From NCBI RefSeq assembly GCF_936928535.1, contig NZ_CAKZHY010000019.1, positions 1-53,773 on the forward strand: a stretch of DNA of 53,773 nt, read 5' to 3'. The position numbers and the translations under genes are program-made. Below the pieces are notes generated by a model. It made no database searches. It was not told the origin of the DNA and saw only the letters and a list, made by a program, of their open reading frames with translations. Positions 1-53,773 of the stretch are shown here, piece after piece. The DNA is from an uncultured Bradyrhizobium sp. (lineage in GTDB: Bacteria; Pseudomonadota; Alphaproteobacteria; Rhizobiales; Xanthobacteraceae). Numbering within the stretch: position 1 is the first letter of the stretch; the number at the start of each line of letters is the position of its first letter.

Positions 1-5
1 CAAAA

Positions 6-51
6 GTGTCAACCATGTCTCCGAACAAGTGTAAGCTATGTGTCCGGGCTA
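6..51. repeat. Two tandem 23-bp direct repeats, possible transposon end
   Basis: Positions 6-28 and 29-51 are imperfect direct repeats sharing the pattern GTGTnAnCnATGTnTCCG. Short repeated ATGTnTCCG boxes of this kind remind me of transposase-binding ends of some insertion sequences found in Bradyrhizobium, but no transposase lies in the window, so this could be a remnant or the edge of an element extending to the left. Confidence 0.35.
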
Positions 52-60
52 AACAGCAGC

Positions 61-102
61 GAAGCAATCCAGAATCTCTCCCGGCGGCAGACTGGATTGC
101 TT
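61..102. repeat. Dispersed palindromic repeat (GAAGCAATCC family)
   Basis: Arms AAGCAATCCAG (62-72) and CTGGATTGCTT (92-102) form a perfect 11-bp inverted repeat. The same core appears inside the repeat at 44984-45070 and, degenerate, at 7137-7199. This is one of several intergenic repeat families in the window. Confidence 0.75.
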
Positions 103-209
103 GAGGCAGGCGTGTGCCTCTCACGTCCATGCTGCACCGCCGCATGAACGCGTACGGCCGTTAATGCTGTGCACGCTTGGCTCCCATGAAAGCGGGGACG
201 CGCGAAACT

Positions 210-260
210 TTGCCGTTGTACTCCGGAGCGGTTCTAATAAGCTAACCCAATGACGTCATT
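210..260 (+). promoter_or_regulatory. Candidate sigma-70 promoter with adjacent palindrome
   Basis: The 345-bp region before the first gene has no convincing ORF. A possible -35 (TTGCCG, 210-215) and -10 (TCTAAT, 233-238) are 17 bp apart. Just downstream is a perfect 12-bp palindrome, AATGACGTCATT (249-260), placed at about +4 to +15, where a repressor could block the flavoprotein-korAB operon. This is prediction from sequence alone; the regulator is unknown. Confidence 0.4.
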
Positions 261-345
261 CAGAAACCAGATCGCCGCGCGTTAAGCGTCGACAAGCTCA
301 AAGAAAAGGCCGCCGGGTCTTTGAGCCTGCGCGGAGAGGGTAGGA

Positions 346-2145
346 ATGAAACCGACCGATATCGCGGCCCCCGACTACTTTCACAAAGTGGTCGATTGCC
401 AGTGGGCCTGTCCTGCGCACACCCCGGTTCCAGAATACATCCGATTGATCGCGCAAGGCCGCTACAGCGACGCCTACATGATCAACTGGAAATCGAACGT
501 GTTTCCCGGAATCCTGGGACGCACCTGCGATCGTCCATGCGAGCCGGCATGCCGCCGCGGACGCGTCGAGGAAACGCCGGTGGCGATCTGCCGCCTCAAG
601 CGCGTCGCCGCTGATTTCAAGGACGACATCAAGCAGCGCCTGCCACATCCGGCTGCGAAGAACGGCAAGCGCGTCGCGTTCGTCGGCGGCGGTCCGGCCT
701 CGCTGACGGTGGCGCGCGATCTTGCGCCGCTCGGCTATCACTGCACCGTGTTCGACGGCGACCCTGAGGCCGGCGGCATGATGCGGACGCAGATCCCGAA
801 ATTCCGCCTGCCCAATTCCGTCATCGACGAGGAGACCGGCTATATCCTGGGTCTCGGCGTCGAGTTCAAAGGCGGTCACCGCATCGAGAGCATGAAGGCG
901 CTGCTCGCCGAGAAATACGACGCGATCTTCGTCGGCTCCGGCGCGCCGCGCGGCCGCGAGCTCGACATTCCCGGCCGGAAAGAGGCAGCCAGCAACATCC
1001 ACATCGGCATCGACTGGCTCTCCTCAGTGTCGTTTGGCCACACCGACAAGATCGGCAAGCGCGTGATCGTGCTCGGCGGCGGCAACACCGCAATGGATTG
1101 CTGCCGCACCGCGCGGCGCCTCGGCGGCGAGGACGTCAAGGTGATCGTGCGCTCCGGCTTCGAGGAGATGAAGGCCTCGCCCTGGGAGAAGGAGGACGCG
1201 ATCCACGAGGACATCCCGATCCTCAACTTCCTCGTCCCTGTTACCTTCATCCACGACAACGGCAAGCTCACCGGCGTCACCTTCCAGAAGGTGAAGGCCG
1301 AATACGACGCCAAGGGCCGCCGCAATCTCGTGCCCTCGGGCGAGCCCGACCAGACCTTCGAGTGCGACGACGTGCTGGTCGCGGTCGGCCAGGAGAACGC
1401 CTTCCCCTGGATCGAGCAGGATTGCGGCATCGAATTCGACAAATGGCATATGCCCAAGGTCGATCCGACGACCTTCGTCTCGACCAACCCGAAAGTGTTT
1501 TTCGGTGGCGACGCCGCGTTCGGGCCGAAGAATATCATCTGGGCCGTGGCGCAGGGGCACGATGCCGCGCTGTCGATCCACAAGCTGCTCTCGGGCGAGG
1601 ACATCACCGAACGACCGCTGCCGGACGTGCAGGTCTCCTCACAGAAAATGGGCATCCACGAATGGAGCTATGACAACGACATCTCCGTCGACAAGCGCTT
1701 CAAGGTGCCGCATCGCGACAAGGTGATCGCGCTGAAGGACATCCGCACCGAGGTCGAGCTCGGCTACGACGTCAAGCTGGCGCTCGGCGAAGCGCATCGC
1801 TGCCTGAACTGCGACGTCCAGACCGTGTTCTCGACCTCGCTCTGCATCGAGTGCGATGCCTGCGTCGACATCTGCCCGATGGATTGCATCACCTTCACCG
1901 ATAACGGCGAGGAAGACGATCTGCGCACGCGCCTGAAAGCGCCCTCGCCGCATCCGGACCAGGACCTCTACGTGTCCTCTGACCTCAAGACTGGACGGGT
2001 GATGGTCAAGGACGAGGACGTCTGCCTACATTGCGGGTTGTGCGCCGAGCGGTGTCCCACCGGTGCCTGGGACATGCAGAAATATTTCATCGAGATGACT
2101 CACGCAGGTTCGACATGTCCGACAAAAAGCCGATCAGCAGCGTAA
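346..2145 (+). CDS. GltD-like FAD/NAD(P) oxidoreductase with C-terminal 2[4Fe-4S] ferredoxin domain
   Basis: A 599-residue cytoplasmic flavoprotein. The N-terminus has the cysteine set of glutamate-synthase small-subunit-like proteins (Cys18, Cys22, then Cys61, Cys65, Cys69) that binds Fe-S clusters. An FAD Rossmann motif (VGGGPA, about residues 113-118) and an NAD(P) Rossmann motif (LGGGNTA, about 242-248) follow. The C-terminus has two CxxCxxCxxxC motifs (about 500-512 and 560-572), a bacterial ferredoxin-type domain. It overlaps korA by 31 bp, so translation is probably coupled. The inferred role is electron transfer between KorAB and NAD(P), making a ferredoxin-independent or ferredoxin-linked 2-oxoacid oxidoreductase complex. 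The ATG follows an AGGGTAGGA ribosome site. The family is clear; the partner role is inferred from context. Confidence 0.88.
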   Translation: MKPTDIAAPDYFHKVVDCQWACPAHTPVPEYIRLIAQGRYSDAYMINWKSNVFPGILGRTCDRPCEPACRRGRVEETPVAICRLKRVAADFKDDIKQRLPHPAAKNGKRVAFVGGGPASLTVARDLAPLGYHCTVFDGDPEAGGMMRTQIPKFRLPNSVIDEETGYILGLGVEFKGGHRIESMKALLAEKYDAIFVGSGAPRGRELDIPGRKEAASNIHIGIDWLSSVSFGHTDKIGKRVIVLGGGNTAMDCCRTARRLGGEDVKVIVRSGFEEMKASPWEKEDAIHEDIPILNFLVPVTFIHDNGKLTGVTFQKVKAEYDAKGRRNLVPSGEPDQTFECDDVLVAVGQENAFPWIEQDCGIEFDKWHMPKVDPTTFVSTNPKVFFGGDAAFGPKNIIWAVAQGHDAALSIHKLLSGEDITERPLPDVQVSSQKMGIHEWSYDNDISVDKRFKVPHRDKVIALKDIRTEVELGYDVKLALGEAHRCLNCDVQTVFSTSLCIECDACVDICPMDCITFTDNGEEDDLRTRLKAPSPHPDQDLYVSSDLKTGRVMVKDEDVCLHCGLCAERCPTGAWDMQKYFIEMTHAGSTCPTKSRSAA

Positions 2146-3962
2146 ACGACTTCGTCGTCCGCTTCGCCAACGTCAACGGCTCGGGCTCGGCCAGCGCCAA
2201 CGAGATGTTCGCGCGTGCGATCCTGCGCCACGGCGTGCCGGTGAGCCCGCGCAACATCTTCCCCTCCAACATCCAGGGCCTGCCGACCTGGTACGAGGTA
2301 CGCGTCACCGAAGCCGGCCATCTCGGTGCCCGCGGCGGCGTCGACATGATGGTCGCGATGAACCCGCAGACCTGGGACAAGGACGTCGCCGGCATCGAGC
2401 CCGGCGGCTATCTGTTCTACGATTCCACCAAGCCGATGCCGTCGACCAAATTCCGCGACGACATCACCGTGATCGGCGTGCCGCTCACCGCGATCACCAA
2501 CTCGACCTACACCGATCCGCGCCAGCGCCAGCTGTTCAAGAACATCATCTATCTCGGCGCGCTCAGTGCCCTGCTCGAGATGGACCCGAAGCTGATCGAG
2601 CAGCTGATCGGCGAGCAGTACAAGGGCAAGGAGAAGCTGCTCTCCTCCAACGTCCACGCCCTGCATCTGGGCCGAGACTGGGCGCTGCAGAACCTGAAAT
2701 GCCCGATCGGGCTGCGGGTCAAGAAATCCGACAAGGTCGGCGACCGCATCTTCATCGAAGGCAACAGCGCGGCTGCGCTCGGCGCCGTCTATGGCGGCGC
2801 CACCGTGTGCGCCTGGTATCCGATCACGCCGTCCTCGTCCGTGGCGGAGGCTTTCACCGCCCATTGCAAGAAGTACCGGCACGATCCTGAAACGGGCAAG
2901 GCGAAATACGCCATCATTCAGGGCGAGGACGAGCTGGCTTCGATCGGCATCGTGATCGGCGCCTCCTGGAACGGCGCGCGCGCCTTCACTGCGACGTCGG
3001 GCCCCGGCATCTCCTTGATGACCGAGTTCATCGGCCTCTCATACTTCGCCGAGATCCCGGCCGTGATCATGAACATCCAGCGCGCCGGACCCTCGACGGG
3101 CATGCCGACCCGCACCCAGCAATGCGACATCATCGCCTGCGCCTATGCTTCGCACGGCGACACCAAGCATGTACTGCTATTCCCGGAAGACCCGGCCGAG
3201 GCGTTCGAGTTCGCGGCGGCCGCGTTCGATCTCGCCGAGCGGATCCAGACCACGATCTTCCTGATGCTCGATCTCGACATCGGCATGAACCACCGGCTCT
3301 GCCGCCCGCTGAAGTGGGACGATGCCAAGCAGTATGACCGCGGCAAGGTGATGACCGCGGAGATGCTGGAAGAAGGCCGCGACTTCGGTCGCTATCTCGA
3401 CGTCGACGGCGACGGTATCCCCTATCGCACCTATCCCGGCACGCATCCGACCAAAGGCTCCTATTTCACCCGCGGCACCTCGCGTGATCGTTATGCGCGC
3501 TACTCCGAGGAAGGCTCTGTCTACGCCGACAACATGCAGCGGCTCGTGCGCAAGTTCGAGACCGCGCAGGACCTGGTGCCGCGGCCGCTCCAGGCCAACG
3601 CCGAACGGCCGACCAAATATGGCGTGATCTATTTCGGCTCGACCTCGCCGGCGATGGACGAGGCGATCGGCCTTTTGGAGGCGCGCGGGCATCAGCTCGA
3701 TCGCCTGCGCATCCGCGCCTTCCCGTTCCACTCGAGTGTCGCGAGCTTCCTCGCCGAGCACGACTTCGTCTATGTGGTCGAGCAGAACCGCGACAGCCAA
3801 CTCCGCCAGCTCATCGTCAACGAGAACGGCATCGATCCGGTCCGCCTCGTTCCCATCGTGCACTATGACGGCACACCCATTACCGCCCGCTACATCGCAA
3901 AAGCCATTGGCGACCACCAGGATCACCTCAAGGTGACCCCGCTCCGCAAGGCCGTGTCATGA
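2115..3962 (+). CDS. korA: 2-oxoacid:acceptor oxidoreductase, alpha subunit (fused gamma-alpha)
   Basis: A 615-residue subunit of a thiamine-pyrophosphate, CoA-dependent oxidoreductase that oxidatively decarboxylates a 2-oxoacid. The N-terminal 190 residues are the gamma domain (FANVNGSGSASANEMFARA), fused to the alpha/pyrimidine-binding domain with the YPITPSSS signature near residue 235. The size and fusion match KorA of the 2-oxoglutarate type, though pyruvate or a branched-chain oxoacid cannot be excluded. I chose the ATG at 2115, inside the end of the flavoprotein gene; a longer reading from 2031 would lie entirely within the upstream gene. KorB follows after 166 bp occupied by a palindromic repeat. 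Confidence 0.88.
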   Translation: MSDKKPISSVNDFVVRFANVNGSGSASANEMFARAILRHGVPVSPRNIFPSNIQGLPTWYEVRVTEAGHLGARGGVDMMVAMNPQTWDKDVAGIEPGGYLFYDSTKPMPSTKFRDDITVIGVPLTAITNSTYTDPRQRQLFKNIIYLGALSALLEMDPKLIEQLIGEQYKGKEKLLSSNVHALHLGRDWALQNLKCPIGLRVKKSDKVGDRIFIEGNSAAALGAVYGGATVCAWYPITPSSSVAEAFTAHCKKYRHDPETGKAKYAIIQGEDELASIGIVIGASWNGARAFTATSGPGISLMTEFIGLSYFAEIPAVIMNIQRAGPSTGMPTRTQQCDIIACAYASHGDTKHVLLFPEDPAEAFEFAAAAFDLAERIQTTIFLMLDLDIGMNHRLCRPLKWDDAKQYDRGKVMTAEMLEEGRDFGRYLDVDGDGIPYRTYPGTHPTKGSYFTRGTSRDRYARYSEEGSVYADNMQRLVRKFETAQDLVPRPLQANAERPTKYGVIYFGSTSPAMDEAIGLLEARGHQLDRLRIRAFPFHSSVASFLAEHDFVYVVEQNRDSQLRQLIVNENGIDPVRLVPIVHYDGTPITARYIAKAIGDHQDHLKVTPLRKAVS

Positions 3963-3983
3963 CCAGCGCGTCACTCTCTCCGT

Positions 3984-4110
3984 CGTCATGCCCGGACACA
4001 GCCGTTCGAAGAACGGCGTCGCTTCCGCTCGCCTATGCCCGGGCATCCACGCCTTTCTTCCGTGCCGCCAAGACGTGGATGGCCGGGACAAGCCCGGCCA
4101 TGACGGCCTT
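3984..4110. repeat. Palindromic repeat between korA and korB
   Basis: Nested inverted repeats: CGTCATGCCCGG near 3984 pairs with CCCGGCCATGACGG near 4093, and CATCCACG (4044-4051) pairs with CGTGGATG (4074-4081). In one frame this repeat family reads as DKPGHDG and on the other strand as AGLVPAIHV, recognisable junk peptides in rhizobial genome annotations. Its open frame runs into korB and can lead to a falsely long KorB. Confidence 0.8.
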
Positions 4111-4128
4111 GGGATCACAGGTGCTTTC

Positions 4129-5184
4129 ATGACCTATATTGCCAAGCCAAAGTTTCATCACCCCGGCCTCAAGAAGAACGATCTCGGCTACACGCATCGC
4201 GACTACGAGGGCAAGATCTCGACGCTGTGCGCAGGCTGCGGCCATGACTCGATTACGGCCTCGATCATCGAGGCCTGCTACGAGCTCTCGATCGAGCCGC
4301 ATCGGGTCGCGAAAATCTCGGGCATCGGCTGCTCCTCGAAGACGCCGGACTATTTCCTCGGCAATTCGCACGGCTTCAACTCGGTGCACGGCCGCATGCC
4401 GTCCGTGCTGACGGGGGCCAACCTCGCCAACCGCGATTTGATCTATCTCGGCGTCTCCGGCGACGGCGACAGCGCCTCGATCGGCTTCGGTCAGTTCGCG
4501 CATTCGATCCGGCGCGGCGTCAACATGACCTATATCGTCGAGAACAACGGGGTCTACGGCCTGACCAAGGGCCAGTTCTCGGCGACCGCCGACCGCGGCT
4601 CGAAGTCGAAGAAGGGCGTGACCAACACCGACAACGCCATCGACCTGGTCGCGATCGCATTGCAGCTCGGTGCCACCTTCGTCGCCCGCTCGTTCTCCGG
4701 CGACAAGAACCAGCTGGTGCCGCTGATCGCGGCGGCGATCGGCCACAAGGGCGCGTCCTTCATCGACGTCATCAGCCCCTGCATCGCCTTCAACAACCAC
4801 GCCGGCTCGACCAAGAGTTTTGATTATGTCCGCGAGCACAATGACGCCGTGAACCGGCTCGACGTGCTGGTCGGCCGCGATCCCATTGCAGTCGACTACG
4901 CGCCTGGCACGGTGCAGGTGGTCGAGCAGCATGACGGCAGCAAGATCGCGCTGCGCAAGATCGACGCCGATTACGATCCGCATGACCGGTTAGGGGCCCA
5001 GACCTTCCTCGCCAAGCACGCTGCCAAGGGCCAGATCGTCACCGGGCTCTTGTACGTCGACCCCGATGCGGACGATCTCCACGCCCATCTCAACACGGTC
5101 GAGACACCGCTCAACACGCTGGAAGCGGATACGCTCTGCCCCGGCTCGGCGGTGCTGGACAAGATCAACGCCAGTTTGCGCTGA
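4129..5184 (+). CDS. korB: 2-oxoacid:ferredoxin oxidoreductase, beta subunit
   Basis: A 351-residue catalytic beta subunit that binds thiamine pyrophosphate and one [4Fe-4S] cluster. It has LCAGCGHDS near the N-terminus (CxxC cluster ligands), GIGCSS (third Cys), the TPP/Mg motif GDGDSASIG followed by NNGVYGLTKGQ, and a later Cys in ISPCIAF. It works with KorA and the upstream flavoprotein. I start it at ATG 4129 (MTYIAKPKF); the frame is open 47 codons further upstream, but that part is encoded by the palindromic repeat and has no homologue-like sequence. The length is normal for KorB. Confidence 0.9.
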   Translation: MTYIAKPKFHHPGLKKNDLGYTHRDYEGKISTLCAGCGHDSITASIIEACYELSIEPHRVAKISGIGCSSKTPDYFLGNSHGFNSVHGRMPSVLTGANLANRDLIYLGVSGDGDSASIGFGQFAHSIRRGVNMTYIVENNGVYGLTKGQFSATADRGSKSKKGVTNTDNAIDLVAIALQLGATFVARSFSGDKNQLVPLIAAAIGHKGASFIDVISPCIAFNNHAGSTKSFDYVREHNDAVNRLDVLVGRDPIAVDYAPGTVQVVEQHDGSKIALRKIDADYDPHDRLGAQTFLAKHAAKGQIVTGLLYVDPDADDLHAHLNTVETPLNTLEADTLCPGSAVLDKINASLR

Positions 5185-5249
5185 GATATCTAGCTGACGG
5201 ACTCGGCTTCCGGCACTGAGCGGCCCTGGTAACCCAGTCGGCCTGCAGC

Positions 5250-5768
5250 TCAGTATTGCTTGCAGGTCTCGAACAGCGCCTCGCCGTCCATGGTCAGGCC
5301 ACCGGGGTTGACGAGCACGCCGTCCGCGCCGACGGCCCTGTTCATCAGCGACATGACATGCCGCAGGAACCCTCCGGCGAACCGTTCGGCGATGAGAGGA
5401 TCAAGCTTGAGCACCACGATTTTCTGACTTCGACTACGATACTGCCAGACTGATATCTCCCGCACGGATCTCCAGGAGATGGTGTCGTCGGCAATCCTGG
5501 TGTCGCGAATGCCGACACGCGTAACGAAGAGAACCGGCTCCCGCGTCGAGACCAGTCTCCACAGCGTCCTGCAGGTGACAAAACCGAACAGCGCGACGCC
5601 GGAATAGCAGGCGACCGTCTGGAACTCGGTGATGTTCTTTGCGTGAAACCAGTTGAATGCGACCGCGGCACAGATCAGCGTCAGGAACAGGCCCGCGCCC
5701 AGCATCTTCAATAGCCGGACCTTGGAATAGCCGATCGCAAGATTGGGCAAGTTCTGACTTACGGACAT
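5250..5768 (-). CDS. Hypothetical membrane protein, STM3941-like
   Basis: A 172-residue protein with two hydrophobic segments near the N-terminus (about 20-40 and 50-68), followed by a soluble beta-rich domain containing GIRDTRIADDTISWRSV. This arrangement resembles small PH-like membrane proteins (STM3941-like), a tentative assignment; function is unknown. A clear paralogue lies at 13961-14614, sharing GYxGVALFGxVT and GIRDxRI. The gene converges on korB across a 65-bp gap and is divergent from the exported protein at 5935. Confidence 0.7.
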   Translation of the reverse strand: MSVSQNLPNLAIGYSKVRLLKMLGAGLFLTLICAAVAFNWFHAKNITEFQTVACYSGVALFGFVTCRTLWRLVSTREPVLFVTRVGIRDTRIADDTISWRSVREISVWQYRSRSQKIVVLKLDPLIAERFAGGFLRHVMSLMNRAVGADGVLVNPGGLTMDGEALFETCKQY

Positions 5769-5934
5769 GTTCGACCGCCACCAGCCATTTGCAACAGTCC
5801 GGGGTTTATCAGCGCCCCTCCCTGCAAAGGGTTAAGCCTGGAACCTTGCGCGAGGCTGCCGGCCGGGTGGCGGTTGAACGCGCGGCGCGCGGCTTGCGAC
5901 TAACCGCCAATTGGCTCCAGCGCCCGGTGTGATC

Positions 5935-6555
5935 ATGAAGCTTGCCCTCATCCTTCCGCTCGCCTTTGCAGCCTTCATAGGCGTCGCCCGGGCCGAGGAG
6001 ACCGACGACTTTCGCGAGGCGAACAAGATCGAAGCCGAGACCTTCAACGCTCGCCTGTATGCGGGCTCGCCTGGCAAGACGGCCTATGCCTGCTTCATCC
6101 GCCGCTACGATGCCGAGCACCTGGCGCGGCATCCGAAGCAGAAGGTCGCTTCCATGAAGCTGCTGGTCTCGGCGGAGACCGACAGCGAGGACAAGCAGCT
6201 CCACAACTCGTTCAGGATCGGCTTCCGCTATCGCCACCGCAGCGGCGATTTCGACTCCAGCGGCTCCTGCCACCACACGGTGCTCACCAAGGAAGGCGAC
6301 GAGGTCAGGCTCGGCTGTGGTGTCGACTGCGAGGGCGGCGGCATCGGGATCGCGCTCTCGAAGGACGACAAGTCGGCCATCATACGGCTCGAGAGCGTCA
6401 GGATCTGGCTGCACAACCAGCCGACTGAAGATGAAGACCGAACGCTGGTCGCGGGCAGCGACGACGGCGTTTTTCGGCTGGACCGCACCGACAACAGCGA
6501 TTGCGCCGCCCTGGCGACCGATCGCAAGGAGCTCGCCGCGCTCCGCCACAAATGA
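5935..6555 (+). CDS. Exported hypothetical protein
   Basis: A 206-residue protein starting with a good Sec signal peptide (MKLALILPLAFAAFIGVARA, cleavage after ARA). The mature part is acidic and has several cysteines (YACFIRRY, SGSCHHT, LGCGVDCEGGG), suggesting disulfides in the periplasm. I do not recognise the family. I start at ATG 5935, because the eight upstream codons from TTG 5911 would precede an otherwise perfect signal peptide. It is divergent from the gene at 5250. Confidence 0.75.
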   Translation: MKLALILPLAFAAFIGVARAEETDDFREANKIEAETFNARLYAGSPGKTAYACFIRRYDAEHLARHPKQKVASMKLLVSAETDSEDKQLHNSFRIGFRYRHRSGDFDSSGSCHHTVLTKEGDEVRLGCGVDCEGGGIGIALSKDDKSAIIRLESVRIWLHNQPTEDEDRTLVAGSDDGVFRLDRTDNSDCAALATDRKELAALRHK

Positions 6556-6581
6556 TATCTCTCCGGCAAAGTCGTTATTTG

Positions 6582-6649
6582 CGCATGATCTTTCCGGAAA
6601 ACCGCTTCACACTTTGCGCTGACGCGGCCCTTCGGGTCCGGATCATGCG
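6582..6649. repeat. Palindromic repeat (GCATGATC family)
   Basis: Perfect 9-bp arms CGCATGATC (6582-6590) and GATCATGCG (6641-6649), with TCCGGAAAACCGC and CACACTTTGCGC between them. This resembles a dispersed Bradyrhizobium/Mesorhizobium repeat. It ends two bases before the ribosome site (AAGGAGAT) of the DsrE-like gene. Confidence 0.75.
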
Positions 6650-6661
6650 AAGGAGATCACC

Positions 6662-7111
6662 ATGAACCGCCGGAACATCTTGTGGAGCACCGTCTCGGCG
6701 CTGGGCGCGGCCTTTGCCGCCTCGCGCGTCAATGCGGCGACTGAGGCTCCGCCCTCGAACAAGCTGAAGGTCGTCTACCATCTCAGCGACGCCGACAAGG
6801 TCAATTTCGTGCTCGGCAACATCCAGAACCACATCGACGGCGTCGGCGGCCCTGACCATGTCACCCTCGCGCTGGTGATCCACGGGCCGGCGCTGAAGGC
6901 GTTCCATTCGGCGCAGGCCAACCCCGACATCAGCGGGCGGGTCAGCAATTTCGCCAAGGACGGCGTCGAGCTCGCCGCCTGCGGCAATACCATGAAGGCG
7001 CAAAACATCACGCTGACGGATCTGCTGCCGGGATTCGTAAGTGCTGAGAAGGGCGGCGTGGTGCGGTTGGCCGAACTGCAGTCGCAGGGGTATTTGTACC
7101 TGCGGCCGTGA
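6662..7111 (+). CDS. Exported DsrE-family protein
   Basis: A 149-residue protein. The first 25 residues (MNRRNILWSTVSALGAAFAA and on to VNA) form an export signal with a twin Arg, possibly Tat. The mature domain (KLKVVYHLSDADKVNFVLGN, VTLALVIHGPALKAF, GVELAACGNTM) is a DsrE/DsrF-like fold with one cysteine at the usual sulfur-relay position (AACGNTM). Periplasmic DsrE-like proteins are common in proteobacteria but their role is mostly unknown. The ribosome site AAGGAGATCACC precedes the ATG. Confidence 0.82.
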   Translation: MNRRNILWSTVSALGAAFAASRVNAATEAPPSNKLKVVYHLSDADKVNFVLGNIQNHIDGVGGPDHVTLALVIHGPALKAFHSAQANPDISGRVSNFAKDGVELAACGNTMKAQNITLTDLLPGFVSAEKGGVVRLAELQSQGYLYLRP

Positions 7112-7136
7112 GGCGCAAGGGCTCCTGCTCCATCCT

Positions 7137-7199
7137 CCGTCATTGCGAGCGTAGGAGGCAGTCTGATTGCTTCCTCGCGAGGGCTCCTCGCAATGACGG
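7137..7199. repeat. Palindromic repeat (CGTCATTGCGAG family)
   Basis: Perfect 13-bp arms CCGTCATTGCGAG (7137-7149) and CTCGCAATGACGG (7187-7199). Another copy with the same outer arms lies at 44984-45070. It sits between the DsrE-like gene and the ArsR promoter and may act as a terminator for the former. Confidence 0.8.
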
Positions 7200-7210
7200 C
7201 GGAGAGGCAC

Positions 7211-7264
7211 TTGACTATCCATAACTCCATGGTTATGAATTGATCCATAACTTCCTGGTTATGG
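7211..7264 (+). promoter_or_regulatory. Promoter with twin inverted-repeat operators for the arsR operon
   Basis: A candidate -35 TTGACT (7211-7216) and -10 TATGAA (7234-7239) are separated by 17 bp. Two copies of a CATAAC-N6-GTTATG inverted repeat are present: 7220-7237 in the spacer and -10, and 7246-7263 at the start of transcription (extended by one pair to 7245-7264). Their centres are 26 bp apart. The placement predicts autorepression by the ArsR-type regulator encoded 8 bp downstream. Confidence 0.75.
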
Positions 7265-7271
7265 ATCTTGC

Positions 7272-7595
7272 ATGTCTGCCACTCCCGACCTCCTGTTCCG
7301 GACGCTCGCCGACCCCACGCGGCGCGCGATCTTCGAGCGGCTGTGCCGGGAGGGCGAGCAGACGGTCGGGGCACTGACGGCGCTGTCAGGTGTTTCCCAG
7401 CCGGCGGTCTCAAAGCATCTCGGCGCGCTGAAGCAGGCGGGCCTGGTGCGCGACCGTCATGAAGGACGCCAGACCCATTATAGCGCGCAGCCGGGCGCGC
7501 TTGATCCGCTGATCGACTGGACCAGCCAGATGGCCGGCTTCTGGCAAAACCGGCTCGATGCGCTCGACGATCTGCTGAAGAGGATGGACCAATGA
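7272..7595 (+). CDS. ArsR-family winged-helix transcriptional regulator
   Basis: A 107-residue regulator. The helix-turn-helix is clear (LSGVSQPAVSKHLGALKQAG, about residues 39-58), followed by the wing (VRDRHEGRQTHYSA). It has no CVC-type metal site and almost no cysteine, so it is unlikely to sense arsenic or cadmium; it belongs to the ArsR group paired with AHSA1/SRPBCC genes. Its stop overlaps the next start by four bases. The twin palindromes directly upstream are its probable operator. Confidence 0.88.
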   Translation: MSATPDLLFRTLADPTRRAIFERLCREGEQTVGALTALSGVSQPAVSKHLGALKQAGLVRDRHEGRQTHYSAQPGALDPLIDWTSQMAGFWQNRLDALDDLLKRMDQ

Positions 7596-8023
7596 CTGAA
7601 GCTGCCACTGAAACACGTTCCGTGGTCATCGAGCGCGAATTCGCCTACCCACCCGAAAGGCTGTGGCGCGCGCTGACGCAGCCGCATTTGATCGAGGAAT
7701 GGCTGATGAAGAACGACTTCAAGCCTCAGGTCGGCCACCGCTTCAATCTGCGCGGCGAGTGGGGCGGCGTGCTGGATTGCGAGGTGCTCGCCATCGAGCC
7801 ACAGCACTCCCTCGCCTATACCTGGAATTTCACGCATGAGGACGCGGCCTACGACCTCAAGAGCGTGGTGACCTTCACGCTGACCCCGCAGGGATCTGGC
7901 ACGCATCTGCGTGTCGAGCAGGCGGGCTTCCGCCCCAGCCAGAAGCAGGCCTATGGCGGCGCGCATGCCGGCTGGAAGCAGTTTTTCACCAGACTGGACG
8001 AGCTGCTGGCGCGGCCCGAATAG
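7592..8023 (+). CDS. SRPBCC (AHSA1-like) domain protein
   Basis: A 143-residue cytoplasmic protein of the START/Bet v1 fold, AHSA1 branch. It shows EFAYPPERLWRALTQPHLIE near the N-terminus and GGAHAGWKQFFTRLDELLA at the C-terminus, typical of the family. Members bind small hydrophobic ligands; the ligand here is unknown. Its ATGA start overlaps the arsR stop, so the two are translationally coupled, and ArsR probably controls it. Confidence 0.87.
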   Translation: MTEAATETRSVVIEREFAYPPERLWRALTQPHLIEEWLMKNDFKPQVGHRFNLRGEWGGVLDCEVLAIEPQHSLAYTWNFTHEDAAYDLKSVVTFTLTPQGSGTHLRVEQAGFRPSQKQAYGGAHAGWKQFFTRLDELLARPE

Positions 8024-8071
8024 CCTAGCCAAGCACATCCATTCCCAACCTTTTTCCGACAGGAGATTGAA

Positions 8072-8284
8072 ATGAACTCGAACATGTGGATCAGGCAGAT
8101 CCATCGCTGGCTGTCGATCGCCTTCACACTTGCCGTGATCGCCAACATCGTGGCGCTGACGATGCAGGTTCAGGCGACGTGGATCGGCCTGATGGCTTTC
8201 GTGCCCTTGATTCCGCTGCTCGCGACCGGGCTCTATCTGTTCGCACTGCCCTATCTCGGCCGCCGCAGCGAGGCGCAATCATGA
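8072..8284 (+). CDS. Small two-helix membrane protein
   Basis: A 70-residue protein with two predicted membrane helices (about residues 11-31 and 36-60). A good ribosome site (AGGAGATTGAAATG) precedes the start, and the stop overlaps the DUF1801 gene start (ATGA). I do not recognise a named family. It is part of the arsR-AHSA1 operon. Confidence 0.72.
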   Translation: MNSNMWIRQIHRWLSIAFTLAVIANIVALTMQVQATWIGLMAFVPLIPLLATGLYLFALPYLGRRSEAQS

Positions 8285-8706
8285 AGAAGGTCGCGACCGC
8301 AAAGGCGAAAGAGGCGGACGGCCCCTCGCCCTCGAAACTGATCGACGGCCGGATCAAGGAGCTCGGCGACTGGCGTGGCGAGATGCTGAAGCGGATCCGC
8401 GCGCTGATCAAGGAGGCCGACCCTGAGGTCGTCGAGGAATGGAAATGGCGCGGCGTTCCCGTGTGGGAGCACGACGGCATCATCTGCACCGGCGAGACCT
8501 ACAAGGCGGTGGTGAAGCTGACCTTCGCCAGGGGCGCGGCGCTGGACGACCCGGCCGGCCTGTTCAATTCCAGCCTCGACGGCAATGTGCGGCGCGCGAT
8601 CGACATTGGTGAAGGCGCCAAGATCAACGAGAAGGCGCTGAAGGCCCTGATCCGCGCGGCGGTGGAGCTGAATGGGTCGAAGGCGAAGAAGAAGCCGGGG
8701 AAGTAA
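8281..8706 (+). CDS. DUF1801 domain protein
   Basis: A 141-residue protein with the DUF1801 (YdhG-like) core: IKELGDWRGEMLKRIRALIK, EVVEEWKWRGVPVWEHDGI and KVVKLTFARGAAL. Family members are small cytoplasmic proteins of uncertain function. The N- and C-termini are lysine-rich. The ATG at 8281 overlaps the previous stop; the frame is open further upstream but would overlap the membrane-protein gene completely. It is the last gene of the arsR operon. Confidence 0.85.
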   Translation: MKKVATAKAKEADGPSPSKLIDGRIKELGDWRGEMLKRIRALIKEADPEVVEEWKWRGVPVWEHDGIICTGETYKAVVKLTFARGAALDDPAGLFNSSLDGNVRRAIDIGEGAKINEKALKALIRAAVELNGSKAKKKPGK

Positions 8707-8733
8707 ATTCTTGGTTGGGACCGGAGCAAGCGC

Positions 8734-8864
8734 CTCGTCCTTCGAGACGGCCGCTTCGCGGCCTCCTCAGGATGAGGCTCATCAGCATCGCTGTTGTCGA
8801 AATTGCTGCAACACGCTCCGCCCTCATCCTGAGGGCCCGCCAAAGGCGGGCGTCTCGAAGGATG
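8734..8864. repeat. Pair of inverted repeats between convergent genes
   Basis: One copy (8734-8776: CCTTCGAGACGGCCGC through CCTCAGGATGAGG) and an inverted copy (8821-8864: CCCTCATCCTGAGG through CGTCTCGAAGGATGG) are about 44 bp apart. Each also contains its own short hairpin (GGCCGCTTCGCGGCC; CCCGCCAAAGGCGGG). They sit between the DUF1801 gene and spoVR, which converge, and could terminate both. Confidence 0.8.
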
Positions 8865-8884
8865 GGCCGCGGGCGCCGGCCGCC

Positions 8885-10423
8885 TCAGGCCACCGCTGCT
8901 GCGATCGGACGCGGGCTGACGACGTATTCGCGCAGCACCTTGTCGTTGGCATCGACCTCGATCAGCGCGACGTCGTAGGTCCAGAGATCGGCGAGATGCT
9001 GAAGCACCCGCTTGGCGTCGGTCTCGTTGAGCTGCGAGCCCTTGATGACGCGGTGATGCAGGATCAGCCGGCGGTCGCCGGCGAGGTCGACATCGACCAC
9101 CTCGATATTGGCATCGATGTAGCCGACATCGTGCTGCCGCGCCAGCTCGCGCCGGACGCGGCGGAAGCCGCGCTCGTCGTGGATGGCGTCGACCCGGATG
9201 CCGGCGCGCTCCTCCGGATCGTCGTGCAGATGAAACATGCGCAAGTGCCGCATCAATCTGGGACTCAGGAACTGGCCGATGAAGCTCTCGTCGCGGTAAT
9301 TGGCCCAGACGTCGCGCAGTACGCCCATCACGTCGTTCTTGCCGGCGATGTCAGGGAACCACTCGCGATCCTCGTCCGCCGGATTCGTGACGATACGCTC
9401 GATGTCCTGCATCATGGCAAAGCCAAGCGCGTAGGGGTTGAAGCCCGAGAAGCGCGGGTCGTCGAATTCGGGCTGGAACACCACATTGGTGTGCGAGCCC
9501 AGGAATTCGAGGAAGTTGCCGTCGCTGATGCGGCCCTGCTGATGCAGCTGGGTCATGATGCGATAATGGACGTAGGTCGCCGTCCCCTCGTTCATCACCT
9601 TGGTCTGGCTCTGCGGGTAGAAATATTGCGCGATGTGGCGAACGATGCGCAAAAGCTCGCGCTGCCAGGGCGCCAGGCGGGGCGCGCTCTTCTCCAGGAA
9701 ATAGAGCAGATTTTCCTGCGGCAGGCCGAGCAGCTTGCGGCGGCGTTCGAGCGAGATCGCGGAGCGGGTCTTGCTCTTCCCGGCCGGCACGGTACGCCAG
9801 AGATCATTGAAGACCTCTTCCTCGTGCTGCCGGCGGCGCCCTGCCCGCTTCTCCTCCTCGCGCAAATCCAGCGTCTTCTTGCCGGGATAGCGATCGATGC
9901 CGTGCGACATCAAGGCGTGCGCAGCATCAAGCGTGCGCTCGACCTCGATGCGACCGTAGCGCTCCTCGCATTGCATGACGTAGTTCTTGGCGAAATCGAG
10001 ATAGTCCAAAATCCCTTCCGCATCGGTCCACTGCTTGAACAGATAATTGTTCTTGAAGAAGTGGTTGTGGCCGAAGGCGGCGTGCGCGATCACCAGCGTC
10101 TGCATCGTCGCCGTGTTCTCCTCCATGAGATAGGAGATGCAGGGCGAGGAGTTGATCACGATCTCATAGGCAAGGCCCATCAGGCCCTTGCGATAGGACG
10201 CCTCGTGATAGGCGAATTGCTTGCCGAACGACCAGTGCTTGTAGAACAGCGGCATGCCGACCGAGGAATAGGCATCGAGCATCTGCTCGGCGGTGATGAC
10301 CTCGATCTGGTTCGGGTAGACGTCGAGCCCGAGATCCTTCAGCGCCACCTCTTCGCAGGCATCGGTAATGCGCTGCAAGGTGTGGAAATCCCAATCAGCG
10401 CCTTCGAACAAGCGTTCCGTCAT
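8885..10423 (-). CDS. SpoVR family protein
   Basis: A 512-residue cytoplasmic protein of the SpoVR/YcgB family. It has the family N-terminal block (DVYPNQIEVITAEQMLDAYS, MPLFYKHWSFGKQFAYHE) and the acidic, His-rich centre (MNEGTATYVHYRIM, a zincin-like HExxH-equivalent stretch). In proteobacteria it is found with PrkA and YeaH and is induced by nutrient stress; the biochemical role is unknown. Its start overlaps the yeaH stop by four bases, and it is the last gene of the operon. Length is normal. Confidence 0.92.
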   Translation of the reverse strand: MTERLFEGADWDFHTLQRITDACEEVALKDLGLDVYPNQIEVITAEQMLDAYSSVGMPLFYKHWSFGKQFAYHEASYRKGLMGLAYEIVINSSPCISYLMEENTATMQTLVIAHAAFGHNHFFKNNYLFKQWTDAEGILDYLDFAKNYVMQCEERYGRIEVERTLDAAHALMSHGIDRYPGKKTLDLREEEKRAGRRRQHEEEVFNDLWRTVPAGKSKTRSAISLERRRKLLGLPQENLLYFLEKSAPRLAPWQRELLRIVRHIAQYFYPQSQTKVMNEGTATYVHYRIMTQLHQQGRISDGNFLEFLGSHTNVVFQPEFDDPRFSGFNPYALGFAMMQDIERIVTNPADEDREWFPDIAGKNDVMGVLRDVWANYRDESFIGQFLSPRLMRHLRMFHLHDDPEERAGIRVDAIHDERGFRRVRRELARQHDVGYIDANIEVVDVDLAGDRRLILHHRVIKGSQLNETDAKRVLQHLADLWTYDVALIEVDANDKVLREYVVSPRPIAAAVA

Positions 10424-11703
10424 GGAGCGGCTTTCTCCTGGGCAGTTTCGCGGCGCTGGAACAGATCGTGGAACACCGGGAAGATCTCGCTGCGCTCGGA
10501 GACCTTGCGCATCGAGAGCGGTGCGCCAGAGTTGCGCAGGCGCTCATAGAGGGTCCAGAGCGAGGAATCGGACAGATCGAAGGCGCTGCCGCCTGATTCC
10601 CCGACCTCGAGATAGGCAAAGAACTGGCAGACCGGCAGGATCTTCTCGGTCAGCAGCAGGCCGGTGAGCTCGCCGTCGGAATAGGAGTTGTCGCCGTCGG
10701 AGGCTTGCGCGGCGTAGATGTTCCAGTCCGCCGGGCTGAAGCGCTCGCGCACGATCTCGTGCATCGCCTGCAGCGCGCTGGAGACCAGCGTGCCACCGGA
10801 GGCCGGGCCATAGAAGAAGGTCTGCTCGTCGACCTCTTCGGCGCGGTCGGTGTGGCGGATGAAGACGATCTCGACATGCTTGTAGCGCCGCTTCAGGAAC
10901 ACGTAGAGCAGCATGTAGAAGCGCTTTGCCAGATCCTTCATGTGCTCGGACATCGAGCCCGAGACGTCCATCAGGCAGAACATCACGGCTTGGGCGACCG
11001 GCCGCGGCACCTTCTCGTAGCGGCGATAGCGGATGTCGAGCGGATCGATGAAGGGAATGCGCTTGGTTTTCGCCTTCAGCTTTTCGAGCCGGGCGACGAG
11101 CTCGGCGCGCTCCTCCTCGTCGGTGCAAGCCTCGATCGCGGCTTCCAGCTCCTCGACCTCGTCCTTGCGCGGGCGCTTGAGCGCGATGCGGCGGGCAAGC
11201 GCCAGCTTCACGGTGCGGCTGACCGAGATGTTGGCAGGCGAGCCCGAGGTGGTGTAGCCGGCGCGCTGGATACCCTCGCTTTCGGTCTGCGCGATCTTGC
11301 GCTTGGCGAGATCAGGCAGCTCGAGATCGTCGAGGAAGAGATCGACGAACTCGTCGCGGCTCAGCACGAAGCGAAACGCATCCTCGCTGTCGCCTTCGCC
11401 GGGACCGGAATCCTTGGCGCTGCCCTGGCCGGAGCGCTGCAGATAGTCGCCCTCGATGAACTTCTTGTTGCCCGGCAGAACCATGTCGCGCGTCCCGCCT
11501 TCACGGCGGAAACGCGGCTCGTGCATGCCGTCGAGCGGGATTGTGACCTCTCCACCCTCCAGGACATCCTTGATGTCGCGTTCCTGCGAGGTCTTCTTGA
11601 CGGCGCCCTGCACCAGGGATTTGGCCCGACGCAAGAACCGCTGGCGGTTCTCAAGACTCTTGCCGCCTGGATTCAGGCGCCTGTCAATAATGTGAATGGC
11701 CAC
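10420..11703 (-). CDS. yeaH: YeaH/YhbH family protein (DUF444)
   Basis: A 427-residue protein of the DUF444 family, with a von Willebrand A-like domain in the C-terminal half (MFCLMDVSGSMSEHMKDLAK contains the MIDAS-type DxSxS). The N-terminus is basic, starting MAIHIIDRRLNPGGKSLENR. It acts with PrkA and SpoVR in the conserved stress operon, with an unknown molecular role. The gap to prkA is 13 bp and it overlaps spoVR by 4 bp. Confidence 0.92.
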   Translation of the reverse strand: MAIHIIDRRLNPGGKSLENRQRFLRRAKSLVQGAVKKTSQERDIKDVLEGGEVTIPLDGMHEPRFRREGGTRDMVLPGNKKFIEGDYLQRSGQGSAKDSGPGEGDSEDAFRFVLSRDEFVDLFLDDLELPDLAKRKIAQTESEGIQRAGYTTSGSPANISVSRTVKLALARRIALKRPRKDEVEELEAAIEACTDEEERAELVARLEKLKAKTKRIPFIDPLDIRYRRYEKVPRPVAQAVMFCLMDVSGSMSEHMKDLAKRFYMLLYVFLKRRYKHVEIVFIRHTDRAEEVDEQTFFYGPASGGTLVSSALQAMHEIVRERFSPADWNIYAAQASDGDNSYSDGELTGLLLTEKILPVCQFFAYLEVGESGGSAFDLSDSSLWTLYERLRNSGAPLSMRKVSERSEIFPVFHDLFQRRETAQEKAAP

Positions 11704-11716
11704 TTTCTCATCCGCC

Positions 11717-13660
11717 TCAACCGGCTTGCTTCACGCGCATGTACCACTCGACCAGCCGGCGAACCTGACGCTCGGTGTAGCCGCGCTCCACCATGCGTGC
11801 CACGAACTCGCCGTGCTTCTTCTCCGTCTCGCCGTCCTTCTTCGAACCGAACGAGATGACCGGAAGCAGGTCCTCGACCTGAGAGAATATCCGCTTTTCG
11901 ATCACATCGCGAATCTTCTCATAGGAGGTCCAGGTCGGATTCTTGCCGCCGTTCTGGGCCCGGGAGCGTAACGAGAATTTGACGACCTCGTTGCGGAAGT
12001 CCTTGGGGTTGGCAATGCCCGCCGGCTTCTCGATTTTCGTCAATTCCTGGTTCAACAATTCGCGATCAAGCAGCTGGCCGGTGTCGGGATCCTTGAAGTC
12101 CTGATCCTCGATCCAGGCATCGGCGTAGTCGACGTAGCGGTCGAACAGGTTCTGGCCGTAGTCCGAGTAGGATTCGAGGTAGGCCTTCTGGATCTCGTTG
12201 CCAATGAACTCGGCGTAGCGGGGCGCGAGGTCGGCCTTGATGAATTCGAGATAGCGCTTCTCGACTTCCTCGGGCAGCTGCTCGCGGCGGATCGACTGCT
12301 CCAGCGCGTACATCAGATGCACGGCGTCGGCGGCAACCTCTTGCGGATCGTGGTTGAAGGTCGCGGCCAGGATCTTGAAGGCAAAGCGGGTGGAGACGCC
12401 GTCCATGCCCTCGTCGACGCCAGCGGCATCGCGGTACTCCTGGACGCTGCGCGCCTTCGGATCGGATTCCTTCAGGCTCTCGCCGTCATAGACCCGCATC
12501 TTGCCGAACAGCGTCGAGTTCTCATGCTTGCGCAGACGCGACATCACCGAGAACCGCGCCAGCGTCTCCAGGGTCGAGGGTGCACAGGGTGCAGCCGCGA
12601 GCTCGGAGCCCTGGATCAGCTTCTCGTAGATCTTCTGCTCCTCGGTAGCCCGCAGGCAGTAGGGCACCTTGATGACGCAGATGCGGTCGATGAACGCTTC
12701 GTTGTTCTTGTTCGACTTGAAGCTCGCCCACTCTGCTTCGTTGGAGTGCGCAAGGATGACGCCGGTGAACGGGATCGCACCGATATTCTCGGTGCCGATA
12801 TAGTTGCCTTCCTGCGTTGCCGTCAGCAACGGATGCAGCATCTTGATCGGCGCCTTGAACATTTCGACGAACTCGAGCACGCCCTGGTTGGCGCGGTTGA
12901 GGCCGCCGGAATAGCTGTAAGCATCGGGGTCATTCTGCGCGTAGGTTTCGAGCTTGCGGATATCGACCTTGCCGACCAGCGAGGAGATGTCCTGGTTGTT
13001 CTCGTCGCCGGGCTCGGTCTTCGCGATCGCGATCTGGCGCAGCCGCGATGGCTGGATTTTCGCGACCCTGAACTGGGAAATGTCGCCGCCGAAGGCTTCG
13101 AGCCGCTTGTAGCACCACGGGCTCATCAGGCCGGTGAGGCGCCGGCGCGGAATGCCGTATTTCTCTTCCAGCATCGGCCCGAGCTGATCGGGATCGAACA
13201 GGCTGAGCGGGCTCTCGAACACCGGCGAGAGTTCATCGCCGGCCTTGAGCACGTAGATCGGATGCACTTCCATCAGCGACTTCAGCCGCTCGGCGAGCGA
13301 GGATTTGCCGCCGCCGACGGGGCCGAGCAGATAGAGGATCTGCTTGCGCTCTTCGAGACCTTGCGCCGCGTGGCGGAAGAACCCGACGATGCGCTCGATG
13401 GTTTCCTCCATGCCGTAAAAGCCGGCGAAGGCCGGATAGGTCCGGATGGTGCGGTTCAAAAAAATACGGCCAAGGCGTGGGTCCTTGGCCGTGTCAATCG
13501 TCTGAGGTTCACCGATCGCTGCAAGTAGTCGTTCGGCCGCATTCGCGTATTTCATGGGATCGCTTCGACACGATTCCAGATATTCCGCCATCGACATGTC
13601 GTGCTGGCTTCTCGCCTCGAACGACCGAGCGAAAGCGTTGAATAGAGAATCGTTGTACAT
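11717..13660 (-). CDS. prkA: PrkA serine protein kinase / AAA-like stress kinase
   Basis: A 647-residue cytoplasmic protein of the PrkA/YeaG family. It has a Walker A motif (LGPVGGGKSSL, near residue 107) in the AAA-type domain and the C-terminal PrkA kinase-like domain. YeaG in E. coli is induced under nitrogen and carbon starvation; the true substrate is uncertain and an AAA protease activity has also been proposed for the Bacillus member. Good ribosome site (GGAGAGGGATC). First gene of prkA-yeaH-spoVR, with an EcfG-type promoter match about 35 bp upstream. Confidence 0.94.
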   Translation of the reverse strand: MYNDSLFNAFARSFEARSQHDMSMAEYLESCRSDPMKYANAAERLLAAIGEPQTIDTAKDPRLGRIFLNRTIRTYPAFAGFYGMEETIERIVGFFRHAAQGLEERKQILYLLGPVGGGKSSLAERLKSLMEVHPIYVLKAGDELSPVFESPLSLFDPDQLGPMLEEKYGIPRRRLTGLMSPWCYKRLEAFGGDISQFRVAKIQPSRLRQIAIAKTEPGDENNQDISSLVGKVDIRKLETYAQNDPDAYSYSGGLNRANQGVLEFVEMFKAPIKMLHPLLTATQEGNYIGTENIGAIPFTGVILAHSNEAEWASFKSNKNNEAFIDRICVIKVPYCLRATEEQKIYEKLIQGSELAAAPCAPSTLETLARFSVMSRLRKHENSTLFGKMRVYDGESLKESDPKARSVQEYRDAAGVDEGMDGVSTRFAFKILAATFNHDPQEVAADAVHLMYALEQSIRREQLPEEVEKRYLEFIKADLAPRYAEFIGNEIQKAYLESYSDYGQNLFDRYVDYADAWIEDQDFKDPDTGQLLDRELLNQELTKIEKPAGIANPKDFRNEVVKFSLRSRAQNGGKNPTWTSYEKIRDVIEKRIFSQVEDLLPVISFGSKKDGETEKKHGEFVARMVERGYTERQVRRLVEWYMRVKQAG

Positions 13661-13694
13661 GATCCCTCTCCGCGTGAGTTCCGCTACAAGCTGA

Positions 13695-13720
13695 AACGAA
13701 AGCAGTTACTAGACCGTTCC
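13695..13720 (-). promoter_or_regulatory. EcfG-type (general stress) promoter of prkA
   Basis: On the minus strand this reads GGAAC (13716-13720), 17 bp, then CGTT (13695-13698). It matches the published EcfG/RpoE2 consensus GGAAC-N16/17-CGTT exactly. Transcription would start near 13685, about 25 bases before the prkA ATG. Confidence 0.75.
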
Positions 13721-13819
13721 TCAGGCCGCTTCTCGAATCAGCGTGAGCACATGACGATCATTGGACACCCGGGTGCCGACACGACGCAACGCACAAGGTA
13801 GGCACTCGCTGAATTACGA

Positions 13820-13835
13820 ACAGGCACTTGCCTGT
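13820..13835. promoter_or_regulatory. Short palindrome in the prkA upstream gap
   Basis: ACAGGCA and TGCCTGT are perfect 7-bp arms with a 2-bp centre. The 300-bp gap 13661-13960 holds the prkA promoter and this palindrome; I see no convincing gene in the remainder. It could be an operator or a short hairpin for the gene ending at 13961. Confidence 0.35.
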
Positions 13836-13960
13836 AATTTGTGCGAATCTCTATCCATCTTGGCGTATTTCCAGAAATTGTCACTGGCTCGCCACATCCG
13901 GGCGAATACCGGGGCGCGTCTTCTCCGGCACTGCAACATGACGATTTGCGAGCGGCAAAC

Positions 13961-14614
13961 TTATGACGCTTGCAGGGCGATCCCGTGGGTGCCGTGTTCA
14001 TCTTCCTGCTGCAATGCGATGGCCTGGTTGCTCGCAGCGGCCGGGTTGGCTGCAGCGTGACAATCCCGGCAAGCGCGCAGCAATGTGTCAAAATCGGTCG
14101 CCAACCCGTCCGGGCGGATGACAATCCGTTCATCCTGCCGTTCACCCCGCGCGCTGCGCGCGACGGCACGGATGGAGGAGAGCTGTTGCTGCAGGGCGGG
14201 TGTCGGTGTCAGCACGATCACCTTGCGCCCGCTTCTGTCCTCAACCGAGACATCCGCAACGGACTCCCAGAGCAGAAATTCATTGCCGATCCGCAGGTCG
14301 CGGATGCCGAAGGGGGTGACGATCACGACAGGGCCGCGCTCGGCCGGCAGCATCCAGATCAGCCAGGCGGTGACAGGGCCGAACAGCGCGACACCGAGAT
14401 AGCCTATCGTCGTATCGTAAGCGGCGATCTCGCCCCACCATCCAAAAGCAAGGCTGGCACTGAACAGCGTCACCGCGAAGCCCGCCGCGACCAGCAGCCG
14501 CAGGCGTGTGCCGCATTGGCCGATTTCGAGATCATGAAACGAGTCTATGCAGGCCGCCGGCGCAATCGATGGCCGATGATCGGCGACGGCAACACCATCA
14601 GGACGAGTGTGCAT
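13961..14614 (-). CDS. Hypothetical membrane protein, paralogue of 5250-5768
   Basis: About 217 residues. Two hydrophobic segments (LRLLVAAGFAVTLFSASLAF and GYLGVALFGPVTAWLIWML) precede a soluble domain with GIRDLRIGNEFLLWESVADV, aligning along its length with the protein at 5250-5768. It differs by an N-terminal extension and a longer C-terminus rich in Ala and Gln. I favour the ATG at 14614 because GGGGGA precedes it; the frame is open to an ATG at 14635. Tentatively STM3941-like, function unknown. It is divergent from tal-pgi. Confidence 0.65.
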   Translation of the reverse strand: MHTRPDGVAVADHRPSIAPAACIDSFHDLEIGQCGTRLRLLVAAGFAVTLFSASLAFGWWGEIAAYDTTIGYLGVALFGPVTAWLIWMLPAERGPVVIVTPFGIRDLRIGNEFLLWESVADVSVEDRSGRKVIVLTPTPALQQQLSSIRAVARSARGERQDERIVIRPDGLATDFDTLLRACRDCHAAANPAAASNQAIALQQEDEHGTHGIALQAS

Positions 14615-14828
14615 GCGTTCCCCCAGCATGGCCATTCGCGACCGAGCCCATGGCGATCAGGCGGCCCTTTCCCCCTGACGACACTCCGCGACGCGACAAA
14701 ATCGACCTCACGCAACATGCCTGACGCAACAGACCCGGCCGAGCACACAGGCCAAATTATTACTACGCAAAACTGCAACTGCCGCCTGGATCGTCATGAT
14801 CGCGACGGAGTTACACCTAGAGTATGAC

Positions 14829-14869
14829 GCCCACACCCTTGATCGGTTCCCTCCCGGGAGCATGTGGGC
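14829..14869 (+). promoter_or_regulatory. Inverted repeat upstream of tal-pgi
   Basis: The 324-bp gap 14615-14938 has no supported gene. It contains GCCCACA (14829-14835) pairing with TGTGGGC (14863-14869), enclosing the perfect palindrome CTCCCGGGAG (14851-14860). If transcribed it would fold in the tal-pgi leader; otherwise it may be an operator. I could not identify -35/-10 boxes with confidence. Confidence 0.4.
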
Positions 14870-14938
14870 TAAAGGATAGCGCGTCAGGACCGGCGCGGAA
14901 ACCCCCTCCGCCCGCAGGCTTGGAGATAAATAAGCATC

Positions 14939-17788
14939 ATGAATCCCGTCAAAGAACTGGAAAAGCACGGACAAGCCGTCTGGCTGGACTTCCTGGCCCG
15001 CGGCTTCATCGCCAAGGGCGACCTGAAGCGGCTGATCGACACCGACGGCGTCAAGGGCGTCACCTCCAATCCCTCGATCTTCGAGAAGGCGATCGGAAGC
15101 TCGGACGAATACGACGCCCCGATCGGCAAGGCGCTGAAGCGCGGCGACCGGACCGTGGCCGATCTGTTCGAGGCGGTCGCGGTCGAGGACATCCAGAACG
15201 CCGCCGACGTGCTGCGCCCGGTCTATGACCGCCTCAAGGGCGGCGACGGCTATGTCAGCCTCGAGGTCTCGCCTTATCTCGCCATGGATACATCGGGCAC
15301 GGTCGCCGAGGCGCGCCGGCTCTGGAAGGACGTCAATCGCAAGAACCTGATGGTGAAGGTGCCGGCGACGCCTGAGGGCCTGCCGGCCATCCAGACGCTG
15401 ATCGGCGACGGCATCAGCATCAACATCACCCTGCTGTTCTCGAAAGCGGTCTATCTCCAGGTCGCCGAGGCCTATCTCGCCGGTCTCGAAAAATACGTCG
15501 CCGGCGGCGGCGACCCCTCGCATGTCGCGAGCGTGGCGAGCTTCTTCGTCAGCCGGATCGATTCCGTCGTCGACAAGCAGCTCGACGAGAAGATCGCACG
15601 GGCCAACGACCCGTCCGAAAAAGAGCGCCTCGCCGCGTTGAAGGGCAAGGTCGCGATCGCCAACGCCAAGGTCGCCTATCAGGACTACAAGCGCCTGTTC
15701 TCGGGTCCGCGCTGGGAGAAGCTCGCCACCAAGGGCGCCAAGCCGCAGCGCATGCTGTGGGCCTCCACCGGCACCAAGAACAAGGATTACAGCGACGTGC
15801 TCTATGTCGAGGAGCTGATCGGCCCCGACACCATCAACACCGTGCCGCCGGCAACGCTGGATGCGTTCCGCGATCATGGCAAGCCGCGCGACAGTCTCGA
15901 GGAGAATGTCGAGGACGCCTATCGCGTGCTGGAAGAGCTGGAGCGCTCCGGCGTGTCGCTCGACGCCATCACCGAGGAACTCGTCAAGGACGGCGTCAAG
16001 CAGTTTGCCGATGCCGCCGACAAGCTCTACGGCGCGGTCGCGCACAAGCGCGCCACCGTGCTCGGGCCCGCGATCGACCGGCAGCAATTGTCGCTCGGTG
16101 ACGGCCTCGGCAAGGCCGTGGCCAAGAGCACCGAGGAATGGCGCGCATCGGCCAAGATCCGCAGGTTGTGGCAGCGCGACAAGTCGGTCTGGACCGGCGC
16201 GGACGAGGACAAATGGCTCGGCTGGCTCGACAGCGCGGCCAAGGCCGACGTCGCCGACTATGAGGACTATGCCGGCCGCGTGAAGGGCCAAAAGTTCTCC
16301 GACGCCGTCGTGCTCGGCATGGGCGGATCGAGCCTCGGCCCCGAGGTGCTGGCCGAGACCTTTGCGCGGAAGCCAGGCTTCCCGAAGCTGCATGTGCTTG
16401 ACTCCACCGATCCGGCAGAGGTGCGGGCGATGGAGGCCAAGATCGACATCGCCAACACCGTGTTCATCGTCTCCAGCAAGTCCGGCGGCACCACCGAGCC
16501 GAACGCGATGAAGGACTATTTTCACGAGCGCGTCGCGCAGGCGCTCGGCCCGAAGGCCAAGACCGGCTTCCGCTTCATCGCGGTGACCGACCCCGGCTCC
16601 TCGCTGGAGAAGGCGGCCAAGAAGCTGAACTACGCCCGCATCTTCCATGGCGAGCCTTCGATCGGCGGCCGCTATTCGGTGCTGTCGCCGTTTGGCCTCG
16701 TGCCCGCGGCCACGGCCGGCATCGACGTCAGGACCTTCCTCAAGCATGCGCTCGCGATGGCCCGCTCCTGCGGACCGGACGTGCCGCCAGCCGAGAACCC
16801 GGGCGTGCAGCTCGGTCTCGCCATGGGCCTTGCCGGTCTCGAAGGCCGTGACAAGGTGACGATCCTGTCGTCGAAGAAGATCGCCGATTTCGGCGCCTGG
16901 GCCGAACAGCTCATCGCGGAATCGACCGGCAAGGAGGGCAAGGGCCTGATCCCGATCGCCGGCGAGCCACTGGTCGAGTCCGCAGCTTACGGCAACGACC
17001 GCTTCTTCATCGACATCCGCACCGAGGGCGAAACGGATGCGGCGCATGACTCGGCGCTTGCAGGGATCGAAGCGGCCGGTCATCCGGTCGTGCGCATCGT
17101 CATGAAGTCGATCGATCATCTCGGCCAGGAGTTCTTCCGCTTCGAGATGGCAACGGCGGTGGCGGGCAGCATCCTCGGCATCAATCCGTTCGACCAACCC
17201 GACGTCGAAGCAGCCAAGATCAAGACGCGCGAGCTGACATCGGCCTATGAGAAGACCGGCGCGCTGCCCAAAGAGCATCCGGTCGTCAGCACCGCGGAGG
17301 CCGACCTCTACACCGACGACCACAACGCCGCAGCGCTGCGCACGATGGGCGCCAATGGCGACCTCACCTCGTGGCTCAGGGCTCATATCACCCGCTCGCG
17401 ACGCGGCGATTATTTTGCGGTGCTCGGCTACATCGCGCGCGACAAGGCCAATATCGAGGCGCTTCAGCAGATGCGGACGGCCGTGCTCGAGAAGCGGCAT
17501 CTGGCAACCGCCGCCGAATTCGGCCCGCGTTTCCTGCACTCGACCGGGCAAGCCTACAAGGGTGGGCCTGACAGCGGCGTGTTTCTCCAGATCACCGCCG
17601 ATGATGCCAAGGATCTCACCGTGCCGGGCCAGAAGGCCAGCTTCGGCGTGATCAAGGCGGCGCAGGCCCGCGGCGACTTCGACGTGCTCACCGAGCGCGG
17701 GCGGCGGGCGCTTCGCGTGCACCTGAAGGGGCCGCTCAAGAAAGGTCTTGCGGCGCTGAATGCAGCGCTCAACGACGCACTGAACTAA
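14939..17788 (+). CDS. tal-pgi: Bifunctional transaldolase / glucose-6-phosphate isomerase
   Basis: A 949-residue fusion. Residues about 1-365 are transaldolase (GVTSNPSIFEKAI; Schiff-base lysine in KNLMVKVPATPEG), moving a dihydroxyacetone unit between sugar phosphates. Residues about 400-949 are phosphoglucose isomerase (LGMGGSSLGPEVLAETF, SSKSGGTTEPNAM), converting glucose-6-P and fructose-6-P. Such fusions are known in alphaproteobacteria and some others. It is the first gene of a run with gnd, zwf, pgl and gntK, linking hexose phosphates to the oxidative pentose phosphate pathway. The gap to gnd is 12 bp. Confidence 0.95.
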   Translation: MNPVKELEKHGQAVWLDFLARGFIAKGDLKRLIDTDGVKGVTSNPSIFEKAIGSSDEYDAPIGKALKRGDRTVADLFEAVAVEDIQNAADVLRPVYDRLKGGDGYVSLEVSPYLAMDTSGTVAEARRLWKDVNRKNLMVKVPATPEGLPAIQTLIGDGISINITLLFSKAVYLQVAEAYLAGLEKYVAGGGDPSHVASVASFFVSRIDSVVDKQLDEKIARANDPSEKERLAALKGKVAIANAKVAYQDYKRLFSGPRWEKLATKGAKPQRMLWASTGTKNKDYSDVLYVEELIGPDTINTVPPATLDAFRDHGKPRDSLEENVEDAYRVLEELERSGVSLDAITEELVKDGVKQFADAADKLYGAVAHKRATVLGPAIDRQQLSLGDGLGKAVAKSTEEWRASAKIRRLWQRDKSVWTGADEDKWLGWLDSAAKADVADYEDYAGRVKGQKFSDAVVLGMGGSSLGPEVLAETFARKPGFPKLHVLDSTDPAEVRAMEAKIDIANTVFIVSSKSGGTTEPNAMKDYFHERVAQALGPKAKTGFRFIAVTDPGSSLEKAAKKLNYARIFHGEPSIGGRYSVLSPFGLVPAATAGIDVRTFLKHALAMARSCGPDVPPAENPGVQLGLAMGLAGLEGRDKVTILSSKKIADFGAWAEQLIAESTGKEGKGLIPIAGEPLVESAAYGNDRFFIDIRTEGETDAAHDSALAGIEAAGHPVVRIVMKSIDHLGQEFFRFEMATAVAGSILGINPFDQPDVEAAKIKTRELTSAYEKTGALPKEHPVVSTAEADLYTDDHNAAALRTMGANGDLTSWLRAHITRSRRGDYFAVLGYIARDKANIEALQQMRTAVLEKRHLATAAEFGPRFLHSTGQAYKGGPDSGVFLQITADDAKDLTVPGQKASFGVIKAAQARGDFDVLTERGRRALRVHLKGPLKKGLAALNAALNDALN

Positions 17789-17800
17789 GGGAATATCTCA

Positions 17801-18799
17801 ATGCAACTCGGCATGATCGGCCTCGGCCGGATGGGCGGCAACATCGTTCGCCGGCTGATGCGTCACGGCCATTCGACCGTGGTCTATGACAAGGACGCCA
17901 AGGCCGTCGCCGGCCTTGCAGCAGATGGTGCGGTCGGCTCGGCGACGCTGGAAGAGTTCATCTCCAAGCTGGAGCGGCCGCGCACGGCCTGGGTGATGCT
18001 GCCTGCAGGCCGCATCACGGAAGCGACCATCGAGACGATCGCGGGCGTGATGCAGGACGGCGATGTCATCATCGACGGCGGCAACACGTTCTGGCAGGAC
18101 GACGTCCGCCGCGGCAAGGCGCTGAAGACACGCGGCATCCATTACGTCGACGTCGGTACCTCGGGCGGCGTCTGGGGCCTCGACCGCGGCTATTGCATGA
18201 TGATCGGCGGCGAGAAACAGGTCGTCGACCGGCTCGATCCGATCTTCGCGGCGCTCGCACCCGGCGCCGGCGACATTCCCCGCACCGAGGGACGCGAGGG
18301 CCGCGATGCCCGCATCGAGCAGGGCTACATCCATGCCGGCCCCGTCGGCGCCGGCCATTTCGTCAAGATGATCCACAACGGCATCGAATACGGCCTGATG
18401 CAGGCCTATGCGGAAGGCTTCGACATCCTCAAGAACGCCAATATCGACGCCCTGCCCGCGGACCATCGCTACAATTTCGACCTCGCCGACATCGCCGAGG
18501 TCTGGCGCCGCGGCAGCGTGATCCCGTCCTGGCTGCTCGACCTCACCTCGACGGCGCTCGCCGACAGTCCGCAACTCGCGGAATATTCCGGCTTCGTGGA
18601 GGATTCCGGCGAAGGCCGCTGGACCGTGAATGCGGCCATCGACGAGGCCGTGCCGGCCGAAGTGCTGACGGCTGCGCTCTACACACGTTTTCGTTCCCGC
18701 CGGGAACACACCTTCGCCGAAAAAATTCTTTCCGCAATGCGTGCGGGTTTCGGCGGCCACAAGGAGCCGAAGCAGCCGGACGCGCCGAAGCCAAAATAA
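17801..18799 (+). CDS. gnd: 6-phosphogluconate dehydrogenase, decarboxylating (short type)
   Basis: A 332-residue enzyme that oxidises 6-phosphogluconate to ribulose-5-phosphate and CO2. It has the N-terminal Rossmann motif GLGRMGGN, the substrate motif [16 protein letters not shown] and the lysine motif [16 protein letters not shown]. The short form (about 300-335 residues) differs from the 470-residue E. coli type and is often NAD-preferring; that is a family generalisation, not shown here. It lies between tal-pgi and zwf. Confidence 0.94.
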
Positions 18800-18832
18800 G
18801 AACCGACCTGACAAAGCGAAGGCCAATCCTAC

Positions 18833-20344
18833 GTGACAAAAGACCCGCAACCCAAGCGCAAGCCGGAAAATTGCGCCTTCGTCATCTTTGGTGTCACCGG
18901 CGACCTCACCCATCGCCTGGTGTTGCCGTCGCTCTACAATCTCGCCGCCGAGCACCTGCTGCCGGAAAAATTCTGCGTGGTCGGCGTGGCCCGCAAGGGC
19001 CAGTCCGATGACGAGCTACGCAACAGCCTGCTCAAGGGCCTCAAGCAATTCGCGACGCGGCCCGTGGACGACGACATCGCGACGAGGCTGCTGGAATGCG
19101 TGACCTTCGTCGAAGCCGACGCCAAGGACCCCCCCTCCTTCGATCGCCTGCGCGAACATCTGGATTCGCTGGAATGCGCACAGGACACCGGCGGCAACCG
19201 CCTGTTCTACCTGGCAACCCCGCCCGCTGCGTTCGCGCCGACCGCGCGCGAGCTCGGCCGCACCGGCATGATGAAGGAGCATGGCGCCTGGCGCCGCCTT
19301 GTGATCGAGAAGCCGTTCGGCACCGACCTCACCTCGGCCAAGGCGCTGAATGCCGAGCTCCTGAAGATCATGGACGAGCACCAGATCTACCGGATCGATC
19401 ATTATCTCGGCAAGGAGACGGTGCAGAACATCCTGGTGCTGCGCTTTGCCAACGGCATGTTCGAGCCGATCTGGAATCGCAACCACATCGACCACATCCA
19501 GATCACGGTGGAGGAAAAGCTCGGCGTCGGCCATCGCGGCGGCTTCTATGATGCCACCGGCGCGCTGCGCGACATGGTGCCGAACCATCTTTTCCAGCTG
19601 ATGTCGCTGGTGGCGATGGAGCCGCCGGCGCGCTTCGACGCGCATTCGGTTCGCTCGGAAAAGGCCGAGGTGCTCACCGCGATCCAGCGGCCGGATCACG
19701 AGGATGCGCTGCAAAACTCGGTGCGCGCGCAATATCTCGCAGGCCGCATCGGCGACGACGAGATCCCCGATTATCGCAAGACCGAGGACGTCAAGCCCGG
19801 CAGCACCACCGAGACCTTCGTCGCGCTGAAACTGATGATCGACAATTGGCGCTGGGCCGGCGTGCCTTTCTACTTGCGCACCGGCAAGGCGCTGGCACAC
19901 AAGCGAACAGAAGTCGCGATCAAGTTCAAGCAGGCGCCGCTGTCGATGTTCTCGGGCACGGACATTGACCGCCTGTCGCAGAACTTCCTCACCATCGGCA
20001 TTGCGCCGACCGAGACCATCGAGCTTCAGTTCAACGCCAAAATTCCCGGGCCGAGCATCACGATTGATGGCGTCGAGATGAAATTCCGCTACGGCGACTA
20101 TTTCCGCGCTGATCCCTCCACCGGCTACGAGACGTTGATCTACGACTGCATGATCGGCGACAACATCCTGTTCCAGCGCGCCGACGGTATCGAAGCCGGC
20201 TGGGCGGCGGTGCAGCCGTTCCTCGACGCCTGGAAGAGCGCGGGCAGCGATGGCATCGAGACCTATGAAGCCGGCACCGACGGCCCCGCATGTGCCGACG
20301 AGTTGCTGCGGCGCGAGGGCCGCAGCTGGCGGAAGCTTTCGTGA
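18833..20344 (+). CDS. zwf: Glucose-6-phosphate dehydrogenase
   Basis: A 503-residue enzyme that oxidises glucose-6-phosphate to 6-phosphogluconolactone with NAD(P)+. It shows the nucleotide motif GVTGDLTHR near residue 20 and the active-site motif RIDHYLGKE near residue 185. It starts with GTG at 18833, preceded by GAAGG. The stop TGA shares its last base with the pgl start, so the pair is coupled. Normal length. Confidence 0.95.
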   Translation: MTKDPQPKRKPENCAFVIFGVTGDLTHRLVLPSLYNLAAEHLLPEKFCVVGVARKGQSDDELRNSLLKGLKQFATRPVDDDIATRLLECVTFVEADAKDPPSFDRLREHLDSLECAQDTGGNRLFYLATPPAAFAPTARELGRTGMMKEHGAWRRLVIEKPFGTDLTSAKALNAELLKIMDEHQIYRIDHYLGKETVQNILVLRFANGMFEPIWNRNHIDHIQITVEEKLGVGHRGGFYDATGALRDMVPNHLFQLMSLVAMEPPARFDAHSVRSEKAEVLTAIQRPDHEDALQNSVRAQYLAGRIGDDEIPDYRKTEDVKPGSTTETFVALKLMIDNWRWAGVPFYLRTGKALAHKRTEVAIKFKQAPLSMFSGTDIDRLSQNFLTIGIAPTETIELQFNAKIPGPSITIDGVEMKFRYGDYFRADPSTGYETLIYDCMIGDNILFQRADGIEAGWAAVQPFLDAWKSAGSDGIETYEAGTDGPACADELLRREGRSWRKLS

Positions 20345-21093
20345 TGGCGGCGGCCGCAGAGCCGAAGCTGATCGTCGTCGCGGACGCGCAAGCCCTCGCA
20401 CAGGCCGCAGCCGAGCGGGTGATGGCGCGGATCGCAGCCAATCCCGGACGGATCGCGATCTGCCTCACCGGTGGCTCGAGCCCGAAGAAGCTGTATCAGT
20501 TGCTCGGCAGCGACGCCTATCGCGGCAAGATCCCCTGGGATCGTGTGCACTGGTTCATCGGCGATGAGCGCTTTGTCCCGGAGAGCGATCCGCTCAACAA
20601 CATGGCCGTCGCCCGCGCCAATTTTCTCGATCGCAATGCGCCATCGGGCCATATCCACCCGATCCCGACCACGGCCGAGAATCCGGACGACAGTGCAGAC
20701 GCTTATGCCCGCGAGCTAAAAGCCTTTTACGGATCCGAAGACCTCGATCCGGCACATCGGCTGTTCGACCTCGTCCTGATGGGCGCAGGGCCCGACGGCC
20801 ACACCGCCTCGCTGTTTCCCGGGTATCCCGGTATCGAGGAAACCGCGCGCTGGGTCGTCGGCGTGCCCAAGGCGAATGTCGCGCCCTTCGTGCCGCGGGT
20901 CTCGCTGACGCTTCCCGCGCTCGCCTCGTGCCACGAGATGCTGTTCGAGATATCGGGGCATGACAAGCAGCCGATCTTGACGCGCCTTCTCAATGGCGAG
21001 AATCTGCCGGCGTTACGCGCGCGCTCGCATGGTGAGACCGTCTGGCTGGTCGATAGGGCCGCGCTTCCGGAGGGAATTCGTGGGCCGCGTTAA
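20344..21093 (+). CDS. pgl: 6-phosphogluconolactonase
   Basis: A 249-residue enzyme (NagB/DevB fold) that hydrolyses 6-phosphogluconolactone. It has the sugar-phosphate loop CLTGGSSPKKLYQLL, WFIGDERFVP and LMGAGPDGHTASLFPG. The start at ATG 20344 overlaps the zwf stop by one base; an upstream reading frame from 20290 is within zwf. gntK begins inside its last 14 bases. Confidence 0.94.
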   Translation: MAAAAEPKLIVVADAQALAQAAAERVMARIAANPGRIAICLTGGSSPKKLYQLLGSDAYRGKIPWDRVHWFIGDERFVPESDPLNNMAVARANFLDRNAPSGHIHPIPTTAENPDDSADAYARELKAFYGSEDLDPAHRLFDLVLMGAGPDGHTASLFPGYPGIEETARWVVGVPKANVAPFVPRVSLTLPALASCHEMLFEISGHDKQPILTRLLNGENLPALRARSHGETVWLVDRAALPEGIRGPR

Positions 21094-21622
21094 AGCACCT
21101 TGTGCATTGATTGTGATGGGCGTGTCGGGATCGGGCAAAAGCACGATTGCAGAGGCGCTCGGCGAGCGGCTCGGCTGGCGGTTCGAGGACGGCGACAGCT
21201 TCCACCCCAAGAGCAATGTCGAGAAAATGCGGGCCGGCCATCCCCTCACCGACGAGGACCGCTGGCCGTGGCTCAATGCCATTGCCGACGAGATCGCGCG
21301 CGCCTGTAGCAACGGCGAGCGAATCATCATCGCCTGTTCGGCACTCAAGCATGCCTATCGCGACGTGCTGCTGCGCGGACGCGACGATGTCCGCTTCGTG
21401 TTTCTCAAGGGCACGCAGGAGCTGATCGCCGATCGCCTCGCGCACCGCAAGGGCCATTTCATGCCGCCCGGGCTTCTCACCAGCCAGTTCAACACGCTGG
21501 AGGCCCCGGAGGCGAGCGAACACGTCATCACGGCGTCGATCGACGAGTCCGTTGAAGCGATCGTCGACGGCATCGTGCGGCAGCTGAAAATCGACGGCGG
21601 CAAGAGCAGGGCTGAGCCATGA
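21080..21622 (+). CDS. gntK: Gluconokinase
   Basis: A 180-residue kinase that phosphorylates gluconate to 6-phosphogluconate. The P-loop is GVSGSGKST (near residue 14), followed by EDGDSFHPKSNVEKMRAGHP, typical of GntK. I choose GTG 21080 because GGAGGG lies six to eleven bases before it. The gene overlaps pgl by 14 bp and the HAD gene by 4 bp. It feeds exogenous gluconate into the same pathway. Confidence 0.93.
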   Translation: MGRVKAPCALIVMGVSGSGKSTIAEALGERLGWRFEDGDSFHPKSNVEKMRAGHPLTDEDRWPWLNAIADEIARACSNGERIIIACSALKHAYRDVLLRGRDDVRFVFLKGTQELIADRLAHRKGHFMPPGLLTSQFNTLEAPEASEHVITASIDESVEAIVDGIVRQLKIDGGKSRAEP

Positions 21623-22431
21623 CGAAAATCTCACTGGTCGTTTCCGACGTCGACGGCACGCTGCTGACCAAGGACAAGACGCTGACGGACCGGGCGCGGT
21701 CCGCGGTGCAGCGGCTGCACCAGGCCGGCATCGGCTTCACCATCACCTCCAGCCGCCCCGCGATCGGCATGCGTTTCCTGATCGAGCCGCTGGCGCTGTG
21801 GTTGCCGGTCGGCCCGTTCAACGGCTCCTCGATCGTCGATCCCGAGATGAATCCGGTCGAGCAGCACCTGATCCCCAAAGACGCGGTCGAGAAGTCGCTG
21901 CAGATCCTGCGCCAGTTCGGCGCCGACATCTGGCTCTTCACCTATGACAAATGGCTGATCGACAACGCCAGCGGCAAATACGTCGCGCATGAGCAGCACA
22001 CGATCCGCTCCGATCCCTCGATCGTCACGGACTTTACGCCGTATCTCGCCAGTGCCTGCAAGATCGTCGGCGCCAGCGCCGATGCCGCGGGCCTGGAGGC
22101 TTGCGAGAAGGCGATGCAGCAGGCGCTTGGCAGCGAGGCGACCGCGGTCCGCTCCCAGACCTATTATCTCGACATCACCCCGCCCGGCTTCAACAAGGGC
22201 ACATTCGTGCAAGCCATGGCCAAGCGGCTCGGCATTTCCCTGGATGCGGTCGCCACCATCGGCGACATGCAGAACGACCTTGCGATGTTCCGCGTCAGCG
22301 GCACCTCGATCGCCATGGGCAACGCCACCGACAACGTCAAGGACCAGGCCACCAACGTCACCGCGAGCAACGAGCAGGACGGGTTCGCCGAGGCGATGGA
22401 GATGATCCTGAAGCGGAATGGGGTGGGTTGA
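21619..22431 (+). CDS. HAD-superfamily (Cof-type, class IIB) phosphatase
   Basis: A 270-residue protein. HAD motif I is DVDGTLLTKD near the N-terminus (Asp nucleophile), motif II is the TSSRP segment, and motif IV is IGDMQNDLAMF. The cap is of the C2B type, typical of small sugar-phosphate phosphatases. It overlaps gntK by 4 bp, so its substrate may be a sugar phosphate of the pentose phosphate route. Exact substrate unknown. Last gene of the operon. Confidence 0.88.
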   Translation: MTKISLVVSDVDGTLLTKDKTLTDRARSAVQRLHQAGIGFTITSSRPAIGMRFLIEPLALWLPVGPFNGSSIVDPEMNPVEQHLIPKDAVEKSLQILRQFGADIWLFTYDKWLIDNASGKYVAHEQHTIRSDPSIVTDFTPYLASACKIVGASADAAGLEACEKAMQQALGSEATAVRSQTYYLDITPPGFNKGTFVQAMAKRLGISLDAVATIGDMQNDLAMFRVSGTSIAMGNATDNVKDQATNVTASNEQDGFAEAMEMILKRNGVG

Positions 22432-22443
22432 ACTGGCCGCGGG

Positions 22444-22462
22444 GAGGGAGCGCACCTCCCTC
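22444..22462. terminator. Hairpin between convergent HAD and GH15 genes
   Basis: GAGGGAG (22444-22450), loop CGCAC, CTCCCTC (22456-22462), followed by a weak T-run. It lies in the 41-bp gap and can serve both strands. The stem is only 7 bp and the T tract is poor. Confidence 0.5.
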
Positions 22463-22472
22463 TTGGATCAGG

Positions 22473-24278
22473 TCACGATTTCGACCGCTGCATCGCCGGC
22501 TTCTCGCTGGCGTGCCTTGCCGCCGAGAGATTGTGCGCGGTGTTGATCAGCGCGATATGCGTCAGGGCCTGCGGGAAATTGCCGGCCTGGCGGCGTGCGA
22601 CGGAGTCATACTCCTCGGCGAGGAGCCCGACATCGTTCGCAAGACCTGCGATACGATCGAACAGCGCCTGCGCCTTGTCGAGGTCGCCCGCCAGCACATG
22701 GGCATCGGCCAGCCACAGGGTACAGGCCAGGAATGCGCCCTCGATCGGCTGGGTCTCCTCGGAGATCTCGCGCGGATCGTGGCGCAGCACGAAGCCGTCG
22801 CGCATCAGGTGCTTCTCGACGGCTGCGATGGTGCCGCGGATGCGCGGGTCGTGCGCCGGCAGGAAGCCGACACCCGGCAGCAGCAGAACGCTCGCATCGA
22901 GCAGTTTTGAGCCGTAGGATTCGACGAAGGCGCCCTCCTCCGTGTCAAAGCCGTTGTTGCAGACGTCGCGGTGGATTGCCTCGCGCAAGGCGCGCCAATG
23001 CAGCAGCGGCGCCTTGAAGCCAAAGGTCTCGGCGCTCTTGATGGCGCGGTCGAAGGCGACCCAGGTCATCACCTTGGAAAAGACGTAGTGCTTCGGCTGG
23101 CCGCGCCGCTCCCAGATGCCGTGGTCGGGATGATCCCAGACCTCGGCGAGATGATTGAGCACCGCGCATTCGAGCGCCCAGGTCGCCTCATCGTTGAGCT
23201 GGAGCTTGGCCATGCGTGACTGGTGGAAGGCATCGATCAACTCGCCGTAAACGTCGAGCTGGAGCTGCGCATGCGCGGCATTGCCGACGCGGACCGGCTG
23301 CGCGCCCTCATAGCCGTCGAGCCAGCTTGCCTCCCACTCCAAGAGCCGGCGCTGCCCCCAGATGCCGTACATGATCTGCATGTTGGCGGGCGAGCCGGCG
23401 GCCGCACGCAAGAGCCAATTGTGCCAGGCCAAGGCTTCCTCGGTGTAGCCCGAGTTCATCAGCGCCAGCAGCGTAAAGGTGGCATCGCGCAGCCAGCAGA
23501 AGCGGTAGTCCCAATTCCTGCTACCGCCGAGCTTTTCCGGCAGCGAGGAGGTCGGCGCCGCCACGATGCCCCCCGTCGGGCCGAATGTCAGCGCCTTCAG
23601 CGTGATCAGCGAGCGCATGACGAGCTTGTGGTAGTCGCCCTCGCGATCGCAACGGTCGCTCCACTCCTTCCAGAATTTCTGGGTCTCCTGGAGCGCGACT
23701 TCAGGGTCGATCGCCTCGGGCGGATCGAGATGCGAGGGGCCGTAGGTCAGCACGAACGGCACAGTCTCGCCGTCCCTGACCTCGAAGTCGGACACCGTGG
23801 TCAGATTCTCGCCGCGCGTCTCGGCCGGCGTGCGCAGCACGGTCATGTCCTGGCCGGCGATTGCCAGCAGCGAATGATCGATCCGCCTCACCCAGGGAAC
23901 GTCGACGCCGAAGCCGAAGCGGATCACGAGATCCATCCGCATCTTCACGGTGCCCTTGAGGCCACGGACCAGCCGCACGATATCGGAGGCCTTGCCGCGC
24001 GGCGGCATGAAGTCGATCAACGCGACTGTGCCGCTTTTGGTCTCGAAGCGCGTTTCCAGGATGAGCGTGTCGCCGAGATAACGGCGTGAAATCGCCGTCA
24101 CGTCCTCGCTCGGGGCAATGAGCCAGCGGCCATTCCTGGACGTGCCGAGGATCGCGGCAAAGCAGGCGTCGGAATCGAAGGCGGGCCAGCACAGCCAGTC
24201 GATCGAGCCGTTGCGCCCGACCAGCGCCGCGGTCTCGCAGTCGCCGATCAACGCATAGTCCTCGATCTTCTGAGACAA
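22473..24278 (-). CDS. Glycoside hydrolase family 15 protein (glucoamylase/trehalase-like)
   Basis: A 601-residue enzyme. The N-terminal beta-sandwich starts IEDYALIGDCETAALVGRNG, the common start of bacterial GH15 trehalase-like proteins. The (alpha/alpha)6 barrel has RNWDYRFCWLRDATFTLL, QLQLDVYGELIDA (general acid Glu region) and GLLAEEYDSVARRQAGNFPQ (general base Glu region). Members hydrolyse alpha-glucosidic bonds in trehalose, maltose or glucans. It follows malQ by 30 bp on the same strand. The start is TTG at 24278. Trehalase versus glucoamylase cannot be told from sequence alone. Confidence 0.88.
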   Translation of the reverse strand: MSQKIEDYALIGDCETAALVGRNGSIDWLCWPAFDSDACFAAILGTSRNGRWLIAPSEDVTAISRRYLGDTLILETRFETKSGTVALIDFMPPRGKASDIVRLVRGLKGTVKMRMDLVIRFGFGVDVPWVRRIDHSLLAIAGQDMTVLRTPAETRGENLTTVSDFEVRDGETVPFVLTYGPSHLDPPEAIDPEVALQETQKFWKEWSDRCDREGDYHKLVMRSLITLKALTFGPTGGIVAAPTSSLPEKLGGSRNWDYRFCWLRDATFTLLALMNSGYTEEALAWHNWLLRAAAGSPANMQIMYGIWGQRRLLEWEASWLDGYEGAQPVRVGNAAHAQLQLDVYGELIDAFHQSRMAKLQLNDEATWALECAVLNHLAEVWDHPDHGIWERRGQPKHYVFSKVMTWVAFDRAIKSAETFGFKAPLLHWRALREAIHRDVCNNGFDTEEGAFVESYGSKLLDASVLLLPGVGFLPAHDPRIRGTIAAVEKHLMRDGFVLRHDPREISEETQPIEGAFLACTLWLADAHVLAGDLDKAQALFDRIAGLANDVGLLAEEYDSVARRQAGNFPQALTHIALINTAHNLSAARHASEKPAMQRSKS

Positions 24279-24308
24279 TGTTTTGCGAGCCTGGAAAAAC
24301 CCTGGAGA

Positions 24309-26285
24309 TCAACGCCCACCGATGAGCGAACGTTCCCGCGTCGCGGCCTTCAAAGCCGCGAGATCGACCTTGGCGGCGATCTGATCGAGTGCGACGGGAA
24401 GCCGCTGCCGCCAGTTCGGGTGCTCGTCGATCGTGCCGGGTATGTTGGGTTGATCGATCACGCCGAGCAAGTCTTCCATCGACACTGCGAGCAGCCGCGA
24501 CGGTGTCCGCGACAGGAAGCCGAGCACCGAGTAGAGATCGTTGGCGTCGATCCCGTTCTGGTGCAGGATCTCGTCGAGCGCGCCGAGCGCGTCCCAGCGC
24601 GCCTGCTCGTTCTCGCCCGGATCGAGCCCGAGCGACAGCTTCATCTTCAGATCGCTGAAGGAGCGCCAGCCCGCATAGGTACAGAGATCGTGGGTGTTCA
24701 GCGTGACCAGCGCGTTCGGCCGGTAGTGGTCGGCGTTGCGGAAATGGCCGGCATCGTCGCGCTCGAACATCATGACGAGATAGGACCAGATGCCGAAATC
24801 CTGCATGGTCTCGCGGAAGCCTTCGGGCACGGTGCCGAGGTCCTCGCCAATCACGATGCATTTATGTGTCACGCTCTCGCACACGACCGCCGCCAGCAGC
24901 GCCTCGAGCGGCATCTGCACATAGGCGCCGTTATCAGGCTTGAAGCCGCGCGGCACCAGATAAAGCCGCTTCAACCCCAGCACGTGATCGAGCCTGATGG
25001 CGCCGGCATGCCGCATCGAGGCGGCCAGCATGTTGGCGAAGGGCACGAAGGATTGCGCCTCGAGGCCGCCCGCATTGAAGCCGGCAAGGCCCCAATCCTG
25101 ACCGATGGTATTGAGGACATCAGGCGGCGCGCCGACCGCGAGATGACGGGAGATCGACGTCTGCTCGTTCCAGGCATCGAAGCCGTTAGACTGCACGCCG
25201 ACGGCAACGTCGAGGTAGAGCCCGACGCGCATGCCGAGCTCGGCCGATAGCTCCTTGGCGGCGCGCAGTTGGCTATCCGCGGTCCATTGCACGAATTCGA
25301 CGAACTCGACCTCGCTCTTGTCAGGGCCGCTGCGCAAGGCCGCACATTTGGCATCGTCCGGCTGCTGCCATTCCGCCGGCCATTCCCACCACGGCGATAC
25401 CAAGCGATGGCGCAGCACCTCGAAGCAGGCAAAGCGCGAGAGCAGCGGCCCCCGCTCGGCGCGGAAGGCATCGAACTGGTTACGCCGGACACCGGTCGCT
25501 GACTTCACGAAACTGTCAAAGGCGGCGCGCAGGCCCAGCCATTTCAGCGCCGCCATGTCGGCGTAAGGGACACGATCACCTTCGCGCAGCCGCGCGGCAG
25601 TCGCGGCGGCATCCGGGATGAGGTCGACCGAATATTCGGGAATCGCCTCCACATCGATATAAAGCGGATTGAGAAACAGCCGGCTGTTCGGCGAATAGGG
25701 GCTGCAATCAGAGGGATGATCGTCGAACAGGACATGCAGCGGATTGAGCCCGACGCCGTCGGCGCCGAGCTGCTTGGCAAGCCTCACCAGGCCGGCAAGA
25801 TCGGTGAAATCGCCGATGCCCCAGTTGCGGTCCGAGCGGACGCTGTAGAGCTGCACGGCCAGCAGCCAGCCGCGATCGAACTCGCCGCCGAAGGCGCGCT
25901 CCGGCGCCACGATCATCGGCACCTCTTCGCTGGCACCCGCAGCGTCCGTCAGCGTCAGCCGGTGATAGCCGAGCGGCAGGCCGGCGGGCCAGGCGATGAC
26001 AGGCTCGCGCGTCTCGCCCTGCCCGATCACGTTAGGTTCGCCGATTTGGCTGTTGCCGGTGATCTTCCATTGCAGCGGCGCCGTGCCGACGGATGCGAGC
26101 TCGGTGCGCGGATTGCCCAACGCGCGCACCACCACGGGACCGCTGACGAAGCGATAGACCCGCTTTTCCGGCAGGGCATCGAGGATGGACCTGAGCGCCT
26201 CGGGCGCGGTGACCCGCAGCTTGCCGAGGGCATCTGTGAATTCGGACTGAACGCCCTTGATCTGGGCTTGAGCTAAAAGATCCAT
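24309..26285 (-). CDS. malQ: 4-alpha-glucanotransferase (amylomaltase)
   Basis: A 658-residue GH77 enzyme that transfers alpha-1,4-glucan chains. The catalytic residues are in IRLDHVLGLKRLYLVP (Asp nucleophile), VIGEDLGTVPEGFRE (Glu acid/base) and LNTHDLCTYAGW (Asp). The N-terminal 150 residues carry a beta-sandwich typical of the MalQ type. Upstream of its ATG is an EcfG-like site. It is divergent from the glgE-like gene and probably acts on chains cut by GlgX. Confidence 0.93.
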   Translation of the reverse strand: MDLLAQAQIKGVQSEFTDALGKLRVTAPEALRSILDALPEKRVYRFVSGPVVVRALGNPRTELASVGTAPLQWKITGNSQIGEPNVIGQGETREPVIAWPAGLPLGYHRLTLTDAAGASEEVPMIVAPERAFGGEFDRGWLLAVQLYSVRSDRNWGIGDFTDLAGLVRLAKQLGADGVGLNPLHVLFDDHPSDCSPYSPNSRLFLNPLYIDVEAIPEYSVDLIPDAAATAARLREGDRVPYADMAALKWLGLRAAFDSFVKSATGVRRNQFDAFRAERGPLLSRFACFEVLRHRLVSPWWEWPAEWQQPDDAKCAALRSGPDKSEVEFVEFVQWTADSQLRAAKELSAELGMRVGLYLDVAVGVQSNGFDAWNEQTSISRHLAVGAPPDVLNTIGQDWGLAGFNAGGLEAQSFVPFANMLAASMRHAGAIRLDHVLGLKRLYLVPRGFKPDNGAYVQMPLEALLAAVVCESVTHKCIVIGEDLGTVPEGFRETMQDFGIWSYLVMMFERDDAGHFRNADHYRPNALVTLNTHDLCTYAGWRSFSDLKMKLSLGLDPGENEQARWDALGALDEILHQNGIDANDLYSVLGFLSRTPSRLLAVSMEDLLGVIDQPNIPGTIDEHPNWRQRLPVALDQIAAKVDLAALKAATRERSLIGGR

Positions 26286-26363
26286 TCGGCACGCAGCTTG
26301 CAGGCCAAAGTTTGGCCGGGGGCATCGATTTTAACGAGGTCGCGGAAGAGGTTAGTCAGGGGT

Positions 26364-26398
26364 AACTCGCAAACCGCGCCTGCCGTTCCCATGGGAAC
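26364..26398 (-). promoter_or_regulatory. EcfG-like promoter of malQ with palindromic GTTCCCATGGGAAC
   Basis: On the minus strand GGAAC (26385-26389), 17 bp, AGTT (26364-26367) fits GGAAC-N17-NGTT, with the weaker first base of the -10 differing. GTTCCCATGGGAAC (26385-26398) is a perfect 14-bp palindrome, so GGAAC also faces the plus strand, but no CGTT follows in that direction. A related GTTCCC-N5-GGGAAAC occurs at 26441-26458. The 204-bp gap holds no other feature. Confidence 0.5.
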
Positions 26399-26489
26399 CA
26401 ATGACACACAAGCGGCTTTCTATAGTGGTACCAAGCGTAGGTTCCCGACAAGGGAAACGGGCTCCTGCTTTCTTGTCAATGGCATCACC

Positions 26490-28448
26490 GTGAACAAGAC
26501 AATTCAAACTGTCGAGAGTGCCGCCGCCGGCAGCGCTTTCCTGATCGAAGACATCTATCCCTTGATCGATGGCGGCCGCTTCGCCGTGAAGCGGATCGCG
26601 GGCGATCGGGTCGAGGTGTGGGCCGACATCTATCGTGACGGCGATGCCAGCATCAGCGCCGCGCTGATCTGGCGCGGCGAGCAGGACCGCGAATGGCGGC
26701 GCGAGCCCATGACCCATCATGGCGACGACCGCTGGTCCGGCGCGTTCACGCCGACGGAAGCAGGCCAATATGTCTATGCCATCGAAGCCTGGACCGACGA
26801 ATTCGCCACCTGGCGCCACGGGCTCGAACGCAAGCAGCTCAGGGGCGGCGACGTCACCCTCGATGCGATCGAAGGCGCGGGCCTTTTGACCAAGGCGCAT
26901 GGCGCGGGGCAGGACGCAGCCGTCGTAATTTTCAGGCAATGCGAGGATTATCTCCAAAACGGCGACGTCGCTTCCCTCCTCGCAACCGAGCTGAGCGACG
27001 CCATGGCCGAGAGCCAGGCGCGGCCCGACCTCACCCGCTCGCCGAACTTCCCGCTTGTTGTCGACCGCGACAGGGCGCGCTTCAGCGCCTGGTATCAGAT
27101 GATGCCGCGCAGCCAGAGCCAAGACTTAAGCCAAGCCGCCGGTCACCACGGCACGCTCCGCGACTGCATCGCGCGCGTCCCCGATATCGCCGCGATGGGC
27201 TTTGACGTCCTGTATTTCACGCCGATCCACCCGATCGGCCGCACAAGCCGCAAAGGCCGGAATAATTCACCGGTGGCCGCGGAAGGCGAGCCCGGCTCGC
27301 CCTATGCGATTGGCGGCGTCGAAGGCGGGCACGATGCGCTGCATCCCGAGCTCGGCACCATCGAGGATTTCCGCGCGCTGGTTGCGACCTGCCTCGAATA
27401 CGGCCTCGAGATCGCGCTCGATTTCGCCGTGCAATGCTCGCCGGATCATCCCTGGCTGAAAGAACATCCGGAATGGTTCAAATGGCGGCCCGACCGTTCG
27501 GTTCGGACCGAGGATGGCCCCTATTCTGACATCGTCATCCCCGATTTCGCCTCCGTCGACCGCATCGGGCTGTGGAATGCCTTCCGCGACGCCATGCTGT
27601 TCTGGATCGACCATGGCGTGACCATCTTCGCGATCGACAATCACGATACCGCGCCGCTGCCGTTCTGGGAGTGGCTGATCCACGAGATCAGGCAGCGCCA
27701 TCCCGAGGTGATCCTGTTCTCGAAGACGTTTGCGCGGCCGAAGCTGATGAAAGGCCTCGCCAAGCTCGGCTTCGCGCAGTCCTTCAGCTATTTCCCGTGG
27801 CGCACAGGCAAGTGGGAGCTGGAGCAATATCTCGGTGAGCTCACGCGCTATCCGGAGCGCGACTTCTACCGGCCGAATTTCTTCGTCAACACGCCGGACC
27901 TGCTGCCCTATCATCTCCAGAGCGGCGAGGCCTGGATGTTCAAGTCACGTGTCGCACTGGCAGCAACGCTGTCAGGGAATTACGGCCTCTATAGCGGGTT
28001 CGAGCTGCTCGAGCACGAGGCCGTGCCCGGCCGCGAAGAATATCAGGATTCCGAGAAGTACGGGATCCGCCAGCGCGATTGGGACAAGGTTGGCAACATC
28101 AAGCCCTGGATCACCGCGGTCAACCGCATCCGCAACGACAACGCGGCGCTGCAGCAGACCACCCATCTGCGCTTCCTCGGCATCGAGGACGGCGAGACCA
28201 TCGCATTCGTCAAGGAGGCCATCGAACCGGCCAACGCGATCGTCGCGGCCATCGCCCTCTCGCGCCATGTGCGCGAATTCTGGTTGCCGCTCGGCGACCT
28301 CACCATCGACGTCGGCGGCGAACGCCGCCCCGTCAACGCTCTTGAAAATCTCATGACAGGCGAACAGTCCCGCATCGAATGGGGCGGGATCAAATTGCGT
28401 ATCGATCCCGACCGCGATCCGGCTCTGCTCTTCCGCTGCCTGGCGTAA
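26490..28448 (+). CDS. glgE: GlgE-like maltosyltransferase with missing catalytic residues
   Basis: A 652-residue GH13_3 (GlgE) homologue. GlgE normally transfers maltose from maltose-1-phosphate to glucan. The overall match is strong: N-terminal domain, [41 protein letters not shown] and [13 protein letters not shown] (Asp470). But the nucleophile region reads [11 protein letters not shown] instead of FRVDNPHTKP (Asp383 kept, Arg replaced by Ala381). The acid/base region reads [10 protein letters not shown] instead of LSEAFTRP (Lys412 in place of Glu). The NPPKKYQDI donor loop reads DGPYSDI (342-348). I start at GTG 26490; the frame is open to 26298 but upstream codons lack family sequence. 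No frameshift is seen, so it is not a simple pseudogene. Confidence 0.88.
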
Positions 28449-28458
28449 GGATCACGCC

Positions 28459-31400
28459 ATGAATGTACTGTCTTCCGTCGACACCAAGAAGGCCGAGGCT
28501 GCCGCGATCGCGGATGAGCTCTGGTACAAGGACGCGATCATCTACCAGCTGCACGTCAAGGCCTTTGCCGACAGCAACAATGACGGTATCGGCGATTTTG
28601 CGGGGCTGACCGAGAAGCTGCCTTATCTGCAGGATCTCGGCGTCACCGCGCTGTGGCTGCTACCGTTCTACCCTTCGCCGGGCCGCGACGATGGCTACGA
28701 CATCGGCGACTACGGCACGGTCAATCCCGATTTCGGGACGATGAAGGACTTCAAGCGCTTCATCCAGGAAGCGCAGAAGCGGGGCCTGCGCGTCATCACC
28801 GAGCTCGTCGTCAACCACACCTCCGACCAGCACAAATGGTTCAAGCGCGCGCGCCGCAGCCCGGCCGGCTCCAGCGCCCGCAACTGGTATGTCTGGAGCG
28901 ACACCGACCAGAAGTACCAGGGCACGCGGATCATCTTCACCGATACCGAGAAGTCGAACTGGACCTGGGATCCCGAGGCCGGCGCGTTCTACTGGCATCG
29001 CTTCTTCTCGCACCAGCCCGACCTCAATTTCGACAATCCGCGCGTCGTCAGCGCCATCCTCCAGGTGATGAAGCGCTGGCTGGACGCCGGCGTCGACGGC
29101 TTCCGCCTGGACGCCATTCCCTATCTCTGCGAGCGCGAGGGCACCTCGAACGAGAACCTCCCGGAGACCCATGCGATCATCAAGCGCCTGCGCCAGGAGC
29201 TGGACGCCTATTCCAAGGGAAAGCTGCTGCTGGCCGAGGCCAATCAATGGCCCGAGGACGTGCAGGAATATTTCGGCCGTGGCGACGAGTGCCACATGGC
29301 CTACCACTTCCCGCTGATGCCGCGCATCTACATGGCGATCGCGCAGGAAGACCGTTTCCCGATCACCGACATCCTGCGCCAGACGCCTGATATTCCCGCG
29401 AGCTGCCAATGGGCGCTGTTCCTGCGCAACCATGACGAGCTGACGCTGGAGATGGTCACCGACGTCGAGCGCGACTATCTCTGGACCACCTACGCCAACG
29501 ATCCCCGCGCCCGCATCAATGTCGGCATCCGCAGGCGGCTCGCGCCGCTGATGGACAACGACCGCCGCAAGATCGAGCTGATGAACTCGCTGCTGCTGTC
29601 GTTCCCGGGTACGCCGATCATCTATTACGGCGACGAGATCGGCATGGGCGACAACATCTATCTCGGCGACCGCAACGGCGTACGCACGCCGATGCAGTGG
29701 AGCCCGGACCGCAATGGCGGCTTCTCCCGCACCGATCCCGCCCGCCTCTACGCGCCGCTGATCATGGATCCCGTCTACGGCTACGAATCCGTCAACGTCG
29801 AGGCCCAGTCGCGCAGCCTGTCCTCGCTGCTGAACGCCACCAAGCGCCTGATCTCGGTGCGCAAGTCGACCCTTGCCTTCGGCCGCGGCACCATGACTTT
29901 CATCCGCCCGGCCAATCGCGCCGTGCTGGCCTATGTCCGGCAATATCGTGATGAGGTCATCCTCTGCGTCGCCAATCTGTCGCGCGCGGCGCAGGCGACC
30001 GAGCTCGATCTGTCGCCGTGGAAGGATCGCATTCCCCAGGAGATGCTCGGCCGCACGCGTTTTCCGGCAATCGGCGAATTGCCCTACATGATCACGCTGG
30101 GGCCCTATGGCTTCTACTGGTTCCAGCTCCAGGAGCGCGACAAATCCGAGCCGGTGGTGCCGCGCGCGGTGCCGGAATTCGAGACATTGGTGGTCCCAGT
30201 CAACTCGAACTGGGTGTCGCTCGCCCGCGAGCGCGGCGTCTTCGAGCGCGACGTGCTGCCGGGATTCCTGTCGCGGACGCGCTGGTATCCCGAGCACAAT
30301 CCCAAGCACATCGAAGCCGTGCTGACGTCGGCAGTGCCGTTCAGCGATATCGGCGACAACAGGCCGTGGATCGCGTTCTTCGACACGACGCAGGACGACG
30401 TCACGACGCGCTACGTGCTGCCGATGCAGATCGAATGGGTTCGTTTCGACCGCGAGCGCTTCAACCCGAAGGCGCTCGCCGCCGTGCGCCAGGGCGCACG
30501 CGAAGGCACCCTGCTCGACGTCGCCACCGACCAGATCTTCATCGGGCTGTTCCTGCGCGGCTTGTCGCAGAACCTCGTCGTGGACGAGAACAATCTGCGG
30601 CTCGAGTTCAAGCCGACAAGCCGGTTCGCGGACTACACCGTGAAGGAGCCCGCGCGCATTCGTACGGTCGAGCAGTCGAACAGCACCGCGCTGGTCGACA
30701 ATCAGTATGTCGCCAAGATCTATCGCCGGCTCGAAAGCGGCCCCAACCCCGAGATCGAAATCGGAAACTATCTCACCGAGGTCGCACGCTTCCCCAATAC
30801 ACCGGCGCTGCTCGGCAGCGTCGAACTGGTCGAGGGCACCGGCCGCTGCGCGGTCGGCGTGCTGCATGCCTATGTCGAGAACCAGGGCGACGGTTGGGCC
30901 GTCACCACGGGCTACCTCGACCGCTATATCGACGAGCAGCGGGTGCTGCCGCCGGAGGAGACGCACCGGGAGACCCAGGAGCAGGCGCCCTATCTGCACT
31001 TCGTGGCGCAGATCGGCCGTCGGCTCGCCGAGCTGCACTTGGCGCTCGCCGCCGCAAAGCCCGCCGACCTTGCCCCTGAACCGATCGGCAAATCGGACGT
31101 CAAGCGCTGGACGAGCGACCTCAAGGCACGGGCCGGACGGGTGTTCGACCGCCTCGCCGACATCAGGGACGGCCTGCGCGAAGCCGACCGGCCCTTGATC
31201 GACCAGCTGGCCGCGATGCGCGCGGCCTTGCCGGACCACATCAATGCGCTCTTGCCATCCGGCATCGGCGGGCTGAACATCCGTCATCATGGCGACTTCC
31301 GCCTTGGGCAAACTCTGATCGTGAAGGACGACATCTTCATCATCGATTTCGACGGCGATCCACACCTCACGCTGGCCGACAAGCGGCGCAAGCGGCCCGC

Positions 31401-31752
31401 CGCGCGCGATGTCGCGGGCCTGGTCCGCTCGATTGATCTTTCGGTTAACGCTGCGCTTGGCCGGGCGCTGTCGGGCGGCAGCGACGAACTGGGCCGGCTC
31501 ACGGCCGCGCTCGGCGAATGGCGCGAACATGCCACCGCGACCTTCCTGTCCGCCTATCGTGAGGCCATGACCGACCGGCGGCTCTGGCCGGAAGAGGCAC
31601 ATTCCGCGGAAAGCATGTTAAGGTTTTTTCTGCTTGATCTAGCGTTCGACGAGGTAGAGTACGAGCTGTCCCACCGGCCCGAGGGGCTCCATGCGCCGCT
31701 GACCGGCCTGCTTCGCATTCTGTCCGGTGCCGGGAGCGAAGCCCATGCCTAA
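28459..31752 (+). CDS. treS: Trehalose synthase fused to maltokinase (TreS-Pep2)
   Basis: A 1097-residue fusion. Residues about 1-560 are GH13_16 trehalose synthase, interconverting maltose and trehalose, with motifs intact: [33 protein letters not shown] and [11 protein letters not shown]. Residues about 575-1097 are a Pep2-type maltokinase, which makes maltose-1-phosphate from ATP and maltose. Its signatures are present but altered: HGDFRLGQ (near 944) where HGDYHLGQ is usual, and IDFDGDP (near 962) where IDFEGEP is usual; the catalytic Asp and the metal-binding Gln/Asp remain. The 10-bp gap to glgE and 8-bp overlap with glgB show one operon. Confidence 0.93.
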
Positions 31753-33892
31753 ACTGCCAGCCGAAGCCTATGCCATCATCGAGGGCCGCCACTCCGACCC
31801 CTTCCACTATCTCGGACTACATCCCGAGGGGGGCAAGAGCGTGGTGCGCGCGTTCCTGCCCGAAGCCTCTGATGTCGAGGCGGTCGGTGAGCATGGCGAA
31901 GTCGCGACACTCGACCGCGTCCACGCATCAGGCCTGTTCATCGGCGCCCTGCCGAACGGCTCGAAGCACTACCAGCTTCGTGCCAAATTCGGCGACAAAC
32001 TCGTCGAGTTCGAGGACGCCTACCGCTTTCCGCCGATCCTGACCGATTTCGATCTCTATCTGCTCGGCGAAGGCACGCATCAGCGGCTCTACGACAAGCT
32101 CGGCGCCCATCCGATGCGGCTGGAGGGCATCGACGGCATCGGCTTCGTCGTGCTGGCGCCGAATGCGCGGCGCGTGTCCGTGGTCGGCGATTTCAATTTC
32201 TGGGACGGGCGGCGTCATCCGATGCGGGTGCGCGGCGCCGGCTATTGGGAATTGTTCATCCCGCACGCCAAATCCGGCGATCACTACAAGTTCGAGATCA
32301 TCGGACCGCATGGCCATCTGCTGCCGCTGAAATCCGATCCGATGGCATTTGCGAGTGAAGTTCGGCCAAAGACCGCCTCCATCGTATTCGACGAGGCGCA
32401 TCTGCCGCGTCCGCGGCCGGCGCCCGACGGCATCAACGCGCTGTCGGCGCCGATGTCGATCTACGAGGTCCATCTCGGCTCGTGGCGGCGCAAGAACGGC
32501 GATGAGTGGCTGACCTATCGCGAGCTCGCCGAGCAGCTGCCGGCCTATGCCCGCGACATGGGCTTCACCCACCTCGAATTCCTGCCCGTGAGCGAGCATC
32601 CGTTCGACGGCTCCTGGGGCTACCAGCCGACCGGCCTTTATGCGCCGACCAGCCGTTTCGGCACGCCGGAGGACTTTGCCGCGCTGATCGATGCCTGCCA
32701 TCGCGAAGGCATCGGCGTGCTGCTCGACTGGGTGCCCGGACATTTCCCCGACGATCCGCACGGGCTCGGCAGCTTCGACGGCACGGCGCTGTACGAGCAC
32801 GCCAATCCGTTGCAGGGCCGCCATCTCGACTGGGGCACGCTGATCTACAATTACGGCCGCACCGAAGTGACCAACTTCCTGGTGTCGAACGCGCTGTTCT
32901 GGCTGGAGCGCTACGCCATCGACGGCCTGCGCGTCGATGCGGTCGCCTCCATGCTCTATCTCGACTACAGCCGCCCGCCCGGCGCCTGGATTCCGAACCA
33001 GTATGGCGGCCGCGAGAACATCGAGGCGATCAACTTCCTGCGCCGCTTCAACACCGAGCTGTTCGCGCGCTTCCCGCAGGCGACCACGGCCGCCGAGGAA
33101 TCCACCGCATGGCCGCAGGTGTCGCGCCCGGTCGAATTCGGCGGGCTCGGCTTCGGCTACAAGTGGAACATGGGCTGGATGCACGACACGCTGAACTACA
33201 TCAGCAAGGATCCCATCCACCGCAAGCATCATCACGGCGATATCCTGTTCGGCCTCCACTACGCGTTCTCTGAGAACTTCATCTTGCCGCTGTCGCATGA
33301 CGAGGTCGTGCACGGCAAGCGCTCGATCTTCGGCCGCATGCCAGGCGACGAATGGCAGCGCTTTGCAAACCTGCGCGCCTATTACAGCTTCATGTTCGGC
33401 CATCCCGGCAAGAAGCTGCTGTTCATGGGCGGCGAGATCGCGCAGAGCCGCGAATGGAATCACGACCAGTCGCTCGACTGGCACCTGCTCGAGTACAAAT
33501 ATCATCAGGGCGTCCAGTCGCTGGTCCGCGACCTCAACCGGCTCTATCGCGCGGTGCCGGCGCTGCATCAGATGGATTGCGACCAGGCCGGCTTCGAATG
33601 GCTTGTTACCGACGATGCCAACCGCAATGTCTTTGCCTGGCTGCGCAAGGGCTTTGACGAGCACGCGCGGTGTCTCGTGGTCGTCAACTTCTCGCCCAAC
33701 GTCTATCGCAACTATCGCGTCCCCGTGCCCTTCGCCGGCAAGTGGAAAGAGGTGTTCAATTCGGACTCCGCCCACTATGGCGGCACCAATGTCGGGAACA
33801 TCGGCGAGGTGCAAACCGTTGCCGGCAAGGCGCCCGAGCTCCGCCTCACGATTCCGCCGCTCGCCGCGATCTTCCTCGTTCCTGAAAGCTGA
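31745..33892 (+). CDS. glgB: 1,4-alpha-glucan branching enzyme
   Basis: A 715-residue GH13_9 enzyme that makes alpha-1,6 branches in glycogen. It has an N-terminal CBM48 region, then [32 protein letters not shown] (Asp nucleophile), [10 protein letters not shown] (Glu) and [12 protein letters not shown] (Asp). All catalytic residues are intact. I start at ATG 31745, eight bases inside the treS stop region; a GTG at 31727 is in frame but less likely. It sits next to GlgE-like and TreS-Pep2 as in other GlgE-pathway clusters. Confidence 0.95.
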
Positions 33893-33895
33893 CCG

Positions 33896-35974
33896 ATGCG
33901 CCTGACTGCTGGATCGCCCGCACGCCTCGGTGCAAGCTGGGACGGACGCGGCACCAACTTCGCGCTGTTTTCCGCTCACGCGCAGAAGGTCGAGCTGTGC
34001 CTGTTCGACACGCAAGGGCGCCGCGAGCTCGAGCGCATCGAGCTGCCGGAGCGCACCGAGGACGTCTGGCATGGCTATCTCAACGACGTCTCGCCGGGCC
34101 AGCTCTACGGTTATCGCGTGCACGGCCCGTACGAGCCCGAGCACGGTCACCGCTTCAACGCCAACAAGCTGCTGCTCGACCCCTACGCCAAGCGCCTTGC
34201 CGGGCGGCTGGTGTGGAGCGACGCGCACTTCGCCTACCGCACCGGCTCGGCGCGCGAGGATCTGTCGTTCGACCGGCGCGACAATGCGCGCGGCATGCCC
34301 AAGGCGGTCGTGGTCGACGAGACCTTCAACTGGGGCCGGCGCGAGATAAGGCCCAACATCCCCTGGGAAGACACCATCATCTACGAGGCCCACGTCAAGG
34401 GCCTGACCCAGAAGCGCGACGACGTGCCGCCGAATTTGCGCGGCACCTATGGCGGGCTGTCCTCGCCGGCGATGATCGAGCATCTGAAGAGGCTCGGCGT
34501 CACCACGATCGAGCTGTTGCCGGTTCACAGCTTCGTCGACGACCGTATCCTGGTCGAGAAGAAGCTCGCCAATTACTGGGGTTACAACACGCTGTCCTTC
34601 TTCGCGCCGGAGCAGCGTTACGCCCAGGACAACGCGCTCGATTCCTTCCGCACCACGGTGGCGCGCCTGCACGATGCCGGCATCGAGGTGATGCTTGACG
34701 TCGTCTACAATCACACCGCCGAGGGCAATCACCTCGGCCCGACGCTGTGCTACCGCGGCATCGACAACGCCTCCTATTACTGGCTGAACCGCGAGAACCC
34801 GCGTTATTACGACGACTTCACGGGCTGCGGCTCCTCGGTGAACCTGACCCATCCGCGCGTGCTGCAGATGGTGATGGACTCTTTGCGCTACTGGGTCGAG
34901 GTCTGCCATGTCGACGGCTTCCGCTTCGACCTCGCCACCACGCTGGCGCGCGGCCCCAATGGTTTTGATCGTGGCATCTCGTTTCTGACCGCGATCCGCC
35001 AGGATCCGGTGCTCGCCACCGTCAAGCTGGTTGCCGAACCCTGGGACCTCGGACTCGGGGGCTACCAGGTCGGCGCCTTCCCCTCGCAATGGTCAGAATG
35101 GAACGACCGCTATCGCAGCGCCATGCGCCGCTATTGGAGCGGCGAAGGCAGCCTGATCGGCGATATCTCCAGCCGCATGACGGCCTCTTCCGACCTGTTC
35201 AATCACGACGGCCGCCGGCCGCGCGCCAGCATCAACCACATCACCGTGCACGACGGTTTTACGCTGGCCGATCTCTTCAGCTACAACGAGAAACACAACG
35301 AGGCCAATGGCGAGGACAATCGCGACGGCTCCAACGACAACCACAGCAACAATTGCGGTGTCGAAGGCCCGACCGACGACCCCAACATCCTCAGCCTGCG
35401 GCGGCAGCTGCGCAAGAACGTGCTGGCCTGCCTGATGCTGGCGCAGGGCATTCCCTTGATCCTCGCCGGCGATGAGGTCGGCAACACGCAGTCCGGCAAC
35501 AACAACGCCTATTGCCAGGACAACGAAATCGGCTGGGTCGGCTGGGATAATCTCGGCAAGGACAGCGACGACATGGTCGATTTCGTCTCAGACCTCGCCG
35601 AGATCCGCAAGAAATTCTCGCAGCTGCGCAGCCATCGCTGGCTCGACGGCCGGCCGAAGGACGGCATCTCCTATGGCGCGCTATGGCTGACGCCTGAAGG
35701 CAACGAGATGACGGAGAACGACTGGACGTTCCCGGACGGGCGGTTCCTCTCTTATGTGATGGGGCCGATGGAACCGGGCAGCGCGGCGATCTTTATCGTA
35801 CTGAACGCCGCCCCCGAAGAGATCGCATTCAAATTGCCAAAAATGCCCGAATACAAGAGCTGGCAGCAGATCCTGAATACGACGGATGCCAAGCTGACCA
35901 GCGTTGATTTCATGCCCGGAAGCGACAGCAAGGCGCCGCCGCGCTCCGTGCTCGCCTTCGCGGGGGCGCTATGA
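33896..35974 (+). CDS. glgX: Glycogen debranching enzyme (GlgX, GH13_11)
   Basis: A 692-residue enzyme hydrolysing alpha-1,6 branches of limit-dextrin chains. N-terminal CBM48 (SWDGRGTNFALFSAHAQKVE), then DVVYNHTAEGNHLGP, DGFRFDLATTLAR (Asp), LVAEPWDLG (Glu) and ITVHDGFTLADL (Asp). It starts 3 bp after glgB and overlaps treZ by 4 bp. The debranched chains it makes are the substrates for TreY. Confidence 0.95.
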   Translation: MRLTAGSPARLGASWDGRGTNFALFSAHAQKVELCLFDTQGRRELERIELPERTEDVWHGYLNDVSPGQLYGYRVHGPYEPEHGHRFNANKLLLDPYAKRLAGRLVWSDAHFAYRTGSAREDLSFDRRDNARGMPKAVVVDETFNWGRREIRPNIPWEDTIIYEAHVKGLTQKRDDVPPNLRGTYGGLSSPAMIEHLKRLGVTTIELLPVHSFVDDRILVEKKLANYWGYNTLSFFAPEQRYAQDNALDSFRTTVARLHDAGIEVMLDVVYNHTAEGNHLGPTLCYRGIDNASYYWLNRENPRYYDDFTGCGSSVNLTHPRVLQMVMDSLRYWVEVCHVDGFRFDLATTLARGPNGFDRGISFLTAIRQDPVLATVKLVAEPWDLGLGGYQVGAFPSQWSEWNDRYRSAMRRYWSGEGSLIGDISSRMTASSDLFNHDGRRPRASINHITVHDGFTLADLFSYNEKHNEANGEDNRDGSNDNHSNNCGVEGPTDDPNILSLRRQLRKNVLACLMLAQGIPLILAGDEVGNTQSGNNNAYCQDNEIGWVGWDNLGKDSDDMVDFVSDLAEIRKKFSQLRSHRWLDGRPKDGISYGALWLTPEGNEMTENDWTFPDGRFLSYVMGPMEPGSAAIFIVLNAAPEEIAFKLPKMPEYKSWQQILNTTDAKLTSVDFMPGSDSKAPPRSVLAFAGAL

Positions 35975-37725
35975 GGCCATCCTTTGGGGCGAAGCCGACC
36001 AAGGACGGCGTGTCGTTCCGCTTGTGGGCGCCCGGCGCGCGCCGCATCGATCTGCTGCTCGCGCGGCGCCACGCGATGCAGCGCCGGCAAGACGGCTGGT
36101 ATGTCGCCGAGATCGCCGGCCTCACCGCTGGCAGCCCCTACAAGTTCAGGATCGACGACGAGATCGACGTGCCCGATCCGGCGTCCGCCTTCCAGCCCGA
36201 GGATGTGTTCGGCCCGAGCGAGGTGATCGACCACGACGCCTTTGCATGGCGCGCGAAGGATTGGCGCGGCCGCCCCTGGGAAGAGACGGTGCTGATCGAG
36301 ACCCATGTCGGCACGTTCACGCGCGAGGGCACTTATCGCGCCATGATCGACAAGCTCGATCATCTGGTCACATCAGGCATCACCGCGTTGGAGCTGATGC
36401 CGCTGGCGGATTTCGCCGGCCGCCGCGGCTGGGGCTATGACGGCGTGCTCTGGTACGCGCCCGATAGCGCCTATGGCCGTCCGGAAGACCTGAAGACGCT
36501 GATCGACGAGGCCCATCTGCGCGGGCTGATGGTCTTCCTCGACGTCGTCTACAATCACTTCGGTCCCGAGGGAAACTATCTCGGCCGCTACGCGCCGACC
36601 TTTTTCACCGACGCGCATACGCCCTGGGGCAGCGCGATCGACTATCGCGTGCCGCAGGTGCGCGCCTTCGCTGTCGAGAACGCGCTGTCCTGGCTGACCG
36701 ACTACCGCTTCGACGGCCTCAGACTGGATGCCGCCAACCACATCATCGCGATCCCCGGCGAGCAGTCGATGCTGCACGACCTCAGCGTCGCCACCGGCGA
36801 ACTCGCCAAGGCCACCGGGCGGCACATTCATCTGGTGCTGGAGAATGGCGACAACCGCGCCAGCCTGCTCGACGCCGCGCAGGAGCCGCCGAGCGGCAAA
36901 TATCGCGGACAATGGAACGACGATTATCATCACGTCTGGCACGTGATGCTGACCGGCGAGCTCAACGGCTACTACGCCGACTACCAGACCCCGCGCATGG
37001 ATCTCGCCCGCGCGCTCGCCTCCGGCTTCGTCTACCAGGGCGAGATCTCGGAATTCTGGGGCAAGAAGCCACGCGGCGAGGCCAGTGGCGAGCTGCCACC
37101 GGCGACCTTCGTCAATTTCCTGCAGAACCACGACCAGATCGGCAACCGCCCTCTCGGCGACCGGCTGGAGAGCCTGGCATCGCCCGAGCAGATCGAGGCC
37201 GCGCTCGCAGTGACGTTGCTCGCGCCGATGGTGCCGATGCTGTTTCAGGGCGAGGAATGGGGCTCGAAGATGCCCTTCCCGTTCTTCTGCGATTTCCAGG
37301 GTGGCCTCGCCGACGCTGTGCGCAACGGGCGCAAGCAGGAATATGCCTGGGCCTACGCGAAATACGGTGACGAAGTGCCCGATCCGCTCGATCCGGCCAC
37401 GCCGCAATCAGCCGTGCTGGACTGGGCCGGCCGCACGCCCGAACAGGACGCACGGCTGGCGCTGGTGCGCGATCTCCTCGCGGTTCGCCGCAAGGAGATC
37501 ATGCCGCGGCTGAAGGGCGCGCGGTTCGGCGATGCCGAGGCTGAAGACAACGGCCTGCTCACGGCGCATTGGCGCATGGGCGATGGCACTCAACTGCGGC
37601 TCACCGCCAATCTGTCGGACAAGCATATCGCGCATTCCAACAACGATGCAGGCACGCCGATCTGGGGCGGCGCGGCCGGCGAGCGACTCCCACCCTGGTC
37701 GGTGGTCTGGCATCTCGGAGGTTAG
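35971..37725 (+). CDS. treZ: Malto-oligosyltrehalose trehalohydrolase
   Basis: A 584-residue GH13_10 enzyme releasing trehalose from maltooligosyl trehalose. N-terminal CBM48-like domain (GAKPTKDGVSFRLWAPGARR), then FLDVVYNHFGPEGNYLG, FDGLRLDAANHI (Asp), HLVLENGDNRAS (Glu) and FLQNHDQIGNRPLGDR (Asp). The start overlaps glgX by ATGA, and treY starts 2 bp after the stop. It works in the same two-step pathway as TreY. Confidence 0.94.
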   Translation: MRPSFGAKPTKDGVSFRLWAPGARRIDLLLARRHAMQRRQDGWYVAEIAGLTAGSPYKFRIDDEIDVPDPASAFQPEDVFGPSEVIDHDAFAWRAKDWRGRPWEETVLIETHVGTFTREGTYRAMIDKLDHLVTSGITALELMPLADFAGRRGWGYDGVLWYAPDSAYGRPEDLKTLIDEAHLRGLMVFLDVVYNHFGPEGNYLGRYAPTFFTDAHTPWGSAIDYRVPQVRAFAVENALSWLTDYRFDGLRLDAANHIIAIPGEQSMLHDLSVATGELAKATGRHIHLVLENGDNRASLLDAAQEPPSGKYRGQWNDDYHHVWHVMLTGELNGYYADYQTPRMDLARALASGFVYQGEISEFWGKKPRGEASGELPPATFVNFLQNHDQIGNRPLGDRLESLASPEQIEAALAVTLLAPMVPMLFQGEEWGSKMPFPFFCDFQGGLADAVRNGRKQEYAWAYAKYGDEVPDPLDPATPQSAVLDWAGRTPEQDARLALVRDLLAVRRKEIMPRLKGARFGDAEAEDNGLLTAHWRMGDGTQLRLTANLSDKHIAHSNNDAGTPIWGGAAGERLPPWSVVWHLGG

Positions 37726-37727
37726 TC

Positions 37728-40511
<2,784 letters not shown>

Positions 40512-40514
40512 GGC

Positions 40515-40832
40515 CTACTTGCCCTCATCCTTGGTCAGCAGCAATTGCCCGCGCTTGCGGATGGTCGCCTGCGCCATCTCGGCAAAGCGCTGCAGCAGCC
40601 ACGGCAGCACCACCTCGACCTTGACGTGGTCGTCGGCGACGTCGACCTGCCCGCTCGCAATCTGGCCGAGCGCGCGGATGCGGAAGTTCATGGTGTCGCC
40701 GCTCCAGCGCTCCTCCTCGACCTGCATCACGGGAATGCTGGCGGCGGCCCGGCCGAGCCCGGTCTTGAGCCGGCGCACGGCTTCCTCGCGACCGAGGCGA
40801 TGCGGAATGGAGACAACAAGCGGCGCTGACAT
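40515..40832 (-). CDS. Polyhydroxyalkanoic acid system family protein
   Basis: A 105-residue protein of the polyhydroxyalkanoic-acid-system family (PHA_gran_rgn): SIPHRLGREEAVRRLKTGL, WSGDTMNFRIRALGQIASGQ and LPWLLQRFAEMAQATI. Members bind or regulate storage granules; the exact role is not established. It converges on treY and is divergent from the DUF3309 gene. A storage role fits the neighbouring glucan block. Confidence 0.82.
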   Translation of the reverse strand: MSAPLVVSIPHRLGREEAVRRLKTGLGRAAASIPVMQVEEERWSGDTMNFRIRALGQIASGQVDVADDHVKVEVVLPWLLQRFAEMAQATIRKRGQLLLTKDEGK

Positions 40833-40927
40833 GATCCTGCCCCGTGGTGATTGATCCTCACATAGTCATGCCGGATGGAGACGCAAAGGTTCCATGCAAG
40901 TTACAGCTGCGACCCTGTTTCAAATCC

Positions 40928-40952
40928 GGAACTTTAAATCCCGCGGCAAGTT
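40928..40952 (+). promoter_or_regulatory. EcfG-like promoter of the DUF3309 gene
   Basis: GGAAC (40928-40932), 16 bp, AGTT (40949-40952) fits GGAAC-N16-NGTT. The start codon lies about 60 bp downstream. No other feature was seen in the 182-bp gap. Confidence 0.5.
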
Positions 40953-41014
40953 GCCCTCCGCACAACGGGACAGGTTGCAACGACCCTTTCGACAAAGGGC
41001 TGGAGGAGATTCGC

Positions 41015-41179
41015 ATGTCTATCGGTACGATCATTCTGATCATCCTGGTTATCGCGCTGCTCGGCGGCTTCAGCGGCATCGGCGGTGGCCCGTTCTACGG
41101 CACCGGCTATTACGGCGGCGGCGGCCTCGGGCTCGTCATCGTCATTCTGCTGATCCTGCTGCTAATGGGCCGGATCTAA
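41015..41179 (+). CDS. DUF3309 small membrane protein
   Basis: A 54-residue protein. It has an N-terminal hydrophobic helix (MSIGTIILIILVIALLGG), a central Gly/Tyr-rich stretch (GPFYGTGYYGGGGLG) and a second hydrophobic helix, typical of the DUF3309 family. A strong ribosome site GGAGGAGA precedes ATG 41015; the frame is open upstream to 40844 but that part does not look like protein. Function unknown; members occur widely in alpha- and betaproteobacteria. Confidence 0.85.
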   Translation: MSIGTIILIILVIALLGGFSGIGGGPFYGTGYYGGGGLGLVIVILLILLLMGRI

Positions 41180-41193
41180 CGACAGCAACAATC

Positions 41194-41284
41194 GCGTAGG
41201 GTGGGCAAAGGCGCTCTTGCGCCGTGCCCACCTTTCCTCTCTGACGAACAAGATCGTGGGCACGCTTCGCTTTGCCCACCCTAC
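41194..41284. repeat. GTAGGGTGGGC inverted repeat
   Basis: Perfect 16-bp arms CGTAGGGTGGGCAAAG (41194-41209) and CTTTGCCCACCCTACG (41269-41284), with inner GTGCCCAC and GTGGGCAC also pairing. This is another dispersed repeat type. It lies between the convergent DUF3309 gene and ligD and probably helps termination. Confidence 0.82.
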
Positions 41285-41307
41285 GGGAGTTGCGCATCAG
41301 CGCGCAC

Positions 41308-43971
41308 CTACTTCACCTTCCCCGCCAACTTCTTTATCGCCGCCTTGATCGACGAGGCCGCATCGTCATAGCCCTCCCAGGCCTTCGACCGTGCCAGCAG
41401 GCCCGGCACCGTGCGTACCGTGTAGCGCTTCGGATCGAGATCGCTTTTCACTTGCGCCCAGGTCAGCGGCATCGACACCGTCGCGCCATCGCGCGCGCGT
41501 GGCGACAGCGGGCCCACCGCCGTCGACATGCGGTCATTGCGCAGATAATCGAGGAAGATCTTCCCGTTGCGCAGTTTCTTCGACATGTTGAGCAGGTAGC
41601 GTTCGGGATCGTCATCAGCCATCCACTGGCAGACGCCTTGCGCGAACGCCTTGGCTTCCTTCCAGTCCACCTTGTCGCGCGCGCCATGGAGCAGCGGGAC
41701 CACCACGTGCAGGCCCTTGCCGCCGGTGGTCTTGCAGAAGCTTTCCATGCCAACGTCAGTCAGCCGCTGTCGCATCTCCTTCGCTGCTTCGACGACATCG
41801 GCGAACGTCACGTCCGGTGCCGGATCGAGGTCGAATACCAGCCGGCCCGGCGTGTCATAGGCATCCGGCGCGCAATTCCAGGGATGCAGTTCGACGCCGC
41901 CGATCTGCGCGACCGCGGCGAGCCCCTCGACGCGGTCGATCTGCAAATACGGCTTGCGATCCCCGGAGACCTTTGCGAGCTCGAGCAGGTTCGAGGTGCC
42001 CTGCATCGCATGGCGCTGGAAGAATTTTTCGCCGCCGATGCCGTCAGGGGCACGAAGGATCGAGCAGGGGCGGCCCTTGAGATGCTCGATCATCCAAGCG
42101 CCGACCGCCTCGAAATAGCGCGCAAGATCGAGCTTGGTGACGCCCTCGCCGTCGCCACCGTCGGGCCAGAGCTCCTTGTCTGGCTTTGAGATGACGACGC
42201 CCATCACTTCGGCTGTGCCGGCGCTCTTCGACTTGGCCGTCTTCGGTGTCGCGCGCTTCCTCGCCGAGGGCTTTGCCAGTTCGATATCGACAGGCGTTTC
42301 AGCCTCGACCTCCTCGGCCGGCTTATCCTGCCGCAGGCCCTTGAAGGCAGCCTGACGGATATTGCCGTCGGCCGTGAAGCCGGCGAACTCGATCTCCGCG
42401 ACCAGCTCGGGCTTCAGCCAATGCACGTCACGCGTCTTCTTCGGCGCATTCTTGCCGCCGAACGGGCTTTCCCTGGCCTCCATCGCTTTGAGCGACGGCA
42501 TGATGCGCTTGACCTTGTCGGCGCCAAAGCCGGTCCCGACCATGCCGACAAAGGCGAGATGGTCGCCCCGATGCACACCCGCCATCAGCGAGCGGAATTT
42601 TCCTGATGTCGTCTTCCAGCCGCCGATCACGACCTCATGGCCCGCCCGGCATTTTGCCTTGGTCCAGCTCTCGGTGCGGCCGGAGCGATAGGGCGCGTCC
42701 AGCTTCTTCGACACCACGCCCTCGAGCTCGAGCTTGCAGGCCGATTGCAGCACCGCCTCGCCCCCGCTCTCGAAATGCTCGACATAGCGGATCTGGCTCG
42801 TCTTCTTCTTGCGCGCTCCCAGCAACTTCTTGAGGCGTTCCTTGCGCTCGCCGAGCGGCAGACGGCGATAATCGAGGCCCTCGGCGAACAGCAGGTCGAA
42901 GGCGAAGAAGATCAGGTCTTCGGTCTTGCCATCCGACAGAGCGGCCTGCAGGGAGGAAAAGTTCGGCGCACCGTTATGGTCGAGTGCGACGATCTCGCCG
43001 TCGATCAACGCATCAGGCAGGTCACCCGCCTCCTTGGCGATCGATGCGAACTTTTCGGTCCAGTCGAGGCCCTTGCGGGTCTTCAAGCTCGCCTCGCCGT
43101 CCTCGATGCGCAGCTGGACGCGGTAGCCGTCGAACTTGATCTCATGGCACCAGCCGTCTGACCCGGGCGGCCGCTCCACGGGAGTGCACAGCTGCGGCTC
43201 CACGAAATCAGGCATCGCCGAGACTTTCTTGGCTGTCGTCGCGGTCGTCGCCTTCTTCTTCGACGGTTTGCCGCTCTTCAGCGCCGTGCGAGGCGCCGGC
43301 TTGACCGTGCGCCCTTTGGTCTCCTCGGCACGGTTGGATTGCCAGACCGCATCCGCCTTGCCTTTGGCGCCCTTCTCCAGCATGAACGGCTTCGGCGCGC
43401 GGCCCTTGCCGCCGGCGATCTGATCCATGGCGCGGCCAGATGCCACGGACTTGTCTTCCGCCAAGATATCCTCGTCCTCGCTGGCATAGTCGTCGCGGTG
43501 CTTGATCAGCAGCCAGTTGGTGCGCTTCTCGCCGCCGCGGTTGCGCATGCGCACCAGCACCCAGCTGCCATGCAGCTTGTCGCCATGCAGGGTGAATTTG
43601 AGGTCGCCCTTTTTGAAGCCGGCTTCGGCGTTATCGGATTCCCAGGTGCCGCGGTCCCACAGCATTACCGTGCCGCCGCCATATTGCCCCTCGGGAATCG
43701 TGCCTTCGAAATCGCCATAGTCGAGCGGATGGTCCTCGACTTCGACGGCCAGCCGCTTGTCGTGCGGATTGAGCGAGGGGCCCTTGGTCACCGCCCAGGA
43801 CTTGAACACGCCATCGAATTCAAGCCTGAGGTCGTAGTGCAGCCGGGTCGCATCGTGTTTCTGGATCACGAAGCGCCGCTGCTTCGATGGCGCCACGGCG
43901 GACTTGCCTGACGGTTCGGGCGTCTTTTCGAAATCACGCTTCTTTCGATAAGTGGAGAGTTTTTGCAGCAC
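41308..43971 (-). CDS. ligD: ATP-dependent DNA ligase D
   Basis: About 887 residues, a bacterial NHEJ ligase with all three domains. The order is 3'-phosphoesterase ([20 protein letters not shown], near residue 35), ligase (adenylation Lys in [12 protein letters not shown], near 276) and primase-polymerase ([26 protein letters not shown]). It joins double-strand breaks with Ku. GTG 43971 follows GGGA by six bases; a GTG at 43983 is in frame but too close to AGAGGA. The divergent gene is ku, with overlapping EcfG-like sites between them. Confidence 0.95.
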
Positions 43972-44027
43972 GACTGGTCCCACATCCTCTAATCGCGTTG
44001 AAGCCTATCACGGCAAAAGTCCCATCC

Positions 44028-44060
44028 GGAACCAAAACCCTGGCGGGCGGTTGGGGTTCC
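44028..44060. promoter_or_regulatory. Overlapping divergent EcfG-like promoters for ku and ligD
   Basis: On the plus strand GGAAC (44028-44032), 16 bp, GGTT (44049-44052) points to ku. On the minus strand GGAAC (44056-44060), 16 bp, GGTT (44036-44039) points to ligD. Together they form an imperfect inverted repeat. Predicted starts would leave leaders of about 30 and 45-60 bases. This is sequence-based inference; the first base of the -10 is G rather than the preferred C. Confidence 0.55.
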
Positions 44061-44089
44061 AAAACGCCTTGAAATCACTGGAGAATGGA

Positions 44090-44974
44090 ATGGCCCCGCG
44101 CGCCTATTGGAAGGGAACGTTGAAGCTGTCGCTGGTGAGCTGCCCGGTCGTGCTCTATCCCGCGACCACGGCCGCCGAGAAGACACGGTTTCACATGATC
44201 AACCGCGAAACCGGCAACCGGCTCAAGCAGCAGATGGTGGATGCCGAGACCGGCGATGTCGTCGAGAGCGACCAGAAGGGCCGCGGCTACCAGCTGCGCA
44301 AGGGTAAATATGTCGAGGTCGAACCGGAGGAGCTCGAGGCCGTCCAGATCGAGAGCAACCACACCATCGACATCGAGAGTTTTGTCCCAAGCGATGAGAT
44401 CGACCAGCGCTATCTCAACCATCCCTATTACATCGCGCCCGAAGGCAAGGCCGCCATCGACGCCTTTGCCGTGATCCGCGACGCCATGAAGGACCAGGAC
44501 CGCGTCGCGCTCGCCAAGATCGTGCTGACCAACCGCGAGCACATCATCGCGATCGAGCCGCTCGGCAAGGGCCTGCTCGGCACCACGCTGCGCTTTCCTT
44601 ACGAGCTGCGCGACGAAGACGAATTCTTCCACGACATCAAGAGCCCGAAAATCAGTAAGGACATGATCGAGCTGGCCGGACACATCCTGCACACCAAGGC
44701 GGCGCATTTCGACCCGAGCAAATTCAAGGACGAGTACGAGACCGCGCTCAAGGCGCTGGTGAAGCGCAAGGCGAGCGGCAAGACCATCGAATTGCCCGAA
44801 CGCGAGGAGCGCCCCAGCAACGTCGTCAGCCTGATGGACGCGCTGAAACAGAGCCTGAAGGGGCGCGGCGGGAAGAAGACGGCGGCGAAGGCGCATGCAA
44901 GACGGGCGACAGGGCGGCATCGTGCGGCGAAGAAGGCACACCGCTCGACGGCGCGGCATCGGAAGGCAGGGTAG
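44090..44974 (+). CDS. ku: DNA end-binding protein Ku
   Basis: A 294-residue bacterial Ku. It starts MAPRAYWKGTLKLSLVSCPV, the common Ku start, with the core ring domain to about residue 240 and a basic tail rich in Lys, Arg, His and Ala (AAKAHARRATGRHRAAKKAH). It binds DNA ends and recruits LigD. ATG 44090 has GGAGA seven bases before; the longer open frame from 43952 includes the promoter region and is not used. Confidence 0.95.
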   Translation: MAPRAYWKGTLKLSLVSCPVVLYPATTAAEKTRFHMINRETGNRLKQQMVDAETGDVVESDQKGRGYQLRKGKYVEVEPEELEAVQIESNHTIDIESFVPSDEIDQRYLNHPYYIAPEGKAAIDAFAVIRDAMKDQDRVALAKIVLTNREHIIAIEPLGKGLLGTTLRFPYELRDEDEFFHDIKSPKISKDMIELAGHILHTKAAHFDPSKFKDEYETALKALVKRKASGKTIELPEREERPSNVVSLMDALKQSLKGRGGKKTAAKAHARRATGRHRAAKKAHRSTARHRKAG

Positions 44975-44983
44975 TCTCACCAG

Positions 44984-45070
44984 CGTCATTGCGAGGAGCT
45001 TTTGCGACGAAGCAATCCAGACTGCCTCCTCGGAGGCACTCTGGATTGATTCGCTGCGCTCGCAATGACG
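44984..45070. repeat. Palindromic repeat between convergent ku and kdpE
   Basis: Outer arms CGTCATTGCGAG (44984-44995) and CTCGCAATGACG (45059-45070) pair perfectly over 12 bp; inner arms CAATCCAGA (45013-45021) and TCTGGATTG (45040-45048) pair too, with further pairing at GCCTCC/GGAGGC. The same family as 61-102 and 7137-7199. It can serve as a terminator for both genes. Confidence 0.82.
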
Positions 45071-45102
45071 ATGTGGGCAGAGGATCGCGTCCCAAGAGGC
45101 CG

Positions 45103-45792
45103 TTAATCCCCCGCCTTCAGCCGGTACCCGATTCCCGTTTCGGTCAGCACATATTGCGGCCGCTCCGGATCGGCTTCGATCTTCTGGCGGAGCTGGCGGA
45201 CATAGACGCGCAGATATTGCGCGTCGGTCAGCTCGTCCCAGAGCTCCTTGAGCAGGAATCTGTGGGTCAGCACCTTGCCGGCGTGCTGGACCAGCACGCG
45301 CAGCAGGTCGTATTCCTTCGGCGACAGCTTGATCTCGCGCTCGCCGAGCTTGATGATGCGGCGCACCAGATCGACGGAGAGATCGCCGGTGCGGAACACC
45401 GGACGCTCGCCCTGCACCTGCAGTTGGTGCCGCAGCGCCGCGCGCAGCCGCGCCAGCAGCTCGTCCATGCCGAACGGTTTGGTCAGATAGTCATCGGCAC
45501 CGAGATCGAGCGCCTGCACCTTACCCGCCTCGTCGCCGCGGCTCGACAGCACCACGATCGGCACGCTTTCATTGCGGCTGCGGATGGTGCGGAGCAGCTC
45601 ATGGCCCTGGATGTCGGGCAGGCCGAGATCGAGGATGATCAGCGCGGGCTCTTCGCCTAGCTTCTCCAGCGCGACCTTGCCGTTCGACGCCTCCAGGATC
45701 TCGTAACCTTGCGTCGATAGCCCCATCCGCAGCAATTTGCGGATCGGCGGCTCGTCGTCGATGACCAGAACCTTGATCGGGGCAGCACTCAT
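45103..45792 (-). CDS. kdpE: Response regulator KdpE
   Basis: A 229-residue OmpR-type regulator. The receiver domain carries the phospho-acceptor Asp in LIILDLGLPDIQG and the Lys in LTKPFGMDELLARL. The C-terminal winged helix (LSPKEYDLLRVLVQHAGKVL, LRVYVRQLRQKIE) binds the kdp promoter. It is the last gene of the kdp operon and overlaps kdpD by 4 bp. Confidence 0.94.
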   Translation of the reverse strand: MSAAPIKVLVIDDEPPIRKLLRMGLSTQGYEILEASNGKVALEKLGEEPALIILDLGLPDIQGHELLRTIRSRNESVPIVVLSSRGDEAGKVQALDLGADDYLTKPFGMDELLARLRAALRHQLQVQGERPVFRTGDLSVDLVRRIIKLGEREIKLSPKEYDLLRVLVQHAGKVLTHRFLLKELWDELTDAQYLRVYVRQLRQKIEADPERPQYVLTETGIGYRLKAGD

Positions 45793-48512
45793 GCGGCGGT
45801 ATCCAATGCGTGGGTCTGCGCCGGAACCGGCAGGTGGATGGTGAGAATGGCGCCGCTCCGGTCGCTGCGGTTGGCCGCCGAGATCGTGCCGCGCATCGCC
45901 TCGACGAAGCCGCGGGAGATGGCCAGCCCGAGCCCGGTGCCGGGACGGACATGATCGCCTTTCTGCGCACGATAGAACTTGTCGAACACGCTCTCGAGCT
46001 CGTCGGGCGGAATGCCGTCCCCCTCGTCAGCGACCTCGAGCACCACATGATCGCGCTCGCGCCGGCTCCTGATCGTAATCGTGGTTTCGGGCGATGAATA
46101 TTTCGCGGCGTTGTCGAGCAGGTTGAACAGCACCTGCTCGAACAGCACGGCGTCGAGCTCGAGCATCGGCAGATCGGCCGCCAGCACCAGCTCGACCTTG
46201 TGTGCGGTGAGGATCTTCGAGGCCCGCCGCAGCGCGCTGCCGACGATTTCGCCGAGATCGTGCAGAGCCGTGTTGGGCACGATGGCGCCGGATTCGAGCT
46301 TGGTCATGTCGAGCAGATTGGCGATGAAGCGATTGAGCCGCTCGGACTCGTCGATCACGGTCGCAAGCAGATCGCGCTTCTCGGTGTCGGACAGTGCACC
46401 CGCGAGATCGCGCATGGTCGAGGCCGCCCCCAGCACCGAGGCCAGCGGTGTCTTCAGATCATGCGAGATCGAGGTCAGCAGCGCCGACCGCAGCCGCTCG
46501 GATTCAACGGTCCGTTTGACGCGGTCCATGTCCTCGACCAGGAGCACGCGCTCGATCGCCAGCGCGCCCTGGTCGACCAGCGCGTCCAGCAGCCGGCGCT
46601 GGTCCGGCGTCAGCAGCGGGCCGGTGCGGTCGTTGTCGATGCCGATCACGCCGATCGGCCCGCGCCCGGTGCGCATCGGCAGAAACAGCCGCTTGGCGCC
46701 CGGCAGCGTGTCCGAACCACGGCCGGCGGAACGATCATTGCTCCAGGCCCAGTTGGCTGCGGCAAGGTCGGCCTGGTCGAGCTGATCCTCGGGCGGATAG
46801 CCTGACTTCACCGTGAGCAGCCCGTCCTCCGGCAGCAGCAGCACCACGCGGACCTTCAGCATCAGCGCGATCTGATAGGCCGAGGCCCACAGCACGTCGT
46901 CGAGCGTGGCCGTGCCGGCGAGCTTGCGGCTGAAGGCATAGAGCTGCTCGGTGGTCCGGATGCGGCCGATCGCGGCGTCGGCCTGCGTGCGCACGCGCGC
47001 GGCGACATTCGAGACCAGGATCGCGATCAGCATGAAGAAGAAGAACGCCGCGACGTTGGTCGGATCGGTGATGGTGAAGGTGTAGACCGGCGGCAGGAAG
47101 AAGAAATTATAGGCGAGTGAGGCAGCCAGGCTCGCGAGCAGCGACGGCCACAAGCCGTAACGCACCGCGACCGCGACCACCGCGGTGAGCAGCACGAGGT
47201 CCACGTTCTCGATGCCGAACCGCGGCTGCAGCAGCTCCGCGGCGCCGAGGCCGACCAGCACGACGCCAAGCGATTTCAGATAGGGCAGCGGATTGAACGG
47301 TTCGGACCGCGCCGCGGTCTGCACCGCCGTCTTCGGTGCCGCCTCGTCCGGCAGCTCGTCACCGGGAATGACGTGAACGCTGATATTGCCGGCGCGTCGC
47401 ACCAGGTCATGCACGACGGAGCCGCGCGTCATCTCGAACCAGCGTGAACGCGTCGTCTTGCCGATCACGATCTGGGTGACATTGTTGCCTTGCGCGAAGT
47501 TGATGACGTCATCGGCAATGCGCCGGCCGACCGCTGGAATGGTCAGCGCCTCGCCGCCGAGCGACTCGGCAAGCCGCAACGTATCGGCGAGCCGGTCGCG
47601 CTCCTGGTCCGAGAGCTGAAGCGAGCGCCGCGTCTCGATCGAGATCGCGGTGAACGGCGCATGCAGCCGGTCCGCCAGCCGTTTGGTGTAGCGCACGAGC
47701 CCAGCCGCGCGGGGATCCTCGCTGACGCAGACCAGGATGCGCTCGCCCGCGGCCCAAGGGCCGGCGATGGCGTTCGCCTGCATGTGATTGAGCAGTTGCT
47801 CGTCGACCCGCTCTGCCGTGCGCCGCAGCGCAAGCTCGCGCAGCGCGGTCAGATTGCCCGGCGAGAAGTAATGCTCCAGCGCCCGCTCGGCCTGCTTGGA
47901 GACGTAGACCTTGCCCTCGCGCAGGCGCTGGATCAAGTCGTCCGGCGTGAGGTCGATCAGCTCGATCGCGTCGGCGCGGTCGAAGATCGAATCAGGCACG
48001 GTCTCGCGGACCCGGACATGAGTGATCTGGGCGACGACGTCGTTCAGGCTCTCGATGTGCTGGATGTTGACGGCGGTATAGACGTCGATGCCGTGGGACA
48101 GCAGCTCCTCGACGTCGAGGTAGCGCTTGGGGTGGCGGCTGCCCGCTGCGTTGGTGTGGGCGAGCTCGTCGACCAGCGCGATCTTCGGCCGCCGCGCAAT
48201 CACGGCGTCGAGGTCCATCTCCTCAACGATCTGGCCGCGGTACTCAAGCCGCTTGCGCGGGACGACCTCCAGTCCCCGCACCAGCGCCTCGGTCTCGCCG
48301 CGGCCGTGGGTCTCGACGAAGCCGACCACGACATCGATGCCGGCCTTGCGCCTGGCATGGGCGCTCTGCAGCATCTCGTAGGTCTTGCCGACGCCGGGGG
48401 CGGCGCCGACGAAGATCTTCAGCTTGCCGCTCGCGCTCTCCTCCCGGCGCGCAGCCTCCAGCAGCGCCTCGGGCGATGGTCGTTGTTCGGGATCGCGGCG
48501 CTGCTGAACCAT
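45789..48512 (-). CDS. kdpD: Sensor histidine kinase KdpD
   Basis: A 907-residue membrane kinase. The N-terminal KdpD domain has GAAPGVGKTYEML (Walker A), followed by a Usp-like domain (RILVCVSEDPRA), four membrane helices around residues 410-510, a GAF domain, HisKA (His in SISHDLKTPLAS) and an ATPase domain (LLDNAAKYSS, GDGIPPDELE). It senses low potassium or osmotic stress and phosphorylates KdpE. The full-length domain set matches the E. coli type. Gap to kdpC 39 bp. Confidence 0.95.
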   Translation of the reverse strand: MVQQRRDPEQRPSPEALLEAARREESASGKLKIFVGAAPGVGKTYEMLQSAHARRKAGIDVVVGFVETHGRGETEALVRGLEVVPRKRLEYRGQIVEEMDLDAVIARRPKIALVDELAHTNAAGSRHPKRYLDVEELLSHGIDVYTAVNIQHIESLNDVVAQITHVRVRETVPDSIFDRADAIELIDLTPDDLIQRLREGKVYVSKQAERALEHYFSPGNLTALRELALRRTAERVDEQLLNHMQANAIAGPWAAGERILVCVSEDPRAAGLVRYTKRLADRLHAPFTAISIETRRSLQLSDQERDRLADTLRLAESLGGEALTIPAVGRRIADDVINFAQGNNVTQIVIGKTTRSRWFEMTRGSVVHDLVRRAGNISVHVIPGDELPDEAAPKTAVQTAARSEPFNPLPYLKSLGVVLVGLGAAELLQPRFGIENVDLVLLTAVVAVAVRYGLWPSLLASLAASLAYNFFFLPPVYTFTITDPTNVAAFFFFMLIAILVSNVAARVRTQADAAIGRIRTTEQLYAFSRKLAGTATLDDVLWASAYQIALMLKVRVVLLLPEDGLLTVKSGYPPEDQLDQADLAAANWAWSNDRSAGRGSDTLPGAKRLFLPMRTGRGPIGVIGIDNDRTGPLLTPDQRRLLDALVDQGALAIERVLLVEDMDRVKRTVESERLRSALLTSISHDLKTPLASVLGAASTMRDLAGALSDTEKRDLLATVIDESERLNRFIANLLDMTKLESGAIVPNTALHDLGEIVGSALRRASKILTAHKVELVLAADLPMLELDAVLFEQVLFNLLDNAAKYSSPETTITIRSRRERDHVVLEVADEGDGIPPDELESVFDKFYRAQKGDHVRPGTGLGLAISRGFVEAMRGTISAANRSDRSGAILTIHLPVPAQTHALDTAA

Positions 48513-48551
48513 CAGGCCAATATAATCATCCTGATATTGTCGGCCTAGACG

Positions 48552-49157
48552 CTACTTCGCGGCGGCACGATCCAGCGCGAGATTCAGCGCCAGAACGTTA
48601 ACCCTGGGTTCGCCGAGCAGGCCGAGCCAGCGGCCTTCGGTGTTGGAGGCGACGAGCTGCTTGAGCTGGTCTTCCGACATATTCCGCGCCTTGGCGACGC
48701 GCGGCACCTGGAATTGCGCGCCTTCAGGCGAAATGTCGGGGTCGAGCCCGCTGGCGGAGGTCGTGACCAGATCGACCGGAACGGCGGCGTTCGGGTTTTC
48801 GGCCTTCAACTTGTCCACATCCTCCTTCAGCCGGTCGGCCAGCGCCTTGCTGGTCGGGCCGAGATTGGAGCCGCCGGAATTGGCCGCGTTGTAGGGCGCA
48901 GACACCGTCTTGGTCGAATCATCAGGGTCCGGCGCGACCGTCGCCGAGGGACGGCCGTGGAAATATTTGTCGTCCTTGAACTCCTGCCCGATCAGGGCAG
49001 AGCCGATCACCTTGCCGTCCTTCTCGATCAGGCTGCCTTGCGCCTTGGCGGGAAATAGGGCACCGGCAATGCCGGTCATGGCGAGCGGATAGGCCAGGCC
49101 TGTGATGGCGGTAAGCACCAGCAGCAGGACGATAGCGGGGCGGATTTCTCTGAGCAT
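48552..49157 (-). CDS. kdpC: Potassium-transporting ATPase subunit C
   Basis: A 201-residue single-pass membrane protein that stabilises the KdpFABC complex. The N-terminus has one helix ([20 protein letters not shown]); the large periplasmic domain includes [19 protein letters not shown] and the C-terminal [17 protein letters not shown] 49157 is preceded by a suitable start; the frame is open to 49232 but that part lies in the upstream repeat region. A 158-bp repeat-filled gap separates it from kdpB. Confidence 0.94.
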
Positions 49158-49177
49158 GGGTTTTCTCCAATTTCTGC

Positions 49178-49286
49178 CGTCACTGCGAGGAGCGAAGCAT
49201 CCCTGCCGCCGTTCCGGGGCGATGCGAAGCATCGAACCCGGAACCTCGAGATTCCGGGTTCGCCTCTTCGAGGCGCCCCGGAATGA
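49178..49286. repeat. Palindromic repeat inside the kdp operon
   Basis: CGAACCCGGAA (49233-49243) and TTCCGGGTTCG (49252-49262) are perfect 11-bp arms; GTTCCGGGGCG (49211-49221) pairs with CGCCCCGGAA (49274-49283) outside them, and CGTCACTGCGAGG begins the unit. It lies between kdpB and kdpC, so it should be transcribed with them. Confidence 0.8.
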
Positions 49287-49315
49287 CGGAGAGAATTGCT
49301 GTCCGCATGACCGCG

Positions 49316-51430
49316 TTAAGCCAAATGCAAGGCCACAACCACGAGGTCGATCGCCTTGATGCCGATGAAGGGAATGACGATGCCGCCGAGGCCGTAGATC
49401 AAGAGGTTGCGCCGCAGCAGCGCCCCGGCACCGACCGCGCGATAGGCGACGCCCTTCAGCGCCAGCGGGATCAGGCCGATGATGACGAGCGCGTTGAAGA
49501 TGATCGCCGACAGGATGGCGCTCTGCGGGCTCGACAGGTTCATGACGTTGATCACGTTGAGCTGTGGGTAGAACGCCAGGAACATCGCCGGGATGATCGC
49601 AAAGTATTTTGCGACGTCGTTGGCGATCGAGAAGGTCGTCAGCGCGCCGCGCGTCATCAACAGCTGCTTGCCGATCTCGACCACCTCGATCAGCTTGGTC
49701 GGGTTGGAATCGAGGTCGACCATGTTGCCGGCCTCACGGGCGGCCTGGGTGCCGGTGTTCATGGCGACGCCGACGTCGGCCTGGGCGAGCGCCGGTGCGT
49801 CGTTGGTGCCGTCACCACACATGGCGACCAGCTTGCCCTTGGCCTGCTCGTCGCGGATCAGCTTGAGCTTGTCCTCGGGCGTTGCCTGCGCCAGGAAGTC
49901 ATCGACGCCCGCTTCCGCAGCGATCGCGGCCGCCGTCATCGGGTTGTCGCCAGTGATCATGATGGTGCGGATGCCCATGCGGCGCAGCTCGGCAAAGCGC
50001 TCACGGATGCCGCCTTTGACGATGTCCTTGAGCTGAATGACGCCGAGCAGACGGCCGTCCTTGGCGACCGCAAGCGGCGTGCCACCGGCCTTGGCGATCT
50101 CGTCGGAAATCGACTGAATTTCCCGAGCGGTCTCGGAGCTCGGTGAAGGCTGAATGGCGCGGACGGCATTGCCGGAGGCAACGGCCTGTGCAGTCCCTCC
50201 GCCGATGTAATTGAGGATCGCGTCGACGGCGCCCTTGCGCACCGACGAGCCGCCGGCGTCGACGCCGCTCATGCGCGTCTGTGCCGTGAACGGAACGAAG
50301 GTGGCGCCGAGCTCGGCCATGTCGCGGCCGCGGATGCCGTACTTTTCCTTGGCAAGCACGACGATGGAGCGGCCCTCCGGTGTCTCGTCGGCGAGCGAGG
50401 CAAGCTGGGCGGCATCCGCGAGCTCCTGCTCGGTCACGCCGCGAACGGGACGGAACGACGTCGCCTGGCGGTTGCCGAGGGTGATGGTGCCGGTCTTGTC
50501 GAGCAATAGCGTATCGACGTCGCCGGCGGCCTCGACCGCGCGACCGGACATCGCGAGCACGTTGAAGCGCACCAGGCGGTCCATGCCGGCGATGCCGATC
50601 GCCGACAGCAAAGCGCCGATCGTGGTCGGAATCAGCGTCACGAACAATGCGACCAGCACGATCACCGAGATCGAGCCGCCCGCATAGGCGGCGTAGCTCG
50701 GAATCGTGACAGTGGCGAACACGAAGATGATGGTGAGACCGGCGAGCAGGATGTTGAGTGCAATCTCGTTCGGCGTCTTGGCTCGCTCGGCGCCCTCGAC
50801 CAGCTTGATCATGCGATCGATGAAGGTCGAGCCTTGTGCCGCCGTGATGCGGACGCGGATCCAGTCGGACAGCACCTGTGTGCCGCCCGTGACCGCCGAG
50901 CGATCGCCGCCGGACTCGCGAATGACAGGCGCGGACTCGCCGGTGATGGCGGCCTCGTTGACGGAGGCAACGCCCTCGATCACCTCGCCGTCGGACGGGA
51001 TCGTGTCTCCCGCCTCGACCAGCACGATGTCACCGACCTTGAGGCTCGTGCCCGGCACCAGCTTGAACTCCCGGCCCGCGCCGCTCAGGAGCTTCGCCTG
51101 GCTTTCGGTGCGGGTCTTGCGCAGCGATTCCGCCTGCGCCTTGCCGCGCCCCTCGGCCACCGCCTCGGCGAAGTTGGCGAACAGCACCGTGAACCAGAGC
51201 CAGAGGATGATCTGGAACGTGAAGCCGAGATGCTCGCCACCGGTGACGAGGTCACGCAGGAAGATCGCCGTGGTGAGCGAGGCCACGACCTCGACCACGA
51301 ACATGACGGGGTTTTTCACCATCAGCCGCGGATCGAGCTTGGCGAAGGAGGCGCGGATCGCTGGCAGCACGATCTTCGGATCGAGCATTGCCGACATCGG
51401 CGCGCGCTTTTGCAGTTTCATCGTATCCAT
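49316..51430 (-). CDS. kdpB: Potassium-transporting ATPase subunit B
   Basis: A 704-residue P-type ATPase that drives K+ import through KdpA. The phosphorylation site is DKTGT (Asp near residue 308), with TGES in [16 protein letters not shown], and [16 protein letters not shown] in the hinge. ATG 51430 follows GGAG; the frame is open to 51448. It begins 19 bp after kdpA. Length and motifs are typical. Confidence 0.96.
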
Positions 51431-51449
51431 GGAGGTCACTCCAGACAAA

Positions 51450-53153
51450 TCAGAAGAGGTTGCCGGCGTTCATCGCGAGGTGCTCGACGATCGGGCCAAG
51501 CGCGAGTGCCGGGAAGAAGGTCAGGCCGCCCATGATCAGGATGACGCCGACGACAAGGCCGACGAACAGCCCACCCGTGGTCGGGAACGTGCCCGTCGAC
51601 GGCGGGATCGATTTCTTGCCCGCAAGCGAACCAGCGATCGCCATGGCCGGAACGATCATGAAGAAGCGGCCAACGAACATCGCGCAAGCGAGCGTGAGGT
51701 TGTAGAAGAAGGTGTTGCCGGTGAGGCCGGCGAAAGCCGAGCCGTTGTTGCCGGTTCCCGAGGTGTAGGCGTACAGCACCTCGGTGAAGCCGTGCGGGCC
51801 GGCATTGGCCATGGAGGCAACCGCCGCTGGATAGACCACGCCGACGGCGGTCCAGCCGAGGATCATCAGCGGCAGCACCAGGATGGCCAGCATCGCCATC
51901 TTGACCTCGCGCGCCTCGATCTTCTTGCCGACATATTCGGGCGTGCGGCCGACCATCAGGCCGGCGACGAAGATCGCCAGGATGACGAACAGCAGCATGC
52001 CGTACATGCCGGCGCCGACGCCGCCGACGACGATTTCGCCGAGTTCGATGTTGATCAGCGGGATCATGCCGCCGAGCGCGGTGAAGCTGTCATGCATGGC
52101 ATTGACCGCGCCGCAGGAGGCGGCCGTGGTGATCACGGCGAACAGCGCGGAGGCAACGACGCCGAAGCGGACTTCCTTGCCCTCCATGTTGCCGCCGGTC
52201 AGGCCGAGTGCCTGGAGCATCGAGGTGCCATGGGCCTCCGCCCAATAGGTGACAGTGACGCCTGCAATGAACAGCACGCCCATCACGGACAGGATCGCCC
52301 AACCCTGGCGCTGGTTGCCGACCATGCGGCCGAACACGTTGGTCAGCGCAGCGCCGAGCGCAAAGATCGACAGCATCTGCACGAAGTTCGAAAGCGCGGT
52401 CGGGTTCTCGAACGGGTGCGCGGCATTGGCGTTGAAGAAGCCGCCGCCATTGGTCCCTAACATCTTGATCGCGACCTGCGAGGCGACCGGCCCGACCGCG
52501 ATGGTCTGCTTGGCCCCCTCGAGCGTCGTAGCCTCGACATAGTCGCCGAGGGTCTGCGGCATGCCCTGCCAGACCAGGAACAGCGAATAGACGACGCAGA
52601 TCGGCAGCAGCACATAGAGCGTGCAGCGGGTGACATCGACCCAGAAATTTCCAACCGTGCGCATCGAGGCGCGCGAAAAGCCGCGGATCAGCGCCACGGC
52701 GAGCGCAATGCCGGTCGCAGCCGACAGGAAGTTCTGGTGCGTCAGGCCAAGCATCTGCACCAGATAGGACAGCGTGCTCTCGCCACCGTAGTTCTGCCAG
52801 TTGGTGTTGGTGATGAATGAGACCGCGGTATTGAAGGACAGATCCTCGGCAACCGCGCCCTGCGCGGCCGGATTGAAAGGCAGCACGGCCTGCAAGCGCA
52901 TCACGCCGTAGATGACCAGGAAGCCGCCGACGTGGAACAGCAGCATGGCGACCGTGTAGGTCAGCCAATGCTGCTCGCGCTTCTCGTCGACGCCAGATAC
53001 CCAGTAGATGCCCGCCTCGATCGGGCGCAGCACCGGCGACAGGAGCGTCTTCTCGCCGTTGAACACGCGCGTCATGTACCAGCCGAGCGGCTTTGTGAGC
53101 GCGACGATGATGACGCAGAAAAGAATGATCTGGAGCCAACCGATCACAGTCAT
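51450..53153 (-). CDS. kdpA: Potassium-transporting ATPase subunit A
   Basis: A 567-residue membrane protein, the K+-selective channel-like subunit. Ten predicted membrane helices; the four selectivity loops include [34 protein letters not shown] and [13 protein letters not shown]. The ribosome site AAGGGG lies in the last codons of the small ORF just upstream (53158-53262). Confidence 0.95.
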
Positions 53154-53157
53154 GGCA

Positions 53158-53262
53158 TTACCCCTTCAGGCTTGGTGCCCGGCGCAGCAGCGGCAGGAAC
53201 ACCACAAGCAGGCAGCCGACGAGCAGAGCGTCGGCCAGCAGCAATTCGACAAGCAGCAGCAC
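53158..53262 (-). CDS. Putative 34-residue membrane peptide between kdpF and kdpA
   Basis: A short ORF starting with GTG 3 bp after the kdpF stop and ending 4 bp before the kdpA ATG. The product has one very Leu/Val-rich hydrophobic helix (starting [16 protein letters not shown]) and a basic tail RRAPSLKG, as expected of a single-pass small membrane protein. It is too short for routine gene finding. The tight packing supports translation; conservation is not known to me. Confidence 0.5.
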
Positions 53263-53265
53263 GGC

Positions 53266-53355
53266 TCAGAACCGTTCCGGCCGCAGCAGCGCATAAGTGA
53301 GGTAGATCAGGAGGCCGAACGAGACGGCGCCGGCGAGCGCATAATCAAAGATCAT
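53266..53355 (-). CDS. kdpF: KdpF small membrane subunit
   Basis: A 29-residue single-helix peptide starting MIFDYALAGAVSFGLLIYL and ending YALLRPERF, the usual KdpF C-terminal signature. KdpF stabilises the Kdp complex as a lipid-like subunit. The frame is open much further upstream, but the true start is at ATG 53355. Lies between two other mini-ORFs. Confidence 0.9.
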   Translation of the reverse strand: MIFDYALAGAVSFGLLIYLTYALLRPERF

Positions 53356-53366
53356 GGTCCGCTCCG

Positions 53367-53450
53367 TTACAGCCGTTCGCAGGCGTAGGTGTAGCCGATC
53401 GCAAGGGCGAAGAAGCCGAAGCCCAGCGCCAGCATGAGAATATCCATCAT
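53367..53450 (-). CDS. Putative 27-residue membrane peptide upstream of kdpF
   Basis: A short ORF with an AGGAG ribosome site seven bases before its ATG at 53450 (or a second ATG at 53447). The product is one hydrophobic helix (LALGFGFFALAIG) ending GYTYACERL. It ends 11 bp before kdpF. It is probably the first gene of the operon. Relatives may exist upstream of kdpF in other proteobacteria, but I cannot verify this. Confidence 0.6.
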   Translation of the reverse strand: MMDILMLALGFGFFALAIGYTYACERL

Positions 53451-53610
53451 GGGGATGCTCCTCGTTGCACCAAGTCCTGGCACAACTATTCCGTAGTTTT
53501 GGACGAGCGTCTTGCGGTGGATCAAAAGTGATCCACGTAGCGCCGACCGGGATTTTCACACCGGGGAAGTGCCATCGCCGCCATAGGTTTTCGAGACGAG
53601 GGCTATGGCG
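53451..53610 (-). promoter_or_regulatory. kdp upstream region with two inverted repeats
   Basis: No gene is seen in 53451-53773 (323 bp). GTGGATCA-AAAG-TGATCCAC (53517-53536) is a perfect 8-bp inverted repeat about 70-85 bp before the first small ORF. CGCCATAG (53579-53586) pairs with CTATGGCG (53603-53610). A KdpE site is expected here, but neither repeat resembles the E. coli site clearly, and I could not place -35/-10 boxes. Confidence 0.45.
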
Positions 53611-53700
53611 AAGTTATAGGAATCTCATAAAGACCGGGGGCACTCGCGGGCGATGCTCCGGTCACTCGAGCCTTCGCCAAACGTCTCCCTGTGGTGATGG

Positions 53701-53741
53701 GTCCCGGATCGGCGCGCGCTTAGGGCGCGCTTGTCCGGGAC
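53701..53741. repeat. Palindromic repeat at the right end
   Basis: Arms GTCCCGGA (53701-53708) and TCCGGGAC (53734-53741), with GCGCGC inside on both sides. It resembles a dispersed Bradyrhizobium repeat. Confidence 0.7.
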
Positions 53742-53773
53742 GACGGCGGAGGTTGTGGCGACGGTATCAAGCG

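Follow-up and report, generated by a model that had tools for sequence, protein, structure and literature searches.

Does the GlgE-type protein encoded at this Bradyrhizobium locus still act as a maltosyltransferase and, if it does not, why is its gene still there? The window, by which we mean the whole stretch of 53,773 nucleotides that was analysed, holds the gene in the following setting:

24309..26285, minus strand: malQ, 4-alpha-glucanotransferase, divergent
26490..28448, plus strand: glgE-type gene for an altered GlgE (PF11896, the GlgE N/S domain, at 177.8 bits, plus a full-length match to solved GlgEs); GTG 26490 is the probable start, and an upstream ATG at 26391 gives a 685-residue reading
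28459..30123, plus strand: TreS (trehalose-maltose isomerase) part of a TreS-Mak fusion (TIGR02456, 908.7 bits; catalytic motifs intact)
30136..31749, plus strand: Mak (maltokinase) part of the fusion, altered (TIGR02457, 622.4 bits)
31745..33892, plus strand: glgB, branching enzyme
33896..35974, plus strand: glgX, debranching enzyme
35971..40511, plus strand, shared with glgE: treZ then treY (maltodextrin to trehalose)

Among the best 80 of 549 loci and as far as the contigs reach, the order glgE, treS-mak, glgB, glgX with a divergent malQ is common to the Bradyrhizobium loci except L050 and L066. Past the trehalose genes, a gene for DNA ligase D (non-homologous end joining) lies on the minus strand at 41311-43983.

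NCBIfam gave weak GH13 matches for the window protein, and its identity was decided by the GlgE N/S model and by PDB matches. Indeed, as the earlier note had proposed, it aligns with GlgE along its length, the best partner among the solved GlgEs being 5cgm (E 6.4e-137). It has both the GlgE N/S domain and the GlgE fold, and a loss of the fold was rejected. The sites of interest are, in the 685-residue reading from ATG 26391:

27513..27530, plus strand: DGPYSD (375-380) for the donor loop NPPKKYxD, with Asn352 changed to Gly and three residues gone (alignment)
27630..27647, plus strand: A-I-D-N-H-D for R-V-D-N-P-H (alignment to solved GlgEs and homologue clusters)
27723..27725, plus strand: Lys445 for the acid/base Glu423 (alignment to solved GlgEs and homologue clusters)
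27798..27803, plus strand: Trp470-Arg471, the retained acceptor-site pair, equivalent to Trp448 and Arg449 of S. coelicolor GlgE

Ala414 (27630-27632) stands opposite Arg392, two residues before the nucleophile (Arg392 being assigned by position, in S. coelicolor numbering). The nucleophile itself is retained as Asp416 (27636-27638, opposite Asp394 in the alignment to solved GlgEs), and the third Asp, Asp480, as Asp503 (27897-27899). The earlier note had called all of these correctly (as Ala381, Asp383 and Asp470, its numbers being 33 lower), together with Lys412 at the acid/base position and the replacement of NPPKKYQD by DGPYSD; it had overlooked the changes of Pro396 to His and of His397 to Asp. 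In PMC5076824 and PMC7805345, Asp394, Glu423, Asn352, Gln324, His397, Trp448 and Arg449 of S. coelicolor GlgE are named, the acceptor-site roles of Trp448 and Arg449 in PMC5076824. Lys264, Asn268, Gln324, Asn395, Trp448, Arg449 and Asp480 are all retained in the window protein, and a search inside the aligned catalytic motifs for a neighbouring Arg or Glu that might substitute found none. The window GlgE is without the catalytic and donor-loop residues, and most of its sugar contacts are still there. Of the two outcomes foreseen by the earlier note, a dead enzyme or a new reaction, the former, in the sense of a protein dead as a maltosyltransferase, is well supported by the sequence, in which Arg, Glu and loop are gone; the latter gained no positive support.

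The adjacent maltokinase, whose change the earlier note had missed, as it had the repeated occurrence of such changes in the genus, is altered at the following sites (numbering of M. vanbaalenii Mak, 4u94):

31300..31302, plus strand: Arg948 for the maltose-pocket His307 (HGDFRLGQ)
31351..31359, plus strand: D-G-D (965-967) for E-G-E of the DFEGEP motif
31639..31650, plus strand: Leu1061 and Asp1064 for Lys413 and Tyr416 of the maltose site (alignment to 4u94)

In the maltose site of the window Mak, Arg, Leu and Asp take the places of His307, Lys413 and Tyr416, respectively, with Tyr420 retained, and Tyr416 is gone in 35/35 rows of the window clade. The kinase core is retained (P-loop Ser136, Lys149, Asp305 of HGD, Gln310 and Asp322), and two residues are missing ahead of the P-loop; in the clade as a whole, 2 of the 35 rows have Ala and one has Thr at position 136. 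According to PMC4306142, His307 belongs to the probable maltose pocket, Mak activity is practically abolished when Lys413, Tyr416 or Tyr420 is mutated, mutation of Ser136 costs 97% of it and the change of Tyr416 to Phe causes a drastic loss, and in M. tuberculosis Mak an Asp to Asn change at the Asp322 equivalent causes complete loss. Among the best 80 of 549 loci, a GlgE with Lys at the acid/base position always lies beside a Mak with HGD(F/L)RLGQ and DFDG(D/N), not HGD(F/L)HLGQ and DFEGE, and the TreS motifs are unchanged wherever they were read. As read from the residues, TreS and GlgB have intact motifs or models, and Mak and GlgE lack needed residues; the window genome would not encode the full four-activity GlgE pathway (TreS, Mak, GlgE, GlgB). 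The earlier statement that frame and operon position are intact does not extend to an intact GlgE pathway, since the donor-making kinase is altered too.

How widespread are these changes? Homologue clusters were scored for the best 120 of 8,000 matches to the window protein, and Lys occupies the acid/base position in 117 of them. In these Lys-type clusters Ala replaces Arg392 in 115, His replaces Pro396 in 116 and Asp replaces His397 in 115, while the nucleophile Asp (115, missing in P0066 and P0115), the third Asp (117), Lys264 (116), Gln324 (115), Trp448 (116) and Arg449 (106) stay. The canonical remainder of the best 120 (P0117, P0119 and P0120) is 70-72% identical to the window protein. 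Clusters named B. japonicum (P0015) and B. diazoefficiens (P0086) among the matches listed carry the altered residues, and database pipelines still label many family members maltosyltransferase. The closest named relatives among these matches being Bradyrhizobium, this was taken as the genus to survey. The altered motif F-[A/T]-x-D-N-H-D occurs in 114 of its 242 genomes, and sequencing error, which the earlier note had wanted checked, was rejected on this ground; with Lys in 117 of the 120 listed clusters, the altered residues are due neither to chance nor to error.

The canonical motif R-x-D-N-P-H was found in 64/242 genomes, and the kinase motifs HGDxRLGQ and HGDxHLGQ in 120/242 and 82/242, respectively. 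HGDxRLGQ accompanies the altered GlgE motif in 114/114 genomes, with HGDxHLGQ and the canonical GlgE motif each in 0/114. HGDxHLGQ is present in 61 of the 64 canonical-motif genomes, the three others being G157, with an altered loop and kinase, and two incomplete genomes without a TreS-Mak match; G068 has the canonical motif plus an HGDxRLGQ match that lies on a contig stretch without operon genes. When the remaining 64 genomes were probed with canonical GlgE, 12 gave a match and 52 did not, six of the latter having less than 90% completeness or more than 5% contamination. Four of the 12 (G008, G026, G154 and G161) are of the window type with a variant motif, which brings the window-type GlgE to 118/242, plus one genome with a truncated copy: G229, which belongs to the window clade and whose GlgE is reduced to an N-terminal piece. 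The nucleophile Asp is gone in 3 of the 118 (G008, G026 and G161). A further kinase form, DFDGGPG, occurs in 31/242 genomes, or 28 once the off-operon matches of G053, G159 and G195 are set aside; 27 of these 28 are counted within the 64 canonical-motif genomes because this type keeps Arg and Asp, and its GlgE loop is HPPQ in 6/6 loci read. The fusion is present in 38 of 41 genomes probed with TreS-Mak, and in 35/35 of those with a completeness of 90% or more and no more than 5% contamination. That 52/242 genomes have no GlgE match means that the GlgE remnant is dispensable in the genus.

At the level of single loci, the states of GlgE and Mak are concordant in 128/128 loci with a TreS-Mak match over more than 88% of its length in one frame: 40 are canonical in both, 88 combine an altered or absent GlgE with an altered Mak, and none is mixed. 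L152 (a duplicate of L115), L066 and L071 are absent from these 128 rows, and L004 and L052 (TreS-Mak split) and L050 and L166 (without the fusion) are examples of other loci outside them. L014, L072 and L076 were scored canonical by hand though their GlgE match covers less than 88% of its length, and L134 (G157) was scored altered by hand, which its loop HPPQTW, its Mak QAH and its His307 to Asn change confirmed. The eleven Mak positions used were picked partly with the data already known; when the comparison was repeated with three published-mutant positions, Ser136, Asp322 or Tyr416 was missing in 88/88 altered and 0/40 canonical loci, Thr occurring at position 136 in 3 of the 40.

The damage differs between lineages. 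In that of the window, GlgE R392A and E423K go with loss of the Mak maltose site; elsewhere the loop HPPQ goes with Mak S136P, N137H and E326G, D394K with Mak D322G, and D394T/E423G with a changed Mak P-loop and E324A, and where glgE is absent, Mak has P-loop, HGD or DFE changes. In the HPPQ type the Arg, Asp and Glu of GlgE are intact but Mak is damaged, which fits a kinase that failed first. On trees of the TreS protein and of TreS plus glgB DNA (69/112 rows have glgB), we counted about seven changes per trait, at least five of them on well-supported (starred) branches in the latter tree. The window type forms one clade (100*), G229 included, and its sister is the canonical L009 (99*). Independent pairs on starred branches were concordant in 5/5 cases (sign test, p 0.0625). 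The association is strict, yet few independent events stand behind it.

A single ancestral loss for the genus was rejected, as canonical copies are interspersed among the altered lineages and the sister of the window clade, L009, is canonical. Nor did the gene neighbourhood support the import of a foreign pseudoenzyme, since canonical and altered relatives share the same neighbouring genes. Some Bradyrhizobium have a second type of locus, with a canonical GlgE, a kinase-like gene unfused to TreS and glgX on the opposite strand:

L050, 7932-11506: second-type locus
L066, 7995-11527: second-type locus
L166, 2543-8427: second-type locus, in genome G109

Such a locus may be a regained pathway. G109, where a canonical Mak stands with a GlgE split over two frames, is a possible exception to the coupling, outside the 128 rows.

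Does selection still act on the altered pair? A column counted as switched if canonical rows show at least 95% conservation there and the window clade is fixed, to at least 85%, for something different. Switched columns amount to 22/150 in the catalytic part of GlgE and 7/75 in Mak, against 0/28 in the GlgE N/S domains, 0/291 in TreS and 0/237 in GlgB; they concentrate in two active sites, those of GlgE and Mak. Omega was estimated as a single ratio, with neither intervals nor likelihood-ratio tests, on selected subsets: 14 of the 35 rows of the window type (glgB being present in 10 of the 14), eight canonical rows, six of the HPPQ type and eight glgE-less ones. For the window type versus the canonical rows it was 0.105 versus 0.080 in GlgE, 0.121 versus 0.091 in Mak, 0.019 versus 0.042 in TreS and 0.044 versus 0.074 in GlgB; HPPQ-type GlgE gave 0.126. 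Purifying selection on the GlgE and Mak of the window clade persists, which answers for GlgE the dN/dS question raised by the earlier note. The altered proteins evolve somewhat faster, and the glgE/glgB ratio of omega (2.4 in the window type, 1.1 in canonical rows) fits a partial decay. Inside the window clade, pN/pS in GlgE is 0.193 for changed columns, 0.277 for columns variable in canonical rows and 0.044 for still-conserved ones; the altered site does not drift freely, but its constraint is weaker than formerly. With its catalytic residues gone and selection on the protein continuing, the window GlgE would qualify as a pseudoenzyme. In glgE-less genomes (for example L102-L105 and L123), the Mak half has an omega of 0.077 (8 rows), and this purifying selection despite changed P-loop and DFE residues suggests a structural role of Mak for TreS.

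Elsewhere in the window genome (7.5 Mb, scored 100% complete) a second, functional GlgE was sought and rejected, the GlgE match being the only one and the canonical motif being absent from all 114 motif-bearing genomes. Two GlgA genes are present, one adjoining GlgC, so that the classical glycogen route is encoded. The other GlgA gene (G000:C96; L107 8301-9713) has no GlgC among the neighbours scanned, and two more TreS-like GH13 genes lie adjacent on opposite strands at G000:C94 (L106 7755-11535), both without a Mak domain. Of 317 genomes sampled across the order, 68 have a GlgE at E up to 1e-60; R-x-D-N-P-H is kept in 59/59 GlgE-bearing genomes outside the genus, the seven GlgE genomes without it all belong to the genus, and no altered GlgE was seen outside it in this sample. 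One open frame of 1,199 residues (L070 6381-9977) fuses a domain like PF14701, the glucanotransferase part of glycogen debranching enzyme, to the GlgE N-terminus, and open frames of about 1,100 residues around GlgE recur in further families of the order.

Altogether, the reading that we consider the more probable one is that maltose-1-phosphate is most likely neither made nor used any longer by the window pair, and that the GlgE-type protein likely stays on as a partner that binds alpha-glucan without catalysis. Taken by themselves, the loss of GlgE and Mak activity is highly probable, and the glucan-binding role is a tentative proposal, made because the sugar-contact residues are retained and the N/S domains have no switched column. 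The branch from trehalose through maltose and maltose-1-phosphate to glycogen may have lost its value in Bradyrhizobium, where glycogen would be available via GlgC-GlgA and trehalose via other routes. PMC5042117 describes a S. venezuelae glgE null mutant that accumulates maltose-1-phosphate, a defect unseen in the pep2 mutant, and PMC7805345 describes the same accumulation in M. smegmatis when GlgE is lost with a functional kinase. As maltose-1-phosphate harms cells unable to use it, kinase and transferase would have had to go together, the kinase being lost first or simultaneously with the transferase. A joint loss avoids this cost, and the observed pattern matches. TreS, GlgB, GlgX, TreZ and TreY were retained, and TreS would then serve as a trehalose-maltose isomerase that, with no kinase pull, only equilibrates both sugars. 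These sequences are best read as the joint closure of both steps of the maltose-1-phosphate branch.

That the remnant persists because it binds glucan without catalysis is, with moderate confidence, its best account, and decay is the main rival: both proteins would be dead and useless, and would survive only on account of the clade's youth and of the position of glgE between a promoter and useful genes. The truncated GlgE of G229 within the window clade, the 52/242 genomes with no GlgE match, the higher pN/pS of changed than of still-conserved columns and an omega above that of canonical GlgE all speak for decay. We nonetheless hold it to be unlikely, given an omega of about 0.105 over 14 rows, a motif or full copy in 118/119 genomes of the type, and new residues that are nearly fixed (His in 116, Asp in 115 and Ala in 115 of the 117 listed Lys-type clusters). 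The preferred reading has a difficulty of its own, as the nucleophile Asp (115/117 listed clusters) and most ATP/Mg residues of Mak are retained, which leaves some room for another reaction.

This retention, the near fixation of the new GlgE motif and the joint change of both donor sites would suit a rebuilt pair, in which Mak would act on a different sugar and the altered GlgE would use the phosphorylated product as its donor, by another chemistry that involves the retained Asp together with the newly acquired His, Asp and Lys. We regard such a pair as quite improbable: the nucleophile is gone in G008, G026, G161, P0066 and P0115, the acid/base residue is Lys in 117/117 of the listed Lys-type clusters, and other lineages lose both activities through unrelated mutations or deletion, a pattern that loss explains better than a new function does. 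It is hardly credible that the protein still works on maltose-1-phosphate with other residues substituting, even though its fold and operon are unchanged and pipelines name many members maltosyltransferase. Indeed, the Glu423 mutation abolishes the activity of S. coelicolor GlgE (PMC5076824), the aligned motifs offer no Arg or Glu, the kinase that makes the donor is altered as well, and all 59 GlgE genomes outside the genus in the order-wide sample keep R-x-D-N-P-H. A more speculative reading, and a rather improbable one, is a regulatory pair, in which a TreS-fused pseudokinase sensing ATP and a silent GlgE clamping glycogen chain ends would set the direction of the trehalose-maltose-glycogen exchange. 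If this were true, the genus would offer a natural experiment run several times over, with a toxic intermediate driving two pathway enzymes either to die or to change trade together.

The closure of the branch as a unit, which we prefer, would matter for the way these bacteria are described. Annotation and at least one paper credit Bradyrhizobium, a genus from soil and root nodules that nodulates soybean, with a functional GlgE pathway, which looks closed in most of the genus. PMC8084333 credits B. japonicum with "a complete glgE operon" and considers its desiccation tolerance as perhaps an alpha-glucan phenotype for that reason; closure bears on this remark, and desiccation and trehalose phenotypes in Bradyrhizobium could not be assigned to GlgE-made glucan without proof. 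As cited in PMC8092242, earlier work found trehalose up and maltose down in a B. diazoefficiens treS mutant, compared with the wild type. Being strict and having arisen several times through different mutations, the coupling would be non-actinobacterial, evolutionary evidence for the cost of unused maltose-1-phosphate, the idea that underlies GlgE as a tuberculosis drug target. The titles and abstract openings listed from an open-licence PMC library gave no report of an inactive GlgE or of GlgE/Mak coupling, and no paper linking GlgE with the term "pseudoenzyme" came up there.

Compared with known systems, the solved GlgEs (S. coelicolor GlgE1 3zss and 4cn4, M. tuberculosis 4u33, M. thermoresistibile 5cgm) are alpha-1,4-glucan:maltose-1-phosphate maltosyltransferases, whereas the window protein has neither the GH13 Arg nor the acid/base Glu nor the donor loop, has His397 replaced and stands beside an altered maltokinase. 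With mycobacterial Mak/Pep2 (4u94, 4o7o), which is fused to TreS in many other bacteria, the window kinase shares the P-loop, Lys149, HGD, Gln310 and Asp322, but His307, Lys413 and Tyr416 are replaced, Glu324 and Glu326 are Asp, and two residues fewer precede the P-loop. The sister lineages L009 (a groundwater Bradyrhizobium MAG), Rhodopseudomonas, Tardiphaga and Nitrobacter have the same gene cluster, with a 59-70% identical GlgE, and in them, unlike in the window, the active sites of GlgE and Mak are both intact. Catalytically silent relatives of GH13 enzymes include the heavy chains of animal amino acid transporters, which have an amylase-type fold without catalytic residues. While these heavy chains are animal membrane proteins, the window GlgE is bacterial, belongs to a glycogen operon and would have lost its function alongside its partner kinase.
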